Positions 1 through 64,000 of a DNA stretch of 64,000 nt are shown here, piece by piece. The position numbers and the translations under genes were made by a program. Under the pieces are notes generated by a model. The model saw only the letters and a list, made by a program, of their open reading frames with translations, was not told the origin of the DNA and ran no database searches. The stretch's first letter is position 1. Each line of letters begins with the position of its first letter. The DNA comes from an uncultured Bacteroidota bacterium (GTDB taxonomy: Bacteria; Bacteroidota; Bacteroidia; Flavobacteriales; Flavobacteriaceae): positions 1 through 64,000 of the forward strand of contig CACOGA010000008.1 of NCBI GenBank assembly GCA_902626585.1, written 5' to 3'.

Positions 1-1476
1 ATCGATATGAGATTGTATTGTAACAATATCTCCTTCAACAGGATTAGGATAAATCATCATGTCTAGTAATTCATTTTCTGAATTTGATAGCGCAGCTTGC
101 ACACAAACATCATCTAATGTTACCCCATATCCATAGCCAGATGTTGCTTGGAATCCAACATAGTAATCAGCACTTGGATTAGGTAAATCCAGTGTAACCT
201 CTGTCCATGATGTTACCTCTTCAGTATATTCACCAATTTGAACCCAATCGCCGTCATATGAAGACCTGTAGAATACTCTTAATTGATCCTGGTCTCCAGC
301 CCATTGAACCTGTGTGAAATTAAATGTTAACTGAGGATCATCAACACTCGTAAGATCCATTGATGGTGAAATTATACTTGCAGTATCAGCATTATAATTA
401 GGGGAGTAAAACCCAGCCATTGCAGCACCTGAAAGTGGTAAAACAGAAGCATTTGCATTTTGAGAACCCCAAACCCATTCAGCAGTTCCTGAGTAAATCG
501 AACTTGTCCAATTTCCTAGACCACTTTCAAAGTCATCACACCATGGATATTCCGAGATAACGGAAATTGTAAATGATATTGTTTCCTCAACAGGTGGATC
601 TAGAGGGTTATGATTACTATCAACTAACCAAGCAGTTATTGAATGGTCACCAATTGATAACCCATCGATTACCACATCATTAGTGTCATATACCATCACA
701 GTATCACCTCCGTCAACAGAGTAATGCCAATGTCCATCCGTTCCAACAACAAAGTTATTAAAACCAAAGATTGACAAAGTTGCTGTTGTTCCTGTTGTAG
801 TAACATCCCAATCTGCTGCCACGGCAGAGTCATCAAACACCTTAATATCATCAATTAGCCAGTCAGCTGCATAATCACCTTTGTATTTAAAACCTATTGT
901 TAAATTTGCTTCAGAAGGGAGAGCAATTTCGTAATCACACCAATAAGTAGTGTTGTCTGTATTACAAATAAAATCATTCAAAAGTACCCATGTGGCTGAA
1001 TTAACGTCTCCGTCGTAATCTGTTGAATACATGACATGATGCTCATCAGCATATGATGCCCAGTGAACGTGACCCCAATATGTTAAAACTGGTGCAGAAG
1101 TCCCTGATAAATCAAATGTTGGTGTTAAAGCCCAATTTTCAAGCATTCCTGAATCAGAGAAGTCATCCTGTTGTAAATAATATACACCACCAGCAGCATC
1201 ATCCTCAGGATTAACAAAGTGGCCTCCATTAATTACCCAATTGTAGTTTGTACTGCCGTTTTGTACCAATGTGATATCTCCGAGTCCGTTTTCAAAACTA
1301 TTTTCGTAAGGAATCGTATTGAATACCTTATTTTGAGTTTGAGTTGGATGAAAATCATTAGAATAATGGTTTTCTGATATTTCGCCCCTCACTTGATCAT
1401 GGGTGCAGTTTGGTCCGTGCTGTTGCCCAATAATCAAAAAAGGAGTTAATAAAAATAATAAGTAAAGTTTTTTCAT
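1..1476 (-). CDS. Secreted multidomain protein with choice-of-anchor/MAM-like repeats and a C-terminal T9SS type A sorting domain (C-terminus cut by window edge)
   Basis: Open minus frame to the window edge. Starts MKKLYLLFLLTPFLIIGQQ (signal peptide). Two repeats like 'WxxGLGNWT...AMAGFYSPNY...YVGFQATSGYGYGVTLDDVCV'. Ends NSENELLDMMIYPNPVEGDIVTI, a T9SS-type sorting motif. Not in the ORF track because it has no stop inside the window. Confidence 0.85.
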   Translation of the reverse strand, partial: MKKLYLLFLLTPFLIIGQQHGPNCTHDQVRGEISENHYSNDFHPTQTQNKVFNTIPYENSFENGLGDITLVQNGSTNYNWVINGGHFVNPEDDAAGGVYYLQQDDFSDSGMLENWALTPTFDLSGTSAPVLTYWGHVHWASYADEHHVMYSTDYDGDVNSATWVLLNDFICNTDNTTYWCDYEIALPSEANLTIGFKYKGDYAADWLIDDIKVFDDSAVAADWDVTTTGTTATLSIFGFNNFVVGTDGHWHYSVDGGDTVMVYDTNDVVIDGLSIGDHSITAWLVDSNHNPLDPPVEETISFTISVISEYPWCDDFESGLGNWTSSIYSGTAEWVWGSQNANASVLPLSGAAMAGFYSPNYNADTASIISPSMDLTSVDDPQLTFNFTQVQWAGDQDQLRVFYRSSYDGDWVQIGEYTEEVTSWTEVTLDLPNPSADYYVGFQATSGYGYGVTLDDVCVQAALSNSENELLDMMIYPNPVEGDIVTIQSHID

Positions 1477-1606
1477 AGATTGATTTTAATAGATTAGTAA
1501 TTAGTCATTGATTACCATAAAGTTAGATTAATTTATTCTAAATCAAAAAAGAATTTTACAGAGACATTATTATTTCCAGTGGGTTATAGAGTTATTTTTT
1601 TGTAAA

Positions 1607-1642
1607 AAAAATAACTCACTAGTGTATTAGTGAGTTATTTTT
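1607..1642 (-). terminator. Rho-independent terminator downstream of tRNA-Ser
   Basis: Perfect 14-bp inverted repeat AAAAATAACTCACT / AGTGAGTTATTTTT with an 8-nt loop, followed by a T-run on the minus strand. Confidence 0.75.
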
Positions 1643-1644
1643 AG

Positions 1645-1729
1645 CGGAGGAAGAGGGATTCGAACCCCCGGAGGTGTGACCCTCAACAGTTTTCAAGACT
1701 GCCGCATTCGACCACTCTGCCATTCCTCC
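1645..1729 (-). tRNA. tRNA-Ser (anticodon TGA)
   Basis: Minus strand GGAGGAATGGCAGAGTGGTCGAATGCGGCAGTCTTGAAAACTGTTGAGGG...GGGTTCGAATCCCTCTTCCTCCG. 7-bp acceptor stem, long variable arm, anticodon loop CTTGAAA, T-arm GGTTCGAATCC. Confidence 0.95.
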
Positions 1730-1817
1730 TTTGACGGATGCAAATATAGACTTGTTTTTGTTTGCTTCAAAAAAAGTCTTTAAAATATTTATGTTATATT
1801 AATGAAAAGTTCAAAGT

Positions 1818-2594
1818 ATGCTTATTTATCGATTCACAATTATCTTTTCATACTTATTGTTTTTTTCATGTGTGGAGACTGAAATAACACCTAATTATGA
1901 AAAATTTGTTTCTGAAATAGGTGAATTAAATTATCGGATTTTGTATCCAAAGGGTTTTGATGAATCTAAAAGTTATCCGTTGACCCTTTTTTTACATGGT
2001 ATCAGTGAAAGGGGAGATGATAATGAATTACAGTTAAAATATGTTGATAAAGTTTTTTTAGACCCTGAAAATTATAACAATTATAGATCAATAGTGATTT
2101 TCCCTCAAGCTCCACTTGATGATAATTGGTCTTCAAGAATTTTAACTGATAACAAGATACGTCAAGTTTTTCCAAAAGATGCAAATCCCACAAATTCACA
2201 TCAATTAGTCATTAAACTGATGGATTCGTTAGTTAAAGAAGGTTTTGTAGATAATAAAAGAATTTATTTGACAGGACTATCTAATGGAGCAATGGGCTCA
2301 TTTGAATTGCTTAAGAATAGACCTAAAATGTTTGCCTCTGCTGTTTTAATATGTGGTGGTGGTGACCCTAATTGGGCTAAAGATTTTGCAAAAACAACAC
2401 CGGTTTGGGTTGTTCATGGTTCTGACGATGAAGTTGTTTTGCCACAGCTTTCAATTAATATGGTCGAATCGATTCTTAAATATGGAGGTAGTCCCAAATT
2501 CACTTTGTATGAAAATGTAAACCACGGAAGTTGGCATAATGTTTTTGATGATCCTAAATTTCTAGATTGGATATTTTCTCATACTAAAAATTGA
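1818..2594 (+). CDS. Alpha/beta-hydrolase lipoprotein (predicted peptidase/esterase)
   Basis: ORF with lipobox-like LLFFSC, 'LTLFLHGISERGDD', nucleophile elbow 'LTGLSNGAMGSFELL', and late His 'NHGSWHNVF'. Confidence 0.8.
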   Translation: MLIYRFTIIFSYLLFFSCVETEITPNYEKFVSEIGELNYRILYPKGFDESKSYPLTLFLHGISERGDDNELQLKYVDKVFLDPENYNNYRSIVIFPQAPLDDNWSSRILTDNKIRQVFPKDANPTNSHQLVIKLMDSLVKEGFVDNKRIYLTGLSNGAMGSFELLKNRPKMFASAVLICGGGDPNWAKDFAKTTPVWVVHGSDDEVVLPQLSINMVESILKYGGSPKFTLYENVNHGSWHNVFDDPKFLDWIFSHTKN

Positions 2595-3720
2595 TATATT
2601 CAGAAATTTCTAAGCCATAACCAATCATTCCAACTCTTCTTGTTTCTTTTGTGTTTGTAATAAGTTTAAGGTTGGTTATATCGAGATCATGTAATATTTG
2701 AGCTCCAATTCCAAAATCTCTGTCATCCATATTCAAAATAGGAGCCTTTGCAATTTTATCTTTAGCTTGATTTTTTTTCAGGATTTTCAGCCTTTTCAAA
2801 GTATTAATTGCTTTTAATTCAGGGCTGATAAAAATCATTGCCCCCATGTGTTCTTTGTTAATAATCTCAAACATTTTTGATAATGAATCCTCGGTATCAG
2901 ATGTAAGAGTACCCAAAACATCATTGTGAATTGATTTTGAGTTAATTCTTGTTAAAACAGCATCCCCTTTATCCCAGCTTCCTTTGGTTAGGGCAATATG
3001 AATATTATTATTCGTAGTCTGCTTGTAAGCTCTCAATCTAAAAATCCCAAAGCGTGTATTAATTTCAAAGTCCTCTTCTTTTTCAATCAACGAATCATGT
3101 TCCATTCTGTAAGCAACAAGATCCTCAATAGAAATTATTTTTAAATCAAATTTCTGTGATACTTTAATTAAATCAGGAACTCTAGCCATTGAACCATCTT
3201 CATTCATTATTTCAACAATCACACCCGCTGGCTTAAGTCCCGCTAGTCTTGGTAAGTCAATTGCAGCTTCAGTGTGACCTGTTCTTCTTAAAACGCCTCC
3301 ATTTTTTGCTACCAGAGGAAATACGTGTCCAGGCTTTGAAAATTGATTAGGTTTTGTTTTTTTGTCAATTAATGCTTGTATTGTTGTGGCTCGATCTGAT
3401 GCTGAAATACCAGTTGTTACTCCGTTTCCTTTTAAATCAATCGATACGGTGAAAGCAGTGTCTTGGGGATCAGTATTTGTTCCAACCATTAAATTTAAAC
3501 CTAACCTCTTTGAAATATTTTCAGTGATTGGGGCACAAATTAATCCCCTTCCGTGAGTTGCCATAAAATTTATAATTTCTGGTGTTACTAACTCAGCAGA
3601 TGCGAGGAAATCTCCTTCGTTTTCTCTGTTTTTGTCATCAACAACAATAACAATTTTGCCGTCTCTTATGTCTTTTATAGCAGACTCTATTGAATTAAGT
3701 TTAAACTTATCCTTTGACAT
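2584..3720 (-). CDS. ribB: RibBA-type protein: intact 3,4-dihydroxy-2-butanone-4-phosphate synthase domain plus degenerate GTP cyclohydrolase II domain
   Basis: N-terminal RibB motifs 'VVDDKNRENEGDFLASAELVTPEIINFMATHGRGLICAPI' and 'HTEAAIDLPRLAGLKPAGVIVEIMNEDGSMAR'. C-terminus resembles RibA ('FGIGAQILHDL...GYGLEI') but lacks the zinc Cys cluster. Confidence 0.9.
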   Translation of the reverse strand: MSKDKFKLNSIESAIKDIRDGKIVIVVDDKNRENEGDFLASAELVTPEIINFMATHGRGLICAPITENISKRLGLNLMVGTNTDPQDTAFTVSIDLKGNGVTTGISASDRATTIQALIDKKTKPNQFSKPGHVFPLVAKNGGVLRRTGHTEAAIDLPRLAGLKPAGVIVEIMNEDGSMARVPDLIKVSQKFDLKIISIEDLVAYRMEHDSLIEKEEDFEINTRFGIFRLRAYKQTTNNNIHIALTKGSWDKGDAVLTRINSKSIHNDVLGTLTSDTEDSLSKMFEIINKEHMGAMIFISPELKAINTLKRLKILKKNQAKDKIAKAPILNMDDRDFGIGAQILHDLDITNLKLITNTKETRRVGMIGYGLEISEYINF

Positions 3721-5134
3721 ATTTTTCTATTTTTTTATAAAATGATAAAATATAATCTCCAAAATTAAAAACGCTTTTATCATTTGTTGCCCTGTAGGTT
3801 AAATAAACACTAAAGGGAAGCATTATTAAAGTTGAAAGCCAGCTTGCTAAAATAGGATTAATACTACTGTCTTCAGCAAGATTTTTTGAAAAAATTCCTA
3901 AAAAATGATACGCCAAAAAAAGTAATATTGAAATTACAAGTGGTAAACCATAACCTCCTTTTCTAATGATTGTACCAAGGGGAGCACCGATGAAAAATAA
4001 GATTATGCATGCAAAACCCAGCGAAAATTTATCATGCATAGTCATTACATGTTTATTTAAATTTTGCTCACGATAAGATTGAATTGTTTTGTTAGACTTA
4101 ACTATACTTATTGTACTCTTAACAGAGCTAATAGCTAAATCATAAAGCTGTTTTTGTTTTTTTGGCTGAAACAGATTTAAAAAGTTTTCACTTTCGTAAT
4201 TGACATCATCTTTTGGATTTAAATTGTAGTCTATGGTTTTAAAATTTGACCTATTAAACATTTTGGAGCTTATGACAGCCATGTCTTCAGCTTTTTTTTC
4301 AACTAATGAGTCAATAGCTGTACTCAGCTCATTTACTTTCATCATTGAATGTTTATTTACATCATCTTCTTCACTAAAATCAACTTCATTAATAGAGGCA
4401 ATATCAATATTAATTAGATATTCTTCAAAGTAGCTTTTTACAAAAGGTTTTTTTATATTTTTTGAATAATCTTCTGAAATTATTTCATCATAATAGTTAC
4501 CATCATACAACTTAAGTTGTAAAATATTAGAGTTTTCCTCCGAGATTATTTCGCCACTTTTTGATTTTATAACAGTGTAATTACCAGGTTTATTTTTCTT
4601 TTGATGAATAATAACCTTATTCAATAATTTGCCTTCATTTCCATATTTATTATCAACCTTAATATTATAATCGCCAATTTGACTGAACTGCCCTTCAGCA
4701 ATTGCCATAGATGGTTTTACTTTTGAAATATTTTTTCTAAGATTATGAAAATTGTATTCGGCAATTGGAGCTACATTGTTTGAAAAAAAGAAAGTCACTA
4801 TGCCAAGTAAGAATGTAAATAAAATCAAGCTCCTCATTGATCTCTGTAAAGAAATTCCACTAGCTTTCATTGCGGCGAACTCATAGTTTTCAGAAAGACT
4901 ACCAAAAACCATAATACTAGACAAAAGAATGGTTAATGGTAATACAAGAATTACTAATCTTGGTGTTACATTAATTAAAAATTTAAGGATTATATCTAGT
5001 TCTAGGTCTTTACCAGCCAATTCAGAAATGTATAGCCAAACTGATTGAAGCAAAAAAATTAACATCAAAATGCAAAATGTACTTGCTAAAGTTTTTAGAT
5101 ATGATTTGAATATGTAAAAATCTAAAATTTTCAA
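3707..5134 (-). CDS. LptF/LptG family permease (YjgP/YjgQ)
   Basis: 'MKILDFYIFKSYLKTLASTFCILMLIFLLQSVWLYI' plus C-terminal 'FIGAPLGTIIRKGGYGLPLVISILLFLAYHFLGI', typical of YjgP/Q permeases. Confidence 0.88.
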   Translation of the reverse strand: MKILDFYIFKSYLKTLASTFCILMLIFLLQSVWLYISELAGKDLELDIILKFLINVTPRLVILVLPLTILLSSIMVFGSLSENYEFAAMKASGISLQRSMRSLILFTFLLGIVTFFFSNNVAPIAEYNFHNLRKNISKVKPSMAIAEGQFSQIGDYNIKVDNKYGNEGKLLNKVIIHQKKNKPGNYTVIKSKSGEIISEENSNILQLKLYDGNYYDEIISEDYSKNIKKPFVKSYFEEYLINIDIASINEVDFSEEDDVNKHSMMKVNELSTAIDSLVEKKAEDMAVISSKMFNRSNFKTIDYNLNPKDDVNYESENFLNLFQPKKQKQLYDLAISSVKSTISIVKSNKTIQSYREQNLNKHVMTMHDKFSLGFACIILFFIGAPLGTIIRKGGYGLPLVISILLFLAYHFLGIFSKNLAEDSSINPILASWLSTLIMLPFSVYLTYRATNDKSVFNFGDYILSFYKKIEKYVKG

Positions 5135-5138
5135 TAGA

Positions 5139-5789
5139 CTAATCTAAAATATTCATGTAATAGTCTTTGTATTTATCCTCATCAAACACAAACAATTTAG
5201 CATCTAGTGGTAAATTAAATTCAAAGTCCACTATTGAAATAGTAGTTACTGTTTCATTTTTTCCTGTCTCAATAACCTCGTAGATTTGATTAAACTCAGT
5301 ATCAATACCAAGTAGAATATATTTTATTTCAGCCTCAGAATCTTTTGGGATTAATTTCACATATTGAATCTTTTTTCTAAACTTTCCATTTCCAATTAAT
5401 CTGGATTCATCCATTTCAAAATAGTAACCGTCTTCATAGAAATATAGCATTTGATTTGGCGTAATAGTTGTCTCATCCTCAGGATCTTGACTAGAGATAG
5501 TCACTTCCTCATCGTCTGGGCTAATAGAATAAAGCTTTTCTCCATCAAATATTCGGGTTACCCCAAGCATTTCAAATCTCCAACTGTCATTTTCAGTTAC
5601 AAAACTTCCATTATTCGTCTGATTAATGTCCTCTTCAAGGTTTTGTAATGTGTATGCATAGTTGATATAAATATTTTCATAACTTTTGATATTTTCTGAA
5701 ACCTTATTAAGTAAAAGTTCAGCATCTGAATTTTCCTGAGAAATTCCAAAAGCATAAAATCCAAAAATTAATAGGATGATTTTTTTCAT
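5139..5789 (-). CDS. LolA-like outer-membrane lipoprotein carrier protein
   Basis: Signal peptide and LolA-like pattern ('ELLLNKVSENIKSYENIYINYAYT...WRFEMLGVTRIFDGEKLYSISPDDEEVTI'). Confidence 0.8.
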   Translation of the reverse strand: MKKIILLIFGFYAFGISQENSDAELLLNKVSENIKSYENIYINYAYTLQNLEEDINQTNNGSFVTENDSWRFEMLGVTRIFDGEKLYSISPDDEEVTISSQDPEDETTITPNQMLYFYEDGYYFEMDESRLIGNGKFRKKIQYVKLIPKDSEAEIKYILLGIDTEFNQIYEVIETGKNETVTTISIVDFEFNLPLDAKLFVFDEDKYKDYYMNILD

Positions 5790-5800
5790 AGTTAAATTAT

Positions 5801-8128
5801 TTATTCGTTTTCCAAGTGCCTATCAAGAGACTGTAAATCTGGAATTAAAACTTGTCTGGCTTTACTTCCCTCAAAAGGACCAACAATACCTGCGGCTTCA
5901 AGCTGATCAATTAATCTGCCTGCTCTGTTGTAACCTAATTTAAGTTTCCTTTGGAGCAGTGAAGCTGAACCCTGTTGAGCAATTACCAAAACCTCTGCAG
6001 CCTCTCTAAATAACTTATCTCTATCTTCTATGTCAATATCAAGATTTGTGCCACCCTCTTCTCCGATATACTCTGGTAATTGATGTGCAGTTGCATAAGC
6101 TTTTTGTGAACCAATAAAGTCAGTTAGTAACTCAATTTCTGGGGTATCTACAAATGCACATTGAACTCTAGTTAGTTCGTTTCCTTGCGTAAATAGCATA
6201 TCACCTCTTCCAATTAATTGATCAGCTCCGGAACTATCTAGAATTGTTCTTGAATCTATTTTTGATGTAACTCTAAATGCCACCCTTGCAGGGAAATTTG
6301 CTTTTATAACTCCCGTAATAACATTAACAGAAGGTCTTTGAGTTGCTATTATTAAATGAATCCCAATTGCTCTTGCCAATTGTGCCAATCTTGCTATTGG
6401 AGTTTCAACTTCCTTTCCAGCAGTCATTATCAAGTCAGCAAACTCATCTACAACTAAGACAATATAAGGTAAAAACTGGTGACCATCATTTGGATTTAGT
6501 TTTCTGTCTTTAAATTTTTTATTATACTCAACAATATTTCTGCAAGCGGCATTTTTCAACAATTCATACCTGTTATCCATTTCGATACACAAGGAGTTAA
6601 GTGTATTAATTACTTTTTTATTATCCGTAATAATAGCTTCCTCTGAGTCAGGAAGTTTTGCTAAATAGTGTCTCTCAATCTTGTTATACAGGGTTAATTC
6701 AACTTTTTTTGGGTCAACCAATACAAATTTTACCTCTGCAGGATGCTTCTTGTATAAAAGTGATGTTAATACAGCATTTAATCCCACTGATTTTCCTTGA
6801 CCTGTTGCTCCTGCCATCAATAGGTGAGGCATACGAGCAAGATCAAATACCAATGTTTCGTTACTGATAGTCTTTCCAATAGCTACAGGAAGCTCCATTT
6901 CAGATTTCTGAAATTTCTCAGCAGAAATTACAGAGTGCATCGAAACAATGGTGGGTTTTTTATTTGGAACTTCAATTCCAATAGTCCCTCGACCAGGGAT
7001 TGGAGCTATAATTCTAATTCCTAAAGCTGCAAGAGACAAGGCAATGTCATCTTCTAGATTTTTTATCTTAGAAATTCTAACTCCTGCGTCTGGGATTATC
7101 TCATATAAAGTAACTGTTGGACCTATTGTTGCTTTAATATTTGAAATAGAAATGTTATAGTTTCCAAGTGTTTCTACGATTTTATTTTTATTTTCCTCTA
7201 ATTCATCCTTGTCGATTGTTATTTTTTCCGAGTCATACTGTTTTAATAGATTTAATTTAGGGAATTGAAATTTGCTTAATTCGAGCTTTGGATCAAATCG
7301 TCCAAAGTTATCGACAAGTTTGTCTGATAAATTATCAGATTCTGATTTTTCCTCAAAAATTTCCTCAACTTCAATATCAACATCATCAATGATTTTTTCT
7401 ACTTTTTCTTCATTGGTTTTTTCATCTGTAAATGTCTCTGTCAATTCTTCCTCAACTTCCTCTTTAATCTTGACTTCTTCATCAATTGAGGTGTCTTCTA
7501 AGATTTCATCTTTAATTTCTTTAGGGAGTTCGTTATTTTTATATCGTTTAAGATTAATATTTTTTAAAAAACTAACAAAGTTATAAATATCATTTGTTCC
7601 TATTTTTAATCTGAAAGTAATGTAAATCAGAGTCATAAAAATTATAAGAAATGTAACCCCGATATGGTTAATGTAAATTGATAAGAAGCTAACTATTTCG
7701 TAACCTATAATTCCAGAATAAATATTGCCATAATCCACAAGTCCAAAAAAGATTGAAAACATAAAAACTAAATAAAATCCCCAGAGCCAATTATTGGTTA
7801 AATTTCTTTTTTTAAAATCAAGTAAAATGTGTAGTGCACTTAGAAATATTAGTAACGGAAATATAATTGAGCTTATTCCAAACCCCTTATAAATAAACAA
7901 ATCACTCAGCTTAGCACCAATTTTACCAAGTGAGTTTGAGTTATCGATTTCTAAATCAGTAAAGTTATTTAATTCGCTTTGATCTATATCACCTGTGAAG
8001 AAATAAGAGACAAATGAAATTAAAAGAAATAGTGAAAGAATGATAAGAGAACTACCGATGAATAGTCTTTTAGCACCAGAAATTTCTTTCTTTTGTTTAT
8101 TTTTTGAAAATGAAAAAATATGCTTCAT
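5801..8128 (-). CDS. ftsK: FtsK/SpoIIIE DNA translocase
   Basis: N-terminal TM segments, acidic linker, 'LMAGATGQGKSVGLNAVLTSLLYKKHPAEVKFVLVDPKKVEL', 'IVLVVDEFADLIM', 'ATQRPSVNVITGVIKANFPARVAFRV', gamma domain 'SLLQRKLKLGYNRAGRLIDQLEAAGIVGP'. Confidence 0.97.
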   Translation of the reverse strand: MKHIFSFSKNKQKKEISGAKRLFIGSSLIILSLFLLISFVSYFFTGDIDQSELNNFTDLEIDNSNSLGKIGAKLSDLFIYKGFGISSIIFPLLIFLSALHILLDFKKRNLTNNWLWGFYLVFMFSIFFGLVDYGNIYSGIIGYEIVSFLSIYINHIGVTFLIIFMTLIYITFRLKIGTNDIYNFVSFLKNINLKRYKNNELPKEIKDEILEDTSIDEEVKIKEEVEEELTETFTDEKTNEEKVEKIIDDVDIEVEEIFEEKSESDNLSDKLVDNFGRFDPKLELSKFQFPKLNLLKQYDSEKITIDKDELEENKNKIVETLGNYNISISNIKATIGPTVTLYEIIPDAGVRISKIKNLEDDIALSLAALGIRIIAPIPGRGTIGIEVPNKKPTIVSMHSVISAEKFQKSEMELPVAIGKTISNETLVFDLARMPHLLMAGATGQGKSVGLNAVLTSLLYKKHPAEVKFVLVDPKKVELTLYNKIERHYLAKLPDSEEAIITDNKKVINTLNSLCIEMDNRYELLKNAACRNIVEYNKKFKDRKLNPNDGHQFLPYIVLVVDEFADLIMTAGKEVETPIARLAQLARAIGIHLIIATQRPSVNVITGVIKANFPARVAFRVTSKIDSRTILDSSGADQLIGRGDMLFTQGNELTRVQCAFVDTPEIELLTDFIGSQKAYATAHQLPEYIGEEGGTNLDIDIEDRDKLFREAAEVLVIAQQGSASLLQRKLKLGYNRAGRLIDQLEAAGIVGPFEGSKARQVLIPDLQSLDRHLENE

Positions 8129-8191
8129 TTACTTCTTGTTAAGTAATATTTTGCAATTTAATAATCATTTATGCAAGAATGAATTTTTTAA

Positions 8192-9632
8192 TCAAAATTT
8201 ATGATTTGTAATCATCTTAATTTTTATCATAAATGCCGCATAAAACAATGTAGTTACTGGACTTAGCCAATTAAAAATTGCATAAATAAAATAATCAGCA
8301 ACAGAAACGCCTAGAACCCCGTAATGATAAGCACCACAGGTATTCCATGGAATTAAAGCAGATGTAACAGTTCCAGAGTCCTCTAATGTCCTGCTTAGAT
8401 TTACTGCGGAAAGATTTTTTTCCTCAAAGGCATCTTTAAACATCTTTCCTGGTATTACAATCGCAAGATATTGATCTGATGCAACTATATTTATTCCAAG
8501 GCAACTAGCCGCAGTACTAGCAAAAAGTCCAAATGTAGTTTTAGCCTTACTCAGTAAAAACCCTGTTATTTTTTTAAGAGCCCCAATTCCATCCATTGAA
8601 CCACCAAATATCATAGCGCTAATTGTCAGGTAAATTGTCCACAACATACCTTTCATTCCACCTGAGTCATAAAGCCTTTCAATTCTCGGATTTTCTGTTG
8701 GAATACTTGTATCAGTAAAAACAGATAATAAAACAGATATTGGTCTTGAATCATTAATGCTTTCAAGAATATTATTTTGGAATATTAGTGAAAAAATTAT
8801 TGCTCCGAATATTCCAAAGCCCAAGGCAATCAGAGGTCTTACTTTTAAAAATGCTAGAAGTATGACAAGTGCAGGTACTAAAAATAATAATGGTGAAATA
8901 TAGAAATCGTTTAAAATTGTATGTGAGAGATTCTTGATATCAATCATTTCTCCTGCTAAGTCAATATTTATATTAAAACTTAATATTATAAAAACTATTA
9001 ATGTAATTGTATATGTTGGGAGTGTGGTATAAATCATGTATTTAATGTGTGAGTATAAATCAGTTCCAGCCATTGCTGGTGCTAGATTTGTAGTATCACT
9101 AAGAGGTGACAATTTATCACCAAAATAAGCACCTGAGATAACTGCTCCAGCTGTCATTCCGGGGGGGGATATTAAAAGCAATTCCAACTGCAACTAATGC
9201 AATACCAACAGTAGCAGATGTTGTGTAGGAACTTCCAGTTGTTAATGAAACCAGGGTAGAAACAATCAACGTCAGGGGTAGGAATATTGAGGGGTCAACA
9301 AGATTTAAACCATAATAAACCATCGCAGGAATTATTCCACTTACCTTCCAAGTTCCGGCAAGCGCGCCAACAAGCAAAAGAATCATAATAGGTGTTCCGA
9401 TACTTTTTATGCTTGATACTATTTTTTTTAATACAAAAACAATTTTAATTTTTTCTGAAAGCCCTATTATCATAGCAACTAAAGATGTAAAAATTAATAT
9501 ATAATGATAAGTATAGTCTCCGAGCCAATCGTTATTTTCAAAAAAAATTATATTGTAAAATAACATCGTAATCAATAAAACTATTGGAATTATTGATTTG
9601 CCTAAACTAATTTCGGATGAGGTTATGTCCAT
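8192..9632 (-). pseudogene. nhaC: Na+/H+ antiporter NhaC family, disrupted by a frameshift at a G8/C8 homopolymer (9161-9168)
   Basis: ORF 9117-9632 (N-terminal, '...TSATVGIALVAVGIAFNIPP|RNDS') and ORF 8192-9193 (C-terminal, 'PP|GMTAGAVISGAYFGDKLSPLSDTTNLAPAMAGTD') join into one NhaC reading frame if one base of the homopolymer is removed. Confidence 0.85.
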
Positions 9633-9811
9633 TTATAAAAGATTTGACTCTTTAAGACATACTTTGATTCACTATTTCCCTCAAATGTTTCCCTCATTGA
9701 ATTTGCAGACAGAAATGTATAAGTTGATGAATCAGATATTGAAGGGTTCACACCTACAAATTCTCCAAAAAACTGTAAGACTTGAATTTTATTTGCTGGC
9801 TTTGATTTCAC
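9623..9811 (-). CDS. Small hypothetical protein overlapping the nhaC start (tentative)
   Basis: 62-codon ORF with GTG start, 'FFGEFVGVNPSISDSSTYTFLSANSMRETFEGNSESKYVLKSQIFYKW'. It ends inside the first codons of nhaC, suggesting possible coupling. No homologue recognised. Confidence 0.35.
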   Translation of the reverse strand: MKSKPANKIQVLQFFGEFVGVNPSISDSSTYTFLSANSMRETFEGNSESKYVLKSQIFYKWT

Positions 9812-9903
9812 TTAGTTAGCTAATGGTTAAAGATTGAATTATTTACTAATTTACCAAAATCAATTTTAATACTTTAAAAATCAATTTAACATTTAAATAT
9901 TTG

Positions 9904-9911
9904 TATTTTTG
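9904..9911 (+). promoter_or_regulatory. Candidate Bacteroidota -7 element (TAnnTTTG) for lpd
   Basis: TATTTTTG 19 bp before the ATG at 9931. Confidence 0.5.
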
Positions 9912-9930
9912 AATCCTAAATTTGAGTAGT

Positions 9931-11334
9931 ATGAGCACATTTGATGTTATTGTAATTGGTTCAGGCCCCGGGGGGTATGTTTCAGCGATTAGATCAGCAC
10001 AGTTAGGAATGAAAACTGCGCTAATTGAAAAGTATTCCACAATGGGTGGTACATGTCTAAATGTGGGTTGTATTCCAAGTAAATCTTTACTTGACTCATC
10101 TCATCATTATGAGAATGCATTGCATAATTTTGAAGACCATGGTATTTCAATTGATGGTAAAATTAAACTGGATCTAAAAAAGATGATGTCAAGAAAATCA
10201 TCTGTTGTTGAGCAAACTACCAAAGGGTTGGAATACTTAATGAACAAAAATGAAGTAACAGTATTTCATGGATTAGGTTCTTTTAAAGATGCTAATTCGA
10301 TTGAAGTCACGACTGAAGGAAAAAAAACAACAATTAATGGAAAAAATATAATTATTGCTACAGGAAGTAAGCCCACAAAATTACCCTTTGCTGATTTTGA
10401 TGGAGAAAGGATAATTTCCTCTACTGAAGCTTTAAAATTAGACGAAGTGCCTAAACACTTAGTTGTTGTTGGTGGTGGAGTTATTGGTCTTGAATTAGGT
10501 CAGGTTTACAGCAGGCTGGGAGCTAAAGTAACTGTACTTGAATATCAGGACAGAATAATTCCTAACATGGATTCCAGTTTATCAAAAGAGTTAGCTAAAG
10601 TTTTTAAGAAAAGTGGGGTTAAAGTTAATACATCTCATAAAGTTTTATCCATTGAACGAAAAGGGAATTCAGTTTTTACAGTTGCTGAAAATAAAAAGGG
10701 TGAAAGCGAAACCTTTGAAAGTGATTATTGTTTAATTTCTATCGGAAGAAGTGCATATACGGAAGGTCTTAATCTTGAGGCTATCGGAGTTTCAACTGAC
10801 AAATATGGAAGGGTAGAAGTTGACAATAATTTAAAGACCAGTGTTGCTAATGTATTTGCTATTGGTGATGTAGTCAAAGGTACTATGTTGGCACATAAAG
10901 CTGAGGAGGAGGGTGTTTATGTTGCAGAATATATAAAAGGGCAAAAACCTCATATAAATTATAATTTAATTCCAGGTGTTGTATATACTTGGCCTGAAGT
11001 AGCTTCTGTTGGTCAATCCGAAGATGATTTGAAAAATAGTAACAAAAACTATAAAGTTGGACAATTCCCTATGAGAGCTCTCGGAAGAAGTAGGGCTAGT
11101 TCTGATTTAGACGGGTTTGTTAAAATATTAGCTGATGCTGAATCTGATGAAATTTTGGGAATACATATGATTGGTGCGAGATGTGCCGATTTAATTTCAG
11201 AGGCAGTTGTCGCCATGGAGTATAAAGCTTCAGCAGAGGACATAGCTAGAATATCCCATGCTCATCCAACCTTTTCTGAGGCAATAAAAGAAGCTGCTTT
11301 AGCCGCAACCGAAAATAGGGCAATTCATATATAG
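9931..11334 (+). CDS. lpd: Dihydrolipoyl dehydrogenase
   Basis: 'DVIVIGSGPGGYVSAIRSAQLGMKTALIEK', redox motif 'GGTCLNVGCIPSK', 'SHAHPTFSEAIKEAAL'. ATG at 9931 preferred over TTG 9922. Confidence 0.96.
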   Translation: MSTFDVIVIGSGPGGYVSAIRSAQLGMKTALIEKYSTMGGTCLNVGCIPSKSLLDSSHHYENALHNFEDHGISIDGKIKLDLKKMMSRKSSVVEQTTKGLEYLMNKNEVTVFHGLGSFKDANSIEVTTEGKKTTINGKNIIIATGSKPTKLPFADFDGERIISSTEALKLDEVPKHLVVVGGGVIGLELGQVYSRLGAKVTVLEYQDRIIPNMDSSLSKELAKVFKKSGVKVNTSHKVLSIERKGNSVFTVAENKKGESETFESDYCLISIGRSAYTEGLNLEAIGVSTDKYGRVEVDNNLKTSVANVFAIGDVVKGTMLAHKAEEEGVYVAEYIKGQKPHINYNLIPGVVYTWPEVASVGQSEDDLKNSNKNYKVGQFPMRALGRSRASSDLDGFVKILADAESDEILGIHMIGARCADLISEAVVAMEYKASAEDIARISHAHPTFSEAIKEAALAATENRAIHI

Positions 11335-11357
11335 CCATTATAATACATACATTTCTA

Positions 11358-11365
11358 TATATTTG
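11358..11365 (+). promoter_or_regulatory. Candidate -7 element (TAnnTTTG) for tilS
   Basis: TATATTTG 15 bp before ATG 11381. Confidence 0.45.
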
Positions 11366-11380
11366 TTTTAAACAAATAAA

Positions 11381-12694
11381 ATGCAATCAAAGTTTGAATC
11401 TTATCTAAAAGATAATTTTCCTTATTTATTAAAGGAAAGATGTATTATTTGTTGCTCCGGAGGAGTTGATAGCGTTGTTTTATTTCATTTAATGCTTTCA
11501 GTAAATAAAAATATTATTGTTGCCCATTGTAACTTCAAATTAAGAGGAGTTGAAAGTGACAAAGATGAAGAATTTGTAAAGAAACTAAGCGAAGAAAATT
11601 CTATTAAATTCTATTCAAAATCATTCGACACAAAAAAAATTAAAGAACATTCAAATAATTCAATTCAAATGATTGCCAGAGATCTGAGGTATGAATTTTT
11701 CGATAAAATCTCTAATGAGCTTAAAATTAATCACATATTAACAGCACACCACTTAAATGATTCTTTAGAGAGTTTTATAATTAATTTAAGTCGTGGCTCT
11801 GGTTTAGACGGCTTAACAGGAGTTCCAATGCTAAATGGCAAAATTAAAAGACCATTGATTGATTTTGAAAAAAAAGAAATTATTGATTATGGTAAGAATA
11901 AAAATTTAAGATGGAGGGAAGATTCTTCAAATAACTCAAATTCATATTTAAGAAATAAAGTAAGAAATAATATAATCAATGAGCTTGAAGATTTAGAAGG
12001 TAACTTTTTTAAAAATTTTAAGAAAACGATCAAATATTTAAAGATGTCAAATTCTTTAATATATGAGAGAATTAATCAAATAAAAGCTGATTTATTGAAA
12101 AATGAAGAAGATGAAATCAGTTTAAACATCAAAAGTTTGGATGAGGTCAATAAGGAGGCGTTCTTCTATTATTTTTTAAGGGATTATGGATTTGTTGATT
12201 GGAGTAAAATTATGGATTTATTAGACGGAGAATCTGGAAAAAAAATATATAGTAAATCTCATGTGTTATTTAAAGAGAAGTCAAAATTGATTTTAAGAGA
12301 AATTAAAGTAATCAAAAACTTTTCGTATGAGATTAATAATTTAGATAAGAAGCTAAATTTAGAAAATGGTGCTTACTTATCTTTCAAGGATGTTAAGGAA
12401 GTCGAAAAAGATAATTTTAATATTATAACAGTTGACAAGGAGAGGCTAAAACTACCTTTAAAATTAAGATATTTTAATCACGGGGATTCTTTCATTCCAT
12501 TTGGAATGAATGGAACAAAAAAAGTAGGTAAATTTTTAAAAGATAATGGTGTTAATGAATTAGATAGATCATCCAAACTAATTCTTGTTAATGGAGATAA
12601 TAAAATCATTTGGGTTGTAGGCATGAGACTTGATAAAAGATTTAGTGTCAAAAAAGATTCTGTTAAATTATTGAATATTGAATATCTTAAGTAA
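11381..12694 (+). CDS. tilS: tRNA(Ile)-lysidine synthetase
   Basis: PP-loop 'CCSGGVDSVVLFHLM', 'TAHHLNDSLESFIINLSRGSGLDGLTGVP', 'WREDSSNNSNSYLRNKVRNNIINEL'. Confidence 0.95.
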   Translation: MQSKFESYLKDNFPYLLKERCIICCSGGVDSVVLFHLMLSVNKNIIVAHCNFKLRGVESDKDEEFVKKLSEENSIKFYSKSFDTKKIKEHSNNSIQMIARDLRYEFFDKISNELKINHILTAHHLNDSLESFIINLSRGSGLDGLTGVPMLNGKIKRPLIDFEKKEIIDYGKNKNLRWREDSSNNSNSYLRNKVRNNIINELEDLEGNFFKNFKKTIKYLKMSNSLIYERINQIKADLLKNEEDEISLNIKSLDEVNKEAFFYYFLRDYGFVDWSKIMDLLDGESGKKIYSKSHVLFKEKSKLILREIKVIKNFSYEINNLDKKLNLENGAYLSFKDVKEVEKDNFNIITVDKERLKLPLKLRYFNHGDSFIPFGMNGTKKVGKFLKDNGVNELDRSSKLILVNGDNKIIWVVGMRLDKRFSVKKDSVKLLNIEYLK

Positions 12695-13907
12695 TATTAG
12701 TCATCGATTAAAACACATAGGTCCAGGATCTGTAGTGGCAGCAGCATTTATCGGACCTGGAACCATAACTATGTGTTCAATCGCTGGTGCCCAATTCAAA
12801 TACGGGTTGATCTGGGCATTGATAGTATCTATACTTCTCACTATGTTTATTCAATTGACTGCTATAAGAATTGGTTTAACAACAAAAAACACTCTATCAA
12901 ATCTAATTAAAGATCAATTTCAGAGTGGTTTATTAAAATACACATCTATATCACTGATTATTTCAGCCATTTTTATAGGAAACAGTGCTTATGAGGCAGG
13001 TAATATCAGTGGTGCTGTTATGGGTTTTGAACTTCTATTTGCAAAAAGTTTTCAATTTAATCAGATTAATATGTTCAGTATCCTTTCAGGAATCTTGGCG
13101 CTTCCTTTAATTATTTTTGGTAATAATAAAGTTTTAGAAAAAATACTTATAATTCTTGTTTTAATTATGAGTTTCTCTTTTGTGTTTACTGTATTTATTG
13201 TTGGAATTGATTTCAACTTATTACTCTCATCTTCAAATCTTTTCAGCTTCTCTTCCGAGAGTATTTTAACCATTGCTGGGTTAATCGGAACTACAGTTGT
13301 CCCTTATAATATTTTTCTACACGTCGCTTTAGTAAATAATAGATGGAAAAGTACTAAGGAATTAAGATTTGCAAACTTTGATACAATTGTGTCAATTTCT
13401 ATTGGGGGATTGATTTCATTGTGTATTTTGCTTACAGCTGCAGGTTTAAATAACTCAGATATTTTGAATGCTGTAGATTTGGCTTACAGCCTTCAACCCC
13501 TTTATGGTGATTTTTCAAAATATATTGTTGCTATAGGATTGATTTCGGCTGGTTTGACAAGTTCAATTACAGCCCCAATTGCGGCCGCATATGTAGTCTG
13601 TGGGTGTTTTGGTTTCTCGATAAATCGTAAATCCAAGCTATTTAAAATAATTGCTGTGATTGTTCTTCTAATCGGGGTAATTTTTTCATCAATTGGATTC
13701 AGTCCAATTGAAATTATAAAGTTTGCACAGGTCACAAATGGAATACTTCTTCCATTAGTTGTTGTCTTTTTATTGTTTTTAGCTAATAATACAAGATTAC
13801 TTAAAAACAACACGAATAATCTTTTTCAAAACGTATTAGGATTAATTGTAATCGGATTTTGTCTTTTGCTTTGTTACAGAAGTGTTGCTAAAGTTTTTCT
13901 ACAATGA
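12678..13907 (+). CDS. NRAMP-family transporter, clustered with pxpABC
   Basis: 'GPGSVVAAAFIGPGTITMCSIAGAQFKYGLIWALIVSI', 'GTTVVPYNIFLHVALV'. TTG start inside the 3' end of tilS. Confidence 0.88.
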   Translation: MNILSNISHRLKHIGPGSVVAAAFIGPGTITMCSIAGAQFKYGLIWALIVSILLTMFIQLTAIRIGLTTKNTLSNLIKDQFQSGLLKYTSISLIISAIFIGNSAYEAGNISGAVMGFELLFAKSFQFNQINMFSILSGILALPLIIFGNNKVLEKILIILVLIMSFSFVFTVFIVGIDFNLLLSSSNLFSFSSESILTIAGLIGTTVVPYNIFLHVALVNNRWKSTKELRFANFDTIVSISIGGLISLCILLTAAGLNNSDILNAVDLAYSLQPLYGDFSKYIVAIGLISAGLTSSITAPIAAAYVVCGCFGFSINRKSKLFKIIAVIVLLIGVIFSSIGFSPIEIIKFAQVTNGILLPLVVVFLLFLANNTRLLKNNTNNLFQNVLGLIVIGFCLLLCYRSVAKVFLQ

Positions 13908-14626
13908 TAAACGTCAAATTAAATGCCGATTTAGGTGAGGGAATAAATATTGAAAAGGCAATAATGCCATTTTTATCATCTTGTAGTATTGCTTGTGGTG
14001 GACACACTGGTGATGCTAACACAATGAGGGAAGCTATTCAAATTGCCGTTGAAAGTAGTGTAAAAATTGGGGCACACCCATCTTATCCAGACAAAGATGG
14101 TTTTGGAAGAATGCCAATTAGTATTTCAAATCAGGATTTATCAAAATCTTTAATTTCACAAATTAATTCCTTAGAGCAAATTTTAAATGATTTTCATATA
14201 AATTTAGATCATATCAAACCTCATGGCGCACTGTACAATTTAAGTGCTAAAAATTATGATTTAGCAATGCTTATTATAGAAGTTATAATACAGAATTATG
14301 ATAATGTGTACTTGTATGTTCCATCAGGAAGTTTGATTGAGAAGCTAGCTTTAGAAAATAATGTAAAAATAAAAAAAGAGATTTTTTTAGACAGAAACTA
14401 TAATAGTGATAATTCTTTGGTTTCTAGAAACAATGACAATGCAATAATCAAATCATCTAAACTTATGTTTGATAGAATTGAAAATATAACAAAAGATGGT
14501 TTTTTACTTTCTATTTCAGGTAAAAAAATTCATCTACAAGCTGATACTTTTTGTGTACATGGAGACAGTCCAAATATTGTTGCTTATTTGAATGAATTAA
14601 ATGATATATGTGATGGGAAAATATAA
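13904..14626 (+). CDS. pxpA: 5-oxoprolinase subunit PxpA (LamB/YcsF family)
   Basis: 'INVKLNADLGEGINIEKAIMPFLSSCSIACGGHTGDANTM', 'GAHPSYPDKDGFGRM', 'HIKPHGALYN', 'CVHGDSPN'. Confidence 0.95.
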   Translation: MINVKLNADLGEGINIEKAIMPFLSSCSIACGGHTGDANTMREAIQIAVESSVKIGAHPSYPDKDGFGRMPISISNQDLSKSLISQINSLEQILNDFHINLDHIKPHGALYNLSAKNYDLAMLIIEVIIQNYDNVYLYVPSGSLIEKLALENNVKIKKEIFLDRNYNSDNSLVSRNNDNAIIKSSKLMFDRIENITKDGFLLSISGKKIHLQADTFCVHGDSPNIVAYLNELNDICDGKI

Positions 14627-15344
14627 AATTAACTTTTTTCATTACAGTCAAAGTTCGATCCTTGTAAATTGGCCACAATCTATTTCAATTGAAATTTCCA
14701 ATGATATAAATACTTTTTCTAAAGCTCTTTGCAATGATGAAAAAGTAATTGAATTAAGAAAAGGATATTGTTCTTTGTTAATTCAATTTGATTCTCAAAA
14801 CATCAGCTATAATCATTTTCGTGTTAATCTAATCAATATTTATAAAAATCTAAAAGAAGTTAATATTGTAAAACCGTCGGTCTGGGAGGTTCCAGTATGT
14901 TATCATGATAGCTTCTCATTTGACATGAAAGAATACTCAAAAAAAAATTCCCTAACCAAGGATGAAATCATTCAATTACATAGTTCAAAAACTTACTACT
15001 TGCATATGTATGGCTTTTTACCTGGTTTTATGTATTTAGGAGGATTGGATAGTAAATTGCATATTCCAAGAAAAACTATTCCAAATAGGCGGGTTCTTAA
15101 GGGTTCAGTTGCTGTTGGCGGAAGTCAAACAGGAATTTATCCATCTAATTCACCGGGGGGCTGGTATGTGATCGGTAATACACCAATTGACTTGTTTGAT
15201 GCATCAAATTTAAATCAACCGGTGGCTATTCCTGATTCAAATTATGTGAAATTTAAACCTATTTCAATCGAAGAATATAAATTGATAAAACACGAAGTAG
15301 AAAAATCTGAATATAAGTTTATTAAAAGTGAGTTAAATGGTTGA
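14601..15344 (+). CDS. pxpB: 5-oxoprolinase subunit PxpB (KipI family)
   Basis: 'YYLHMYGFLPGFMYLGGLDSKLHIPRKTIPNRRVLKGSVAVGGSQTGIYPSNSPGGWYVIGNTPIDLFD'. Confidence 0.94.
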   Translation: MIYVMGKYKINFFHYSQSSILVNWPQSISIEISNDINTFSKALCNDEKVIELRKGYCSLLIQFDSQNISYNHFRVNLINIYKNLKEVNIVKPSVWEVPVCYHDSFSFDMKEYSKKNSLTKDEIIQLHSSKTYYLHMYGFLPGFMYLGGLDSKLHIPRKTIPNRRVLKGSVAVGGSQTGIYPSNSPGGWYVIGNTPIDLFDASNLNQPVAIPDSNYVKFKPISIEEYKLIKHEVEKSEYKFIKSELNG

Positions 15345-16176
15345 GATTTTAGATTCAGGATATCACATAACTATACAGGATAGAGGAAGATTTGGTTTTT
15401 CAGGGTATGGTGTGCCATTTTCTGGAAGTATGGATCATCTCTCATCGAGTAATGCTAATTCCATTCTCGGTAATTCAATTAATGAGCCTGTATTTGAAAT
15501 TGCGATGATGGGCGGAAAGTTTCTTTTTACAGAAGAAGTAGATATCTGTATTTCAGGTGCGGTTTTCGAAATAAAACTAAATAATGATTCAATTTTTAAT
15601 AATACCATAATTCGCGTTCAAAAAGGTGATGTTTTAAATTTTGGAAAAGCATTGAAGGGATTTAGGATTTATTTAGCAATTTCAGGTGGTTTTAAATCAG
15701 ATTTAATTTTGAAAAGTCGCAGTTATTTTGAAAATATAACGCTTAATTCTGTTGTAAAAAAAGGGGATAGATTTAATTTATTGAGAAATAAAACAAAATC
15801 TAATAATTTTATTAATTATCCTGAGCTAATTTTTGAAAATATTATTGAGGTTTCAAAGGGGCCAGAGTTCAATCTGATTAATGAAAATGATTCAAAGTTG
15901 TTGCAGGAGCAGTTTTTTACAGTTTCAAGTAATAATAGGATGGGTTATTTTTTTGAAAACGGACTTAGTTCAAATAATTTTTCAATTATTACCTCGCCGG
16001 TAATTCCAGGGACCATACAATTAACCCCTTCAGGAAAAATGATAGCCTTAATGAATGATGGGCAAGTGACTGGGGGTTACCCTAGAATATTACAGATGAA
16101 TTACAATTCAATAAGTATTCTGTCTCAAAAAAAACAAGGAGATAAAATCAGATTCAAACTAATAAATTTAACCTAG
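15337..16176 (+). CDS. pxpC: 5-oxoprolinase subunit PxpC (KipA family, biotin-dependent carboxyltransferase-like)
   Basis: 'YHITIQDRGRFGFSGYGVPFSGSMDHLSSSNANSILGN', 'MALMNDGQVTGGYPRI'-type C-terminus. Confidence 0.94.
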   Translation: MVEILDSGYHITIQDRGRFGFSGYGVPFSGSMDHLSSSNANSILGNSINEPVFEIAMMGGKFLFTEEVDICISGAVFEIKLNNDSIFNNTIIRVQKGDVLNFGKALKGFRIYLAISGGFKSDLILKSRSYFENITLNSVVKKGDRFNLLRNKTKSNNFINYPELIFENIIEVSKGPEFNLINENDSKLLQEQFFTVSSNNRMGYFFENGLSSNNFSIITSPVIPGTIQLTPSGKMIALMNDGQVTGGYPRILQMNYNSISILSQKKQGDKIRFKLINLT

Positions 16177-17544
16177 ATATTTCATAATTTTTCTAACCAA
16201 GCTTAATTTGTTCTTGTAAGGTGCATATCTTAGATTATTATCGAACCAAGTAGATCTGTTAACTACGGATTTTTTGTGAGAAAATAATTCAAAACTAGCT
16301 TTTCCGTGATAAGATCCAATTCCGCTATTTCCAATTCCACCAAAAGGCAATCTAGAGTTAGCTAAATGTACAATAGTATCATTTATAGCACCACCTCCAA
16401 AAGGATATCTGTTAATTATTATTTCATTAAATTTTTTATTTTTAGAAAAAACATATAATGCAAGTGGATTAGGGTTTTTTGTAATTATATTATCTATATC
16501 TTCAATTTTATCAAAGCTTAAAACAGGTAGTATCGGTCCAAAGATTTCGTCTTTCATTATCTCTTCATCCATTTTTGGGCTATCAATTATCGTTGGCGAT
16601 ATATACCTTTTAACTTTATCATATTTACCTCCGTAGATTAAATTATTTTTATTAATTAGACCAACGAGCCTGTTAAAGTTTTTTTCATTTACAATTGCAG
16701 TGAAATCCTCAGTTTTTTCAAGTTGTTTTCCTAGTGTTTTTTCTATTCTCTTTATTAATTCTTTTATCAAGGCCTCTTTAATTGATTTGTGAACAACTAG
16801 GTAGTCTGGTGCAACACAAGTTTGACCGGAGTTTAAGAATTTACCCCATACAATCCTCTTGCTTGCTAATTTTAAATCTATATCCTTATTGATAATCGCT
16901 GGACTTTTACCTCCCAATTCTAGTGTGTAGGGTGTGAGGTTCTTTGCGGCTGCCATTGCAACAATTTCACCTATTTTCACACTACCTGTAAAAAATATAT
17001 AATCCCATTTTTTTTCTAATAATTTTGATGCTGTTTTAGAGTCACCTTCGATAACACTCATAAGCTCTGTAGGAAAAACTTTTTCAACTATCTTTTTTAT
17101 TAATTTTGAGGTGTTTGGTGTGTGTTCACTTGGCTTTAATACGACACTATTGCCGGCAGCAAATGCAGACATAGCTGGAAGTAATGCAAGTTGAAATGGG
17201 TAATTCCAAGGAGAAATAACCAAAACTTTTCCATAAGGCTCAAAAATTATGTAATCTTTTGACGGGAAGTTAATTAGTGCAGATCTGATTCCTTTCGGTT
17301 TTGACCAAGAGCTTAACTTCTTTATAAACAGTTCAATTTCATTTAATAAAAAACCTATTTCAGTGGCAAAGGTTTCAAATCTTGGTTTTTTAAGATCTAG
17401 ATCTAAAGCTTTATAAATATCTTCTTCATTTAGCTTAATTTCACTTTTCAGATTTTTCAAGAAACGGACTCTTTCTTCAACGCTTATCTTAGATTGAGAG
17501 TTTACAGGTGTTGAGATTTTTTCATTTATTATTTCTGAGTTCAT
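16168..17544 (-). CDS. Aldehyde dehydrogenase family protein
   Basis: 'VLVISPWNYPFQLALLPAMSAFAAGNSVVLKPSEHTP', 'FFTGSVKIGEIVAMAAAKNLTPYTLELGGKSPAI', 'GQTCVAPDYLVV', 'PFGGIGNSGIGSYHGKASFELFSHKKSVV'. Confidence 0.95.
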   Translation of the reverse strand: MNSEIINEKISTPVNSQSKISVEERVRFLKNLKSEIKLNEEDIYKALDLDLKKPRFETFATEIGFLLNEIELFIKKLSSWSKPKGIRSALINFPSKDYIIFEPYGKVLVISPWNYPFQLALLPAMSAFAAGNSVVLKPSEHTPNTSKLIKKIVEKVFPTELMSVIEGDSKTASKLLEKKWDYIFFTGSVKIGEIVAMAAAKNLTPYTLELGGKSPAIINKDIDLKLASKRIVWGKFLNSGQTCVAPDYLVVHKSIKEALIKELIKRIEKTLGKQLEKTEDFTAIVNEKNFNRLVGLINKNNLIYGGKYDKVKRYISPTIIDSPKMDEEIMKDEIFGPILPVLSFDKIEDIDNIITKNPNPLALYVFSKNKKFNEIIINRYPFGGGAINDTIVHLANSRLPFGGIGNSGIGSYHGKASFELFSHKKSVVNRSTWFDNNLRYAPYKNKLSLVRKIMKYLG

Positions 17545-17550
17545 AATTTC

Positions 17551-18246
17551 TTATTTAGTAGCATTCCAAATCTTGGTATCTCTTACAGGAGCGTCGATCA
17601 TTATTTTTTTTCCATTAACTGGATGTTCAAAAATAATTTTTTTTGCGTGTAAATCAATTCCTCCATCATTATTACTTCTATCATATCCATATTTTAAATC
17701 TCCTCTTATGGGGCAACCGATAGCGCTAAGCTGACAACGAATCTGATGATGTCTTCCAGTTTCAAGTTCAATTTGTAATAAAAAATACCTATCAAGTTCT
17801 TTTATAATTTTATAATGTAAAACGGCTTTTTTGGCTTTCTCTGTCTCTTTTTTAAAGTGAGTTGATTTGTTATTTTTTTCATTTTTTCTCAACCAATGTG
17901 TTAAGGTATCCTGTAATTTTCCAGGCTTTTGTTTTGTGATAGCCCAATAAAATTTTTGAACCTTCCCGCTTTTGAATAATTTATTTAACCTAACCAGAGA
18001 TTTTGAAGTTTTAGCAAATATTACAACTCCTGAAGTTGGTCTATCTAACCTGTGCGGTGTTCCTAAGTAAACATTTCCTAGCTTTGAGTATTTGGTTTTG
18101 ATATATGATTTTACAATATCAGATAAGGGACTATCTCCTGTTTTATCTCCCTGAACAATATCTCCACATCTTTTATTAATTGCAATAAGGTGATTATCCT
18201 CAAACAGAATTTGTAAGTTATTTTTATTAGATATAGTTCTTTTCAA
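17551..18246 (-). CDS. RluA-family rRNA/tRNA pseudouridine synthase
   Basis: 'GTPHRLDRPTSGVVIFAKTSKSLVRLNKLFKSG', 'LETGRHHQIRCQLSAIGCPIRGDLKYG'. Confidence 0.94.
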   Translation of the reverse strand: MKRTISNKNNLQILFEDNHLIAINKRCGDIVQGDKTGDSPLSDIVKSYIKTKYSKLGNVYLGTPHRLDRPTSGVVIFAKTSKSLVRLNKLFKSGKVQKFYWAITKQKPGKLQDTLTHWLRKNEKNNKSTHFKKETEKAKKAVLHYKIIKELDRYFLLQIELETGRHHQIRCQLSAIGCPIRGDLKYGYDRSNNDGGIDLHAKKIIFEHPVNGKKIMIDAPVRDTKIWNATK

Positions 18247-18248
18247 GT

Positions 18249-19061
18249 CTAATATTGCTCATTTTCATTAGGAAAGTTTCCAGACTTAACATCATCCGAG
18301 TAATTTGAAATTGCAGTTATCATATCATCATGCAAGTTCATATATCTTCTCAAAAATCTTGGATTAAATTCTTTAGTCATACCAACTAAATCGTGTAGAA
18401 CAAGGACTTGTCCGTCAACCTTACTGCCTGCGCCAATTCCAATGATTGGAATACTTATTTCCCTAGCTACTTTTTCTGCTAATTTGCTTGGTACTTTTTC
18501 AAGGACAATTGCAAAACAACCTATTTTTTCAAGTAAATGAGCATCTTCAATCAACTGATTAGCTTCTTTATCATCCTTAGCCCTGACTGTGTAGGTTCCA
18601 AATTTGTAAATGGACTGAGGGGTCAGTCCAAGATGACCCATAACAGGAATTCCAGCTTTTATTATTCTTTTAATGGAATCCTTGATTTGTTTACCACCTT
18701 CTAATTTTACAGCGTGAGAACCACTTTCTTTCATAATTCTAATAGCAGATTCGAGAGCTGCTTGAGAATCACTTTGATATGTTCCAAAGGGAAGATCGAC
18801 AACAACTAATGCTCTTTCAACTCCTCTAATAACAGAGGTCGCGTGATAAATCATCTGATCAAGTGTAATGGGTAGGGTAGTTTCATGACCCGCCATAATA
18901 TTACTGGCTGAATCACCAACCAAAATAACATCAATACCAGCTTTATCAACTATACTGGCAGATGTAAAGTCATATGAAGTTAGCATTGAAACTTTTTCGC
19001 TATTATCCTTCATTTCTTGAAGTGATTTCACAGTTACTCTTTTGTAAATTTTTTTATTCAT
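18249..19061 (-). CDS. panB: 3-methyl-2-oxobutanoate hydroxymethyltransferase
   Basis: '[48 protein letters not shown]', '[11 protein letters not shown]', '[22 protein letters not shown]'. Confidence 0.96.
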
Positions 19062-19161
19062 TAATTATTTTAAAAAGTAGTTTGTAAATGTAATAAATTA
19101 TATTATGTACAAAATATTTTTTCAATCACTAATTAATTTTAATCAGAAAAAATAAAAAAAC

Positions 19162-19225
19162 ATGACACTATGTCATTTATAACTGACAAAAATGACAAAA
19201 AAAACAAATGGCATAATGATTGTCA
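19162..19225 (+). promoter_or_regulatory. dnaK regulatory region: ATGACA-N3-TGTCAT palindrome, repeated TGACA half-sites and a sigma-54-like TGGCA-N6-TTGT element
   Basis: Direct reading of 19162-19176 (palindrome), 19184-19188 and 19193-19197 (TGACA), 19209-19224 (TGGCATAATGATTGTC), 30-70 bp upstream of dnaK ATG 19255. Confidence 0.45.
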
Positions 19226-19254
19226 CTTGTTTATTGAATTTAAAAAATAAAATT

Positions 19255-21153
19255 ATGAGCAAAATAATCGGAATAGATTTAGGTACAACCAACTCTTGTG
19301 TTTCTGTAATGGAAGGAAATGAGCCAGTTGTAATACCAAACGCTGAGGGTAAAAGAACTACACCTTCGGTTATAGCATTTGTTGAAGGTGGTGAAATTAA
19401 AGTTGGCGATCCTGCAAAGAGACAGGCAGTCACAAATCCTACCAAAACTGTTTATTCTGTAAAGAGATTTATGGGGAATAAGTTTTCTGAATCAAAAAAG
19501 GAAACAGGAAGAGTTCCATATAAGGTTGTTAAGGGGGATAACGATACACCAAGAGTCGATATTGATGGAAGATTATATACTCCACAAGAATTATCAGCTA
19601 TGATTTTACAAAAAATGAAAAAAACTGCTGAGGATTATTTGGGTACAAATGTTGAAGAGGCGGTAATAACCGTACCTGCATACTTTAATGATTCCCAGAG
19701 ACAAGCTACTAAAGAAGCTGGTGAAATTGCTGGTTTAAAGGTCAAAAGGATTATAAATGAACCTACTTCAGCCGCCCTTGCGTACGGATTAGACAAAAAA
19801 GGTAAAGATCAAAAGATTGTGGTTTTCGATTTTGGTGGTGGAACACATGATGTTTCTATTCTTGAGCTTGGCGATGGAGTTTTTGAAGTTCTATCTACGG
19901 ATGGTGACACTCATTTAGGTGGTGATGATGTTGATGAGAAAATTATTGACTGGTTAGCTGATGAGTTTAAGAAGGATGAAAGTATAGATTTAAGAAAAGA
20001 TCCAATGTCTCTACAAAGATTGAAAGAAGCAGCTGAAAAAGCTAAGATAGAATTATCATCTTCTGCTCAAACAGAAATTAATCTTCCATATGTAACTGCA
20101 ACAGATAGTGGTCCAAAGCACTTAGTTAGGACACTAACTAAATCAAAATTTGATCAATTAATAGATGATTTAGTCAAAAGGACGATTAATCCGTGTAAAA
20201 CGGCTCTTAAGTCAGCAGGACTTAGTAAATCAGATATAGATGAGATTATTTTAGTAGGTGGGTCTACTAGGATACCAGCAGTTCAAGACGCAGTTGAGAA
20301 ATTCTTTGGTAAAAAACCGAGTAAAGGTGTTAATCCCGATGAAGTTGTTGCTGTTGGAGCCGCAATTCAGGGTGGAGTATTCACAGGTGATGTTAAAGAC
20401 GTTTTATTGTTAGATGTTACCCCATTATCCTTAGGTATTGAAACTATGGGTAATGTAATGACAAAACTAATTGAGGCTAATACAACAATACCAACCAAGA
20501 AGTCTCAGGTTTTCTCTACAGCAGCAGATAATCAACCTGCAGTTGATATTAGAATTGCTCAAGGTGAAAGACCAATGTATCCTGATAATAAAGAGATAGG
20601 GAGATTTCAGTTAGCTGATATTCCTCCAGCTCCAAGAGGTGTTCCTCAAATTGAGGTGACCTTTGATATCGATGCAAATGGTATTTTAAATGTTACTGCC
20701 AAGGATAAAGCTACTGGAAAAGAGCAAAATATAAGAATTGAAGCTTCATCTGGTTTAACTGAGCAGGAAATTGAAAAGATGAAGAAAGATGCTGAAGCTA
20801 ATGCTGAAGCTGATGCAAAAGCAAAAGAAACTGTTGATAAGTTAAACAGTGCTGATGCCATGATTTTTCAAACCGAGAAACAATTAAAAGAGTTCGGTGA
20901 TAAATTATCAGATGATAAGAAAAAACCAATTGAAGAGGCACTTGAAGAGCTTAAGAAGGCTTTTGAGAGTAAAGATTTAGAAAAAATAGATCCTGCTCTT
21001 GAGAAAATTAATGAAGCTTGGAAAGCAGCTAGTGAGGAGATGTATAAAGCTCAGCAAAATCAGCAAGGAACAGCCGAACAACCAACTGGTGATAAATCGA
21101 CTGAAAATTCTGAAAATGTCGAGGATGTAGATTTTGAAGAAGTAAAAGAGTAA
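19255..21153 (+). CDS. dnaK: Molecular chaperone DnaK (Hsp70)
   Basis: '[39 protein letters not shown]', '[37 protein letters not shown]'. Start at 19255, since the track start 19192 runs through the promoter. Confidence 0.98.
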
Positions 21154-21172
21154 ATATTAAACTTAAATTTTT

Positions 21173-21204
21173 AAAAAAGGCGCTGTTGACAGCGCCTTTT
21201 TTTT
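21173..21204 (+). terminator. Rho-independent terminator after dnaK
   Basis: AAAAAAGGCGCTG-TTGA-CAGCGCCTTTTTT followed by more T. Confidence 0.9.
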
Positions 21205-21207
21205 ATT

Positions 21208-21215
21208 TAAATTTG
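21208..21215 (+). promoter_or_regulatory. Candidate -7 element (TAnnTTTG) for the thioesterase gene
   Basis: TAAATTTG 13 bp before TTG start 21229. Confidence 0.4.
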
Positions 21216-21228
21216 CAAAAAAAATATT

Positions 21229-21645
21229 TTGAAACATTCTGAAATTTTAGAAAAGGTCAACGAAGCGAGTGCTAATACATTAATGGAGACTCTAGAGATT
21301 GTTTTTACTGAGATAGGTGATGATTATGTTGTTTGTAAAATGCCAGTGACTCCCAAGGTTCATCAACCTGCAGGGATATTACATGGAGGAGCAACCGCCG
21401 CACTTGTTGAAACAGTAGGAAGCTTTGCGTCAAAATATTTTATAAAAAACAAAGATTTGTCGGTCAGAGGTATCGAAATAACTACAAATCATGTAAAAAG
21501 TATTAGTGAAGGTTTTGTCTATGCCAAGGCTACAAATATTCACTTTGGAAGAACAATGCAGATATGGGAGGTAAGGATAACAGATAAGGATGAAAATTTG
21601 ATTTCCCTTGGAAAACTAACAACATTAGCAATTAAAAAAAAATAA
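21229..21645 (+). CDS. PaaI-family hotdog-fold thioesterase
   Basis: 'HQPAGILHGGATAALVETVGSFASKYF', 'NHVKSISEGFVYAKATNIHFGRTMQIWEVRI'. Apparent TTG start. Confidence 0.88.
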   Translation: MKHSEILEKVNEASANTLMETLEIVFTEIGDDYVVCKMPVTPKVHQPAGILHGGATAALVETVGSFASKYFIKNKDLSVRGIEITTNHVKSISEGFVYAKATNIHFGRTMQIWEVRITDKDENLISLGKLTTLAIKKK

Positions 21646-21648
21646 AAT

Positions 21649-22584
21649 ATGTACATAAATCAGGTAAAATATAATAGAGATTCATGGTGGGGGTATTTAC
21701 TAACCGTAATATTAATCGTTCCTATTACTGTAGTTTTATTTTCAATACCCCATGGATTTATTTTAACAGCAAAAGCATTTGGAGATGAAGAATTAATGGC
21801 TAAAATTGCTTCGGGAGATATGGCAGCTATGATGAGTGTCTTAGAACCAAATTTAAATCTTTTTCTCATGCTCCTGCCATTTGTTGGCATGTTGCTAGCA
21901 GTTTTTTTCTCTACAAAAATTATTCATAAAAATTCAATAAGAGAGCTAACAACTTCAAGAAAAAAAATTGATTGGAGTAGGGTTCTTTTTGCATTTTGTT
22001 TATGGGGTTCAATAAGCGCAACAATGATATTTTTAGATTATAATTTTTTTACTCCTGAAGATTACGTATGGAATTTTAAGCCGGTACCTTTTTTAATTTT
22101 ATGTGCAATAGTTGTTGTTTTATTACCTATTCAAACTTCAGCCGAAGAATATTTATTTAGAGGTTATTTGATGCAGGGAATCGGAATAATAAGTGGAAAT
22201 AGATGGTTACCGTTAATATTAACCTCATTAGCATTTGGTTTGATGCACTACGCTAATCCCGAGATTGCCAAATTTGGAAATGTTGTATATGTCTTTTACA
22301 TAGGATCGGGTCTTTTTGCAGGTATAATGACATTAATGGATGAGGGATTAGAATTAGCGTTAGGTTGGCATGCAGCTAATAACATGGTAGCGGCTTTACT
22401 GGTTACTGCAGATTGGACAGCCCTACAAACACATTCTTTACTCAAGGATATTTCAAATCCTGAAACGATGCCCCTAGGGGAGGTTTTAATTCCAGTTTTG
22501 GTATTTTTCCCTGCTATTTTATTAATTTTTGCAAATAAATATAATTGGACTGATTGGAAGGGTAAATTATTTGGTAGTATCTAA
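21649..22584 (+). CDS. CPBP-family intramembrane metalloprotease
   Basis: Multi-TM with 'TSAEEYLFRGYLMQGIG', 'LTSLAFGLMHYANPE', 'ALGWHAANNMVAAL'. Confidence 0.88.
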   Translation: MYINQVKYNRDSWWGYLLTVILIVPITVVLFSIPHGFILTAKAFGDEELMAKIASGDMAAMMSVLEPNLNLFLMLLPFVGMLLAVFFSTKIIHKNSIRELTTSRKKIDWSRVLFAFCLWGSISATMIFLDYNFFTPEDYVWNFKPVPFLILCAIVVVLLPIQTSAEEYLFRGYLMQGIGIISGNRWLPLILTSLAFGLMHYANPEIAKFGNVVYVFYIGSGLFAGIMTLMDEGLELALGWHAANNMVAALLVTADWTALQTHSLLKDISNPETMPLGEVLIPVLVFFPAILLIFANKYNWTDWKGKLFGSI

Positions 22585-24509
22585 ATTTTCTCTAATACTA
22601 TTGATGACTCATAGAATGAAGCTGCGGCATTTATTACTTCCCTAAATTCTTGGTATCTACTCTTTTCATATTTTAGTTCCTTATACAATTCATTTACATT
22701 GATATATAATTTATCTTGGGATTGACTCACACTTGAATTAAATTTTGCAGAGATATTACCATCAACAGAAATATATTCTTTTAACTTATTTAATTCACTA
22801 ATATCATATATTCTGTAGCCTTTTGGAATATTCACTTCAATCAGATATTCATAGGAGTTTGGAAAGTTTATTTCTATTTCATTAATCCTTTTATCAGCGT
22901 TAAACAAATTACTTTGTAGCCCGATTACTTTTCCAATATTTAAATATATCAATCCATTTTTTTGTTCAACTAAATCGTTTGTTGAGATAGTTGATTTTAT
23001 GGTAAGTGGAGTATTATTTGAATTGTCAGAAATTTCAAAATTATCAATAGCATAATTTGTGACTTTTTTATTATTTAATCCACTAATAGTAAAATAATCG
23101 ACTAAAAAATCTGTTTCTTCATTTTCAGAAAAAGAAACATAGTTTCGATTCATTATTGCCCAGTAACCACTAAAAGATCTGTTTTCTTTAATTTTTAATT
23201 TTTTTAGATTTTTTGGAATAAATACTTCTATTTTCTTTTTTATTTGACTAAAACTTTCATCAGAAGGCGTAATCTGACTAAAATAATAGTCCAAATTACT
23301 GTCTATAAATACTCCATAATTTCCGATTAAATCGTCGGGTGCTTCAGAAACCCTGTATTCTATTCTATTTGGACTAATATATTTTTCCGAGTTGGGTAAG
23401 TAAATAATAAACTCCCTTAATTGATTAGGATCAAATAATTCAGGGTCAAACTTTAAAAAATATCTGTTACAGCTTATTGCTACTTCATAATCAATTTTAG
23501 CCGCCTTTAATAGATTTGAATATACCTGAATGATACTAAAGTCATTTGATATTTTATTTTTTAATATGTATTCAATATCGTTTAATTTTGAATTTTCATC
23601 ATCGGATATTGTAAAATTATCCTTTACATATTCATCAATCGCATTTGCAACTGAAATCTCATTAAATGGAATACTAATTTTTTTTGATTTCAGCTCATTA
23701 AAAAGTTCATCAGCTATTGGATTTATCGAAATTGGAAAAAATAGTTCACGTACATTCTGTACTAAGTTATTCCAGTACTCAGTTTGAGAAATATCATCAC
23801 GATTCTCATAGCATTGATAAGCTACTTTTATCTTGTTTGCAATTGGAGTAGAATATTGTTCATCAGAAGTAGCATCAAGGTTTTTAAAATTTATTAATTT
23901 ACTCTTCTTGCCATCAAATAATGTATCAATAACAGATGAGCTGTAGGAATTATAAATTTTTATATTTGATTTGAAATCATTTTCAATTAATATAAATTTT
24001 GAGGATAAGATTGGATAAGATTCTTCAATAATTTTATTTCCGTTAAAATTAAAATCCTTTTTGACTGTGTAGATTATTTCAACAATGTCTTGCTCATTTA
24101 TTCCTGGAATTTTATAATAATTGTAGTTTTCAGTAGAAGTGGATGTGTTTATCATCTCTTTCATTTGGTTAAAGCCGTAAGTTATGATCGAATCGTTATT
24201 AATAACTTTGGATTTAACATCAATTATTTCTGAAACATTGATTTTAGATATTAAAATTTCATTATTTGATTCATCTGTTATTTTATTAATTTTTGTTTTC
24301 ATGTGATGAGTTTCATATACATGAACATCTTCACTGAATTTAGATTTGTAATATTCTATATAGTGATTACTAAATATCCCTTGTAAATCATCATCAGAAC
24401 TTTTTAAATTTACAGTCTTATCATCCCAGTCTATAATTTTATAACTTTGAGAAAAAGAATTTAAAAAAGTAATAATTAAGATTATTGTAAAGAAAATTTT
24501 TTTTTCCAC
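22581..24509 (-). CDS. DUF3857-like / transglutaminase-like domain protein
   Basis: Signal peptide and N-terminal architecture resembling DUF3857 proteins ('IIYTVKKDFNFNGNKIIEESYPILSSKFILIENDFKSNIKIYNSY'). Confidence 0.6.
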   Translation of the reverse strand: MEKKIFFTIILIITFLNSFSQSYKIIDWDDKTVNLKSSDDDLQGIFSNHYIEYYKSKFSEDVHVYETHHMKTKINKITDESNNEILISKINVSEIIDVKSKVINNDSIITYGFNQMKEMINTSTSTENYNYYKIPGINEQDIVEIIYTVKKDFNFNGNKIIEESYPILSSKFILIENDFKSNIKIYNSYSSSVIDTLFDGKKSKLINFKNLDATSDEQYSTPIANKIKVAYQCYENRDDISQTEYWNNLVQNVRELFFPISINPIADELFNELKSKKISIPFNEISVANAIDEYVKDNFTISDDENSKLNDIEYILKNKISNDFSIIQVYSNLLKAAKIDYEVAISCNRYFLKFDPELFDPNQLREFIIYLPNSEKYISPNRIEYRVSEAPDDLIGNYGVFIDSNLDYYFSQITPSDESFSQIKKKIEVFIPKNLKKLKIKENRSFSGYWAIMNRNYVSFSENEETDFLVDYFTISGLNNKKVTNYAIDNFEISDNSNNTPLTIKSTISTNDLVEQKNGLIYLNIGKVIGLQSNLFNADKRINEIEINFPNSYEYLIEVNIPKGYRIYDISELNKLKEYISVDGNISAKFNSSVSQSQDKLYINVNELYKELKYEKSRYQEFREVINAAASFYESSIVLEKI

Positions 24510-24581
24510 TGATGAAATAAAATTAACTGGTTGATATTAACTTAATTTAAACGATTTATAAATATACTTTAATAAAAGATT

Positions 24582-25898
24582 ATGAAGAAAATAATTATTT
24601 TAATTTTTTTGATAACATTTTCATTGAATTCGCAAATACTATCCGAAAAAGAAAGAGCGCTTGAGATTAATGAAATTCTAAAAAATAGATTTGAAAATGT
24701 ACTTCCCGAATTGATGGATAAAACTGATATTGATATGTGGGTCCTTATTTCTAGAGAATATAATGAAGATCCTGTTTTGAAAACAATGTTACCAGCTGAG
24801 TGGCTTAATGCGCGCAGAAGAACAATTTTAGTTTTTTATCGGGACAAAGCAAACGATTCACTAGATAAACTTGCTGTTGCTAGATATAATTTTGGTGATA
24901 ATATAATTTCGGCTTGGGATAAGGAAAAACAACCTAATCAATGGCAGAGATTGAATGAAATTATTGATGAGAGGAATCCAAGAAAGATTGGTTTGAATTA
25001 TTCAAAGTATTTCAATATTGCAGACGGATTAGATAAGACAGATTATGATGAATTTATTGATAACATTTCTGAAAATAATAGAAAAAAAGTTGTTTCTGCT
25101 CAAAAATTAGCAACTGCTTGGATTGAAACAAGAACAGAAAAAGAAATGGAAATTTATAAACAAATAGTAACAATCACTAAACAAATAATAAATGAGGCAT
25201 TCTCGCTTGATGTTATTCAGATAGGTAAAACCACAACCTCAGATTTGGAGTGGTGGATGCGACAAAAGGTAACTGATTTAGGGCTGAATACATGGTTTCA
25301 TCCATCGGTTGACATTCAAAGAAAAAGTGAGGTTAATGGTGACCATCTTAGATCTTTTTCAAACAGACCATCTGAAAATGTTATTCAAAAGGGAGATTTG
25401 TTGCATTGTGACTTTGGCATCACTTACTTAAGACTTAACTCTGATTGCCAACAGATGGCATACATTCTTGATGATAATGAGAAAGATATTCCTATTTTTC
25501 TTAAAGAGGCTTTTGATGAGGCTAATCTACTACAGGATATACTTACATCAAATTTTATCGAAGGATACTCTGGTAATCAAATTTTATTAAACTCTCTTTC
25601 TGAGGCTAAAAAAAGAGGACTAAGACCTTCAATATATACACATCCGCTTGGTTCATATGGTCATTCCTCAGGACCTACCATCGGAATGTGGGATTCTCAA
25701 GGCGGAGTGGAAGGAACAGGGGATTACCCTTTGAATTTAAATACAGTATATGCCATTGAGCTAAATAATACAACTTACATTGAGGAGTGGGGCCGGGACA
25801 TAAGAATCATGTTGGAAGAGGCTGGTTTTTATGGGCAAGGAGGTCACGAATATGTAAATGGTAGACAAAAACAAATTAAAATTGTAAATCCTAAATAG
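24582..25898 (+). CDS. M24-family metallopeptidase (Xaa-Pro aminopeptidase-like), secreted
   Basis: 'GDLLHCDFGITYLRLNSDCQQMAYIL', 'HPLGSYGHSSGPTIGMWD', 'YPLNLNTVYAIELNN'. N-terminal signal peptide. Confidence 0.85.
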   Translation: MKKIIILIFLITFSLNSQILSEKERALEINEILKNRFENVLPELMDKTDIDMWVLISREYNEDPVLKTMLPAEWLNARRRTILVFYRDKANDSLDKLAVARYNFGDNIISAWDKEKQPNQWQRLNEIIDERNPRKIGLNYSKYFNIADGLDKTDYDEFIDNISENNRKKVVSAQKLATAWIETRTEKEMEIYKQIVTITKQIINEAFSLDVIQIGKTTTSDLEWWMRQKVTDLGLNTWFHPSVDIQRKSEVNGDHLRSFSNRPSENVIQKGDLLHCDFGITYLRLNSDCQQMAYILDDNEKDIPIFLKEAFDEANLLQDILTSNFIEGYSGNQILLNSLSEAKKRGLRPSIYTHPLGSYGHSSGPTIGMWDSQGGVEGTGDYPLNLNTVYAIELNNTTYIEEWGRDIRIMLEEAGFYGQGGHEYVNGRQKQIKIVNPK

Positions 25899-25944
25899 CA
25901 TATAAATTAAATTATTAATAAATTGCGCCAGCAGATTTAAAGTG

Positions 25945-26400
25945 ATGAGAAAATTAATTCTACTTACACTATTAATTTTTAGTTCAAATATTACAGCACA
26001 GCAACTATATGGTCCACAAAGAGGCCAAAGAGGATATATACCCCCACCAAAATATGAAGCGTCTGTTTATATTACAACACTTAACGCCTATGAGGAACTA
26101 GAAAAAGTTCTTCCGAAATCAGTTGAGGTTTTTTCTCTTGATGATTTTGAAAAAGAAATATTTAAAGGGCTATTACTTGAAAAATATGAAAATTATAACA
26201 GGATTGTTGAAAATACTGACTCTTCTAAACAGGCTAGGCAAGATGCTTTAAAGCAGTTAGAGATAGATTTTGTAAAATCATTAGCTGTTATTCTAACACC
26301 TGATGAGATAACAACATTTGTAGATATGGATTTTTCTGGAAAAGAGGAAAAGAAAAAAAGAAGAAAAGATAAAAGAAAAAAGAAAAAAAATGATGAATAA
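25945..26400 (+). CDS. Hypothetical secreted protein with strongly basic C-terminus
   Basis: Signal peptide MRKLILLTLLIFSSNITAQQ; C-terminus EEKKKRRKDKRKKKKNDE. Confidence 0.65.
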   Translation: MRKLILLTLLIFSSNITAQQLYGPQRGQRGYIPPPKYEASVYITTLNAYEELEKVLPKSVEVFSLDDFEKEIFKGLLLEKYENYNRIVENTDSSKQARQDALKQLEIDFVKSLAVILTPDEITTFVDMDFSGKEEKKKRRKDKRKKKKNDE

Positions 26401-26569
26401 AAATACGGTATTGGGTTGGGCAACTTTTATTATGATATTTTTCGGGCTAGTTCTTATTGCTTTAGGCGTATTTAAATATAATGAAATAGCAGGCTGGGGT
26501 TTTGTTTCAGTTGGTTTAGGATTTTTCGCAATTGCTTGGGTTTTCAATGCTTTAAAGGGAAGAGTCTAA
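26390..26569 (+). CDS. Small two-TM membrane protein, 59 aa (resembles CAL67264-type family)
   Basis: MMNKNTVLGWATFIMIFFGLVLIALGVFKYNEIAGWGFVSVGLGFFAIAWVFNALKGRV*. Overlaps the upstream gene by 11 bp (ATGATGAATAA). Below the ORF-track length cutoff. Confidence 0.8.
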   Translation: MMNKNTVLGWATFIMIFFGLVLIALGVFKYNEIAGWGFVSVGLGFFAIAWVFNALKGRV

Positions 26570-27033
26570 TCTAGTAACTTAATCATCTTGATATTAGCCC
26601 TTAAATAAGGAGAGTTTTTTTCTAATCTTATTTCTTTAAATCCAAAATTTCTGTATAAATGAATGGCATTTTCAAGTTCCCTGTTTGAATAAAGTATAAT
26701 TGACTCATAGTTTTTGGATATAGAAAAATCAATACATTTCTTAAGTAACTTTTTACCAATGCCTTTATTTCTATATTTCTTGTCTACAGCCATTTTCGTT
26801 AATTCAAAAGTTAACTTATTTTCTGTTGGCATTAGTGCGAAAGTACCGATAATATTTCCATTGTACTCTGCAAAAAAGATTTTCCCCCCTTTGCTGATTA
26901 TATATTTTTTAGCATTTGATAAGACCTCATAATCATATTTTTCAACCTTGAAATAGTGTTCAAGCCATTCAATATTCAATTCGTAAAAATCTTTTTCAAA
27001 ATCATCTTTAAAATTTATAATATTTATTTCCAC
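26566..27033 (-). CDS. GNAT-family N-acetyltransferase
   Basis: 'LTKMAVDKKYRNKGIGKKLLKKCIDFS', 'AIHLYRNFGFKEIR'. Confidence 0.9.
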   Translation of the reverse strand: MEINIINFKDDFEKDFYELNIEWLEHYFKVEKYDYEVLSNAKKYIISKGGKIFFAEYNGNIIGTFALMPTENKLTFELTKMAVDKKYRNKGIGKKLLKKCIDFSISKNYESIILYSNRELENAIHLYRNFGFKEIRLEKNSPYLRANIKMIKLLD

Positions 27034-27086
27034 TCTCTTTATTGTTGGTTAATATTAATATCTTTAGCTAATATTTCAAAGTTACA

Positions 27087-28781
27087 ATGAAAAAAATAGT
27101 TGAATGTGTACCTAATATTTCTGAGGGAAATGACGAATCTGTGATTAGTAAAATAGTTGAAACAGTAGAAAAATATCCTGGTATTAGATTATTAAATGTT
27201 GACCCTGGAAAGGCTACTAATCGAACTGTAATAACATTTGTTGGAGATGCTGAAATTATTGTTGATGCAGCTTTTAAACTAATTTCTAAAGCCAAAGAAC
27301 TTATTGATATGAGTAAGCACTTCGGCGAGCATCCAAGAATGGGAGCTGTTGATGTATGTCCTTTAATACCTATTTCTGGAATTTCAATGCAAGAAACGGT
27401 TGAACTAGCTCACAATCTTTCAAAAAGAGTCGGCAACGAGCTATCCATTCCTGTTTATTGCTATGAATATGCAGCAAAAGAAGAAAAAAGAAAGAATTTA
27501 GCAAATTGCAGATCTGGTGAATATGAGGGTTTGGAAAATAAATTTAATGACAAGTCTTGGAAACCAGATTATGGGCCTTGTGTATTTAACGAGGAAGTTA
27601 AAAAATCAGGTGCCACAGCAATCAGTGCCAGAGACTTTTTAGTGGCCTACAATATTAACTTAAATACAACATCAACAAGAAGAGCTAACTCTGTTGCCTT
27701 TGATTTAAGAGAAGCTGGACGTGTAAAAAGAGAGGGGGGTAAATTAACAGGTAAAATAATAAATGATAAAAACGGTAATCCTCAAAGAATTCCAGGTTAT
27801 TTCAAAAATTTGAAGGGAATAGGATGGTATATAGATGAATATTCAATTGCACAAATTTCTTATAATATTACAAATATAAATACAACACCTCTTCACGAGG
27901 TTTTTGACAAAACGTGCGAAAGAGCTCGGGTGAGGGGTATGAGAGTTACAGGTTCTGAATTGATAGGACTAGTTCCCAAAAAAGTTTTAATTGATGCAGG
28001 TAAATATTTTTTAACAAAACAAAAAAGATCAAATGCAATTCCTGAGAGTGAAATCATTCATATTGCGGTTAAATCATTGGGTTTAGACGAGCTGGCGCCT
28101 TTTGATCCAAAAGTTAGAGTCATAGAGTATATGATAGATAAAAAAAATAAAGATCTTTCAAAAAAAACATTATTGGATTTTGCACATATGACATCCAGTG
28201 AATCTCCAGCACCCGGCGGTGGTTCAATTTCTGCTTATTGTGGCGCCCTTGGTGCTTCATTAGCCGTCATGGTTGCTAATTTATCAGCTCATAAAAGAGG
28301 TTGGGATGAACAATGGGAATCTTTTTCGAAAATTGGTGAAAAAGGTATGAAAATACAATCCAAACTTATTGATTTGGTTGACCAAGACACTGATGCCTTT
28401 AATTCAATAATGAACGCGTATTCGATGCCTAAAAACACAGAACAAGAAAAAAAAATTAGATATAATCAAATTCAGATTGCAACAAAAAATGCTATTAAAG
28501 TTCCTTTCGAAATAATGGAAATTTCTTTTGAATCTATAGAAGTTATCAAAAAAATGGCGATTAATGGAAATCCTAATTCAATCACTGATGTTGGAGTAGC
28601 TATGCACTGTGTAAAAGCTGCTATAAATGGTGGTTTTCTAAATGTAAGAATAAATTGTAACGATTTAGATGATAAAGATTTTACTAAGGGAATTATCGCT
28701 GAAGGGAAAAAAATTATAGCAAAAACTAATTCAGAAGAAGTGAAAATTTTCAAAATTATAGATAAAATCTTATCTAATTAA
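27087..28781 (+). CDS. ftcD: Glutamate formimidoyltransferase / formimidoyltetrahydrofolate cyclodeaminase (bifunctional FTCD-type)
   Basis: 'VECVPNISEGND', 'HPRMGAVDVCPLIPI', C-terminal cyclodeaminase 'SSESPAPGGGSISAYCGALGASLAVMVANLS'. Confidence 0.95.
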   Translation: MKKIVECVPNISEGNDESVISKIVETVEKYPGIRLLNVDPGKATNRTVITFVGDAEIIVDAAFKLISKAKELIDMSKHFGEHPRMGAVDVCPLIPISGISMQETVELAHNLSKRVGNELSIPVYCYEYAAKEEKRKNLANCRSGEYEGLENKFNDKSWKPDYGPCVFNEEVKKSGATAISARDFLVAYNINLNTTSTRRANSVAFDLREAGRVKREGGKLTGKIINDKNGNPQRIPGYFKNLKGIGWYIDEYSIAQISYNITNINTTPLHEVFDKTCERARVRGMRVTGSELIGLVPKKVLIDAGKYFLTKQKRSNAIPESEIIHIAVKSLGLDELAPFDPKVRVIEYMIDKKNKDLSKKTLLDFAHMTSSESPAPGGGSISAYCGALGASLAVMVANLSAHKRGWDEQWESFSKIGEKGMKIQSKLIDLVDQDTDAFNSIMNAYSMPKNTEQEKKIRYNQIQIATKNAIKVPFEIMEISFESIEVIKKMAINGNPNSITDVGVAMHCVKAAINGGFLNVRINCNDLDDKDFTKGIIAEGKKIIAKTNSEEVKIFKIIDKILSN

Positions 28782-30006
28782 TTTCTTCTCCTCTAATTAA
28801 GACCTTTTCAATTAAATTTTCTCCAAAATAGTATGGTAAATCATCAATAGAGTCTATTTTTTCTGTGATTAACAGGTTTGCCAATTTCCCTTTACTAATC
28901 GAGCCTGTTTTTTTAGAAACTCCCATTGCGTATGCACCGTTTAGTGTAGCTGCATTAATGGCTTGTTCAGATGTTATTTTCAATTTATTACAAGCTAAAG
29001 AGATTATAAAATTCATATTTCCTGTAGGACATGAACCAGGATTAAAATCACTAGCGATCGCAAACGGAATCCCATTATTTAATAAGTTTCTTGCATTTGC
29101 ATAATCAATTCCTAAGAAAAATGAGCAACCGGGTAACAAAACAGGCATAGTTTTACTTTGTTTTAATGCCCATATATCATCCTGATTTATCACTTCAAGA
29201 TGATCGACACTTAGAGCACCACATTCAACACCAGCCTTAATCCCTCCGATGGAGTTAAACTGATTTGTATGAATTTTTGAAGCTACACCTAGCTCATAGG
29301 CTTTATTACATAGAAGCTTAGTGTCATCCACCGAAAAATAGTTTTCCTCACAAAAAATATCAACAAAGTCAACTAATTTTTTATCTATAAAATCTGGAAG
29401 CATTTTGTCAATGACCAATTTTAAATAGTCATCTTTTTTATAGTTTTTGGGTATGGCGTGGGCTCCCAAAAATGTTGATTTTATTTCAATAGGTAGACTA
29501 TTTTTAAGTCTACTGATGACTTCCAGCATTTTTAATTCAGACTCATAATTTAGTCCATAGCCAGATTTAATCTCCAATGAACCGGTACCTTGTTTTATTA
29601 GTGATAAGATTCTGTTTTTTGATTCGGTGTATAAATCATCAGTAGAGACTGCATTAATTTGAGATGAAGACTTTAAAATTCCACCTCCATTTTCCGCTAT
29701 TTGCTGATATGAAGCCCCCTTTATCCTTTGCATGTATTCATCAGATCTATTTCCTGTATGAACTGAATGAGAGTGAGAATCACACCAAGCAGGTAAAACA
29801 ATTTTATCTTTAGCGTTAATTGTTTCTATATTTCCAAAATTTGGAATTTCGGACATTTTACCAAAGTCATTAATTACTCCATTTTCAATTAGTAGGTAAG
29901 CGTCACTTATAGATGGTAATTTATCCATTTTTTTAGCCGAAATAAATGAAATATCCTTATCTCTAATCTGAGTCAGCTGTTTTATATTGGTAATTAATTT
30001 AGACAT
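28774..30006 (-). CDS. hutI: Imidazolonepropionase
   Basis: 'VLPAWCDSHSHSVHTGNRSDEYMQRIKGASYQQIAENGGGILKS', 'LEIKSGYGLNYESELKML', 'FLGAHAIP', 'SDFNPGSCPTGNMNFIISLAC'. Confidence 0.95.
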   Translation of the reverse strand: MSKLITNIKQLTQIRDKDISFISAKKMDKLPSISDAYLLIENGVINDFGKMSEIPNFGNIETINAKDKIVLPAWCDSHSHSVHTGNRSDEYMQRIKGASYQQIAENGGGILKSSSQINAVSTDDLYTESKNRILSLIKQGTGSLEIKSGYGLNYESELKMLEVISRLKNSLPIEIKSTFLGAHAIPKNYKKDDYLKLVIDKMLPDFIDKKLVDFVDIFCEENYFSVDDTKLLCNKAYELGVASKIHTNQFNSIGGIKAGVECGALSVDHLEVINQDDIWALKQSKTMPVLLPGCSFFLGIDYANARNLLNNGIPFAIASDFNPGSCPTGNMNFIISLACNKLKITSEQAINAATLNGAYAMGVSKKTGSISKGKLANLLITEKIDSIDDLPYYFGENLIEKVLIRGEEIN

Positions 30007-30015
30007 AAGAAGGTG

Positions 30016-31407
30016 CTAAGTCATGTTTCTTGGATCGACTAATTGGTCGTACTCTTCAGCGGTCAGATACCCTGATTTAATAGCTTCATCCCTCAATGTA
30101 GTATCATTTTTATAAGCATTGTTAGCAATCTCAGCAGCCTTGTAATATCCAATTTTTGGATTTAATGCAGTGACTAGCATCAATGAGTTATCTAATTTTT
30201 TCTTTATTGATTTTAAGTTTGGAATTATACCAATAATACAGTTGGAATTGAAACTATTGACAGCATCTGCGATTAATATTGAAGAATTAATAAAATTATA
30301 AATAATCACAGGTTTAAAAACATTTAGTTGAAAATGTCCCTGAGTTCCTGAAAAAGTAATAGCTGAATCATTTCCAATAACCTGACTACACACCATTGAC
30401 ATTGCTTCACATTGAGTGGGATTAACTTTACCAGGCATGATTGAACTTCCAGGTTCATTTGCTGGTAAAATTATTTCACCGATTCCGCTTCTGGGTCCTG
30501 ATGAAAGCATTCTTATATCATTTGATATTTTATTTATTGAAACAGCAATTTTTTTTAAAGAATTGTGACAATCAACCAATGAATCATTAGAAGATAATGC
30601 CTCAAACTTATTTTCTGCAGTAACGAATGGATAACCTGTTTCATTAGCAATTATTTTAGCAACTTTTTCAGAGTATCCATCTGGGGTATTCAAACCTGTT
30701 CCAACTGCCGTACCTCCAAGAGCAATTTCTAAAATAAATTTCATCGAGCTTTCCAAACTAATAATACCATTTTCGATTTGCTTTTTAAAAGCTGAAAATT
30801 CTTGACCTAATGTTATAGGAGTTGCATCCATCATGTGTGTTCTTCCGATTTTCACAACATCTTTAAATTCTTCAGATTTATCGTGAAGGGATTTTTTTAA
30901 ATCCTCGAGAGCGGGAAGGGTTTTTGTTGAAATCAACTTATAGGCAGCAATATGCATTGCCGTTGGAAATGTATCATTAGAGGATTGAGATTTATTTACA
31001 TCGTCATTGGCTTTAACATATTTTTCATCTTTTAAGTCCCTCCCAATCAATTGTTGACACCTATTTGATATCACCTCATTAACATTCATATTAGTTTGAG
31101 TACCAGAACCTGTTTGCCATACCACTAGTGGAAACTGTTCGTCATGTTTACCAGTGGTTATTTCATCACAAACTTTGGAAATTAGATCCATTTTTTCTTT
31201 TGAAAGTACTCCGCATGAATGATTTGTGATGGCAGCTGCTTTTTTAACAATAGCATATGCGTAGATTATTTCTATTGGCATTGATGACTTAGGTCCAATT
31301 TTAAAGTTATTTCTCGATCTTTCAGTTTGAGCACCCCAAAGTTTGTCAGCGGGTACCTTAACTTCGCCTATAGTATCTTTTTCGATTCTGTATTCCATGG
31401 TTAGCAA
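30016..31407 (-). CDS. fumC: Class II fumarate hydratase
   Basis: '[35 protein letters not shown]', '[24 protein letters not shown]'. Confidence 0.97.
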
Positions 31408-31415
31408 TTATAATA

Positions 31416-31423
31416 CAAATTTA
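31416..31423 (-). promoter_or_regulatory. Candidate -7 element (TAnnTTTG) for fumC
   Basis: Minus-strand TAAATTTG just upstream of the fumC start. Confidence 0.4.
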
Positions 31424-31553
31424 CACATTAAATGTAACTAAACGCAAAATGATTCATTTATGCTATTCACACAGAAACAATGTTGAAAATTATTTAAACT
31501 AAATATTATATGTAAGTGATCTAAATATTATATTTGCTAAAACAGATTAAATT

Positions 31554-31721
31554 ATGTTTGAGTTTGATCAATATTTAGGTTTTTTAGCATTTTTAACTAT
31601 ACTAACTATAGGTTTTTGGTTATTCTTTGTATTGCTTCTTTTTGTTATACCCTATTGGGTTTTCGGTGCGTTAAAAGAAAGAATTGAAGAGCTAATACAG
31701 GAAAGAAAAAAGAAAATGTAG
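31554..31721 (+). CDS. Small membrane protein, 55 aa
   Basis: MFEFDQYLGFLAFLTILTIGFWLFFVLLLFVIPYWVFGALKERIEELIQERKKKM*, preceded by TATATTTG at 31529-31536. Absent from the ORF track because of length. Confidence 0.65.
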   Translation: MFEFDQYLGFLAFLTILTIGFWLFFVLLLFVIPYWVFGALKERIEELIQERKKKM

Positions 31722-31722
31722 T

Positions 31723-34179
31723 TTAAGATCCAAAACTACCATCATCATAACCACCACTTCTCATTTGTCTTCTGTTTTGATTTTTCTTTTGATTAAATCG
31801 GTAAGTAAAATTTAAAGTTGCTGATCTCTGGCTCCACCTAAATTCAAAGTCATTGTAGAAATTTTCATTAAAAGTTTCATTTCTCCAACCCCTTTGGTCC
31901 AATAAATCTTTGATATTTAAGGTTAACGTAGCGTTATCATTAAACAATTCCTTACTAAAAGCTAAATCAATCGAAAAGTCGCCATCACTCTTACTTACAG
32001 CAGTTTCATTGGGCCCTCTTATATTCATCCTTGTTTGCCAATCAATTTTGCCAGGAAGAGTAAGCTTGCTATTCAGTCTAAAACTCCAGCTAACATTTTC
32101 GTTATCATAAATAATATCGTTATAAGTACCTTCAACTTTATTCTGGAACAAATTGAAGTTTGTATTAATATTCCACTTTCTTCCTTTTCTGTAGGAAAGG
32201 TTCAATTCAAAACCAAATCTCTCGTTTGTAGATAGATTAATAGGTGTTCTAACAACTATTGGTACGTTAACTCCATTAATTTCGGCATAATCTCCAGTCT
32301 CTTCTATAATGGTATTTATAGAATTAGTTGATCTTTGGAAATAAGCTGATGTATTAACGGTAAAAGACGATTTATATCTCTTTACATATCCAAAATCAAT
32401 ATTATTGGAGTATGTGGGGTCTAAGTAGGGATTTCCCTGCCAAATAAGTATTGGGCTTATTTTTGTAGGGAAAGGATTAATAAACCTTGACCAGGGTCTC
32501 CTTATTCTTCTGTTATAACCAAAAGTTAGTGTTTCGTCATCAGTTATCTCTAAACCAAAATTGAAGGTAGGAAAAAGACCTGTATCATCAATTTTAGTAA
32601 AATCTTGTATTGTGAGTTGATTCACATTTTTGAGCGTATTCTCAACCCTGAGCCCCAAAAGAAAAGAATATTTATCTTCAACTTTAACTCCATACTGTGT
32701 ATAAGCAGCACTTATTCTTTCTTTATATTGAAATAAATTACTTTGGTCAAAATCTTCAACAAAAACACTGTTTACATTATCGAAAACTTTGTAATCCGTA
32801 ACATCATCTTCACTTTCAATTCGAATTCCAGCTTCAAATTGACGGTTTTCTCCTATTGGTAAAACAAAATCAGAACGAATTAAAAAAGATTCAGATTGTA
32901 TATTTTCATCGACACTTTCGTTCACAATTCCATTTTCGTCAATTAATGAATTTTCCCATTCTTTTGAGTTTTCATACTGAAGGTCAACAGTTATTAACTG
33001 GCCTTCATCGTCAAGTTTTCTTTCAAAGTTTAAATTATACTCTCGATTATTGTCAATATCATTTTCAAAATCGTTTTGATTGATTGTGTTCAAAACATTT
33101 GAATTAGCATCTAATTCTCTTATTGTATTAGACTCTAAATTATCAGAACCATAACTATTGTAAAAAAATGAACCTAAAAGTGAAGTTTTATCATCAATAT
33201 ACCATTCGAAACCATTATTAATAAAATATCCATCACTAACTCTTTCACGGGTTCTGTCCTCACTGAAGAAAGTGCTTGGTTCTGAGCCATTAAAGTATTC
33301 AGTTATTCCGCTTGAACTCCCTGGCCTAATTCTGTCGTATATGCTAGACGAATTAAAGAAATTAATCGCACCGTTTCTGTAGTTTATGTTGGTTGATAAT
33401 GAATTTGATTTTGGTTCACCAACATTAGCACTTAGTGAGCCATTTAATCCAAGTTTTTTTGACTTTCTGAGGATGATATTAATTATACCTCCGCTACCTT
33501 CTGCTTCATATCTGGCTGACGGTGAAGTTATGACCTCAACTTTCTCAATAGCATCAGCTGGTAATTCTTTAAGAAAAGATGAGTTAACACCAACTAATCT
33601 GGATGGCTTACCGTTGATCAAAATTCTAGCTGCATCATTACCTCTAAGTAGTATATTTCCATCAATATCAGTTGATACTGACGGAATGTTATCTAAAACA
33701 TCTGTTCCAGTTCCACCCCTTACTGTCAAATCCTTACCAACAGTATATATTTTTTTATCTAATTTGATTTCGACTGTTGTTTCCTCAGCAATGATTTCGA
33801 CTTCACCTAAAGATTCGAAATCAAGTTCAAGTTTTATTTCCCCAAGATCTAAATTATCATTTAGTGCTACATCATCTAATGTCACATTTTTGAAGGAGAT
33901 ATATTCGATTAATATATTGTAATTTCCTTCTTTGGCTGGAAATGAAAATTTCCCAGAATCATTACTGATACCTCCGGTGATAACATTATTATTCGCCGTG
34001 TCTAGCAGGGTAATAGTTGCGTATTCAAGTAATTCATCATTTTCAAGACTAGAAATTATACCTGATACGAAAAACTCTTTTGATTGGTTGTTGTAAGATT
34101 GTGAATAATTTAATTTGAAAATAAGCAGGAAAACTGTTACGATAAGCAGCTTTTTCATAGTTTGTTTTTTTGTTTTCAT
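31723..34179 (-). CDS. TonB-dependent receptor / outer-membrane beta-barrel protein with N-terminal carboxypeptidase-regulatory-like domain
   Basis: Signal peptide, 'GIISNDSGKFSFPAKEGNYNILIEYISF', plug domain 'GTDVLDNIPSVSTDIDGNILLRGNDAARILINGKPSRLVG', 'VEVITSPSARYEAEGSGGIINIILRK'. Confidence 0.93.
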   Translation of the reverse strand: MKTKKQTMKKLLIVTVFLLIFKLNYSQSYNNQSKEFFVSGIISSLENDELLEYATITLLDTANNNVITGGISNDSGKFSFPAKEGNYNILIEYISFKNVTLDDVALNDNLDLGEIKLELDFESLGEVEIIAEETTVEIKLDKKIYTVGKDLTVRGGTGTDVLDNIPSVSTDIDGNILLRGNDAARILINGKPSRLVGVNSSFLKELPADAIEKVEVITSPSARYEAEGSGGIINIILRKSKKLGLNGSLSANVGEPKSNSLSTNINYRNGAINFFNSSSIYDRIRPGSSSGITEYFNGSEPSTFFSEDRTRERVSDGYFINNGFEWYIDDKTSLLGSFFYNSYGSDNLESNTIRELDANSNVLNTINQNDFENDIDNNREYNLNFERKLDDEGQLITVDLQYENSKEWENSLIDENGIVNESVDENIQSESFLIRSDFVLPIGENRQFEAGIRIESEDDVTDYKVFDNVNSVFVEDFDQSNLFQYKERISAAYTQYGVKVEDKYSFLLGLRVENTLKNVNQLTIQDFTKIDDTGLFPTFNFGLEITDDETLTFGYNRRIRRPWSRFINPFPTKISPILIWQGNPYLDPTYSNNIDFGYVKRYKSSFTVNTSAYFQRSTNSINTIIEETGDYAEINGVNVPIVVRTPINLSTNERFGFELNLSYRKGRKWNINTNFNLFQNKVEGTYNDIIYDNENVSWSFRLNSKLTLPGKIDWQTRMNIRGPNETAVSKSDGDFSIDLAFSKELFNDNATLTLNIKDLLDQRGWRNETFNENFYNDFEFRWSQRSATLNFTYRFNQKKNQNRRQMRSGGYDDGSFGS

Positions 34180-34242
34180 TACAAACTAATCAAAACGCAT
34201 GCCAGTAAAACTCCCCGTAATGGGTTAATTAAACTTGAAACT

Positions 34243-34581
34243 TTAAATTAACCGGTCAATATTTTCTTTTGGTCTACCGATGACAGCTTTATTTTTAGCT
34301 TCGATTATTGGTCTTTCCATAAGTTTTGGCTCTTCACAAAGTAGGTGAATAATTTGATCATCACTAAGATTTTTATCTTTGAAATTTTCCCTCCAAATTT
34401 TTTCGTTTTTTCTTATCAATTGTAATGGTTTCAAACCCAATTTGTTCAACAATTGTTTCATTTTGGTTTCAGAAATTCCTTCATTCATATAATTAATTAT
34501 TTCAAACGAAGCTTTTTTTTGGGTCAAATACTCAATACCCTCTCTTGATTTTCTGCATCTAGGATTATGATAAATTTTCAT
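34243..34581 (-). CDS. ArsC/Spx-family (arsenate reductase-like) protein
   Basis: 'MKIYHNPRCRKSREGIEYLTQK', 'MERPIIEAKNKAVIGRPKENI'. Confidence 0.88.
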   Translation of the reverse strand: MKIYHNPRCRKSREGIEYLTQKKASFEIINYMNEGISETKMKQLLNKLGLKPLQLIRKNEKIWRENFKDKNLSDDQIIHLLCEEPKLMERPIIEAKNKAVIGRPKENIDRLI

Positions 34582-34585
34582 TTAA

Positions 34586-35675
34586 TTATTTCTTTGAATT
34601 AAACATTAAAAATGATTTTAAAAATTGATTGATATTTCCGTCTAATACGGATTCAATATTACCAGTCTCTGCTCCTGTTCTAAGATCTTTGACAAGTTTG
34701 TAAGGATGAAGAACATAATTCCTAATTTGACTACCCCATTCAATTTTTTTCTTTTCTGATTCTATTTCCGATCTTTTTTGATTTTTTTTCTTTATTTCAA
34801 TTTCGTAAAGTTGTGATTTCAGCATTTGCATTGCTCTAATTTTATTATCTAATTGAGATCTAGTTTCTGAGCATGTTATCTGAATTCCGGTTGGTTTATG
34901 GGTGATCTGGACTTTTGTTTCTATTTTATTGACACTTTGTCCACCGGCTCCGCTAGATCTTGATGTATTAATTTCAATATCAGACTGATTGATTTCAATA
35001 TTAATAGAATCATCAACAAGAGGATAAACATATACCGATGCAAAACTTGTATGTCTTTTTGCATTGGAATCAAAGGGGGATATTCTGACCAGTCTATGTA
35101 CACCATTTTCGCTTTTTAACCAACCAAATGCATATTCTCCTTCAAATTTCAAAGTTGCCGTTTTGATTCCTGCAGAATCACCATCTTGTTCATTTAATTT
35201 AGAGACTTTGAAACCATTTTTATCTCCAAACATTGTATACATTCTCATCAACATTTGCGCCCAATCACAACTTTCAGTTCCTCCAGCTCCTGCTGTAATT
35301 TGTAGTACCGCATCCATATTATCTGACTCATCAGATAGCATGGTTTTAAATTCAAGTTCTTTTAAGAAATCTTCTGCTGAATTATATTGATTTAACAATT
35401 CCTCATCGCTACACTCATTATTTTTATTAAAGTCTAATAAAATCTCTAAATCAGAAATATTTTCACTTAATTTAATAATGTTGTCAACCCAGTTTTTTAG
35501 GAATTTAATTTTTTTGAGAACTATTTGAGCTTTTGAAGAATTATCCCAAAAATCAGGCTTCAGTGTTTTGTTTTCTTCAATTTCTAGTGTAGACTTTTTA
35601 TTTTCAAAGTCAAAGATACCCCCTTAACGCGTCCAGGCGATTTCTAAGTGATTCTATTTGTTCTAGAGTTATCAT
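34586..35675 (-). CDS. prfB: Peptide chain release factor 2, requiring programmed +1 frameshift
   Basis: Zero-frame leader ATG 35675: [24 protein letters not shown]; frameshift site AGGGGGTATCTTTGAC; +1 frame continues [25 protein letters not shown]...; GGQ motif '[35 protein letters not shown]'. Track ORF (34586-35398) is only the C-terminal part. Confidence 0.95.
35608..35625 (-). promoter_or_regulatory. RF2 programmed +1 frameshift site with SD-like AGGGGG
   Basis: Minus strand AAGGGGG-TAT-CTT-TGA-C; in-frame TGA at 35610-35612. Confidence 0.93.
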
Positions 35676-35760
35676 GCAATAAAATTAATACTAATTAAAC
35701 AAGTTGAGAATATTTTTATTAAAAATTTATATTGTGTAGATTTAATAAAAATTTAAACCA

Positions 35761-38199
35761 ATGCTTAAAGATAAATTCAAGCTTATATTTTTCCTGCTTT
35801 CATTATGCTTTTCATTTTCTTTTTCAAACGAACTTGAACAATTCAAAGGATTTTTTAATTTCTCATATGATGATTCAAAGGGCAAAATTTTTCTTGAAGT
35901 TGATAAGCTAGATTATGAATTCCTATATATTGGGTCTCTAGCGTCAGGTGTTGGTTCAAATGACATTGGTTTAGATAGAGGTCAACTAGGTTCTGAAAAG
36001 CTTGTGAAATTTGTTAAAAAGGGAAACAAAATACTTTTGATAGAACCAAACCTTTATTTTAGAGCTCAAACCGATAATATAAGTGAAAAAAAGAGCGTTG
36101 AACAAGCCTTTGCAAAATCTGTTATTTTTGGATTTGAAATAATTGAAAAAAATGATCAAAGTTTTTTAATTGACTTTACTCCATTTTTATTGTTTGATAG
36201 GCATGGGGTAGCTAAAAAACTAAGAGATCTGAAACAAGGCTCATATAAAATTGACAAATCTAAAAGTGCTATCGAAATTTACAACACAAAAGCTTTTCCT
36301 GAAAATGTTGAATTTGAAGCTTTATTAACTTTTTCAGGCGAGGCAAAAGGAAATCTAATAAAAAGTGTTTCACCTGATCCAAACAATGTTTCGGTAATTC
36401 AGCATCATTCTTTTATAAAGCTTCCTGATAATAACTATCAGCCAAGAAAATTTGACCCAAGAAGCGGTGCAATATCAATTTCATTCATGGACTATTCTAC
36501 TCCAATTGACGAACCAATCGTAAAAAAATATGTAATCAGACATCGATTAGAAAAGAAAAACCCTAATCATGAAATTTCTGAGGCGGTTGAACCAATTATC
36601 TATTACTTAGATCCTGGAACACCTGAGCCAGTGAAGAGTGCATTATTAGATGGTGGTAAATGGTGGAATCAGGCATACGAGTCTATCGGCTTTAAAGATG
36701 CTTTTCAGATTAAAATTCTTCCTCATGATATAGATCCGTTAGATTGTAGGTATAATGTGATTCAGTGGGTTCATCGATCCACCAGAGGATGGAGTTATGG
36801 TGCTAGTGTTGTCGACCCTAGAACAGGTGAAATTATAAAAGGTCATGTTAGCTTAGGTAGTCTTAGAATTAGACAGGATTACATGATAGCTCAGGCATTG
36901 ACCAAAGAACCATTTGCTACTAAAAACAATAATAATAAAATGATGGACTTAGCCATAGCGAGAATAAGGCAGTTGAGTGCTCATGAGATAGGACATACAA
37001 TAGGATTTGCTCATAATTTTGCAGCAAGTACCAATGAAAGAGCCTCAGTCATGGATTATCCTCATCCATTGGTAAAATTAATTGATAATGAAGTTGTTTT
37101 TGACGATGCTTATGATACTGGAATAGGTGATTGGGATAAGGTCACCGTTGCATACAGCTATAGTGATTTTAGAAAAGATCAAAATGAAGCTTTTGAGTTA
37201 AATAAAATATTGGAGAATTCAACTTCTGAAGGTTTAAGATTTATTAGTGACTATGATGCCCGATCAATCGACGGCTCTCATGCATATGCTCATTTATGGG
37301 ATAACGGACAAACCGCTTATTCGGGACTAGATAATGTGATAGAAATCAGAAAAAAGGCAATTGAAAATTTTTCTGAGTATAATGTTCCAAAAGGCACACC
37401 AAATTCGGTATTGGAGGACGTTTTTGTTCCATTGTACTTTTTTCACAGATATCAAACAGAAGCCACTGCTAAGTTAATCGGTGGTATGAATTATAATTAT
37501 TCCTTAGTTGGTGATAATCAGCAAGACTATTATTATGTTGAAAGATCCTATCAAATACAAGCTTTAAATTCATTAATGAAAACATTAAGTCCTAATTTTT
37601 TAGCAATTCCTAAGGAAAAATTAATTTTGTTTCCGCCTAGGGCATTTGGATTTCCTAGAACCAGAGAATCATTTAAGTCTAACTTAGGAGTTGCATTTGA
37701 TCCCTTATCTGCTGCAGAAACATCATCAGATATGACTTTTAGCCTAATATTTAGACCTAAAAGACTAAATCGATTAATTTTACAACATTCATTGGACAAC
37801 TCAAATCTCAATCTAAAAGAATTGTATGATTTTATCCTTAAAAGAACAATCCTTTTGAAATCTTATGATTCCACAAATTATGAAGATTATTCTTACTTGC
37901 AAGAAATTCAACATATTGTTAACATTAATTTGCTAAAGAGTATTTTTAAAGTTATAAATAGTTCAAGTAGTTTTTCCCAGGTAAAAAGTATAAGTAACGA
38001 ATTTGTAAGAAAAATTACATCTGAGCTTTCTTCAAAAAGAAGTAAGAATTACAATCTTTCAAAATATCATAGATATTACCTGGACATGATTAATAGTTTT
38101 TATGAAGACCCACAAGAATATGAAATCATTGATTCATTAACCATACCTGATGGTTCTCCAATCGGATCTGACAATTGCACCAATTTCACAATTAGATGA
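35761..38199 (+). CDS. Secreted zinc-dependent metalloprotease (DUF5117/DUF4953-like)
   Basis: HExxH in 'LSAHEIGHTIGFAHNFAASTNERASVMDYPHP', 'KYVIRHRLEKKNP', 'PIIYYLDPGTPEPVKSALLDGGKWWNQAYESIGF'. Confidence 0.9.
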   Translation: MLKDKFKLIFFLLSLCFSFSFSNELEQFKGFFNFSYDDSKGKIFLEVDKLDYEFLYIGSLASGVGSNDIGLDRGQLGSEKLVKFVKKGNKILLIEPNLYFRAQTDNISEKKSVEQAFAKSVIFGFEIIEKNDQSFLIDFTPFLLFDRHGVAKKLRDLKQGSYKIDKSKSAIEIYNTKAFPENVEFEALLTFSGEAKGNLIKSVSPDPNNVSVIQHHSFIKLPDNNYQPRKFDPRSGAISISFMDYSTPIDEPIVKKYVIRHRLEKKNPNHEISEAVEPIIYYLDPGTPEPVKSALLDGGKWWNQAYESIGFKDAFQIKILPHDIDPLDCRYNVIQWVHRSTRGWSYGASVVDPRTGEIIKGHVSLGSLRIRQDYMIAQALTKEPFATKNNNNKMMDLAIARIRQLSAHEIGHTIGFAHNFAASTNERASVMDYPHPLVKLIDNEVVFDDAYDTGIGDWDKVTVAYSYSDFRKDQNEAFELNKILENSTSEGLRFISDYDARSIDGSHAYAHLWDNGQTAYSGLDNVIEIRKKAIENFSEYNVPKGTPNSVLEDVFVPLYFFHRYQTEATAKLIGGMNYNYSLVGDNQQDYYYVERSYQIQALNSLMKTLSPNFLAIPKEKLILFPPRAFGFPRTRESFKSNLGVAFDPLSAAETSSDMTFSLIFRPKRLNRLILQHSLDNSNLNLKELYDFILKRTILLKSYDSTNYEDYSYLQEIQHIVNINLLKSIFKVINSSSSFSQVKSISNEFVRKITSELSSKRSKNYNLSKYHRYYLDMINSFYEDPQEYEIIDSLTIPDGSPIGSDNCTNFTIR

Positions 38200-39218
38200 T
38201 TGACTTAAGAAGTGATACCATAACAAAACCAAGTGATAAGATGCTTGATACTATGCTCCAGGCAAAAGTTGGAGACGATGTTTATGGTGAGGATCCAACT
38301 GTAAAAGAGTTAGAAGAAAAAATTGCAAATTTTTTTGCAATGGACAGCGCAATGTTTTTCCCTTCTGGAACTATGGCTAATCAAACAGCTTTAAAAATTC
38401 ATACAAGCCCTGGGGATCAGGTCATTGCTCACGAATATTCCCATGTTTATAATTATGAGGGTGGTGGAGCCTCTTTTAACAGTGGGGTTTCTTTCAAGCT
38501 TCTTAAAGGAGACAAAGGCATGTTTAATCCAGATGAATTAAAATACGCTATTAATCCAAAGAATTTTTATCACGCACCATTAACAAAATTAGTGTCTTTA
38601 GAAAATACTACTAATAAAGGGGGTGGGCATTGTTGGGATGTTAATCAATTTGAGAAAATAAAAAAAATATGTGATGAAAATGAGCTTGGATTGCATATGG
38701 ATGGGGCCAGAGTATGGAATTCAATAGTTGCAAAAAACAACAACCCTGAGTTGTATGGAAATTATTTTGATACTATTTCTGTATGTTTAAGTAAAGGTCT
38801 GGGATGTCCAGTGGGTTCTATTCTTGTTGGTAAGAAAAAATTTATTGATAAAGCACTGAGGATTAGAAAAATTTTAGGTGGAGGCATGAGACAAGTAGGT
38901 TACTTGGCAGCCGCAGGCCTGTATGCACTAGAAAACAATTTACAAAGATTGTCTGTTGATCATCAAAAAGCCAAAGAAATAGCATCAAGGTTTTCATCCA
39001 AAGATTGCATTAACAGTGTTAATGAAGTAGAAACAAATATTATAATTTTGGAACTTAATGAATCTGTTGAAAAACAAAAAATCATTAATCATTTTTCTGA
39101 AAAAGAAATTATATTTGATTGGTATTCTATGGGTTTGAAAAAGATTAGAATTGTCACCCATCTAAATTACAGTGATGAGGACCACAAACGTCTTTTACAG
39201 GTTGTCGATAACTTATAA
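38196..39218 (+). CDS. ltaE: Threonine aldolase family (beta-eliminating lyase)
   Basis: '[44 protein letters not shown]', '[11 protein letters not shown]', '[16 protein letters not shown]'. Confidence 0.93.
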
Positions 39219-39249
39219 CTTATAATTTAAAATTCAGCTTAAAAACGCT

Positions 39250-39275
39250 TATTTTTGTAGTTCTATATAGCTACA
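39250..39275 (+). promoter_or_regulatory. Candidate promoter (-7 TATTTTTG) with adjoining palindrome TGTAG-TT-CTATATAG-CTACA
   Basis: TAnnTTTG at 39250-39257 followed directly by an inverted repeat containing CTATATAG (39263-39270), upstream of ATG 39284. Confidence 0.45.
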
Positions 39276-39283
39276 GTTTTTTG

Positions 39284-40327
39284 ATGAAAAAAAATAAAAA
39301 TGTTTTTAATAATCTGTTGGAGCTAGTTGGAAATACTCCGTTGGTCAAAATCAAAAATTTGACCAAGGATTTTGAGGGTACTTTTCTTGCAAAGCTTGAA
39401 TCAGCTAACCCTGGTCATTCCTCAAAGGACAGAATTGCTTTACACATAGTTGAAAATGCTGAAAAAAAGGGTATTCTAAAACCCGGTGATACGATTATTG
39501 AAACAACTTCAGGTAATACTGGATTCAGTCTAGCGATGGTTTCATTAATAAAAGGCTACGATTGTATTTTAGCTGTGTCATCTAAATCATCAACTGATAA
39601 GATAGATATGTTAAAGGCAATGGGGGCTAAAGTATATGTGTGTCCAGCAAATGTTGCTGCTGATGACCCAAGGTCTTATTATGAGGTAGCTAAAAGGCTA
39701 CACAAAGAAATCAAGGGATCAATTTATATCAATCAATACTTCAATGATTTAAATTCTGATGCCCATTACTCATCAACAGGACCAGAGATATGGAAACAAA
39801 CCGAAGGAAATATTACCCATTTAATAGTTTGTAGTGGTACAGGTGGTACAATTTCAGGGACTGCCAGGTATTTGAAGGAAAAAAACCCAAATGTTAAAGT
39901 TATTGGAGTTGATGCTTACGGTTCAGTTCTCAAAAAGTATCACGAAACCGGAGAATTTGACGAAAACGAAATTTATCCGTACCGAATTGAAGGCTTAGGG
40001 AAGAACCTTATACCTTCTGTAACAGATTTTGAAATAATTGATAAATATGTGAAGGTTTCTGATGAGGATAGTGCTCACGCAGCGAGACAGCTTGTTAAAT
40101 CTGAGGGTATTTTTGCTGGTTACACAAGTGGTGCGGCATTTCAGGCTGTAAGACAACTTAATGATGAAAAAGAATTTAAGAATTCTGACATGGTAGTTAT
40201 GATTTTTCCCGATCATGGATCTAGATATTTAAGTAAAATATATAGTGATGATTGGATGGAAAATCAGGGTTTTTCGGATTCAAAACATGAAATTAATACT
40301 AACGATACACAATACATTATAAAATAA
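39284..40327 (+). CDS. PLP-dependent cysteine-synthase-family enzyme, candidate cysteate synthase
   Basis: '[10 protein letters not shown]', variant PLP-Lys motif '[16 protein letters not shown]', '[11 protein letters not shown]', '[20 protein letters not shown]'. Directly abuts the alpha-oxoamine synthase gene. Confidence 0.85.
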
Positions 40328-41571
40328 TGAGAGATTTATTTGACAGAATGCGACAGGACAAGGGACCATTGGGGAAATGGGCTGAAATCGCTGAAGGATA
40401 TTTTGCTTTTCCTAAACTAGAGGGCCCAATTTCAAACAGAATGAATTTTAAAGGTAAGGAAGTTATCACCTGGAGTGTTAATGATTACTTGGGTTTAGCC
40501 AATGATCCTGAGGTTAGAAAAGTTGACGCTGATGCTGCTGCAAAGTATGGTTCTGCTTACCCAATGGGTGCTAGATTAATGTCTGGTCATACTGATTTAC
40601 ATGAAAAGCTTCAAAATCAACTAGCCGAATTTGTTAGTAAAGAGGCTGCATATGTACTAAATTTTGGATATCAGGGAATATTATCAACAATTGATTCTTT
40701 GGTAAGTAAAAATGACGTAATCGTTTACGATATTGATTCTCATGCATGTATTATAGACGGTGTTAGACTTCATTTAGGAAAGAGGTTTACCTATCAACAC
40801 AATGATATGGAAAGTCTTGAAAAAAATTTAAAAAGAGCAACTAAAATTGCTGAGGAAACCAATGGGGGAATTTTGGTTATCTCCGAAGGGGTTTTTGGGA
40901 TGAGAGGTGAACAAGGCAGATTAAAGGATATAGTTGAGCTCAAGAAAAAATTTAAATTTAGATTGCTTGTTGATGACGCTCACGGATTTGGTACTCTTGG
41001 TAAAACCGGTGCCGGAGCAGGTGAGGAGCAAGGAGTTCAAGATGAAATTGATGTTTATTTTGCTACGTTTGCAAAATCACTAGCCAGTACAGGTGCGTTT
41101 ATTGCATCGGATAAGGAAATCATAGATTTTTTAAAATATAATATGCGGTCCCAAGTATTTGCAAAATCTTTACAAATGCAATTAGTTGAAGGTATTTTAA
41201 AAAGATTAGAGATGCTAAGGACAAGACCAGAATTCAAACAGAAGCTTTGGGATAATGTTAATAAGCTACAATCTGGATTAAAAGAAAGGGGTTTTGATAT
41301 TGGCACAACACAAAGTTGCGTGACTCCAGTTTATTTAAAAGGTTCAGTTCCTGAAGCTATGGCATTGGTAAAAGATTTAAGAGAGAATCATAAAATATTT
41401 TGCTCAATAGTTGTATATCCAGTGATTCCTAAGGGATTGATATTATTAAGGCTTATTCCGACTGCTTCACACAACTTTGATGATATTGAGGAAACCTTGG
41501 AGGCTTTTTCTTCCATTAGGGAAAGATTAGTTACAGGGGTTTACAAAAAACTTTCTGAAAGCCTCGGTTAA
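40327..41571 (+). CDS. Alpha-oxoamine synthase (AONS/KBL/SPT-like), candidate cysteate fatty-acyltransferase
   Basis: 'WSVNDYLGLANDPEV', 'GARLMSGHTDLHEKLQNQLAEF', 'LLVDDAHGFGTLGKTGAGAGEEQGV', 'YFATFAKSLASTGAFIAS'. Confidence 0.87.
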   Translation: MRDLFDRMRQDKGPLGKWAEIAEGYFAFPKLEGPISNRMNFKGKEVITWSVNDYLGLANDPEVRKVDADAAAKYGSAYPMGARLMSGHTDLHEKLQNQLAEFVSKEAAYVLNFGYQGILSTIDSLVSKNDVIVYDIDSHACIIDGVRLHLGKRFTYQHNDMESLEKNLKRATKIAEETNGGILVISEGVFGMRGEQGRLKDIVELKKKFKFRLLVDDAHGFGTLGKTGAGAGEEQGVQDEIDVYFATFAKSLASTGAFIASDKEIIDFLKYNMRSQVFAKSLQMQLVEGILKRLEMLRTRPEFKQKLWDNVNKLQSGLKERGFDIGTTQSCVTPVYLKGSVPEAMALVKDLRENHKIFCSIVVYPVIPKGLILLRLIPTASHNFDDIEETLEAFSSIRERLVTGVYKKLSESLG

Positions 41572-42689
41572 TTAAAATCAAGCCTGTAGGTTGATCTGGT
41601 TTTGATTAGTTTAGGGTTGAAGTTCTTCCAGATTTTGTCAATTGAAAGATTATCTGTTAACTCAGGAGTTCGTCTGCAAACTTGTATGCCTTTCCCTTTG
41701 AGTGTTTGAATAAAAGAATTAAATATAATCGCAGTAACACCTAGCTTCTGATAATTTGGATCAATACCAATAAGGTACAATGTTACATCTTTATTAAATT
41801 TCTTTGCCCAAAGTAGATTTAAAAATCCAAATGGAAATAATTTCCCATTCATTTTTTGCAGCGCTTTTGCAAAAGAGGGCATTATAATGGCAAAAGCAAC
41901 AATTTCTTTATTTTCATTTTCAACAAACTTTATATACTCTGGGTTTATAAACTTTATGTATTTTTCTTTCATGAATTCTTTTTGCTCTTGATTGATTTTA
42001 ACAAACGAAGATAGTTTAGCATAAGACCTGTTAAACAGGTCAAACATGTCATTTGTTCTTTTCATTACCTCCTTGGTAGAAGTAAAATTGATTTCATTTA
42101 ATTTATTTCTGGTTTTTACTATCCTACTCATTTTTTCATAGTAAGCTGTGTCTATATCCTTAAACATAAATGTTTTTTCATGAAAGTTTTTTTCTGTTAA
42201 TAATCCAAACTTTTCATAATGATTTACGTAATAACTGTGATTATATGCAGTTATCATGGTACCAATTATCTCAAATCCACTAGTAAGTACACCAACTTTA
42301 TCTAAGTTGCTAAAGCCCATTGGACCCTCCATGTATTTAAGTTTATTATTATTGCCACATTCTACAACTTTATCTAATAGTAGTTTACTTACTTCAAAAT
42401 CATCTATAAAATCAAACCAACCAAATCTTATCTTACTGTTTTTTTGTTCGTTTACTTCATACCAATTAATAATAATCGCTATCCTTCCAACAATTTCATT
42501 ATTTTTTGAAGCGATGTATAATTCAACATCAGCATTTTTAAGATTGGGATTAAGATCTTTGTTGAAATTATTGATTTCTTGTTCAATGATAGGGGGGACC
42601 CAATATTTCGAGCCTTTATATAGTTTAAATGGAAACATAACAAATTCTCGTAACTCTGAGTTGTTAGAAACCTTTATAATATCAATCAT
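41568..42689 (-). CDS. GNAT-like acyltransferase family protein (YghO-like)
   Basis: 'MIDIIKVSNNSELREFVMFPFKLYKGSKYWVPPI', 'YIASKNNEIVGRIAIIINWYE', 'YMEGPMGFSNLDKVGVLTSGFE', 'LYLIGIDPNYQKLGVTAIIFNSFI'. Confidence 0.75.
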   Translation of the reverse strand: MIDIIKVSNNSELREFVMFPFKLYKGSKYWVPPIIEQEINNFNKDLNPNLKNADVELYIASKNNEIVGRIAIIINWYEVNEQKNSKIRFGWFDFIDDFEVSKLLLDKVVECGNNNKLKYMEGPMGFSNLDKVGVLTSGFEIIGTMITAYNHSYYVNHYEKFGLLTEKNFHEKTFMFKDIDTAYYEKMSRIVKTRNKLNEINFTSTKEVMKRTNDMFDLFNRSYAKLSSFVKINQEQKEFMKEKYIKFINPEYIKFVENENKEIVAFAIIMPSFAKALQKMNGKLFPFGFLNLLWAKKFNKDVTLYLIGIDPNYQKLGVTAIIFNSFIQTLKGKGIQVCRRTPELTDNLSIDKIWKNFNPKLIKTRSTYRLDFN

Positions 42690-43558
42690 TTTATTGGATT
42701 TAAATTAAGTCTGTAGCTCAAGCCTAGGCCTATGTTAAATACTTGTGGAGTGTCTTTAAAGTTTACACTAATACCAGTATCAATTTGAAGATTTTCACTA
42801 AATAGATATGCGACTCCGAAACCCATTTTGTTTTCAGCATAAAAATCACTCTTTATTCCATGGGTTTCAATAAATCCAATCATACTTTCACTAAAGGCAT
42901 GGGTTAGTGAAATGATGTATTCGAAATCATTTTGTGACGAGCCAATTCTTTCAAAGATTAAATTTGTTGTAATAACAGACCTGTATGTGATATTGCTTTG
43001 TGTAAAAATTGCTGCAGATGGATTGATGCCACTCACATTCGTATTAGTATATGGGTTATTTCTTGAATCTAAATTCATCCCAAGATAAGCTGAAATTGCA
43101 GGGATGAGATTTTTCCATTTAAATTTTTTATCAGCAAAAAAACTGTAAACGTTGGGTTTTTCAACTTGACCTTTTTTTGGATCATAAATAAGATACTTAG
43201 CTCCAATTTTAAATTTCTTAAAGTTTTTTCTGTTAAAATTATTTGAAGGTGAATATCTATTATCTGTAAACCTATCAGATTGATAAACTCCATCGATGAT
43301 TAACTCTAGTTTTTCATACAAAAACCCATATCTTACTTTAAAGTCTGTCCCAAAGCCCTTCACTTTATAGTTTAACAATTGATGTTGCTCATTGGTATAA
43401 AAAAAACCATTTTCTAATTGGAGTATATTCTTACCTACAGAGAAAGCACCAGATGAGTTTCCTGGTCTGTTTGAATTAATTATTTCGGTGTACTGGGAGT
43501 AGCTGAAGTCAGTATTTAAAGTAAAAATAATAATAAAGGATACAAAAAATCTACTCAC
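42686..43558 (-). CDS. Outer-membrane beta-barrel / MetA-pathway-like transporter protein
   Basis: Signal peptide, 'NSNRPGNSSGAFSVGKNILQLENGFFY', C-terminal 'NIGLGLSYRLNLNPIK'. GTG start preceded by minus-strand TATCTTTG at 43575-43582. Confidence 0.7.
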   Translation of the reverse strand: MSRFFVSFIIIFTLNTDFSYSQYTEIINSNRPGNSSGAFSVGKNILQLENGFFYTNEQHQLLNYKVKGFGTDFKVRYGFLYEKLELIIDGVYQSDRFTDNRYSPSNNFNRKNFKKFKIGAKYLIYDPKKGQVEKPNVYSFFADKKFKWKNLIPAISAYLGMNLDSRNNPYTNTNVSGINPSAAIFTQSNITYRSVITTNLIFERIGSSQNDFEYIISLTHAFSESMIGFIETHGIKSDFYAENKMGFGVAYLFSENLQIDTGISVNFKDTPQVFNIGLGLSYRLNLNPIK

Positions 43559-43655
43559 AATAAAATCTATTATACAAAGATAAATCTAATAAATTAATAA
43601 GATATTAACTTTTTTTCAATTCTTATAATTGTAAATTTGTGCCTAAACTAAAGAG

Positions 43656-43883
43656 ATGAAATTTATTTTTTTTCTTATTCTATTTTATTTTGGTTTTAGG
43701 CTGATTTCCAGATTAATTTATATGTATTTACTCACTAGAGTTTATAAAAAAAATACAAACTATAGAAAGGCTGAGGATTTGAACAAAAAAGAAGGAGACG
43801 TTTCGATAGATAAAATGCCAAAAAAAAACAAATCCAAATCTAATAAACTTGGTGATTACGTGGATTATGAAGAAATTGACTAA
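43656..43883 (+). CDS. DUF4834-like small membrane protein
   Basis: One TM, ends 'LGDYVDYEEID'. TAAATTTG at 43632-43639. Confidence 0.7.
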   Translation: MKFIFFLILFYFGFRLISRLIYMYLLTRVYKKNTNYRKAEDLNKKEGDVSIDKMPKKNKSKSNKLGDYVDYEEID

Positions 43884-46248
43884 AACAGATATTTTTAAAC
43901 ATCTTTCTGTGATTATATTTTTTATAATTATATCACTACTATTTTTCTCTCCGCTATTAAAAGGTCAAAAGATTTTACAAAATGATATTGTTCAATATAA
44001 TGGAATGGCAAAGGAGCTTATAGATTTTAGGGATAAAAATAATGAAGAGACATACTGGATTAATAATGCATTTTCAGGCATGCCTACTTACCAATTAGGG
44101 GCAAAATATCCCCACAATTATATTAAACAATTAGACTTATTAGTTAGATTTCTTCCACGCCCCGCAGATTATCTTTTTTTATATTTTTTGGGCTTTTATT
44201 TTTTAATGCTGAGTCTTAAAGTTGAATATAGACTAGCTGTTTTAGGTGCTTTATCGTTTGGTCTATCTACTTATTTAATTATAATAATCGGAGCTGGTCA
44301 TAATGCAAAAGCGCATGCAATTTCTTACATGCCGTTTGTTCTAGGATCAATAATTTATGTTGTGAGGAAGAAGTATTTGCTTGGGTTTTTTCTGACAACA
44401 ATCTTTTTAGGATTACAATTTACATCAAATCATTTCCAAATGACCTATTATTTGATGTTTATAGTCATTATTATGGCTATATGGTTCACAATCAACTGTA
44501 TTAAAGAAAAAGACTTTAATCATCTAAAAAGAACAGTTTTTAGCTTGTTTTCAGCCTTAATTTTTTCTTTATTATTGAATTCTTCAAATCTTCTCGCTAC
44601 AATTGAGTATTCTGGCGAGTCCACCAGGGGTGATGCATCATCTTTAACAATTAATCCTGATGGCTCTAAAAAACTAGATGATACTGTTGGTTTAAATCGT
44701 GAATATATTACTCAGTGGAGTTATGGTATTTTTGAAAGTTTGAATTTGTTTATACCAAAAATCATGGGTGGAGGATCTTCTGAGAATTTAGATCAAGAAT
44801 CTTCATTTTATAGTCTTTTAAGGAGCAAAGGATACAGTCCAATAGAATCAAGCCAAATTATCAAAAATAGCCCAACGTACTGGGGTGATCAACCCTTTGT
44901 TGAGGCTCCTGCATATCTAGGTGTGGTTGTATTCTTTTTATTTGTTTTTTCGTTATTTATATATAGAGGAAAGCATAGAGGTTGGTTATTGGCATCCATA
45001 ATTCTTTCTCTACTATTATCATTTGGAAAAAACTTTAGTTTTCTTACGGATTTATTTATCGATTACTTTCCAATTTATAATAAATTTAGAGCTGTTTCGT
45101 CAATCCAGGTAATTCTTGAGTTATGTATTCCAATATTTGCAATTTTAGGTATGTCTAAACTAATTAGTCAAGATGTTGATTTTAAGCTGAAATTAAAGGC
45201 ATTGAACTACACTGTAATTTTATTCATTTCAATTTTAATGTCTTTATTTTTATTTAAAGATTATTTTTCATACACAGGTGTTTCCGATCAGCTCATGGAT
45301 CAGAGTGTAGTCGAAGCTTTGATTTTAGACAGAAAAAATATTTTTATCAATCAACTACAAAGTACTTTCTTTTATATTTTAATCTCTTATTTAATTATTT
45401 TATTCTACCTGAAATCTAAACTGAGTAAGCAACTGCTAATTATTTCTTTTTGCGTTATTATTTGTTACGATCTTATTTCATTTTCAAAAAATTATGTAAA
45501 TGATGAAAATTTTGTTGATCCAGTTTTTGTTGAAAATCCATATCGTACAGATGATGTTTATCAAACTTTAGCTAAAGATGATTCAGATTTCAGAATTCTT
45601 GATTTGACAGATAATACAACCAAGCCAAACTATTTTTTTAATTCAATTAATGGATATCATGCTGCAAAACTTGGAAGGTATAATGACTTAATGGAGTTTT
45701 ATTTAAATAAGAGTCATTTAAATACACTCAGCATGCTTAACACCAAGTATATAATTTTTGAGCAGGAGGGGATAAAAGAAATATATCAAAATGATTTTAC
45801 ATCTGGAAGTGCTTGGTTTGTGAAGCAAAATATTAATGTTAAAAATGATGATCAGGAAATAAAAATCCTTGATTCATTAAATTTTAAGGACGTTTCCATT
45901 TCTCAGTCACTTTCCGATAAAACTTATCAAAATATTAACTCAAGTGTTGTTCTTTCAGAAAAAGGTTCAAACTTCATAAAGTATAATGTTTCTACTGATG
46001 ATAAAAGCCTTTTAATATTTTCTGAAATTTTCTACCCAAAAGGTTGGAAGTCATACATTAATGGAAAAGAAACACCAAATCATAGATTTAACTATGTTCT
46101 AAGGGGTTTAGAGGTGCCTAGAGGAGTTCATGAAATTGAATTTATATTTGACCCTGATGTTGTAAAGTTAAGTTCTAAAATAAGCTTATTCAGCAGTCTT
46201 GGATTTATAATGTTAATTTTTATATTAATTCTTATAAGAAAAAATTGA
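43867..46248 (+). CDS. YfhO-family membrane protein
   Basis: Many TMs, 'NAFSGMPTYQLGAKYPHNYI', 'GAGHNAKAHAISYMPFVLGSI', C-terminal 'FSEIFYPKGWKSYINGKETPNHRFNYVLRGLEVPRGVHEIEFIFDP'. Start placed at ATG 43867. Confidence 0.9.
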   Translation: MKKLTKTDIFKHLSVIIFFIIISLLFFSPLLKGQKILQNDIVQYNGMAKELIDFRDKNNEETYWINNAFSGMPTYQLGAKYPHNYIKQLDLLVRFLPRPADYLFLYFLGFYFLMLSLKVEYRLAVLGALSFGLSTYLIIIIGAGHNAKAHAISYMPFVLGSIIYVVRKKYLLGFFLTTIFLGLQFTSNHFQMTYYLMFIVIIMAIWFTINCIKEKDFNHLKRTVFSLFSALIFSLLLNSSNLLATIEYSGESTRGDASSLTINPDGSKKLDDTVGLNREYITQWSYGIFESLNLFIPKIMGGGSSENLDQESSFYSLLRSKGYSPIESSQIIKNSPTYWGDQPFVEAPAYLGVVVFFLFVFSLFIYRGKHRGWLLASIILSLLLSFGKNFSFLTDLFIDYFPIYNKFRAVSSIQVILELCIPIFAILGMSKLISQDVDFKLKLKALNYTVILFISILMSLFLFKDYFSYTGVSDQLMDQSVVEALILDRKNIFINQLQSTFFYILISYLIILFYLKSKLSKQLLIISFCVIICYDLISFSKNYVNDENFVDPVFVENPYRTDDVYQTLAKDDSDFRILDLTDNTTKPNYFFNSINGYHAAKLGRYNDLMEFYLNKSHLNTLSMLNTKYIIFEQEGIKEIYQNDFTSGSAWFVKQNINVKNDDQEIKILDSLNFKDVSISQSLSDKTYQNINSSVVLSEKGSNFIKYNVSTDDKSLLIFSEIFYPKGWKSYINGKETPNHRFNYVLRGLEVPRGVHEIEFIFDPDVVKLSSKISLFSSLGFIMLIFILILIRKN

Positions 46249-47543
46249 AAAAGAGGATACTGATAATTTCTTATTATTGGCCACCGGCTGGGGGTCCAGG
46301 TGTACAGCGTTGGTTAAAATTTGTAAAATATTTACCAGAGTTTAATATTTATCCAGTATTATTTGTTCCAGAAAATGCAAATTACCCTATCTATGACAAA
46401 TCTTTGAATAATGAGGTTAGTCAAGATTGTGAGATTGTTAAATTTCCAATATTTGAGATTTCTAATTTTTTTCCAAATCTTAGCTCTTTGAATAGTATTA
46501 GGTCTGGTAACGTATCAAAAAATAAAAATCAATCATTATTACAAAAGTTTATTTTTTTTCTAAGAGGTAATTTATTTATCCCTGATATGAAAGTTTTTTG
46601 GAAAAGAAATTCTGTAAAATTTTTAGAGAATTATTTATCAGAAAATAGAATCGATACAATTATTACTACAGGCCCTCCTCACAGTCTACATTTGATTGGA
46701 TACGAACTTAAGAGAAAACTAAATATTAAATGGATTTCAGATTTTAGAGATCCTTGGCTACATTTAAATTACTTAAATAGATTTCATCTCTTGCCTTTTG
46801 TCAAAGAATCTCACCGAAAACTACGTGATAAAGTACTATGTAATTCGGATGCTGTGATAGTAACATCAAATAGGCTAAAAAATTTGTATTCTGAAATCAA
46901 TCAAAATGTATATGAGATAACAAATGGATATGATTACAAATTGCAAGATGTGAAATTAGATGAAAAGTTTTCAATTTCTCACATTGGTTCTCTGTACGAC
47001 GAAAGAAACCCAGATTTTCTGTGGGATATAATTGATGAGTTATCGAAAGATATTGATGGATTCAAAAAAGACTTACAAATCAACTTAATCGGAAACAATA
47101 GTAAAAAAATAAAAAAACAACTAAGCTCAAGAGAATTTAATGAATGTATTAAATTTCATGATTATTTGGAACACAAAAAGTCAATCAAACTTATGTCTTC
47201 AAGTCAAGTTCTACTAATATTGGAAGTTGATGATGATGGTTCCTCATATGCTATTCCTGCAAAACTATTTGATTATTTAAATTCAAACAGACCCATCGTT
47301 TCGATTGGACCAGAAAAATCAGATGTAAAAGATATTTTATCGAAAACATCCTCTGGAAAGTTTTTTAACTATAAAGATTATAACTCATTGAAATTTCATC
47401 TAGAAAAATTATATGAAAATTACAAACACAATTTAAGCGATAAAAACAACAGAAAAAATATTGAAATTTATCATAGAAAAAATTTGACCTCAAGATTAGT
47501 GGGGGTGATTAGTAAAGTTGCAAAAAAAAGTAAAGCCCTGTAA
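46245..47543 (+). CDS. Glycosyltransferase (GT4-like)
   Basis: 'ILIISYYWPPAGGPGVQRWLKFVKYLPEFNIYPVLFVPENANYP', 'TTGPPHSLHLIGYELKRKLNIKWISDFRDPW'. Confidence 0.88.
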   Translation: MKKRILIISYYWPPAGGPGVQRWLKFVKYLPEFNIYPVLFVPENANYPIYDKSLNNEVSQDCEIVKFPIFEISNFFPNLSSLNSIRSGNVSKNKNQSLLQKFIFFLRGNLFIPDMKVFWKRNSVKFLENYLSENRIDTIITTGPPHSLHLIGYELKRKLNIKWISDFRDPWLHLNYLNRFHLLPFVKESHRKLRDKVLCNSDAVIVTSNRLKNLYSEINQNVYEITNGYDYKLQDVKLDEKFSISHIGSLYDERNPDFLWDIIDELSKDIDGFKKDLQINLIGNNSKKIKKQLSSREFNECIKFHDYLEHKKSIKLMSSSQVLLILEVDDDGSSYAIPAKLFDYLNSNRPIVSIGPEKSDVKDILSKTSSGKFFNYKDYNSLKFHLEKLYENYKHNLSDKNNRKNIEIYHRKNLTSRLVGVISKVAKKSKAL

Positions 47544-47564
47544 TATAGGAAAGATACAGGGCTT
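47533..47564. terminator. Stem-loop overlapping the glycosyltransferase stop codon
   Basis: Perfect 10-bp arms AAGCCCTGTA / TACAGGGCTT with a 12-nt loop. No strong T-run, so terminator identity is uncertain. Confidence 0.5.
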
Positions 47565-47626
47565 AAACTAACTATTCAATAAATTAAACTAACCAATTCT
47601 ATTAAAACAAACGGCGTGCCAAACTT

Positions 47627-50392
47627 TTAACTTATTGATTTTTTCAAACTGATTGCCGTTAATGTTTTTTCTTTTGTAAAGTTTTTAAAATCTCCTTGAA
47701 AAACAACTTCACCCCCTTTGTTGCCACCATATGGTCCTAAGTCAATTACATAATTAGATGCCTTAATTACTTCTAGATTGTGTTCAATAATGATGACAGA
47801 ATTACCATTATCGATTAATTGGTTGATAGATTTTAAAAGCTTATTTATGTCGTCAAAATGTAATCCCGTGGTAGGCTCATCAAATAAAAATAGACCATTT
47901 TGGGATTTTGTTTTTATGCTTAAAAAATAGGCTAATTTCACTCTTTGTGCTTCACCACCAGAGAGGGTTGAGGAACTTTGTCCAAGTTTAATGTACCCGA
48001 GACCTACTTTTTGTAAAACTTTTAATTTTTCAGAAATTTTCTCTTCCTCTAACTCGTTAAAAAAAATAATTGCATCATCAACGGTCAAATCTAAAATATC
48101 CGAAATATTTTTACCATTAATTTGAACTTCTAATATTTCATTTTTAAATCTTTTCCCATTACAACTTTCACATGTTAAGTTTACGTCTGGCATAAATTGC
48201 ATTTCAATGGTATTGACACCCTCTCCTTTACAGGTTTCACATCTTCCTCCATCAACGTTAAAAGAAAAGTGTTTTGGTTTATATCCCCTTATTTTACTTT
48301 CTCTTAATGAAGCATATAACTTTCTGATATCATCATATGCTTTTATGTATGTAACAGGATTGGATCTTGATGATTTTCCGATTGCCTTTTGACTAATATA
48401 TTGAACATAACTAATCTGATCTAAATCACCTGATAACTTATCAAATTCGCCAGGTTTTACAGAGTAATCATTTAGATAATTTAATACAGATGGGTATAAA
48501 ATTTTATTAATCAGAGTGCTTTTTCCTGAACCTGAAACACCAGAAATGGTAACAAGCTTATTTAAGGGAAATTCAACAGTAATATTTTTTAGATTATTTT
48601 CTCTGCATCCTTGAATACAAATTTTAAATTTTGAATCACGTTTTTTTGTATTTTTTTCAACCTGTAATTTCCCATTTAAATATTTAGAGGTTAATGAATC
48701 AGATTTTATTATATTTTTAAAATTACCCTGTGTCACAATTTGACCACCATTGGTTCCGGCGTATGGTCCAATATCGATTATATGATCAGCTGACTTAATG
48801 ATTTCATCATCATGTTCAACAACTAAAACAGTATTACCTAAATCTTTTAATTTTTTAATAATCTTAATTAGTTGCTTTGTATCATGCGAATGTAGACCAA
48901 TACTAGGTTCATCAAGTACGTAAAGAGAACCTGTCAAATTACTCCCTATACAGGTGGCTAAATTAATCCTTTGACTTTCACCACCTGAAAGAGTACTTGA
49001 TTTTCTATTCAGTGTTAAATAGCCTAACCCCAGATCATTTAAACATTTCACTCTTTCTTTTAGTTCATTTGTAATTCTATTATTAATTTTTAAAGTATCA
49101 AAAAAATGTTCTAGGTTTTCCAGAGGCATATTAATTAAGTCAAATATATTTTTATCATTTATTCTAACATAACCCGCTTCTTTTTTTAATCTGTTACCAT
49201 TACAGGAATTACATATTGTTTTACCTCTATATCTTGAAAGTAGTACCCTATTTTGAATTTTATATAGTTTTGCCTCTAGTTTTTGAAAGAAATTATTGAT
49301 TCCAATTACATTTTTATCACCATCCCATAGCAATTTTTTGTGCTTTTCTGAGAGTTCATGATAAGGTTTGTGAATAGGAAAGTCATATTCCTGCGAATTT
49401 TTAATAAATAAAGATTTATATTTTTTTAATTTTTGTCCTCTCCATGGATAAACTGCATTATCAAATACAGAAAGTGAGGTATCAGGAATAACAAGTTTTT
49501 CATCAATACCAACGATATCTCCGTAGCCTTCACATTTTTTACAAGCCCCGTGAGGATTATTAAAACTAAAAAAATTTGTATCAGGATTTGTAAATCTTAT
49601 TCCGTCCGCTTCTAGAATTGTGCTGTATTTCTTTAATTCTGAATTTGTTAAGTTTTTTACAATACACTTTCCTTCTCCTTCAAAAATGGCAGTTTCAATT
49701 GAATCAGCTACTCTTTTTAAAAGTTCTTCTGAATCATTACATACTACCCTGTCTATGACAAGAAAAACCTCACTTTTCTTAAAAACCATATTACTCTTGA
49801 TATCATTCAACTTTATTACTTTATTGTCGAGCAATAGTCTGTTGTAGTTTTGACTAATTAATGATTTAACTTTTTGTTGGAAATTACTTTTATCAATATT
49901 TTTTAACTCTGAGAGGATTAGAATTTTATCTCCTGTAGACTGTTTTTTTATTCCATCAATGATTTCAGAAATTTTATCTTTTTTCACTTCCTTTCCTGAA
50001 ACAGGCGAAAAAATTTTTCCAAATCTGGAGAATAATAGCTTCAAATAGTCATAGACTTCTGTTTTAGTTCCGACTGTGGATCTGGGATTAGATGAAGAAA
50101 TTTTTTGTTCCAGTGCTATGGCTGGGCTTAGTCCCGTAATCTTATCTATTTTGGGCTTTTCAATTCTATCCAAAAATTGCCGTGCATAACTGGACAGGCT
50201 TTCAACATATCTTCTTTGCCCTTCAGCGTAAATTGTATCAAATGCAAGAGAGGATTTCCCACTTCCTGAAACACCTGTAATGACAATGAATTCTTTTTTT
50301 GGAATTTCTAAATCAATATTTTTAAGATTATGCATTTTTGCACCTCTAATCTTAATTGAATTTGTTTTGTTCTTCTTCTTTGTTAAACCCAT
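47627..50392 (-). CDS. uvrA: Excinuclease ABC subunit UvrA
   Basis: 'ITGVSGSGKSSLAFDTIYAEGQRRYVESLSSYARQFLDRIEKP', 'LSGGESQRINLA', 'CETCKGEGVNTIEMQFMPDVNLTCESCNGKRF', 'LSGGEAQRVKLA'. Confidence 0.97.
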   Translation of the reverse strand: MGLTKKKNKTNSIKIRGAKMHNLKNIDLEIPKKEFIVITGVSGSGKSSLAFDTIYAEGQRRYVESLSSYARQFLDRIEKPKIDKITGLSPAIALEQKISSSNPRSTVGTKTEVYDYLKLLFSRFGKIFSPVSGKEVKKDKISEIIDGIKKQSTGDKILILSELKNIDKSNFQQKVKSLISQNYNRLLLDNKVIKLNDIKSNMVFKKSEVFLVIDRVVCNDSEELLKRVADSIETAIFEGEGKCIVKNLTNSELKKYSTILEADGIRFTNPDTNFFSFNNPHGACKKCEGYGDIVGIDEKLVIPDTSLSVFDNAVYPWRGQKLKKYKSLFIKNSQEYDFPIHKPYHELSEKHKKLLWDGDKNVIGINNFFQKLEAKLYKIQNRVLLSRYRGKTICNSCNGNRLKKEAGYVRINDKNIFDLINMPLENLEHFFDTLKINNRITNELKERVKCLNDLGLGYLTLNRKSSTLSGGESQRINLATCIGSNLTGSLYVLDEPSIGLHSHDTKQLIKIIKKLKDLGNTVLVVEHDDEIIKSADHIIDIGPYAGTNGGQIVTQGNFKNIIKSDSLTSKYLNGKLQVEKNTKKRDSKFKICIQGCRENNLKNITVEFPLNKLVTISGVSGSGKSTLINKILYPSVLNYLNDYSVKPGEFDKLSGDLDQISYVQYISQKAIGKSSRSNPVTYIKAYDDIRKLYASLRESKIRGYKPKHFSFNVDGGRCETCKGEGVNTIEMQFMPDVNLTCESCNGKRFKNEILEVQINGKNISDILDLTVDDAIIFFNELEEEKISEKLKVLQKVGLGYIKLGQSSSTLSGGEAQRVKLAYFLSIKTKSQNGLFLFDEPTTGLHFDDINKLLKSINQLIDNGNSVIIIEHNLEVIKASNYVIDLGPYGGNKGGEVVFQGDFKNFTKEKTLTAISLKKSIS

Positions 50393-50406
50393 TTGATTTT
50401 AAGTAA

Positions 50407-50414
50407 CAAATATA
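50407..50414 (-). promoter_or_regulatory. Candidate -7 element (TAnnTTTG) for uvrA
   Basis: Minus-strand TATATTTG 14 bp upstream of the uvrA start. Confidence 0.45.
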
Positions 50415-50478
50415 GTGCTAAACTTCTCGATCAATAAGAAGAAAAATAAACACTTTTGAATAATATTAAATTAAAATG

Positions 50479-50486
50479 TATATTTG
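50479..50486 (+). promoter_or_regulatory. Candidate -7 element (TAnnTTTG) for the sigma-factor gene
   Basis: TATATTTG 78 bp upstream of ATG 50565, leaving a long 5'UTR. Confidence 0.4.
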
Positions 50487-50509
50487 ACTTATAAATTTAT
50501 GCCTATAGA

Positions 50510-50566
50510 ATAACATTACTTTAAAAATCTTAATAAAACTCAGTTTTAATTAATAAGTAATGTTAT
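50510..50566 (+). promoter_or_regulatory. Long inverted repeat in the 5'UTR pairing with the sigma-factor start codon
   Basis: ATAACATTACTT (50510-50521) is the exact reverse complement of AAGTAATGTTAT (50555-50566). The right arm contains the A and T of the ATG. An inner hairpin TTAATAAAAC-TCA-GTTTTAATTAA lies between. Confidence 0.7.
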
Positions 50567-51149
50567 GAAAAAACCATTAATTGCAGATTCCGTTTTAGTT
50601 TCAAAATATATTTCTGGGCATGAAAAATCGCTAGAGATTCTTATTAATCGTCATAAACAAAGAATTTACTCATTTATTTATTCTAAAGTCTATGACAGGG
50701 ATTTAACGGAGGATATATTTCAAGACACTTTCATTAAGGTGATAAGAACTTTAAAATTAGGCAACTATAATGAAGAAGGTAAATTTATATCTTGGGTAAT
50801 GAGAATTGCTCATAATTTAGTTATAGATCACTTCAGAAAAAGTTCAAGAATACCAAAATTTGAAAATTCGCATGATTTTGATATTTTTTCAGTTTTAAAA
50901 AACACGGATATCGATATTGAAAATAAAATGATTAAAGATCAAATTCTTGGAGAGGTTAAAAAGATAATCGAATTATTGCCAGATGATCAAAAAGAAGTAT
51001 TGATATACAGATACTACAACGATTTAAGTTTTAAAGAAATTTCTGAAAAAACTGGGGTTAGTATTAATACATCTCTTGGGAGAATGAGATACGCATTAAT
51101 CAATCTAAGAAATATTATTAAGAAGAAAAATATAATTTTAACCAATTGA
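50565..51149 (+). CDS. RNA polymerase sigma factor, sigma-70/ECF type
   Basis: Region 2 'RIYSFIYSKVYDRDLTEDIFQDTFIKVIRTL...GKFISWVMRIAHNLVIDHFRKSSR', region 4 'LLPDDQKEVLIYRYYNDLSFKEISEKTGVSINTSLGRMRYALINLR'. Confidence 0.95.
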   Translation: MKKPLIADSVLVSKYISGHEKSLEILINRHKQRIYSFIYSKVYDRDLTEDIFQDTFIKVIRTLKLGNYNEEGKFISWVMRIAHNLVIDHFRKSSRIPKFENSHDFDIFSVLKNTDIDIENKMIKDQILGEVKKIIELLPDDQKEVLIYRYYNDLSFKEISEKTGVSINTSLGRMRYALINLRNIIKKKNIILTN

Positions 51150-51191
51150 TATAATATTCTATTTTTTTTTTCGTTCTATCAAAAAAAATGA

Positions 51192-51329
51192 ATGGAAAAA
51201 AACTACTTTTTTCAAGAGAAAATATCTCTTGAGCCAAAAAGAAAAACTATTAATTTTATCTTAAGTTATTCTAAGTCTATAAAAGCTCAAAGAACAAGTA
51301 TGGGTAATTTATTATTAGATTTAAATTAA
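51192..51329 (+). CDS. Small protein (45 aa) directly downstream of the sigma factor
   Basis: MEKNYFFQEKISLEPKRKTINFILSYSKSIKAQRTSMGNLLLDLN*. Too short for the ORF track; overlaps the nth 3' end by 9 bp. Confidence 0.65.
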   Translation: MEKNYFFQEKISLEPKRKTINFILSYSKSIKAQRTSMGNLLLDLN

Positions 51330-51965
51330 TTTATTTAAAATAGATTTTCTTCCGATTTTTAAAGTGATGATATCATTGTTAATATTCCACCCTCTAGCTG
51401 GTGAATATTTCCTTGCATAGTATATAATTTGCAGGTGTAGCTTGTTCCAATTTTCTGAAGGAAAGAGCCTCTTTGCATCTTTTTCGGTTTGTTTTACATT
51501 TTTTCCATTACTCAGTCCCCATCTATACATTAATCTATGAATATGTGTATCAACAGGGAAAGCAGGAAATCCAAAAGCCTGAGACATAACAACACTAGCA
51601 GTTTTGTGCCCAACACCTGGTAATTCTTCTAAAAACTCAAAGGTTTTAGGAACAAGACCATTGTGTTTCTCAATAATGATTTTACTTAATCCATATATAC
51701 CCTTACTTTTCATAGGTGACAGGCCACAGGGTCTTATAATTTCTTTAATTTCTTCAACTGATAAATTTATCATATCGAATGGATTGTCGGCTCTTTTGAA
51801 TAATTTTGGGGTAATTTGATTAACTCTTTCATCTGTACATTGGGCAGATAATAAAACGGCAATTAGTAGGGTATATGGATCTTTGTGGTCTAATGGAACA
51901 GGAACCTCAGGGAATAAATTATCAAGCTCTTTTATTAAGTATTCAACCTTATTTTTTTTATTCAA
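51321..51965 (-). CDS. nth: Endonuclease III
   Basis: 'LSAQCTDERVNQITPKLF', 'LEELPGVGHKTASVVMSQAFGFPAFPVDTHIHRLMYRWGLS'. The C-terminal 4Fe-4S Cys cluster is absent. Confidence 0.93.
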   Translation of the reverse strand: MNKKNKVEYLIKELDNLFPEVPVPLDHKDPYTLLIAVLLSAQCTDERVNQITPKLFKRADNPFDMINLSVEEIKEIIRPCGLSPMKSKGIYGLSKIIIEKHNGLVPKTFEFLEELPGVGHKTASVVMSQAFGFPAFPVDTHIHRLMYRWGLSNGKNVKQTEKDAKRLFPSENWNKLHLQIIYYARKYSPARGWNINNDIITLKIGRKSILNKLI

Positions 51966-51984
51966 TTTGTATTATTTTTACATT

Positions 51985-51992
51985 CAAATATA
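51985..51992 (-). promoter_or_regulatory. Candidate -7 element (TAnnTTTG) for nth
   Basis: Minus-strand TATATTTG 19 bp upstream of the nth start. Confidence 0.45.
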
Positions 51993-51998
51993 ATAATT

Positions 51999-52454
51999 AT
52001 GAATGTTTTAAAAATTGGTGATAATGCACCAGAATTTAGTTGCAAAAATCAAAATGGTGAGATAATAAATTTATCTGATTTTCTAGGTAAGAAAATTGTT
52101 CTCTTTTTCTATCCAAAAGCAAATACCCCAGGTTGTACTGCTGAGGCATGTAATTTAAACGATAATTATAGCAGATTTAAGTCTGAGGGTTATGAAATTA
52201 TAGGTGTTTCGGCTGATAGTGAGAAAGCTCAGAAAAATTTTAGTGATAAATTCAGTTTTAATTATAGTTTACTGTGTGACGAGGATAAAAAAGTAATTTC
52301 ATCTTATGGTGCATGGGGTCAAAAAAAAATGTACGGCAAGGAATACATGGGAATTATTAGAAAAACAATTATTATAAATGAATCTGGAAAAATTGAACAA
52401 ATAATTGAAAAGGTAAAAACTAAAGAGCATACAGCTCAGATTCTGGAAAAGTAG
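51999..52454 (+). CDS. bcp: Thioredoxin-dependent thiol peroxidase (BCP-type peroxiredoxin)
   Basis: 'KKIVLFFYPKANTPGCTAEACNLNDNYSRFKSEGYEIIGVSADS'. Confidence 0.95.
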   Translation: MNVLKIGDNAPEFSCKNQNGEIINLSDFLGKKIVLFFYPKANTPGCTAEACNLNDNYSRFKSEGYEIIGVSADSEKAQKNFSDKFSFNYSLLCDEDKKVISSYGAWGQKKMYGKEYMGIIRKTIIINESGKIEQIIEKVKTKEHTAQILEK

Positions 52455-52456
52455 TT

Positions 52457-53890
52457 CTATTTTTTATAGTCGAAAAAATTAAATTTTTTGATTTTAGCTG
52501 CTACAGCTTTGGGTAGTAAATTCTCCCATCCTTTGGTATTTTTTTTAATTTTTGCTAAAACCTCATGAGAATAAATAGTAAGGGATTTTGTGTTGTATTT
52601 CTCTAGATCTACAACTTTACCATTAAATTTTAAAAATTTATAGAGCTCCTTCATTCTAGGATGTACCTTGACATTATCACTATTTACAATTTCAGATTTA
52701 TCATTGAGTACGGGATATAGGAAAATTTTCATGTTTTTGAAAAATAATTTCCCGAATGCTTCTAAAATACCACCGCTAAGATGAGTATAGTATTTTGGGT
52801 CAAAAATTCTAACCAAGTTATTTACTCCCATAGTTAATCCTATTTTCTTTTTGGTGTATAAAGAAAAGTATTCTACCAACTTATAATATTCTTTAAAATT
52901 TGTAATTAAAACAGTTTCTCCCAATGAGCCTAAAAGCTTGGCTCTATCCATAAAGTCTTTCTCGTCAATTTCTCCATCTGTTGCTAAGTCAACCATTGTA
53001 ATTTCAAATATGACTATCGTGTCTTTTTTGTCTACGTGCCGCTCATTTAAAAACATTTCCAAAGAATTTAAATACATTTCTTCGTTGACCTTGGTAACAG
53101 GTCTAAATCTTCCGCGTAGTGCTAATATATTTTTTTTATACAATGCAGCAGCTGGTAATAAATTATTACCATCAGGACCAAACATTACAGCGTCAGTCAT
53201 ACCGTTTTTGACTAATTCAAGACTTAATATTCGGTTATCAACTTCCTTGAATACTGGTCCAGAAAAGTTAACAGTGTCAATTTCTATCTGGTCACTGCTT
53301 AAATGGTCGTATAGGTATCTTATAATATTTTTTGGTTGATTATAATGATAAAAAGCACTGTAAATAAGATTGGTTCCAAGCACTCCTAAAGTTTCTTGTT
53401 GTTGAGTTGCAGTGTTTTCTTTAAATCTAACGTGAAGAATAATTTCATTATACTTTTGCCTAGGGTCAATCTGAAACCTAATTCCAACCCATCCGTGACC
53501 ATTGTATTTTTTTGCAAAATCAATTGTAGCTACGGTGTTAGCATAACAAAAAAACATTTTATTGGGCTGATCTTTCCTTTTGATTCTCTTTTCAATTAAA
53601 GATGTTTCATGTTTGAGCATCTTTGTAAGACGATTTTGTGTTACGTATCTTTGATCATCTTCAATTCCATAAATATCATCACTGAAACTTTTATCATAAG
53701 CTGACATGGCTTTAGCAATAGTTCCGGAGGCACCTCCAACCCTGAAAAACTGTCTAGCAGTTTCTTGCCCAGCACCAATTTCAGCGAAAGTCCCGTAAAT
53801 ATTTTCGTTTAGGTTGATTTTTAAAGCTTTTTGCTTTATTGTAGGTATAGCTTCTAGGTGAGAATCACCATTTAGAGTTACCTCGTTCAT
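52457..53890 (-). CDS. Large conserved-looking protein of unknown function
   Basis: 477-aa ORF, 'TFAEIGAGQETARQFFRVGGASGTIAKAMSAYDKSFSDDIYG'. No family motif recognised by eye. Minus-strand TACATTTG at 53909-53916. Confidence 0.75.
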   Translation of the reverse strand: MNEVTLNGDSHLEAIPTIKQKALKINLNENIYGTFAEIGAGQETARQFFRVGGASGTIAKAMSAYDKSFSDDIYGIEDDQRYVTQNRLTKMLKHETSLIEKRIKRKDQPNKMFFCYANTVATIDFAKKYNGHGWVGIRFQIDPRQKYNEIILHVRFKENTATQQQETLGVLGTNLIYSAFYHYNQPKNIIRYLYDHLSSDQIEIDTVNFSGPVFKEVDNRILSLELVKNGMTDAVMFGPDGNNLLPAAALYKKNILALRGRFRPVTKVNEEMYLNSLEMFLNERHVDKKDTIVIFEITMVDLATDGEIDEKDFMDRAKLLGSLGETVLITNFKEYYKLVEYFSLYTKKKIGLTMGVNNLVRIFDPKYYTHLSGGILEAFGKLFFKNMKIFLYPVLNDKSEIVNSDNVKVHPRMKELYKFLKFNGKVVDLEKYNTKSLTIYSHEVLAKIKKNTKGWENLLPKAVAAKIKKFNFFDYKK

Positions 53891-53950
53891 AGGTTAGTTT
53901 TTCTTTAACAAATGTATTAAATAACTATAACTCGATGAAAAAAAATAGTG

Positions 53951-53958
53951 TATTTTTG
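53951..53958 (+). promoter_or_regulatory. Candidate -7 element (TAnnTTTG) for the MBL-fold gene
   Basis: TATTTTTG 13 bp before ATG 53972. Confidence 0.45.
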
Positions 53959-53971
53959 ATTTAATTTGAGC

Positions 53972-54733
53972 ATGAAAATTACATTTTTAGGTACAGGTAC
54001 TTCTCAAGGTATTCCAGTTATAGGTAGTACTCACCCTGTTTGTTTGAGTGAAGATCGAAAAGACAAAAGGCTAAGGACATCAGCGTTAATTCATCATAAA
54101 AATAAAAATATTGTTATAGATTGCGGACCTGACTTTAGAGCCCAAATGATAAATTCGGGATGCGATAGAGTAGATGCTATATTTTTTACTCATGAGCACA
54201 ATGATCATGTTTCAGGTTTAGACGATATCAGACCATTTTATTTTCGTCAGGGCAATATACCTATTTATGCAGGTGAACGTGTGATAAAGGCATTAAAAAA
54301 TAGGTTTGACTACATCTTTAGAACAGATGGCAATATCCCGGGTACCCCTAGGGTTACAATACATGAAATTAATGAAAACTTTGAGTTTTATGAAAGTGAG
54401 GTGATAGTACTTAACGCTTTTCATGGTAGTCTTCCTATTTATGGCTTTAGAATCGATAATACAGCTTACTTCACAGATGTAAAGACAATTCCGGAAAGTG
54501 AATATGAAAAATTAAATAATTTAGATGTTTTGGTCATAAACGCTTTGAGAATGGAGGAGCATTATTCACATTTGAACTTAAGCGATGCATTAGCTGTAAT
54601 CTCTACAATAAAACCCAGAAGGGCATATTTGACACATATCAGCCATAAATTGGGTTTTCATGAAGAGGTTCAAAAAAAATTACCTGATAATGTTTTTTTA
54701 GCTTATGACGGTCTTGAGGTTGAATGCAATTAA
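53972..54733 (+). CDS. MBL-fold metallohydrolase (PhnP-like)
   Basis: 'MKITFLGTGTSQGIPVIGSTHPVCLS', 'IDCGPDFRAQMI', 'FFTHEHNDHVSGLDDIRPFYF', 'YLTHISHKLGFHEEV'. Confidence 0.93.
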   Translation: MKITFLGTGTSQGIPVIGSTHPVCLSEDRKDKRLRTSALIHHKNKNIVIDCGPDFRAQMINSGCDRVDAIFFTHEHNDHVSGLDDIRPFYFRQGNIPIYAGERVIKALKNRFDYIFRTDGNIPGTPRVTIHEINENFEFYESEVIVLNAFHGSLPIYGFRIDNTAYFTDVKTIPESEYEKLNNLDVLVINALRMEEHYSHLNLSDALAVISTIKPRRAYLTHISHKLGFHEEVQKKLPDNVFLAYDGLEVECN

Positions 54734-55380
54734 TTTTTTGATAACCATAGATTCATTTTAGTAAAATTGTCTGAATTAATACCATGTGCGGACTCAAACT
54801 CAAGGTACTCATGTTTTATTTTTTTTTCATTAAACCATTCACTAGATTCTCTGCCAATTTCTATAGGAATGACCAGATCATTAATCCCGTGTGAGCAAAA
54901 GAAACTATGATTACTGTAATCAAATTCTACGTCAAATTCTATAATTTCGTAGGGGATTTTACCACTTAATCCAACTGCTTTTTTATAATTTTCAGGATAA
55001 TTAATTGATAAGGCATAAGAAATCATACAACCTTGACTAAAACCAAGTAAATAGACCTGATTTAAGCTAAAACTATACTTCCTAGCCAAATCTTCACAAA
55101 TAAACTTATTTAATTCCTTAACGGACTGTTTAGCTAGTTTAGTATCCATTTTTAATTGCATGTTATCATTGTAATGAAGAGGCCACCAACAATGCGAATG
55201 GTTATCCAGCTTTATGGGTGCCTGTATTGAAATAATTAAAAAATCCGGGTTCATAAATTTTGCAAATGAAAACAAATCATCTTTATTACTTCCATACCCA
55301 TGAAACATAATAATAACCTTGTTATCTTTTTTTGAAGGTTGCGGATTTTTTACTGAGTAATCAAATGAAAAATTATTCAT
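54730..55380 (-). CDS. Carboxylesterase/phospholipase-type alpha/beta hydrolase
   Basis: 'VIIMFHGYGSNKDDLFSFAKF', 'VYLLGFSQGCMISYALSI', 'FCSHGINDLVIPIEIGRES', 'SAHGIN'. Confidence 0.9.
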   Translation of the reverse strand: MNNFSFDYSVKNPQPSKKDNKVIIMFHGYGSNKDDLFSFAKFMNPDFLIISIQAPIKLDNHSHCWWPLHYNDNMQLKMDTKLAKQSVKELNKFICEDLARKYSFSLNQVYLLGFSQGCMISYALSINYPENYKKAVGLSGKIPYEIIEFDVEFDYSNHSFFCSHGINDLVIPIEIGRESSEWFNEKKIKHEYLEFESAHGINSDNFTKMNLWLSKN

Positions 55381-56629
55381 TTAATGTCATTTTTCCACTT
55401 GAAATTGTACCATAAACTTTTCCTTTTAAAGATGACCCTATAAAGATTGAGTTTTTAGACATAGACAAGACATTATCATCACTGAAAACAAAGCTGTTAA
55501 TTGGATTGAATAAACTAAAATCAGCCTGGGTTCCAATTTTTATTTCTGTTTCCTCGATTCCGAATACTTTTTTCCCTCTTGTCAAAATATTTATTGTGGT
55601 TTTTATGGGAAATATTCTATTGAGCGCACCAAAAAGAGATTCTAAACCAATGGTACCAAATTCAGCTTTATCAAATTCAACGTTTTTTAATTCTATATCC
55701 AAAGGATTATGATCACTGGTTACCATATCAATTGACCCATCTTTGACACCAGAAATTAGTTGATCGATATCATCTTGAGTTCTCAATGGGGGAAGTACTT
55801 TAAACTTGGTATTAAAATCACCAAGATGAGTGTCATTGAAAAATAAATTGTGTACACATGTACTACATGAAATATTTAGTCCTTTATTTTTTGCTTTTTT
55901 AATTAATTCAAGCGATTTTCTTGTGGATATATAAGGGATATGTAAGTTACCACCAGTATATTCAAGAATTCTTATATCTCTCATTATTTGAATTTCTTCA
56001 GACATGCCTGGAATACCCTTTAGCCCTAATGATGTGCTAGTTTTGCCCTCATTCATAACCCCATTATTTGATATTTCTCTATTTAGCGGAAAAGAAAAAA
56101 TAGGTATATTATAATCTTTTGAATATAATAGTGCCAACTTCAAAACATTCGCATTTACAATTGATTTTTTATAGTCCCCAAATCCTATTGCACCAGAATT
56201 TTTCATTTCAAAAAGTTCAGCCAATTCATTTCCATCAGAATTCTTAGTTAAAGCTCCTATTGGATAAATATTAACATTAGAATTTTTTGCTACAGCTTTC
56301 AAATATTCAATTTCAGTACTTTTTTCAGTGACTGGAAAAGTATTTGGCTGTAATCCGACAGATGTAAATCCAGACTTAGAAGCGAGCGTTAAAGTGTTCA
56401 AAAGATTATCCCTTTCCTCATATCCTGGTTCACCCGTACAAACACTGTAATCAAACCAGCCGTTAGAAACATGTAGGTTAGGAAATCTAATTTCAAGAAA
56501 GTTCTTGGGATTTTTTATATCTTCAGAGATATCTGAGATTATACCATTTCTGATTAATATATCGACTGTTTTATTATGAAATTCACTGTTTTTGTCAATA
56601 ATTGTAGCTGATTTTATTAGTGAATTCAT
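55373..56629 (-). CDS. Dihydroorotase homologue lacking canonical metal ligands (probable pseudo-dihydroorotase)
   Basis: DHOase-like fold text ('GWFDYSVCTGEPGYEERDN', 'VGLQPNTFPVTEKSTEIEYLK', 'MVTSDHNPLDIELKNVEFDKAEFGTIGLESLFGAL'), but the HxH and later His ligands are replaced. Confidence 0.85.
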   Translation of the reverse strand: MNSLIKSATIIDKNSEFHNKTVDILIRNGIISDISEDIKNPKNFLEIRFPNLHVSNGWFDYSVCTGEPGYEERDNLLNTLTLASKSGFTSVGLQPNTFPVTEKSTEIEYLKAVAKNSNVNIYPIGALTKNSDGNELAELFEMKNSGAIGFGDYKKSIVNANVLKLALLYSKDYNIPIFSFPLNREISNNGVMNEGKTSTSLGLKGIPGMSEEIQIMRDIRILEYTGGNLHIPYISTRKSLELIKKAKNKGLNISCSTCVHNLFFNDTHLGDFNTKFKVLPPLRTQDDIDQLISGVKDGSIDMVTSDHNPLDIELKNVEFDKAEFGTIGLESLFGALNRIFPIKTTINILTRGKKVFGIEETEIKIGTQADFSLFNPINSFVFSDDNVLSMSKNSIFIGSSLKGKVYGTISSGKMTLNE

Positions 56630-56673
56630 TAAGAAAATTTGAACAAAAATAATAAAAATTAAAGTATCAACTT

Positions 56674-58182
56674 TTAATATTTTGCTGGCATTCCATTGGT
56701 CGATGAATTTTTAATAAATTCTCTTAAATCGTCATTAGATTTTTTTAAATCCTCATTTCTTAAATACATCATATGACCACTGCGATAACCTTCAAAGTAA
56801 AATCTATCTTTCATTTTACCACTAGGGTCAACTTGCCACATGGTATATTTTGCTTGAAAGTAATTTGTGGCACCATCATAATATCCCGATTGAATAAATA
56901 CTTTCAGAAATGGGTTTTGAGCCATAGCTTTTCTTAGATTTTTACGGGTATTATCATTTTCTTTATTCCAGGGATGTACTGGACCAAATACATTATATTT
57001 AATATCCGTTTCAAACTTTAATTCATTTCTAACATAATGATTTATTGCAGGAGTAAAAGAGTGATTCCAAGAATTAAGTTCAATGTTTGTATCGGGTCGA
57101 GAGCCAGCATTTGTTCTATCTATTCCTCTGTACCTTGAATCTAATCTTCCTATTGTTAAACCATCACTTTTTCTTAAAAGCTCTTTCCAGAAAGCATAAT
57201 TTGGTATATCAAGATTATAATCAAGAATAAAATCCTTATCTAATCCTGAATAATATGAGTATTTTTCCGCGATTTCATTCCTTTCTATATCACTTATAAA
57301 TCCACCTTTGGCAATTGCTGGAATAAGTTTATTTATGGTAAATTCTTCAACTTTTGGAAGAAACTCAAGAAGATCGATTGATTGTATTTCTTTATCCAGC
57401 ATTTGGTGATACCATGCGGTGGCCGCGTAATATGGTAGGTGAAGCGATGAATCAATAGCATCCTCTTGACCATCGTCAAACTCAAGTAACTTATAGTCTG
57501 CGGGAGAGACCAAAATAACTCCGTTTAAATACATCCATTGGCTATTTTGTAGTTCATGTGAAAGTCCCATCACTCTGGTGCCACCGTAGCTTTCTCCAAT
57601 AATGTATTTGGGTGATTCCCATCTATTTTTCCTTGTAATAAATGTATTTATCCAAGTTGCTAAGTATTTAATGTCTGCATTTATACCAAAAAACTTTTTT
57701 CTGTCCGGTAAATCACCATTTTTATCAGGAATCATTCTTGAGTAACCTGTGTTGACGGGACAAACAAATACTATATCAGCTGTATCAAGTATTGAATATG
57801 GATTGGTCTTCATACCGTATGGTTGGATAGGGAAGCCCTCATCATCGATTTTTAAAACTCTAGGACCTGTGTATCCTATGTGCATCCAAAGTGATCCAGA
57901 GCCGGGACCACCGTTAAATGAAATAATAATTGGCCTATGTGACTCTTTTTTTTCTGAATCCTTAGGTAAATTTCGTTTATAATATGTGTAAAATAAACTT
58001 GCAATCGGATTCCCATCTTTATCCCAAACAGGTTGCATTCCTGTTTCAGCGGTATATTTAATTTTTTCCCCTTTTATGATTGTTTCATGGTTAGTTTTAA
58101 CAATTGTATCTATTGGTACATGAATATTTTGTGAAAATATCATTGAAGTATTTAGCAGAAAAATCAGTAGAATTTTTTTCAT
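56674..58182 (-). CDS. S10-family serine carboxypeptidase, secreted
   Basis: 'PIIISFNGGPGSGSLWMHIGYTGPRVL', 'KYIIGESYGGTRVMGLSHEL', 'VFIQSGYYDGATNYF', 'FEGYRSGHMMYLR'. Confidence 0.93.
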   Translation of the reverse strand: MKKILLIFLLNTSMIFSQNIHVPIDTIVKTNHETIIKGEKIKYTAETGMQPVWDKDGNPIASLFYTYYKRNLPKDSEKKESHRPIIISFNGGPGSGSLWMHIGYTGPRVLKIDDEGFPIQPYGMKTNPYSILDTADIVFVCPVNTGYSRMIPDKNGDLPDRKKFFGINADIKYLATWINTFITRKNRWESPKYIIGESYGGTRVMGLSHELQNSQWMYLNGVILVSPADYKLLEFDDGQEDAIDSSLHLPYYAATAWYHQMLDKEIQSIDLLEFLPKVEEFTINKLIPAIAKGGFISDIERNEIAEKYSYYSGLDKDFILDYNLDIPNYAFWKELLRKSDGLTIGRLDSRYRGIDRTNAGSRPDTNIELNSWNHSFTPAINHYVRNELKFETDIKYNVFGPVHPWNKENDNTRKNLRKAMAQNPFLKVFIQSGYYDGATNYFQAKYTMWQVDPSGKMKDRFYFEGYRSGHMMYLRNEDLKKSNDDLREFIKNSSTNGMPAKY

Positions 58183-58220
58183 TTTATAAGAATTATTGAC
58201 TCTAATTTAAAAATTAAAAG

Positions 58221-58976
58221 TTAATATTTTTCGAATACCCCTAATCCAAAAAGTGCAAAATCATATTTTACTGGGTCATTTGCGTCAAAAGATCTTAGAA
58301 TTGAATCTAATTCAATCACAGCTTTGTGATCATTCTGTTTTCTTTTGATTAATCCTAATTTTCTTGCAACATTTCCAGAGTGTATGTCTAGTGGACATGA
58401 TAAGTTTTTTTGGTCTATAGATTTCCATATTCCAAAATCAACACCTTTACTATCTTTTCTAACCATCCATCTTAAAAACATATTAATTCTCTTAGATGCA
58501 GAGCCCTTGAAGGGGTCGGATATATGTTTTTTTGTTCTTTCAGTGTGTTCAATCTCAAAAAAAATCTTTTTAAATTCATGAATGGAATTATGCATACTTT
58601 GATTTTTTATATTTTGAGCAAAAATAGTTTCTAATCCTCCGTAATTTTTGTAGATATGTCTTAGACTTATCAAAAACTGAATCAAGTCATAACCATTGAA
58701 GGTTCTGTGAACGAATTTTAATAGACTTTTAAGATCTTTTTCTGTATGATGCATTATAAAATTATGAGGGTCATCATCCATTAATTTCATCATTTTAATT
58801 GAACTATTGATAATAGATTTTCTGTTACCCCAAGCAATTGTTGATGTTAGAAATCCTGAAATCTCAATATCTTCTTTTTTTTTGTAAAGATGAGCTATTT
58901 GAATAGGGTCATCTTTAATAAAATTTATGTTGTTATACTCTTCTGCTTTTAAATTTAAAAATTCTTTTATTTTCAA
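58221..58976 (-). CDS. TIGR02757/DUF2400-family protein
   Basis: 'DDPHNFIMHHTEKDLKSLLKFVHRTFNGYDLIQFLISLRHIYKNYGGLE', 'RINMFLRWMVRKDSKGVDFGIWKSIDQKNLSCPLDIHSGNVARKLGL'. Confidence 0.88.
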   Translation of the reverse strand: MKIKEFLNLKAEEYNNINFIKDDPIQIAHLYKKKEDIEISGFLTSTIAWGNRKSIINSSIKMMKLMDDDPHNFIMHHTEKDLKSLLKFVHRTFNGYDLIQFLISLRHIYKNYGGLETIFAQNIKNQSMHNSIHEFKKIFFEIEHTERTKKHISDPFKGSASKRINMFLRWMVRKDSKGVDFGIWKSIDQKNLSCPLDIHSGNVARKLGLIKRKQNDHKAVIELDSILRSFDANDPVKYDFALFGLGVFEKY

Positions 58977-58984
58977 ATTTTTGA

Positions 58985-59644
58985 TTATTTAATTTTACCG
59001 TCAATTATTTCTAAAACTCTGTCAGATTTTTTTGCAAGAGACAAGTCGTGGGTTGCAATAATAAAAGTGTAGTCAAAATCTTTTCTCAGGTCCATGAATA
59101 GATCATGTAGATTGTTAGAAGATTTAGCATCAAGATTTCCTGAAGGTTCATCTGCAAGAATTATACTTGGTTCATTAATAAGGGCTCGTGCTACAGCTAC
59201 TCTTTGTTTTTCCCCACCCGAAAGTTCATTTGGTTTACTGTTTATTTTATCAATTATACCAAGATAATCCATGAGATTTTTTGCTTTTGTCTCAGCAACT
59301 TTCTTTGCTGTTTTACTGATAAATGCTGGAATGCAAATATTTTCCATTGCAGTAAACTCAGGTAACAATTGATGAAATTGAAAAATAAATCCTATTTCTT
59401 GATTTCTAAAATCTGCTAATTCAATATCGCTCATTGTGCTAATATCTAGATTATTTAATAGCAATTCTGAGTTGTCTTTTTTGTCATAGTTGTCAATAGT
59501 TCCGAGAATCTGTAGTAAAGTTGTTTTACCGGCTCCAGAGGCACCAACTAAGCTGATTATTTCACCCGAATTGACAATGAGATCAATTCCTTTAAGTATG
59601 TGATTGTTTTCGTGAAATTTATGTATATTTTTGGCTAAAATCAT
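58985..59644 (-). CDS. lolD: ABC transporter ATP-binding protein, LolD-like
   Basis: '[72 protein letters not shown]', '[35 protein letters not shown]'. Confidence 0.93.
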
Positions 59645-59673
59645 TAATCAAAAATAACATATTAATTTAATTT

Positions 59674-60210
59674 ATGAGTCCAATCAACAGAGCATATTTT
59701 TCAGGTGGTTGTTTTTGGTGTACAGAGGCAATATACAAGAGATTAAAAGGGGTAGTAGATGTTAAACCTGGTTATTGTGGTGGAAATATTAAAAACCCAA
59801 CATACGAGCAGGTTTGCAGTGGTGCAACAGGGCATGCTGAAACTATAGAGGTTATATATGACTCCAAAAAAATTGATTTTGAATCACTTCTTGAAGTATT
59901 TTTTAAAACTCATGATCCAACAACATTGAATAGACAAGGGAATGATATTGGAACGCATTATCGATCTATTGTATTTTATTCCAGTTTAATCGAGATGCAA
60001 ATGATTAAAAAATATATCAAAAAACTGCAAGAGAATAATATATTTGAAGAAAAAATTGTTACCGAGGTGATTGAATTTACTGAGTTTTTTGAGGCTGAAA
60101 ATTATCATAAAAACTATTATGATCTAAATAAAAATCAGCCATACTGTGATATAATTATAACACCAAAAGTTGAAAAGTTTAATAAAAATTTTAAAGATAA
60201 ATTGATATAA
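59674..60210 (+). CDS. msrA: Peptide-methionine (S)-S-oxide reductase
   Basis: 'AYFSGGCFWCTEAIYKRLKGVVDVKPGYCGGNIKNPTYEQVCSGATGHAETIEVIYD', 'HDPTTLNRQGNDIGTHYRSIVFY'. Confidence 0.96.
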   Translation: MSPINRAYFSGGCFWCTEAIYKRLKGVVDVKPGYCGGNIKNPTYEQVCSGATGHAETIEVIYDSKKIDFESLLEVFFKTHDPTTLNRQGNDIGTHYRSIVFYSSLIEMQMIKKYIKKLQENNIFEEKIVTEVIEFTEFFEAENYHKNYYDLNKNQPYCDIIITPKVEKFNKNFKDKLI

Positions 60211-60212
60211 GA

Positions 60213-60509
60213 TTAAATCTTAAATCCTAATCTTTTTAAAAACTTTTTAATGAAATTCCAGAAAAAATTTAATTCTCCAAAAATGAATGCTACAAAAATT
60301 AGAATAAACTGATACACTATAGTTATTAGTAATATTCTAAAAGTCCAATAAATTAAAAGGTTTAAGTTGCTTTCGGTAATTCCTAGAAAATTACATAATG
60401 GTTCTGAAACCCAAGCAGCAGTTGAACCCGTAATTCCAAAAACTATAAAAATTTTCAAAATTTGAAAATTAGAGCTGATTCCCCACCTTTTTTTTATTTT
60501 TTCTAACAT
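60213..60509 (-). CDS. Small two-TM protein (DUF6787-like)
   Basis: 'MLEKIKKRWGISSNFQILKIFIVFGITGSTAAWVSEPLCNFLGI'. Confidence 0.65.
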   Translation of the reverse strand: MLEKIKKRWGISSNFQILKIFIVFGITGSTAAWVSEPLCNFLGITESNLNLLIYWTFRILLITIVYQFILIFVAFIFGELNFFWNFIKKFLKRLGFKI

Positions 60510-60510
60510 T

Positions 60511-61464
60511 TTAAGAATCGTAGATTTTTATAATCTGTTCAGCTAGTTCAATGCCAATTCTTTTTTGTGCTTCTTTGGTTGCTGCTCCGATGTGAGGAGT
60601 CATTGAGATACTCTGATTCATCAAAACCTTAATACTGGGCGTTGGCTCATTTTCAAATGTGTCTAGTGCAGCAAAAGATAGGTTTTTGTTTTCAATATTT
60701 TTAATTAAAGCTTCTTCATCAATCACTCCACCCCGAGCTGCATTTATAATTCCAGCACCCTTCTTCATCAATGAAAACTCTTTTTCTCCAATTATGTGGC
60801 TCTTTTGTGCTGGGACATGTAATGAAATAAAATCAGAATTTTGTAATAATTCATCAAATCTTACGCTGGTTAATTCAAAATTCTTAGAACTTCCGTCAAA
60901 AAAAACAATTTCAATCAACGATTTTTTATTGTTCAAATCATAATAAATCACATTCATTCCGAGACCTAAACCAATTTTAGCCACCTCTTGACCTATTCTT
61001 CCAAATCCAACGATGCCTAGGGTTTTACCTTTAAGTTCTACACCAGCTGAGTAATTTTTTTTTAGTTTCTTGAATTCTTTTTCTCCTTCCAATGGCATTT
61101 CTCTGTTTGATAAATGTAGTGATCTTACACAACCGAATAAATGTGCAAATACTAATTCTGCAACTGAAATTGAGGATGCAGCTGGGGTATTAATGACGTG
61201 GATTCCTTTGTCCTTAGCATATGAAACGTCAATGTTGTCCATTCCTACACCGCCTCTGCCAATAATTTTTAAAGACTTACAACTATCAATTAAATCTTTT
61301 CTAACCTTAGTAGCACTTCTAACCAATAGTATTTCAATATTATTTTCATTTATATATCCGATAATTTTTTCTTGGTCAATAGATTTAACGGTGGTGTTAA
61401 ATCCAGCAGCGTTAAGCTTTTCAACCCCTGCTTGACTGATTCCGTCGTTTGCTAAAACATTCAT
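60511..61464 (-). CDS. serA: D-2-hydroxyacid dehydrogenase (probable D-3-phosphoglycerate dehydrogenase)
   Basis: 'LGIVGFGRIGQEVAKIGLGLGMNVIYYD', 'GAGIINAARGGVIDEEALI', 'MTPHIGAATKEAQKRIGIELAEQI'. Adjacent to serC. Confidence 0.9.
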   Translation of the reverse strand: MNVLANDGISQAGVEKLNAAGFNTTVKSIDQEKIIGYINENNIEILLVRSATKVRKDLIDSCKSLKIIGRGGVGMDNIDVSYAKDKGIHVINTPAASSISVAELVFAHLFGCVRSLHLSNREMPLEGEKEFKKLKKNYSAGVELKGKTLGIVGFGRIGQEVAKIGLGLGMNVIYYDLNNKKSLIEIVFFDGSSKNFELTSVRFDELLQNSDFISLHVPAQKSHIIGEKEFSLMKKGAGIINAARGGVIDEEALIKNIENKNLSFAALDTFENEPTPSIKVLMNQSISMTPHIGAATKEAQKRIGIELAEQIIKIYDS

Positions 61465-61467
61465 ATT

Positions 61468-62529
61468 TTAAATTTTTGATTCTAACTCACTCATTACTTC
61501 GACAAGAGCTTTTACACTGTCGATACCCATCGCATTATACATTGACGCTCTATATCCACCAACACTCCTGTGGCCTGCCAAGGCAGTTATTCTTGCTTCT
61601 GAAAGCATAGATTCAAAACTTTCTTTAAAATTATCATCACATAAATTAAATGTAGCATTCATCATTGACCTATCAATCTTTTTCGCGTGACCCTTGAATA
61701 GGGGATTCAAATCAATCTCAGAGTATATCATATCAGATTTTTTTCTGTTCATTTCCTCAATTGCAGAAACACCTCCAATTTTTTTGATCCATCTCATATT
61801 AAGTAACGACACATAAATTGCAAAGACTGGAGGGGTGTTAAACATACTGCTTTTTTCAGCATGAACTTTATAATTCATCATGGATGGAACATTTTCATTT
61901 ATGTTTTCAAGCAAATCATTTTTTATCACGACAAGTGTTGTTCCAGCGGGTCCTAAGTTTTTTTGAGCACCTGCGTATATTATATCAAATTTTTTAAAAT
62001 CTAGTACACGTGAAAATATATCACTACTCATGTCACAAAAAACTGGTGTGTCTGTGGAGGGAAATGAATTAATTTGTGTGCCAAAAATTGTATTATTAGA
62101 AGTGCAGTGAAAGTAGTCAAATTTTTCACTAATATCGTACTCGGGAATATGATTGAAATTTTCATTTTCAGAACTGCCCACAACTTTAACATCACCAAAT
62201 ATTTTTGCCTCTTTAATAGCTTTTTTACTCCAAGTCCCAGTGTTTAAATAAGCTGCTTCATTTTTCAAGAAATTATAGGCAACCATTAAAAATTGAGAAC
62301 TTGCACCACCTTGAAGAAATAGTGCAGTATAGTCTTTTCCACTAAGGCCTAGCAATTCTAATGATAAATCTCTGGCCTCGTCCATAATTTCGATAAATGC
62401 ATGACTTCGATGAGAAATCTCTAGCAGTGATAATCCTGAGCCATTTAAATCAATCACTGCATTTGAGGCTTGTTCAAATACCTCAGCAGGTAAAATCGAA
62501 GGTCCAGCACAAAAGTTATGTATTTTCAT
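61468..62529 (-). CDS. serC: 3-phosphoserine/phosphohydroxythreonine aminotransferase
   Basis: 'HNFCAGPSILPAEVFEQAS', 'ISHRSHAFIEIMDEARDLS', 'LFLQGGASSQFLMVAYNF', 'YAGAQKNLGPAGTTLVVI', 'GHRSVGGYRASMYNAM'. Confidence 0.96.
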   Translation of the reverse strand: MKIHNFCAGPSILPAEVFEQASNAVIDLNGSGLSLLEISHRSHAFIEIMDEARDLSLELLGLSGKDYTALFLQGGASSQFLMVAYNFLKNEAAYLNTGTWSKKAIKEAKIFGDVKVVGSSENENFNHIPEYDISEKFDYFHCTSNNTIFGTQINSFPSTDTPVFCDMSSDIFSRVLDFKKFDIIYAGAQKNLGPAGTTLVVIKNDLLENINENVPSMMNYKVHAEKSSMFNTPPVFAIYVSLLNMRWIKKIGGVSAIEEMNRKKSDMIYSEIDLNPLFKGHAKKIDRSMMNATFNLCDDNFKESFESMLSEARITALAGHRSVGGYRASMYNAMGIDSVKALVEVMSELESKI

Positions 62530-62596
62530 AAAAGAAATTGAAAAGCAAATTTCGATATTTAGTTGGCTAAATCCCTTATTAATTTGTAAAATGTTG

Positions 62597-63649
62597 TCAA
62601 CTACTTGTTAACAGAAAGTCCAAAGTATCAATGTCGTCCGCATATTGATATAATTTTGGTTTTTGTGCTTCTCCAAATTTTATCGAATTTTCAATTTGTA
62701 AACTGGTAACAATACACTGAATCTGATTTTTATTCTCTTTTAAAGCCTCTTGCACTTCTAATATTTCATTGTAAAAATCATAATATATCACTGAGATTGG
62801 TGGTGCAAATTCTTTGGATTGTTTCATCAAAAAATATTCACCATCAATAAATAATTCACCATTCATAGTGTTTATTGTTTTTTGATAATTGTAATTATTG
62901 TAAAATTTGTTATGATTAACAATGTGATTATATTTTTTAAATTTTTCTTTTAGTATGTTTAAATCATAACCTTCAGGGATAAATAGTTTGGAAACATTTC
63001 TGCATCCCAATCCAAAATACATGAAAATATCATCTGAGAGTAGCTCTAAATCAGTTTGACTTTCATTGCCGGAAATAATAGCTACTGAGGTCCTATTTTT
63101 CCTAAGTAATGTACTTTTATTTCTAAAATAATATTCAAAGTAGTTAAAAGTATTATTAGATCCAGTTGCGATTACTTTATCAAAATCACCAAGTTTATCA
63201 TTTGAGATTTTTATAAGATGTTTAGTGTCGGGAAATTTTTCATGTAGAAATTCAACAAAAAAATTAATTAATATTTTATCATCACTTGCGGGCTTAATAA
63301 TTACTTGATTTCCTGACATAATAACGCAAATTAGATCGTGTAGACCTGCAAGTGGAAAATTTCCAGCCATAATTATAGCAACCTTAGAAATTTCATTTTG
63401 AATATTATATTTTGAAATCCAATTGCGTAAATTTTTACTTTCTAGTTCACACATCCAATATTTTAGAGCATTATTAATGTTTTTTTTTGAAAACCAACTA
63501 TTGTGATTTTCAGCTTCCTTAATAGCATGTCTTAACTTATGGTCTTTACTATGATTTCCTTCTTGAAAGTAAGTTCTTAGATATTCTCCAAAACTGGATA
63601 AATAATTAATTCGGTATCCTAATTCTCTATTGATAATTTTGATTTTAAT
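62597..63649 (-). CDS. LuxC-type acyl-CoA reductase with apparent non-canonical start codon (ATT/ATC)
   Basis: Track ORF (62597-63454) continues in frame upstream with INRELGYRINYLSSFGEYLRTYFQEGNHSKDHKLRHAIKEAENHNSWFSKKNINNALKYW until TAG at 63661. No ATG/GTG/TTG is available there. Core: 'VAIIMAGNFPLAGLHDLICVIMSGNQVIIKPASDD'. Confidence 0.8.
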   Translation of the reverse strand: MKIKIINRELGYRINYLSSFGEYLRTYFQEGNHSKDHKLRHAIKEAENHNSWFSKKNINNALKYWMCELESKNLRNWISKYNIQNEISKVAIIMAGNFPLAGLHDLICVIMSGNQVIIKPASDDKILINFFVEFLHEKFPDTKHLIKISNDKLGDFDKVIATGSNNTFNYFEYYFRNKSTLLRKNRTSVAIISGNESQTDLELLSDDIFMYFGLGCRNVSKLFIPEGYDLNILKEKFKKYNHIVNHNKFYNNYNYQKTINTMNGELFIDGEYFLMKQSKEFAPPISVIYYDFYNEILEVQEALKENKNQIQCIVTSLQIENSIKFGEAQKPKLYQYADDIDTLDFLLTSS

Positions 63650-63683
63650 TTTTTGGCGCTAATTTTGCTTCAAATTTAAGTAA

Positions 63684-64000
<317 letters not shown>

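Follow-up and report, generated by a model that had tools for sequence, protein, structure and literature searches.

In Escherichia coli, the leader of the rpoS mRNA masks the ribosome-binding region by folding over it, and stays off until the small RNAs (sRNAs) DsrA, RprA and ArcZ open it with Hfq. Sigma-factor genes are also classic targets of RNA thermometers, E. coli rpoH being one example. In flavobacteria, initiation requires reduced structure at the start region and makes no use of a Shine-Dalgarno (SD) sequence (PMC9976891); in Flavobacterium johnsoniae, a second source likewise has initiation tuned by the structure of the mRNA rather than by the SD (PMC6847099). The rpsU gene of the same species is autoregulated by bS21 (PMC9976891), and structured 5′ elements have been described in F. 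psychrophilum, among them the pheA, hisG, ftsY, acsA, alaS and rimP leaders and others in Table S7 of that study (PMC9723704).

Here we describe the leader of a gene for an ECF-type RNA polymerase sigma factor in a 64,000-nt stretch of DNA (the window) from an uncultured member of the Flavobacteriaceae. Like rpoS, it is a sigma mRNA with a self-occluding 5′ leader, which we propose stays off until a trans factor acts; unlike rpoS, the leader is much shorter, carries a conserved box, GCCUAUAG, at its 5′ side and has no SD in Flavobacteriales, and no homology is evident. By analogy, we take it to work like an rpoS-type self-inhibiting sigma leader, one lying outside every family tested. It resembles the F. 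psychrophilum elements in being a conserved structured Flavobacteriaceae leader that lacks an Rfam match, but the leaders named above do not include this sigma leader (PMC9723704). We found no description of the element in the literature, although one instance may be among the 64 in Table S7 of that source (PMC9723704). The reading that we favour, and hold to be probable, is a default-off translational leader of the ECF sigma gene, opened by a trans factor for which the box is the recognition site.

The sigma gene (50565..51149, + strand) encodes 194 aa with sigma-70 regions 2 and 4 (Pfam Sigma70_r2, 2e-14; Sigma70_r4_2, 1.7e-10), which identifies the product as an ECF sigma factor, and the protein is related in sequence to solved ECF sigma factors, e.g. 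SigH and SigE. The same sigma factor is present in 132/149 genomes of the class, about one in each, and is thus nearly universal in Bacteroidia. A divergent gene, named uvrA from its sequence, lies across the intergenic region. The whole leader RNA element (50497..50570, +), delimited by the covariance models R1 and R2 presented below, contains a helix whose 5′ arm, ATAACATTACTT, lies at 50510..50521 (+) and whose 3′ arm, AAGTAATGTTAT, lies at 50555..50566 (+), both arms being supported by complementarity, folding and covariation. The initial annotation had described the 12-bp arms as exact reverse complements with the right arm entering the start codon, and a re-check of the coordinates agrees: the ATG occupies 50565-50567 and is overlapped by the 3′ arm. 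RNA folding also recovers the inner hairpin reported there, TTAATAAAAC-TCA-GTTTTAATTAA (50530..50553, +), with one A bulged; in relatives its pairing is retained while its sequence varies.

Judged from the window sequence alone, the hairpin is weak evidence, being only mildly unusual. A fold of 50490-50620, which had been suggested as a check, yields the long hairpin with its apical hairpin at an MFE of −17.3 kcal/mol (z −1.27), and the tighter element gives a folding z of −2.39. The window has 5 inverted repeats whose arms are perfect over ≥12 positions and whose loops are at most 60, where a first-order Markov model predicts 1.07, and the sigma start region is the third least accessible among 50 window genes. 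Because these figures (z −1.27; 5 against 1.07) are too weak by themselves, the significance of the hairpin comes from conservation and covariation. Over 147 leaders the median folding z is −3.31, with 93% of them below −2.

The −7 box of the form TAnnTTTG that had been reported at 50479..50486 (+) is present as TATATTTG, a sigma-A (primary sigma) element with a predicted TSS at about 50492. Within 120 nt 5′ of the element, 130/146 unique leaders have such a box, where shuffled sequences would give 19; its usual distance from the GCC box is 11-36 nt, and no leader has it inside the element. Since a sigma-A promoter box stands upstream in most leaders, the fold is predicted to lie within the mRNA, i.e. 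the hairpin belongs, on sequence grounds, to the mRNA leader. In many members of the family, the promoter core 5′ of the leader, GGAATGATTGTTGTTATATTTG, shows unusual conservation (promoter region of L015-L031). The initial annotation had also allowed that the repeat might be a DNA operator. As such, it would be a palindromic site between uvrA and the sigma gene, bound by a repressor dimer. While its perfect 12-bp arms and its place between two divergent genes fit that idea, the promoter is upstream of the repeat, compensatory changes occur in two nested helices (next paragraph), and the box-to-ATG distance, like the element length, ranges from 60 to 100 nt across leaders, free of strict helical phasing. 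Because both nested helices covary and the distance varies, an operator is strongly disfavoured, and we consider it extremely unlikely.

Sigma matches were found in 88/100 relatives. Leaders of the best 29 orthologs share, with few exceptions, a common plan that runs from GCCTATA through the 5′ arm and the loop to a 3′ arm ending in ATG; the 5′ arm is ATAACATTACTTTTAA-like, and the loop bears an apical hairpin of variable sequence. The 3′ arm of the wider family usually has one extra bulged base, which is absent from the window's genus. The relatives' leaders hold the compensatory changes that the initial annotation had proposed to look for, and do so in both nested helices. Among 12 family leaders, two-sided changes affect 12/25 pairs, more than in any of 500 shuffles or in any slid control, and every one of the eight modelled apical pairs has two-sided changes. 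Among 101 distinct leaders they affect 16/25 pairs in both helices, and double-changed cells number 254 against 99.8 (sd 7.8) in shuffled data, with 0/500 shuffles reaching the observed count and slid controls at ≤65, in an alignment fitted to the covariance model and hence biased towards it. A further test that needs no alignment, with only the box and the ATG as anchors, again shows more pairing than expected at positions that can vary freely. The element is a conserved RNA structure and a putative cis-regulatory leader, its compensatory changes standing above the controls for relatedness and for alignment. As to the loop, an unpaired motif, AACCCC, is conserved in most family leaders (L015-L026) and missing from the window's genus; ACCCC is present in 82/136 unique leaders.

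R1, a covariance model built from 12 family leaders of other genera only, with the window's genus left out, finds the leader in the window's genome at 31.5 bits as the sole match there, and recovers the leaders of congeners also. It matches in 133/301 family genomes, once per genome with a single exception; this count is a lower bound, because the window's own genus escapes the stricter filters that large scans use. At 148/149 loci an ATG stands at the modelled position with a sigma ORF behind it, and the sigma ORFs behind matched leaders are 59-100% identical to the window's protein. One genus (g152) has its AUG just outside the helix and not within. Named carriers include Winogradskyella, Gelidibacter, Tamlana, Olleya, Bizionia, Mangrovimonas and Aquimarina. 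The model R2 scores the window's leader, one of its own training rows, at 45.7 bits (E 6e-5 per genome). Across the phylum at E≤0.01 its matches are confined to Flavobacteriaceae, and in the order it gives one weak match in another family. The window's genome holds no extra copies of the element elsewhere, and Rfam returns no match for the leader at gathering or weak thresholds.

The best-conserved part of the element is the single-stranded box GCCUAUAG, which sits 5′ of the helix at its foot; in the window it is GCCTATAG (50501..50508, +), and its conservation extends across family, order and class. GCCTATA is exact in 112/136 unique family leaders. Exact GCCTATAG is found in 6/17 leaders from other Flavobacteriales families (0.0 in shuffles) and in 6/20 from other Bacteroidia orders (0.06 in shuffles), so that the box outlives the helix, being exact in 12/37 leaders beyond the family against 0.06 expected. 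An own-versus-cross permutation (0/5000) is partly inflated by composition and related sequences, for which reason a separate complementarity test was added: the post-box segment is significantly complementary to the start region in the majority of tested Flavobacteriales leaders (mean z −2.5) and in roughly half of the remaining ones (mean z −1.6). The evidence for conservation beyond the family is the reading of ortholog leaders, the box counts and this complementarity test, not R2. Outside Flavobacteriales, roughly half the tested leaders have the box but lack a significant helix, so that the two parts may differ to some extent in function. A second GCCTATAG in the window, at 31366, runs antisense within an ORF and is no more than chance predicts. 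The 16S and 23S rRNAs of one relative contain no exact complement of the box. Dimerisation via the palindromic CUAUAG in the box was considered and dropped, because variants of the box do not preserve the palindrome. Strong SD-like sequences of the AAAAAGGAGGT type lie 5′ of the sigma start in L294, L295, L298, L299, L301-L303, L305 and L306, all from Bacteroidia outside Flavobacteriales, in a class that mostly avoids SDs. The conserved box, the wide distribution and the small downstream gene (below) are additions to what the initial annotation had contained.

In the mechanism we propose, the primary sigma factor would transcribe the gene from the promoter just upstream, and the nascent leader would form a long, AU-rich hairpin with a second hairpin at its apex. 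The 3′ strand of the long hairpin would be the translation initiation region, usually the AUG itself, and the helix over it would block initiation, leaving the sigma factor translationally off by default. Since flavobacterial ribosomes skip the SD and need an unstructured start (PMC9976891), the helix should repress translation. When the sigma factor is needed, a trans-acting factor, either a protein or an sRNA, would read GCCUAUAG and open or hold the helix. That no part of the leader is better conserved than this unpaired box is most readily accounted for if the box serves for recognition. What the comparisons show is the structure with its covariation and conservation, its place at the start codon and its single-copy association with the sigma gene; we infer the repression by the leader, from the published properties of these ribosomes, and more weakly the release by a box-reading factor.

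Occlusion of the start codon, with temperature or a factor as its control, had been the central proposal of the initial annotation. The mRNA-leader fold over the ATG stands, with covariation, but temperature as the trigger does not. Were the leader an RNA thermometer, its AU-rich helix would melt on warming and expose the start codon, and the start codon does lie within an AU-rich hairpin, so that, as in rpoH and the ROSE and fourU thermometers, leader structure occludes the start region of a stress regulator. Unlike those, the leader is insensitive to temperature in its computed opening from 4 to 50 °C: the opening of the start region goes only from 0.13 to 0.23 in the window, and its median over 147 leaders from 0.12 to 0.17. 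No Rfam thermometer family matches, and a plain thermometer would have no use for the unpaired box, which is the best-conserved part. A simple thermometer is rejected on this computed melting, the helix being closed from 4 to 50 °C, and we regard a thermometer as quite improbable. Because the computed helix stays closed on warming, something other than temperature must open it.

That something could be a state of the ribosome. The 3′ arm might ancestrally have sequestered an SD, with translation carried out mainly by ribosomes whose anti-SD is free (e.g. those lacking bS21), as has been proposed for rpsU. Parallels with the F. johnsoniae system (PMC9976891) are that a single conserved Bacteroidia gene is involved, that control is proposed at translation and that the 3′ arm is SD-like in several non-flavobacterial leader homologs; in several non-Flavobacteriales leaders (e.g. 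L294, L295, L298 and L302), AAAAAGGAGGT-type SDs lie immediately 5′ of the ATG and opposite the CTACTTTT arm. SDs are normally avoided in Bacteroidia, and loss of bS21 frees the anti-SD (PMC9976891). However, the gene is a different one, a hairpin is present, and the window and Flavobacteriaceae leaders have no SD: the arm in Flavobacteriales, the window included, is AAAAGTAA or AAAAGTAG, which is not an SD, and a strong SD is absent before the window's sigma ATG. Moreover, SD control in that system is restricted to rpsU (PMC9976891). We judge a ribosome-state sensor unlikely, and return to a factor that would read the box.

One place to look for a partner is the region just downstream. An unannotated 45-aa ORF, MEKNYFFQEKISLEPKRKTINFILSYSKSIKAQRTSMGNLLLDLN (51192..51329, +), begins 42 nt after the sigma stop and has homologs in family loci: a small ORF of about 47 aa lies 3′ of the sigma gene, in the same orientation, in 221/238 of these. 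Its differences by codon position (36610:19935:75206) indicate that it is coding, and its profile at E<0.01 hits 22/40 downstream stretches, nearly all of them from other families or orders. The family consensus is MAKLYS..LNPKEETVNFLLNYSKALSVIxCNKLKFEALLN; neither Pfam nor NCBIfam gives a match to the small ORF. Larger genes in the same direction are farther off, past a convergent nth-like gene. We consider the small ORF a possible sigma partner. In another Flavobacteriales family (L343, L348) the small protein is longer, with an N-terminus of LLQYSYGEL-ERDRKEVEALC-QDPYLRDEL; by eye this longer form, MAKTFTPDFLLQYSYGELNERDRKEVEALCIQDPYLRDELEMINESKALL..., looks like the N-terminus of a soluble anti-sigma factor, a likeness for which Pfam gives no confirmation. 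This resemblance suggests that the 47-aa form is a shortened descendant. Tandem sigma duplicates are found in one locus (L025, 284-865 and 1489-2070), each followed by its own small ORF. The element (182-289) precedes the first sigma copy only, and the sole match at another tandem pair (G052) likewise precedes the first copy.

The arrangement raises the question of feedback, in which the sigma factor itself or the small downstream protein would bind the leader and shut or open translation. The small ORF follows the sigma gene in the 221/238 family loci just mentioned, and the element was found only on the sigma operon and nearly always in single copy, as expected for an autoregulatory site. 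Yet an RNA-binding domain is recognised in neither protein, and the longer, anti-sigma-like small protein of the one family would act on protein instead. We give feedback of this kind a small chance, and keep to a default-off leader that would be opened through its box.

With its fold kept by paired mutations family-wide and its box kept class-wide, this leader of a stress-type sigma gene in marine flavobacteria looks like an undescribed translational switch. We regard as evenly balanced the broader proposal of a new, class-wide Bacteroidia leader-RNA family. Its members would combine the GCCUAUAG box with a start-covering helix and would serve one near-universal ECF sigma operon, which also encodes a tiny conserved partner protein; their reader would be an RNA-binding factor or sRNA yet to be discovered. 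To our knowledge, few translational-control mechanisms are described in Bacteroidia, where the SD is largely ignored. A covarying leader that occludes the start codon offers a direct handle on how a conserved, stress-type regulator may be switched without an SD, and what reads GCCUAUAG becomes a testable question. The conserved micro-ORF beside the sigma gene supplies a candidate partner protein. If true, the class-wide leader family would be a general translational switch for sigma synthesis in a class that hardly uses the SD.
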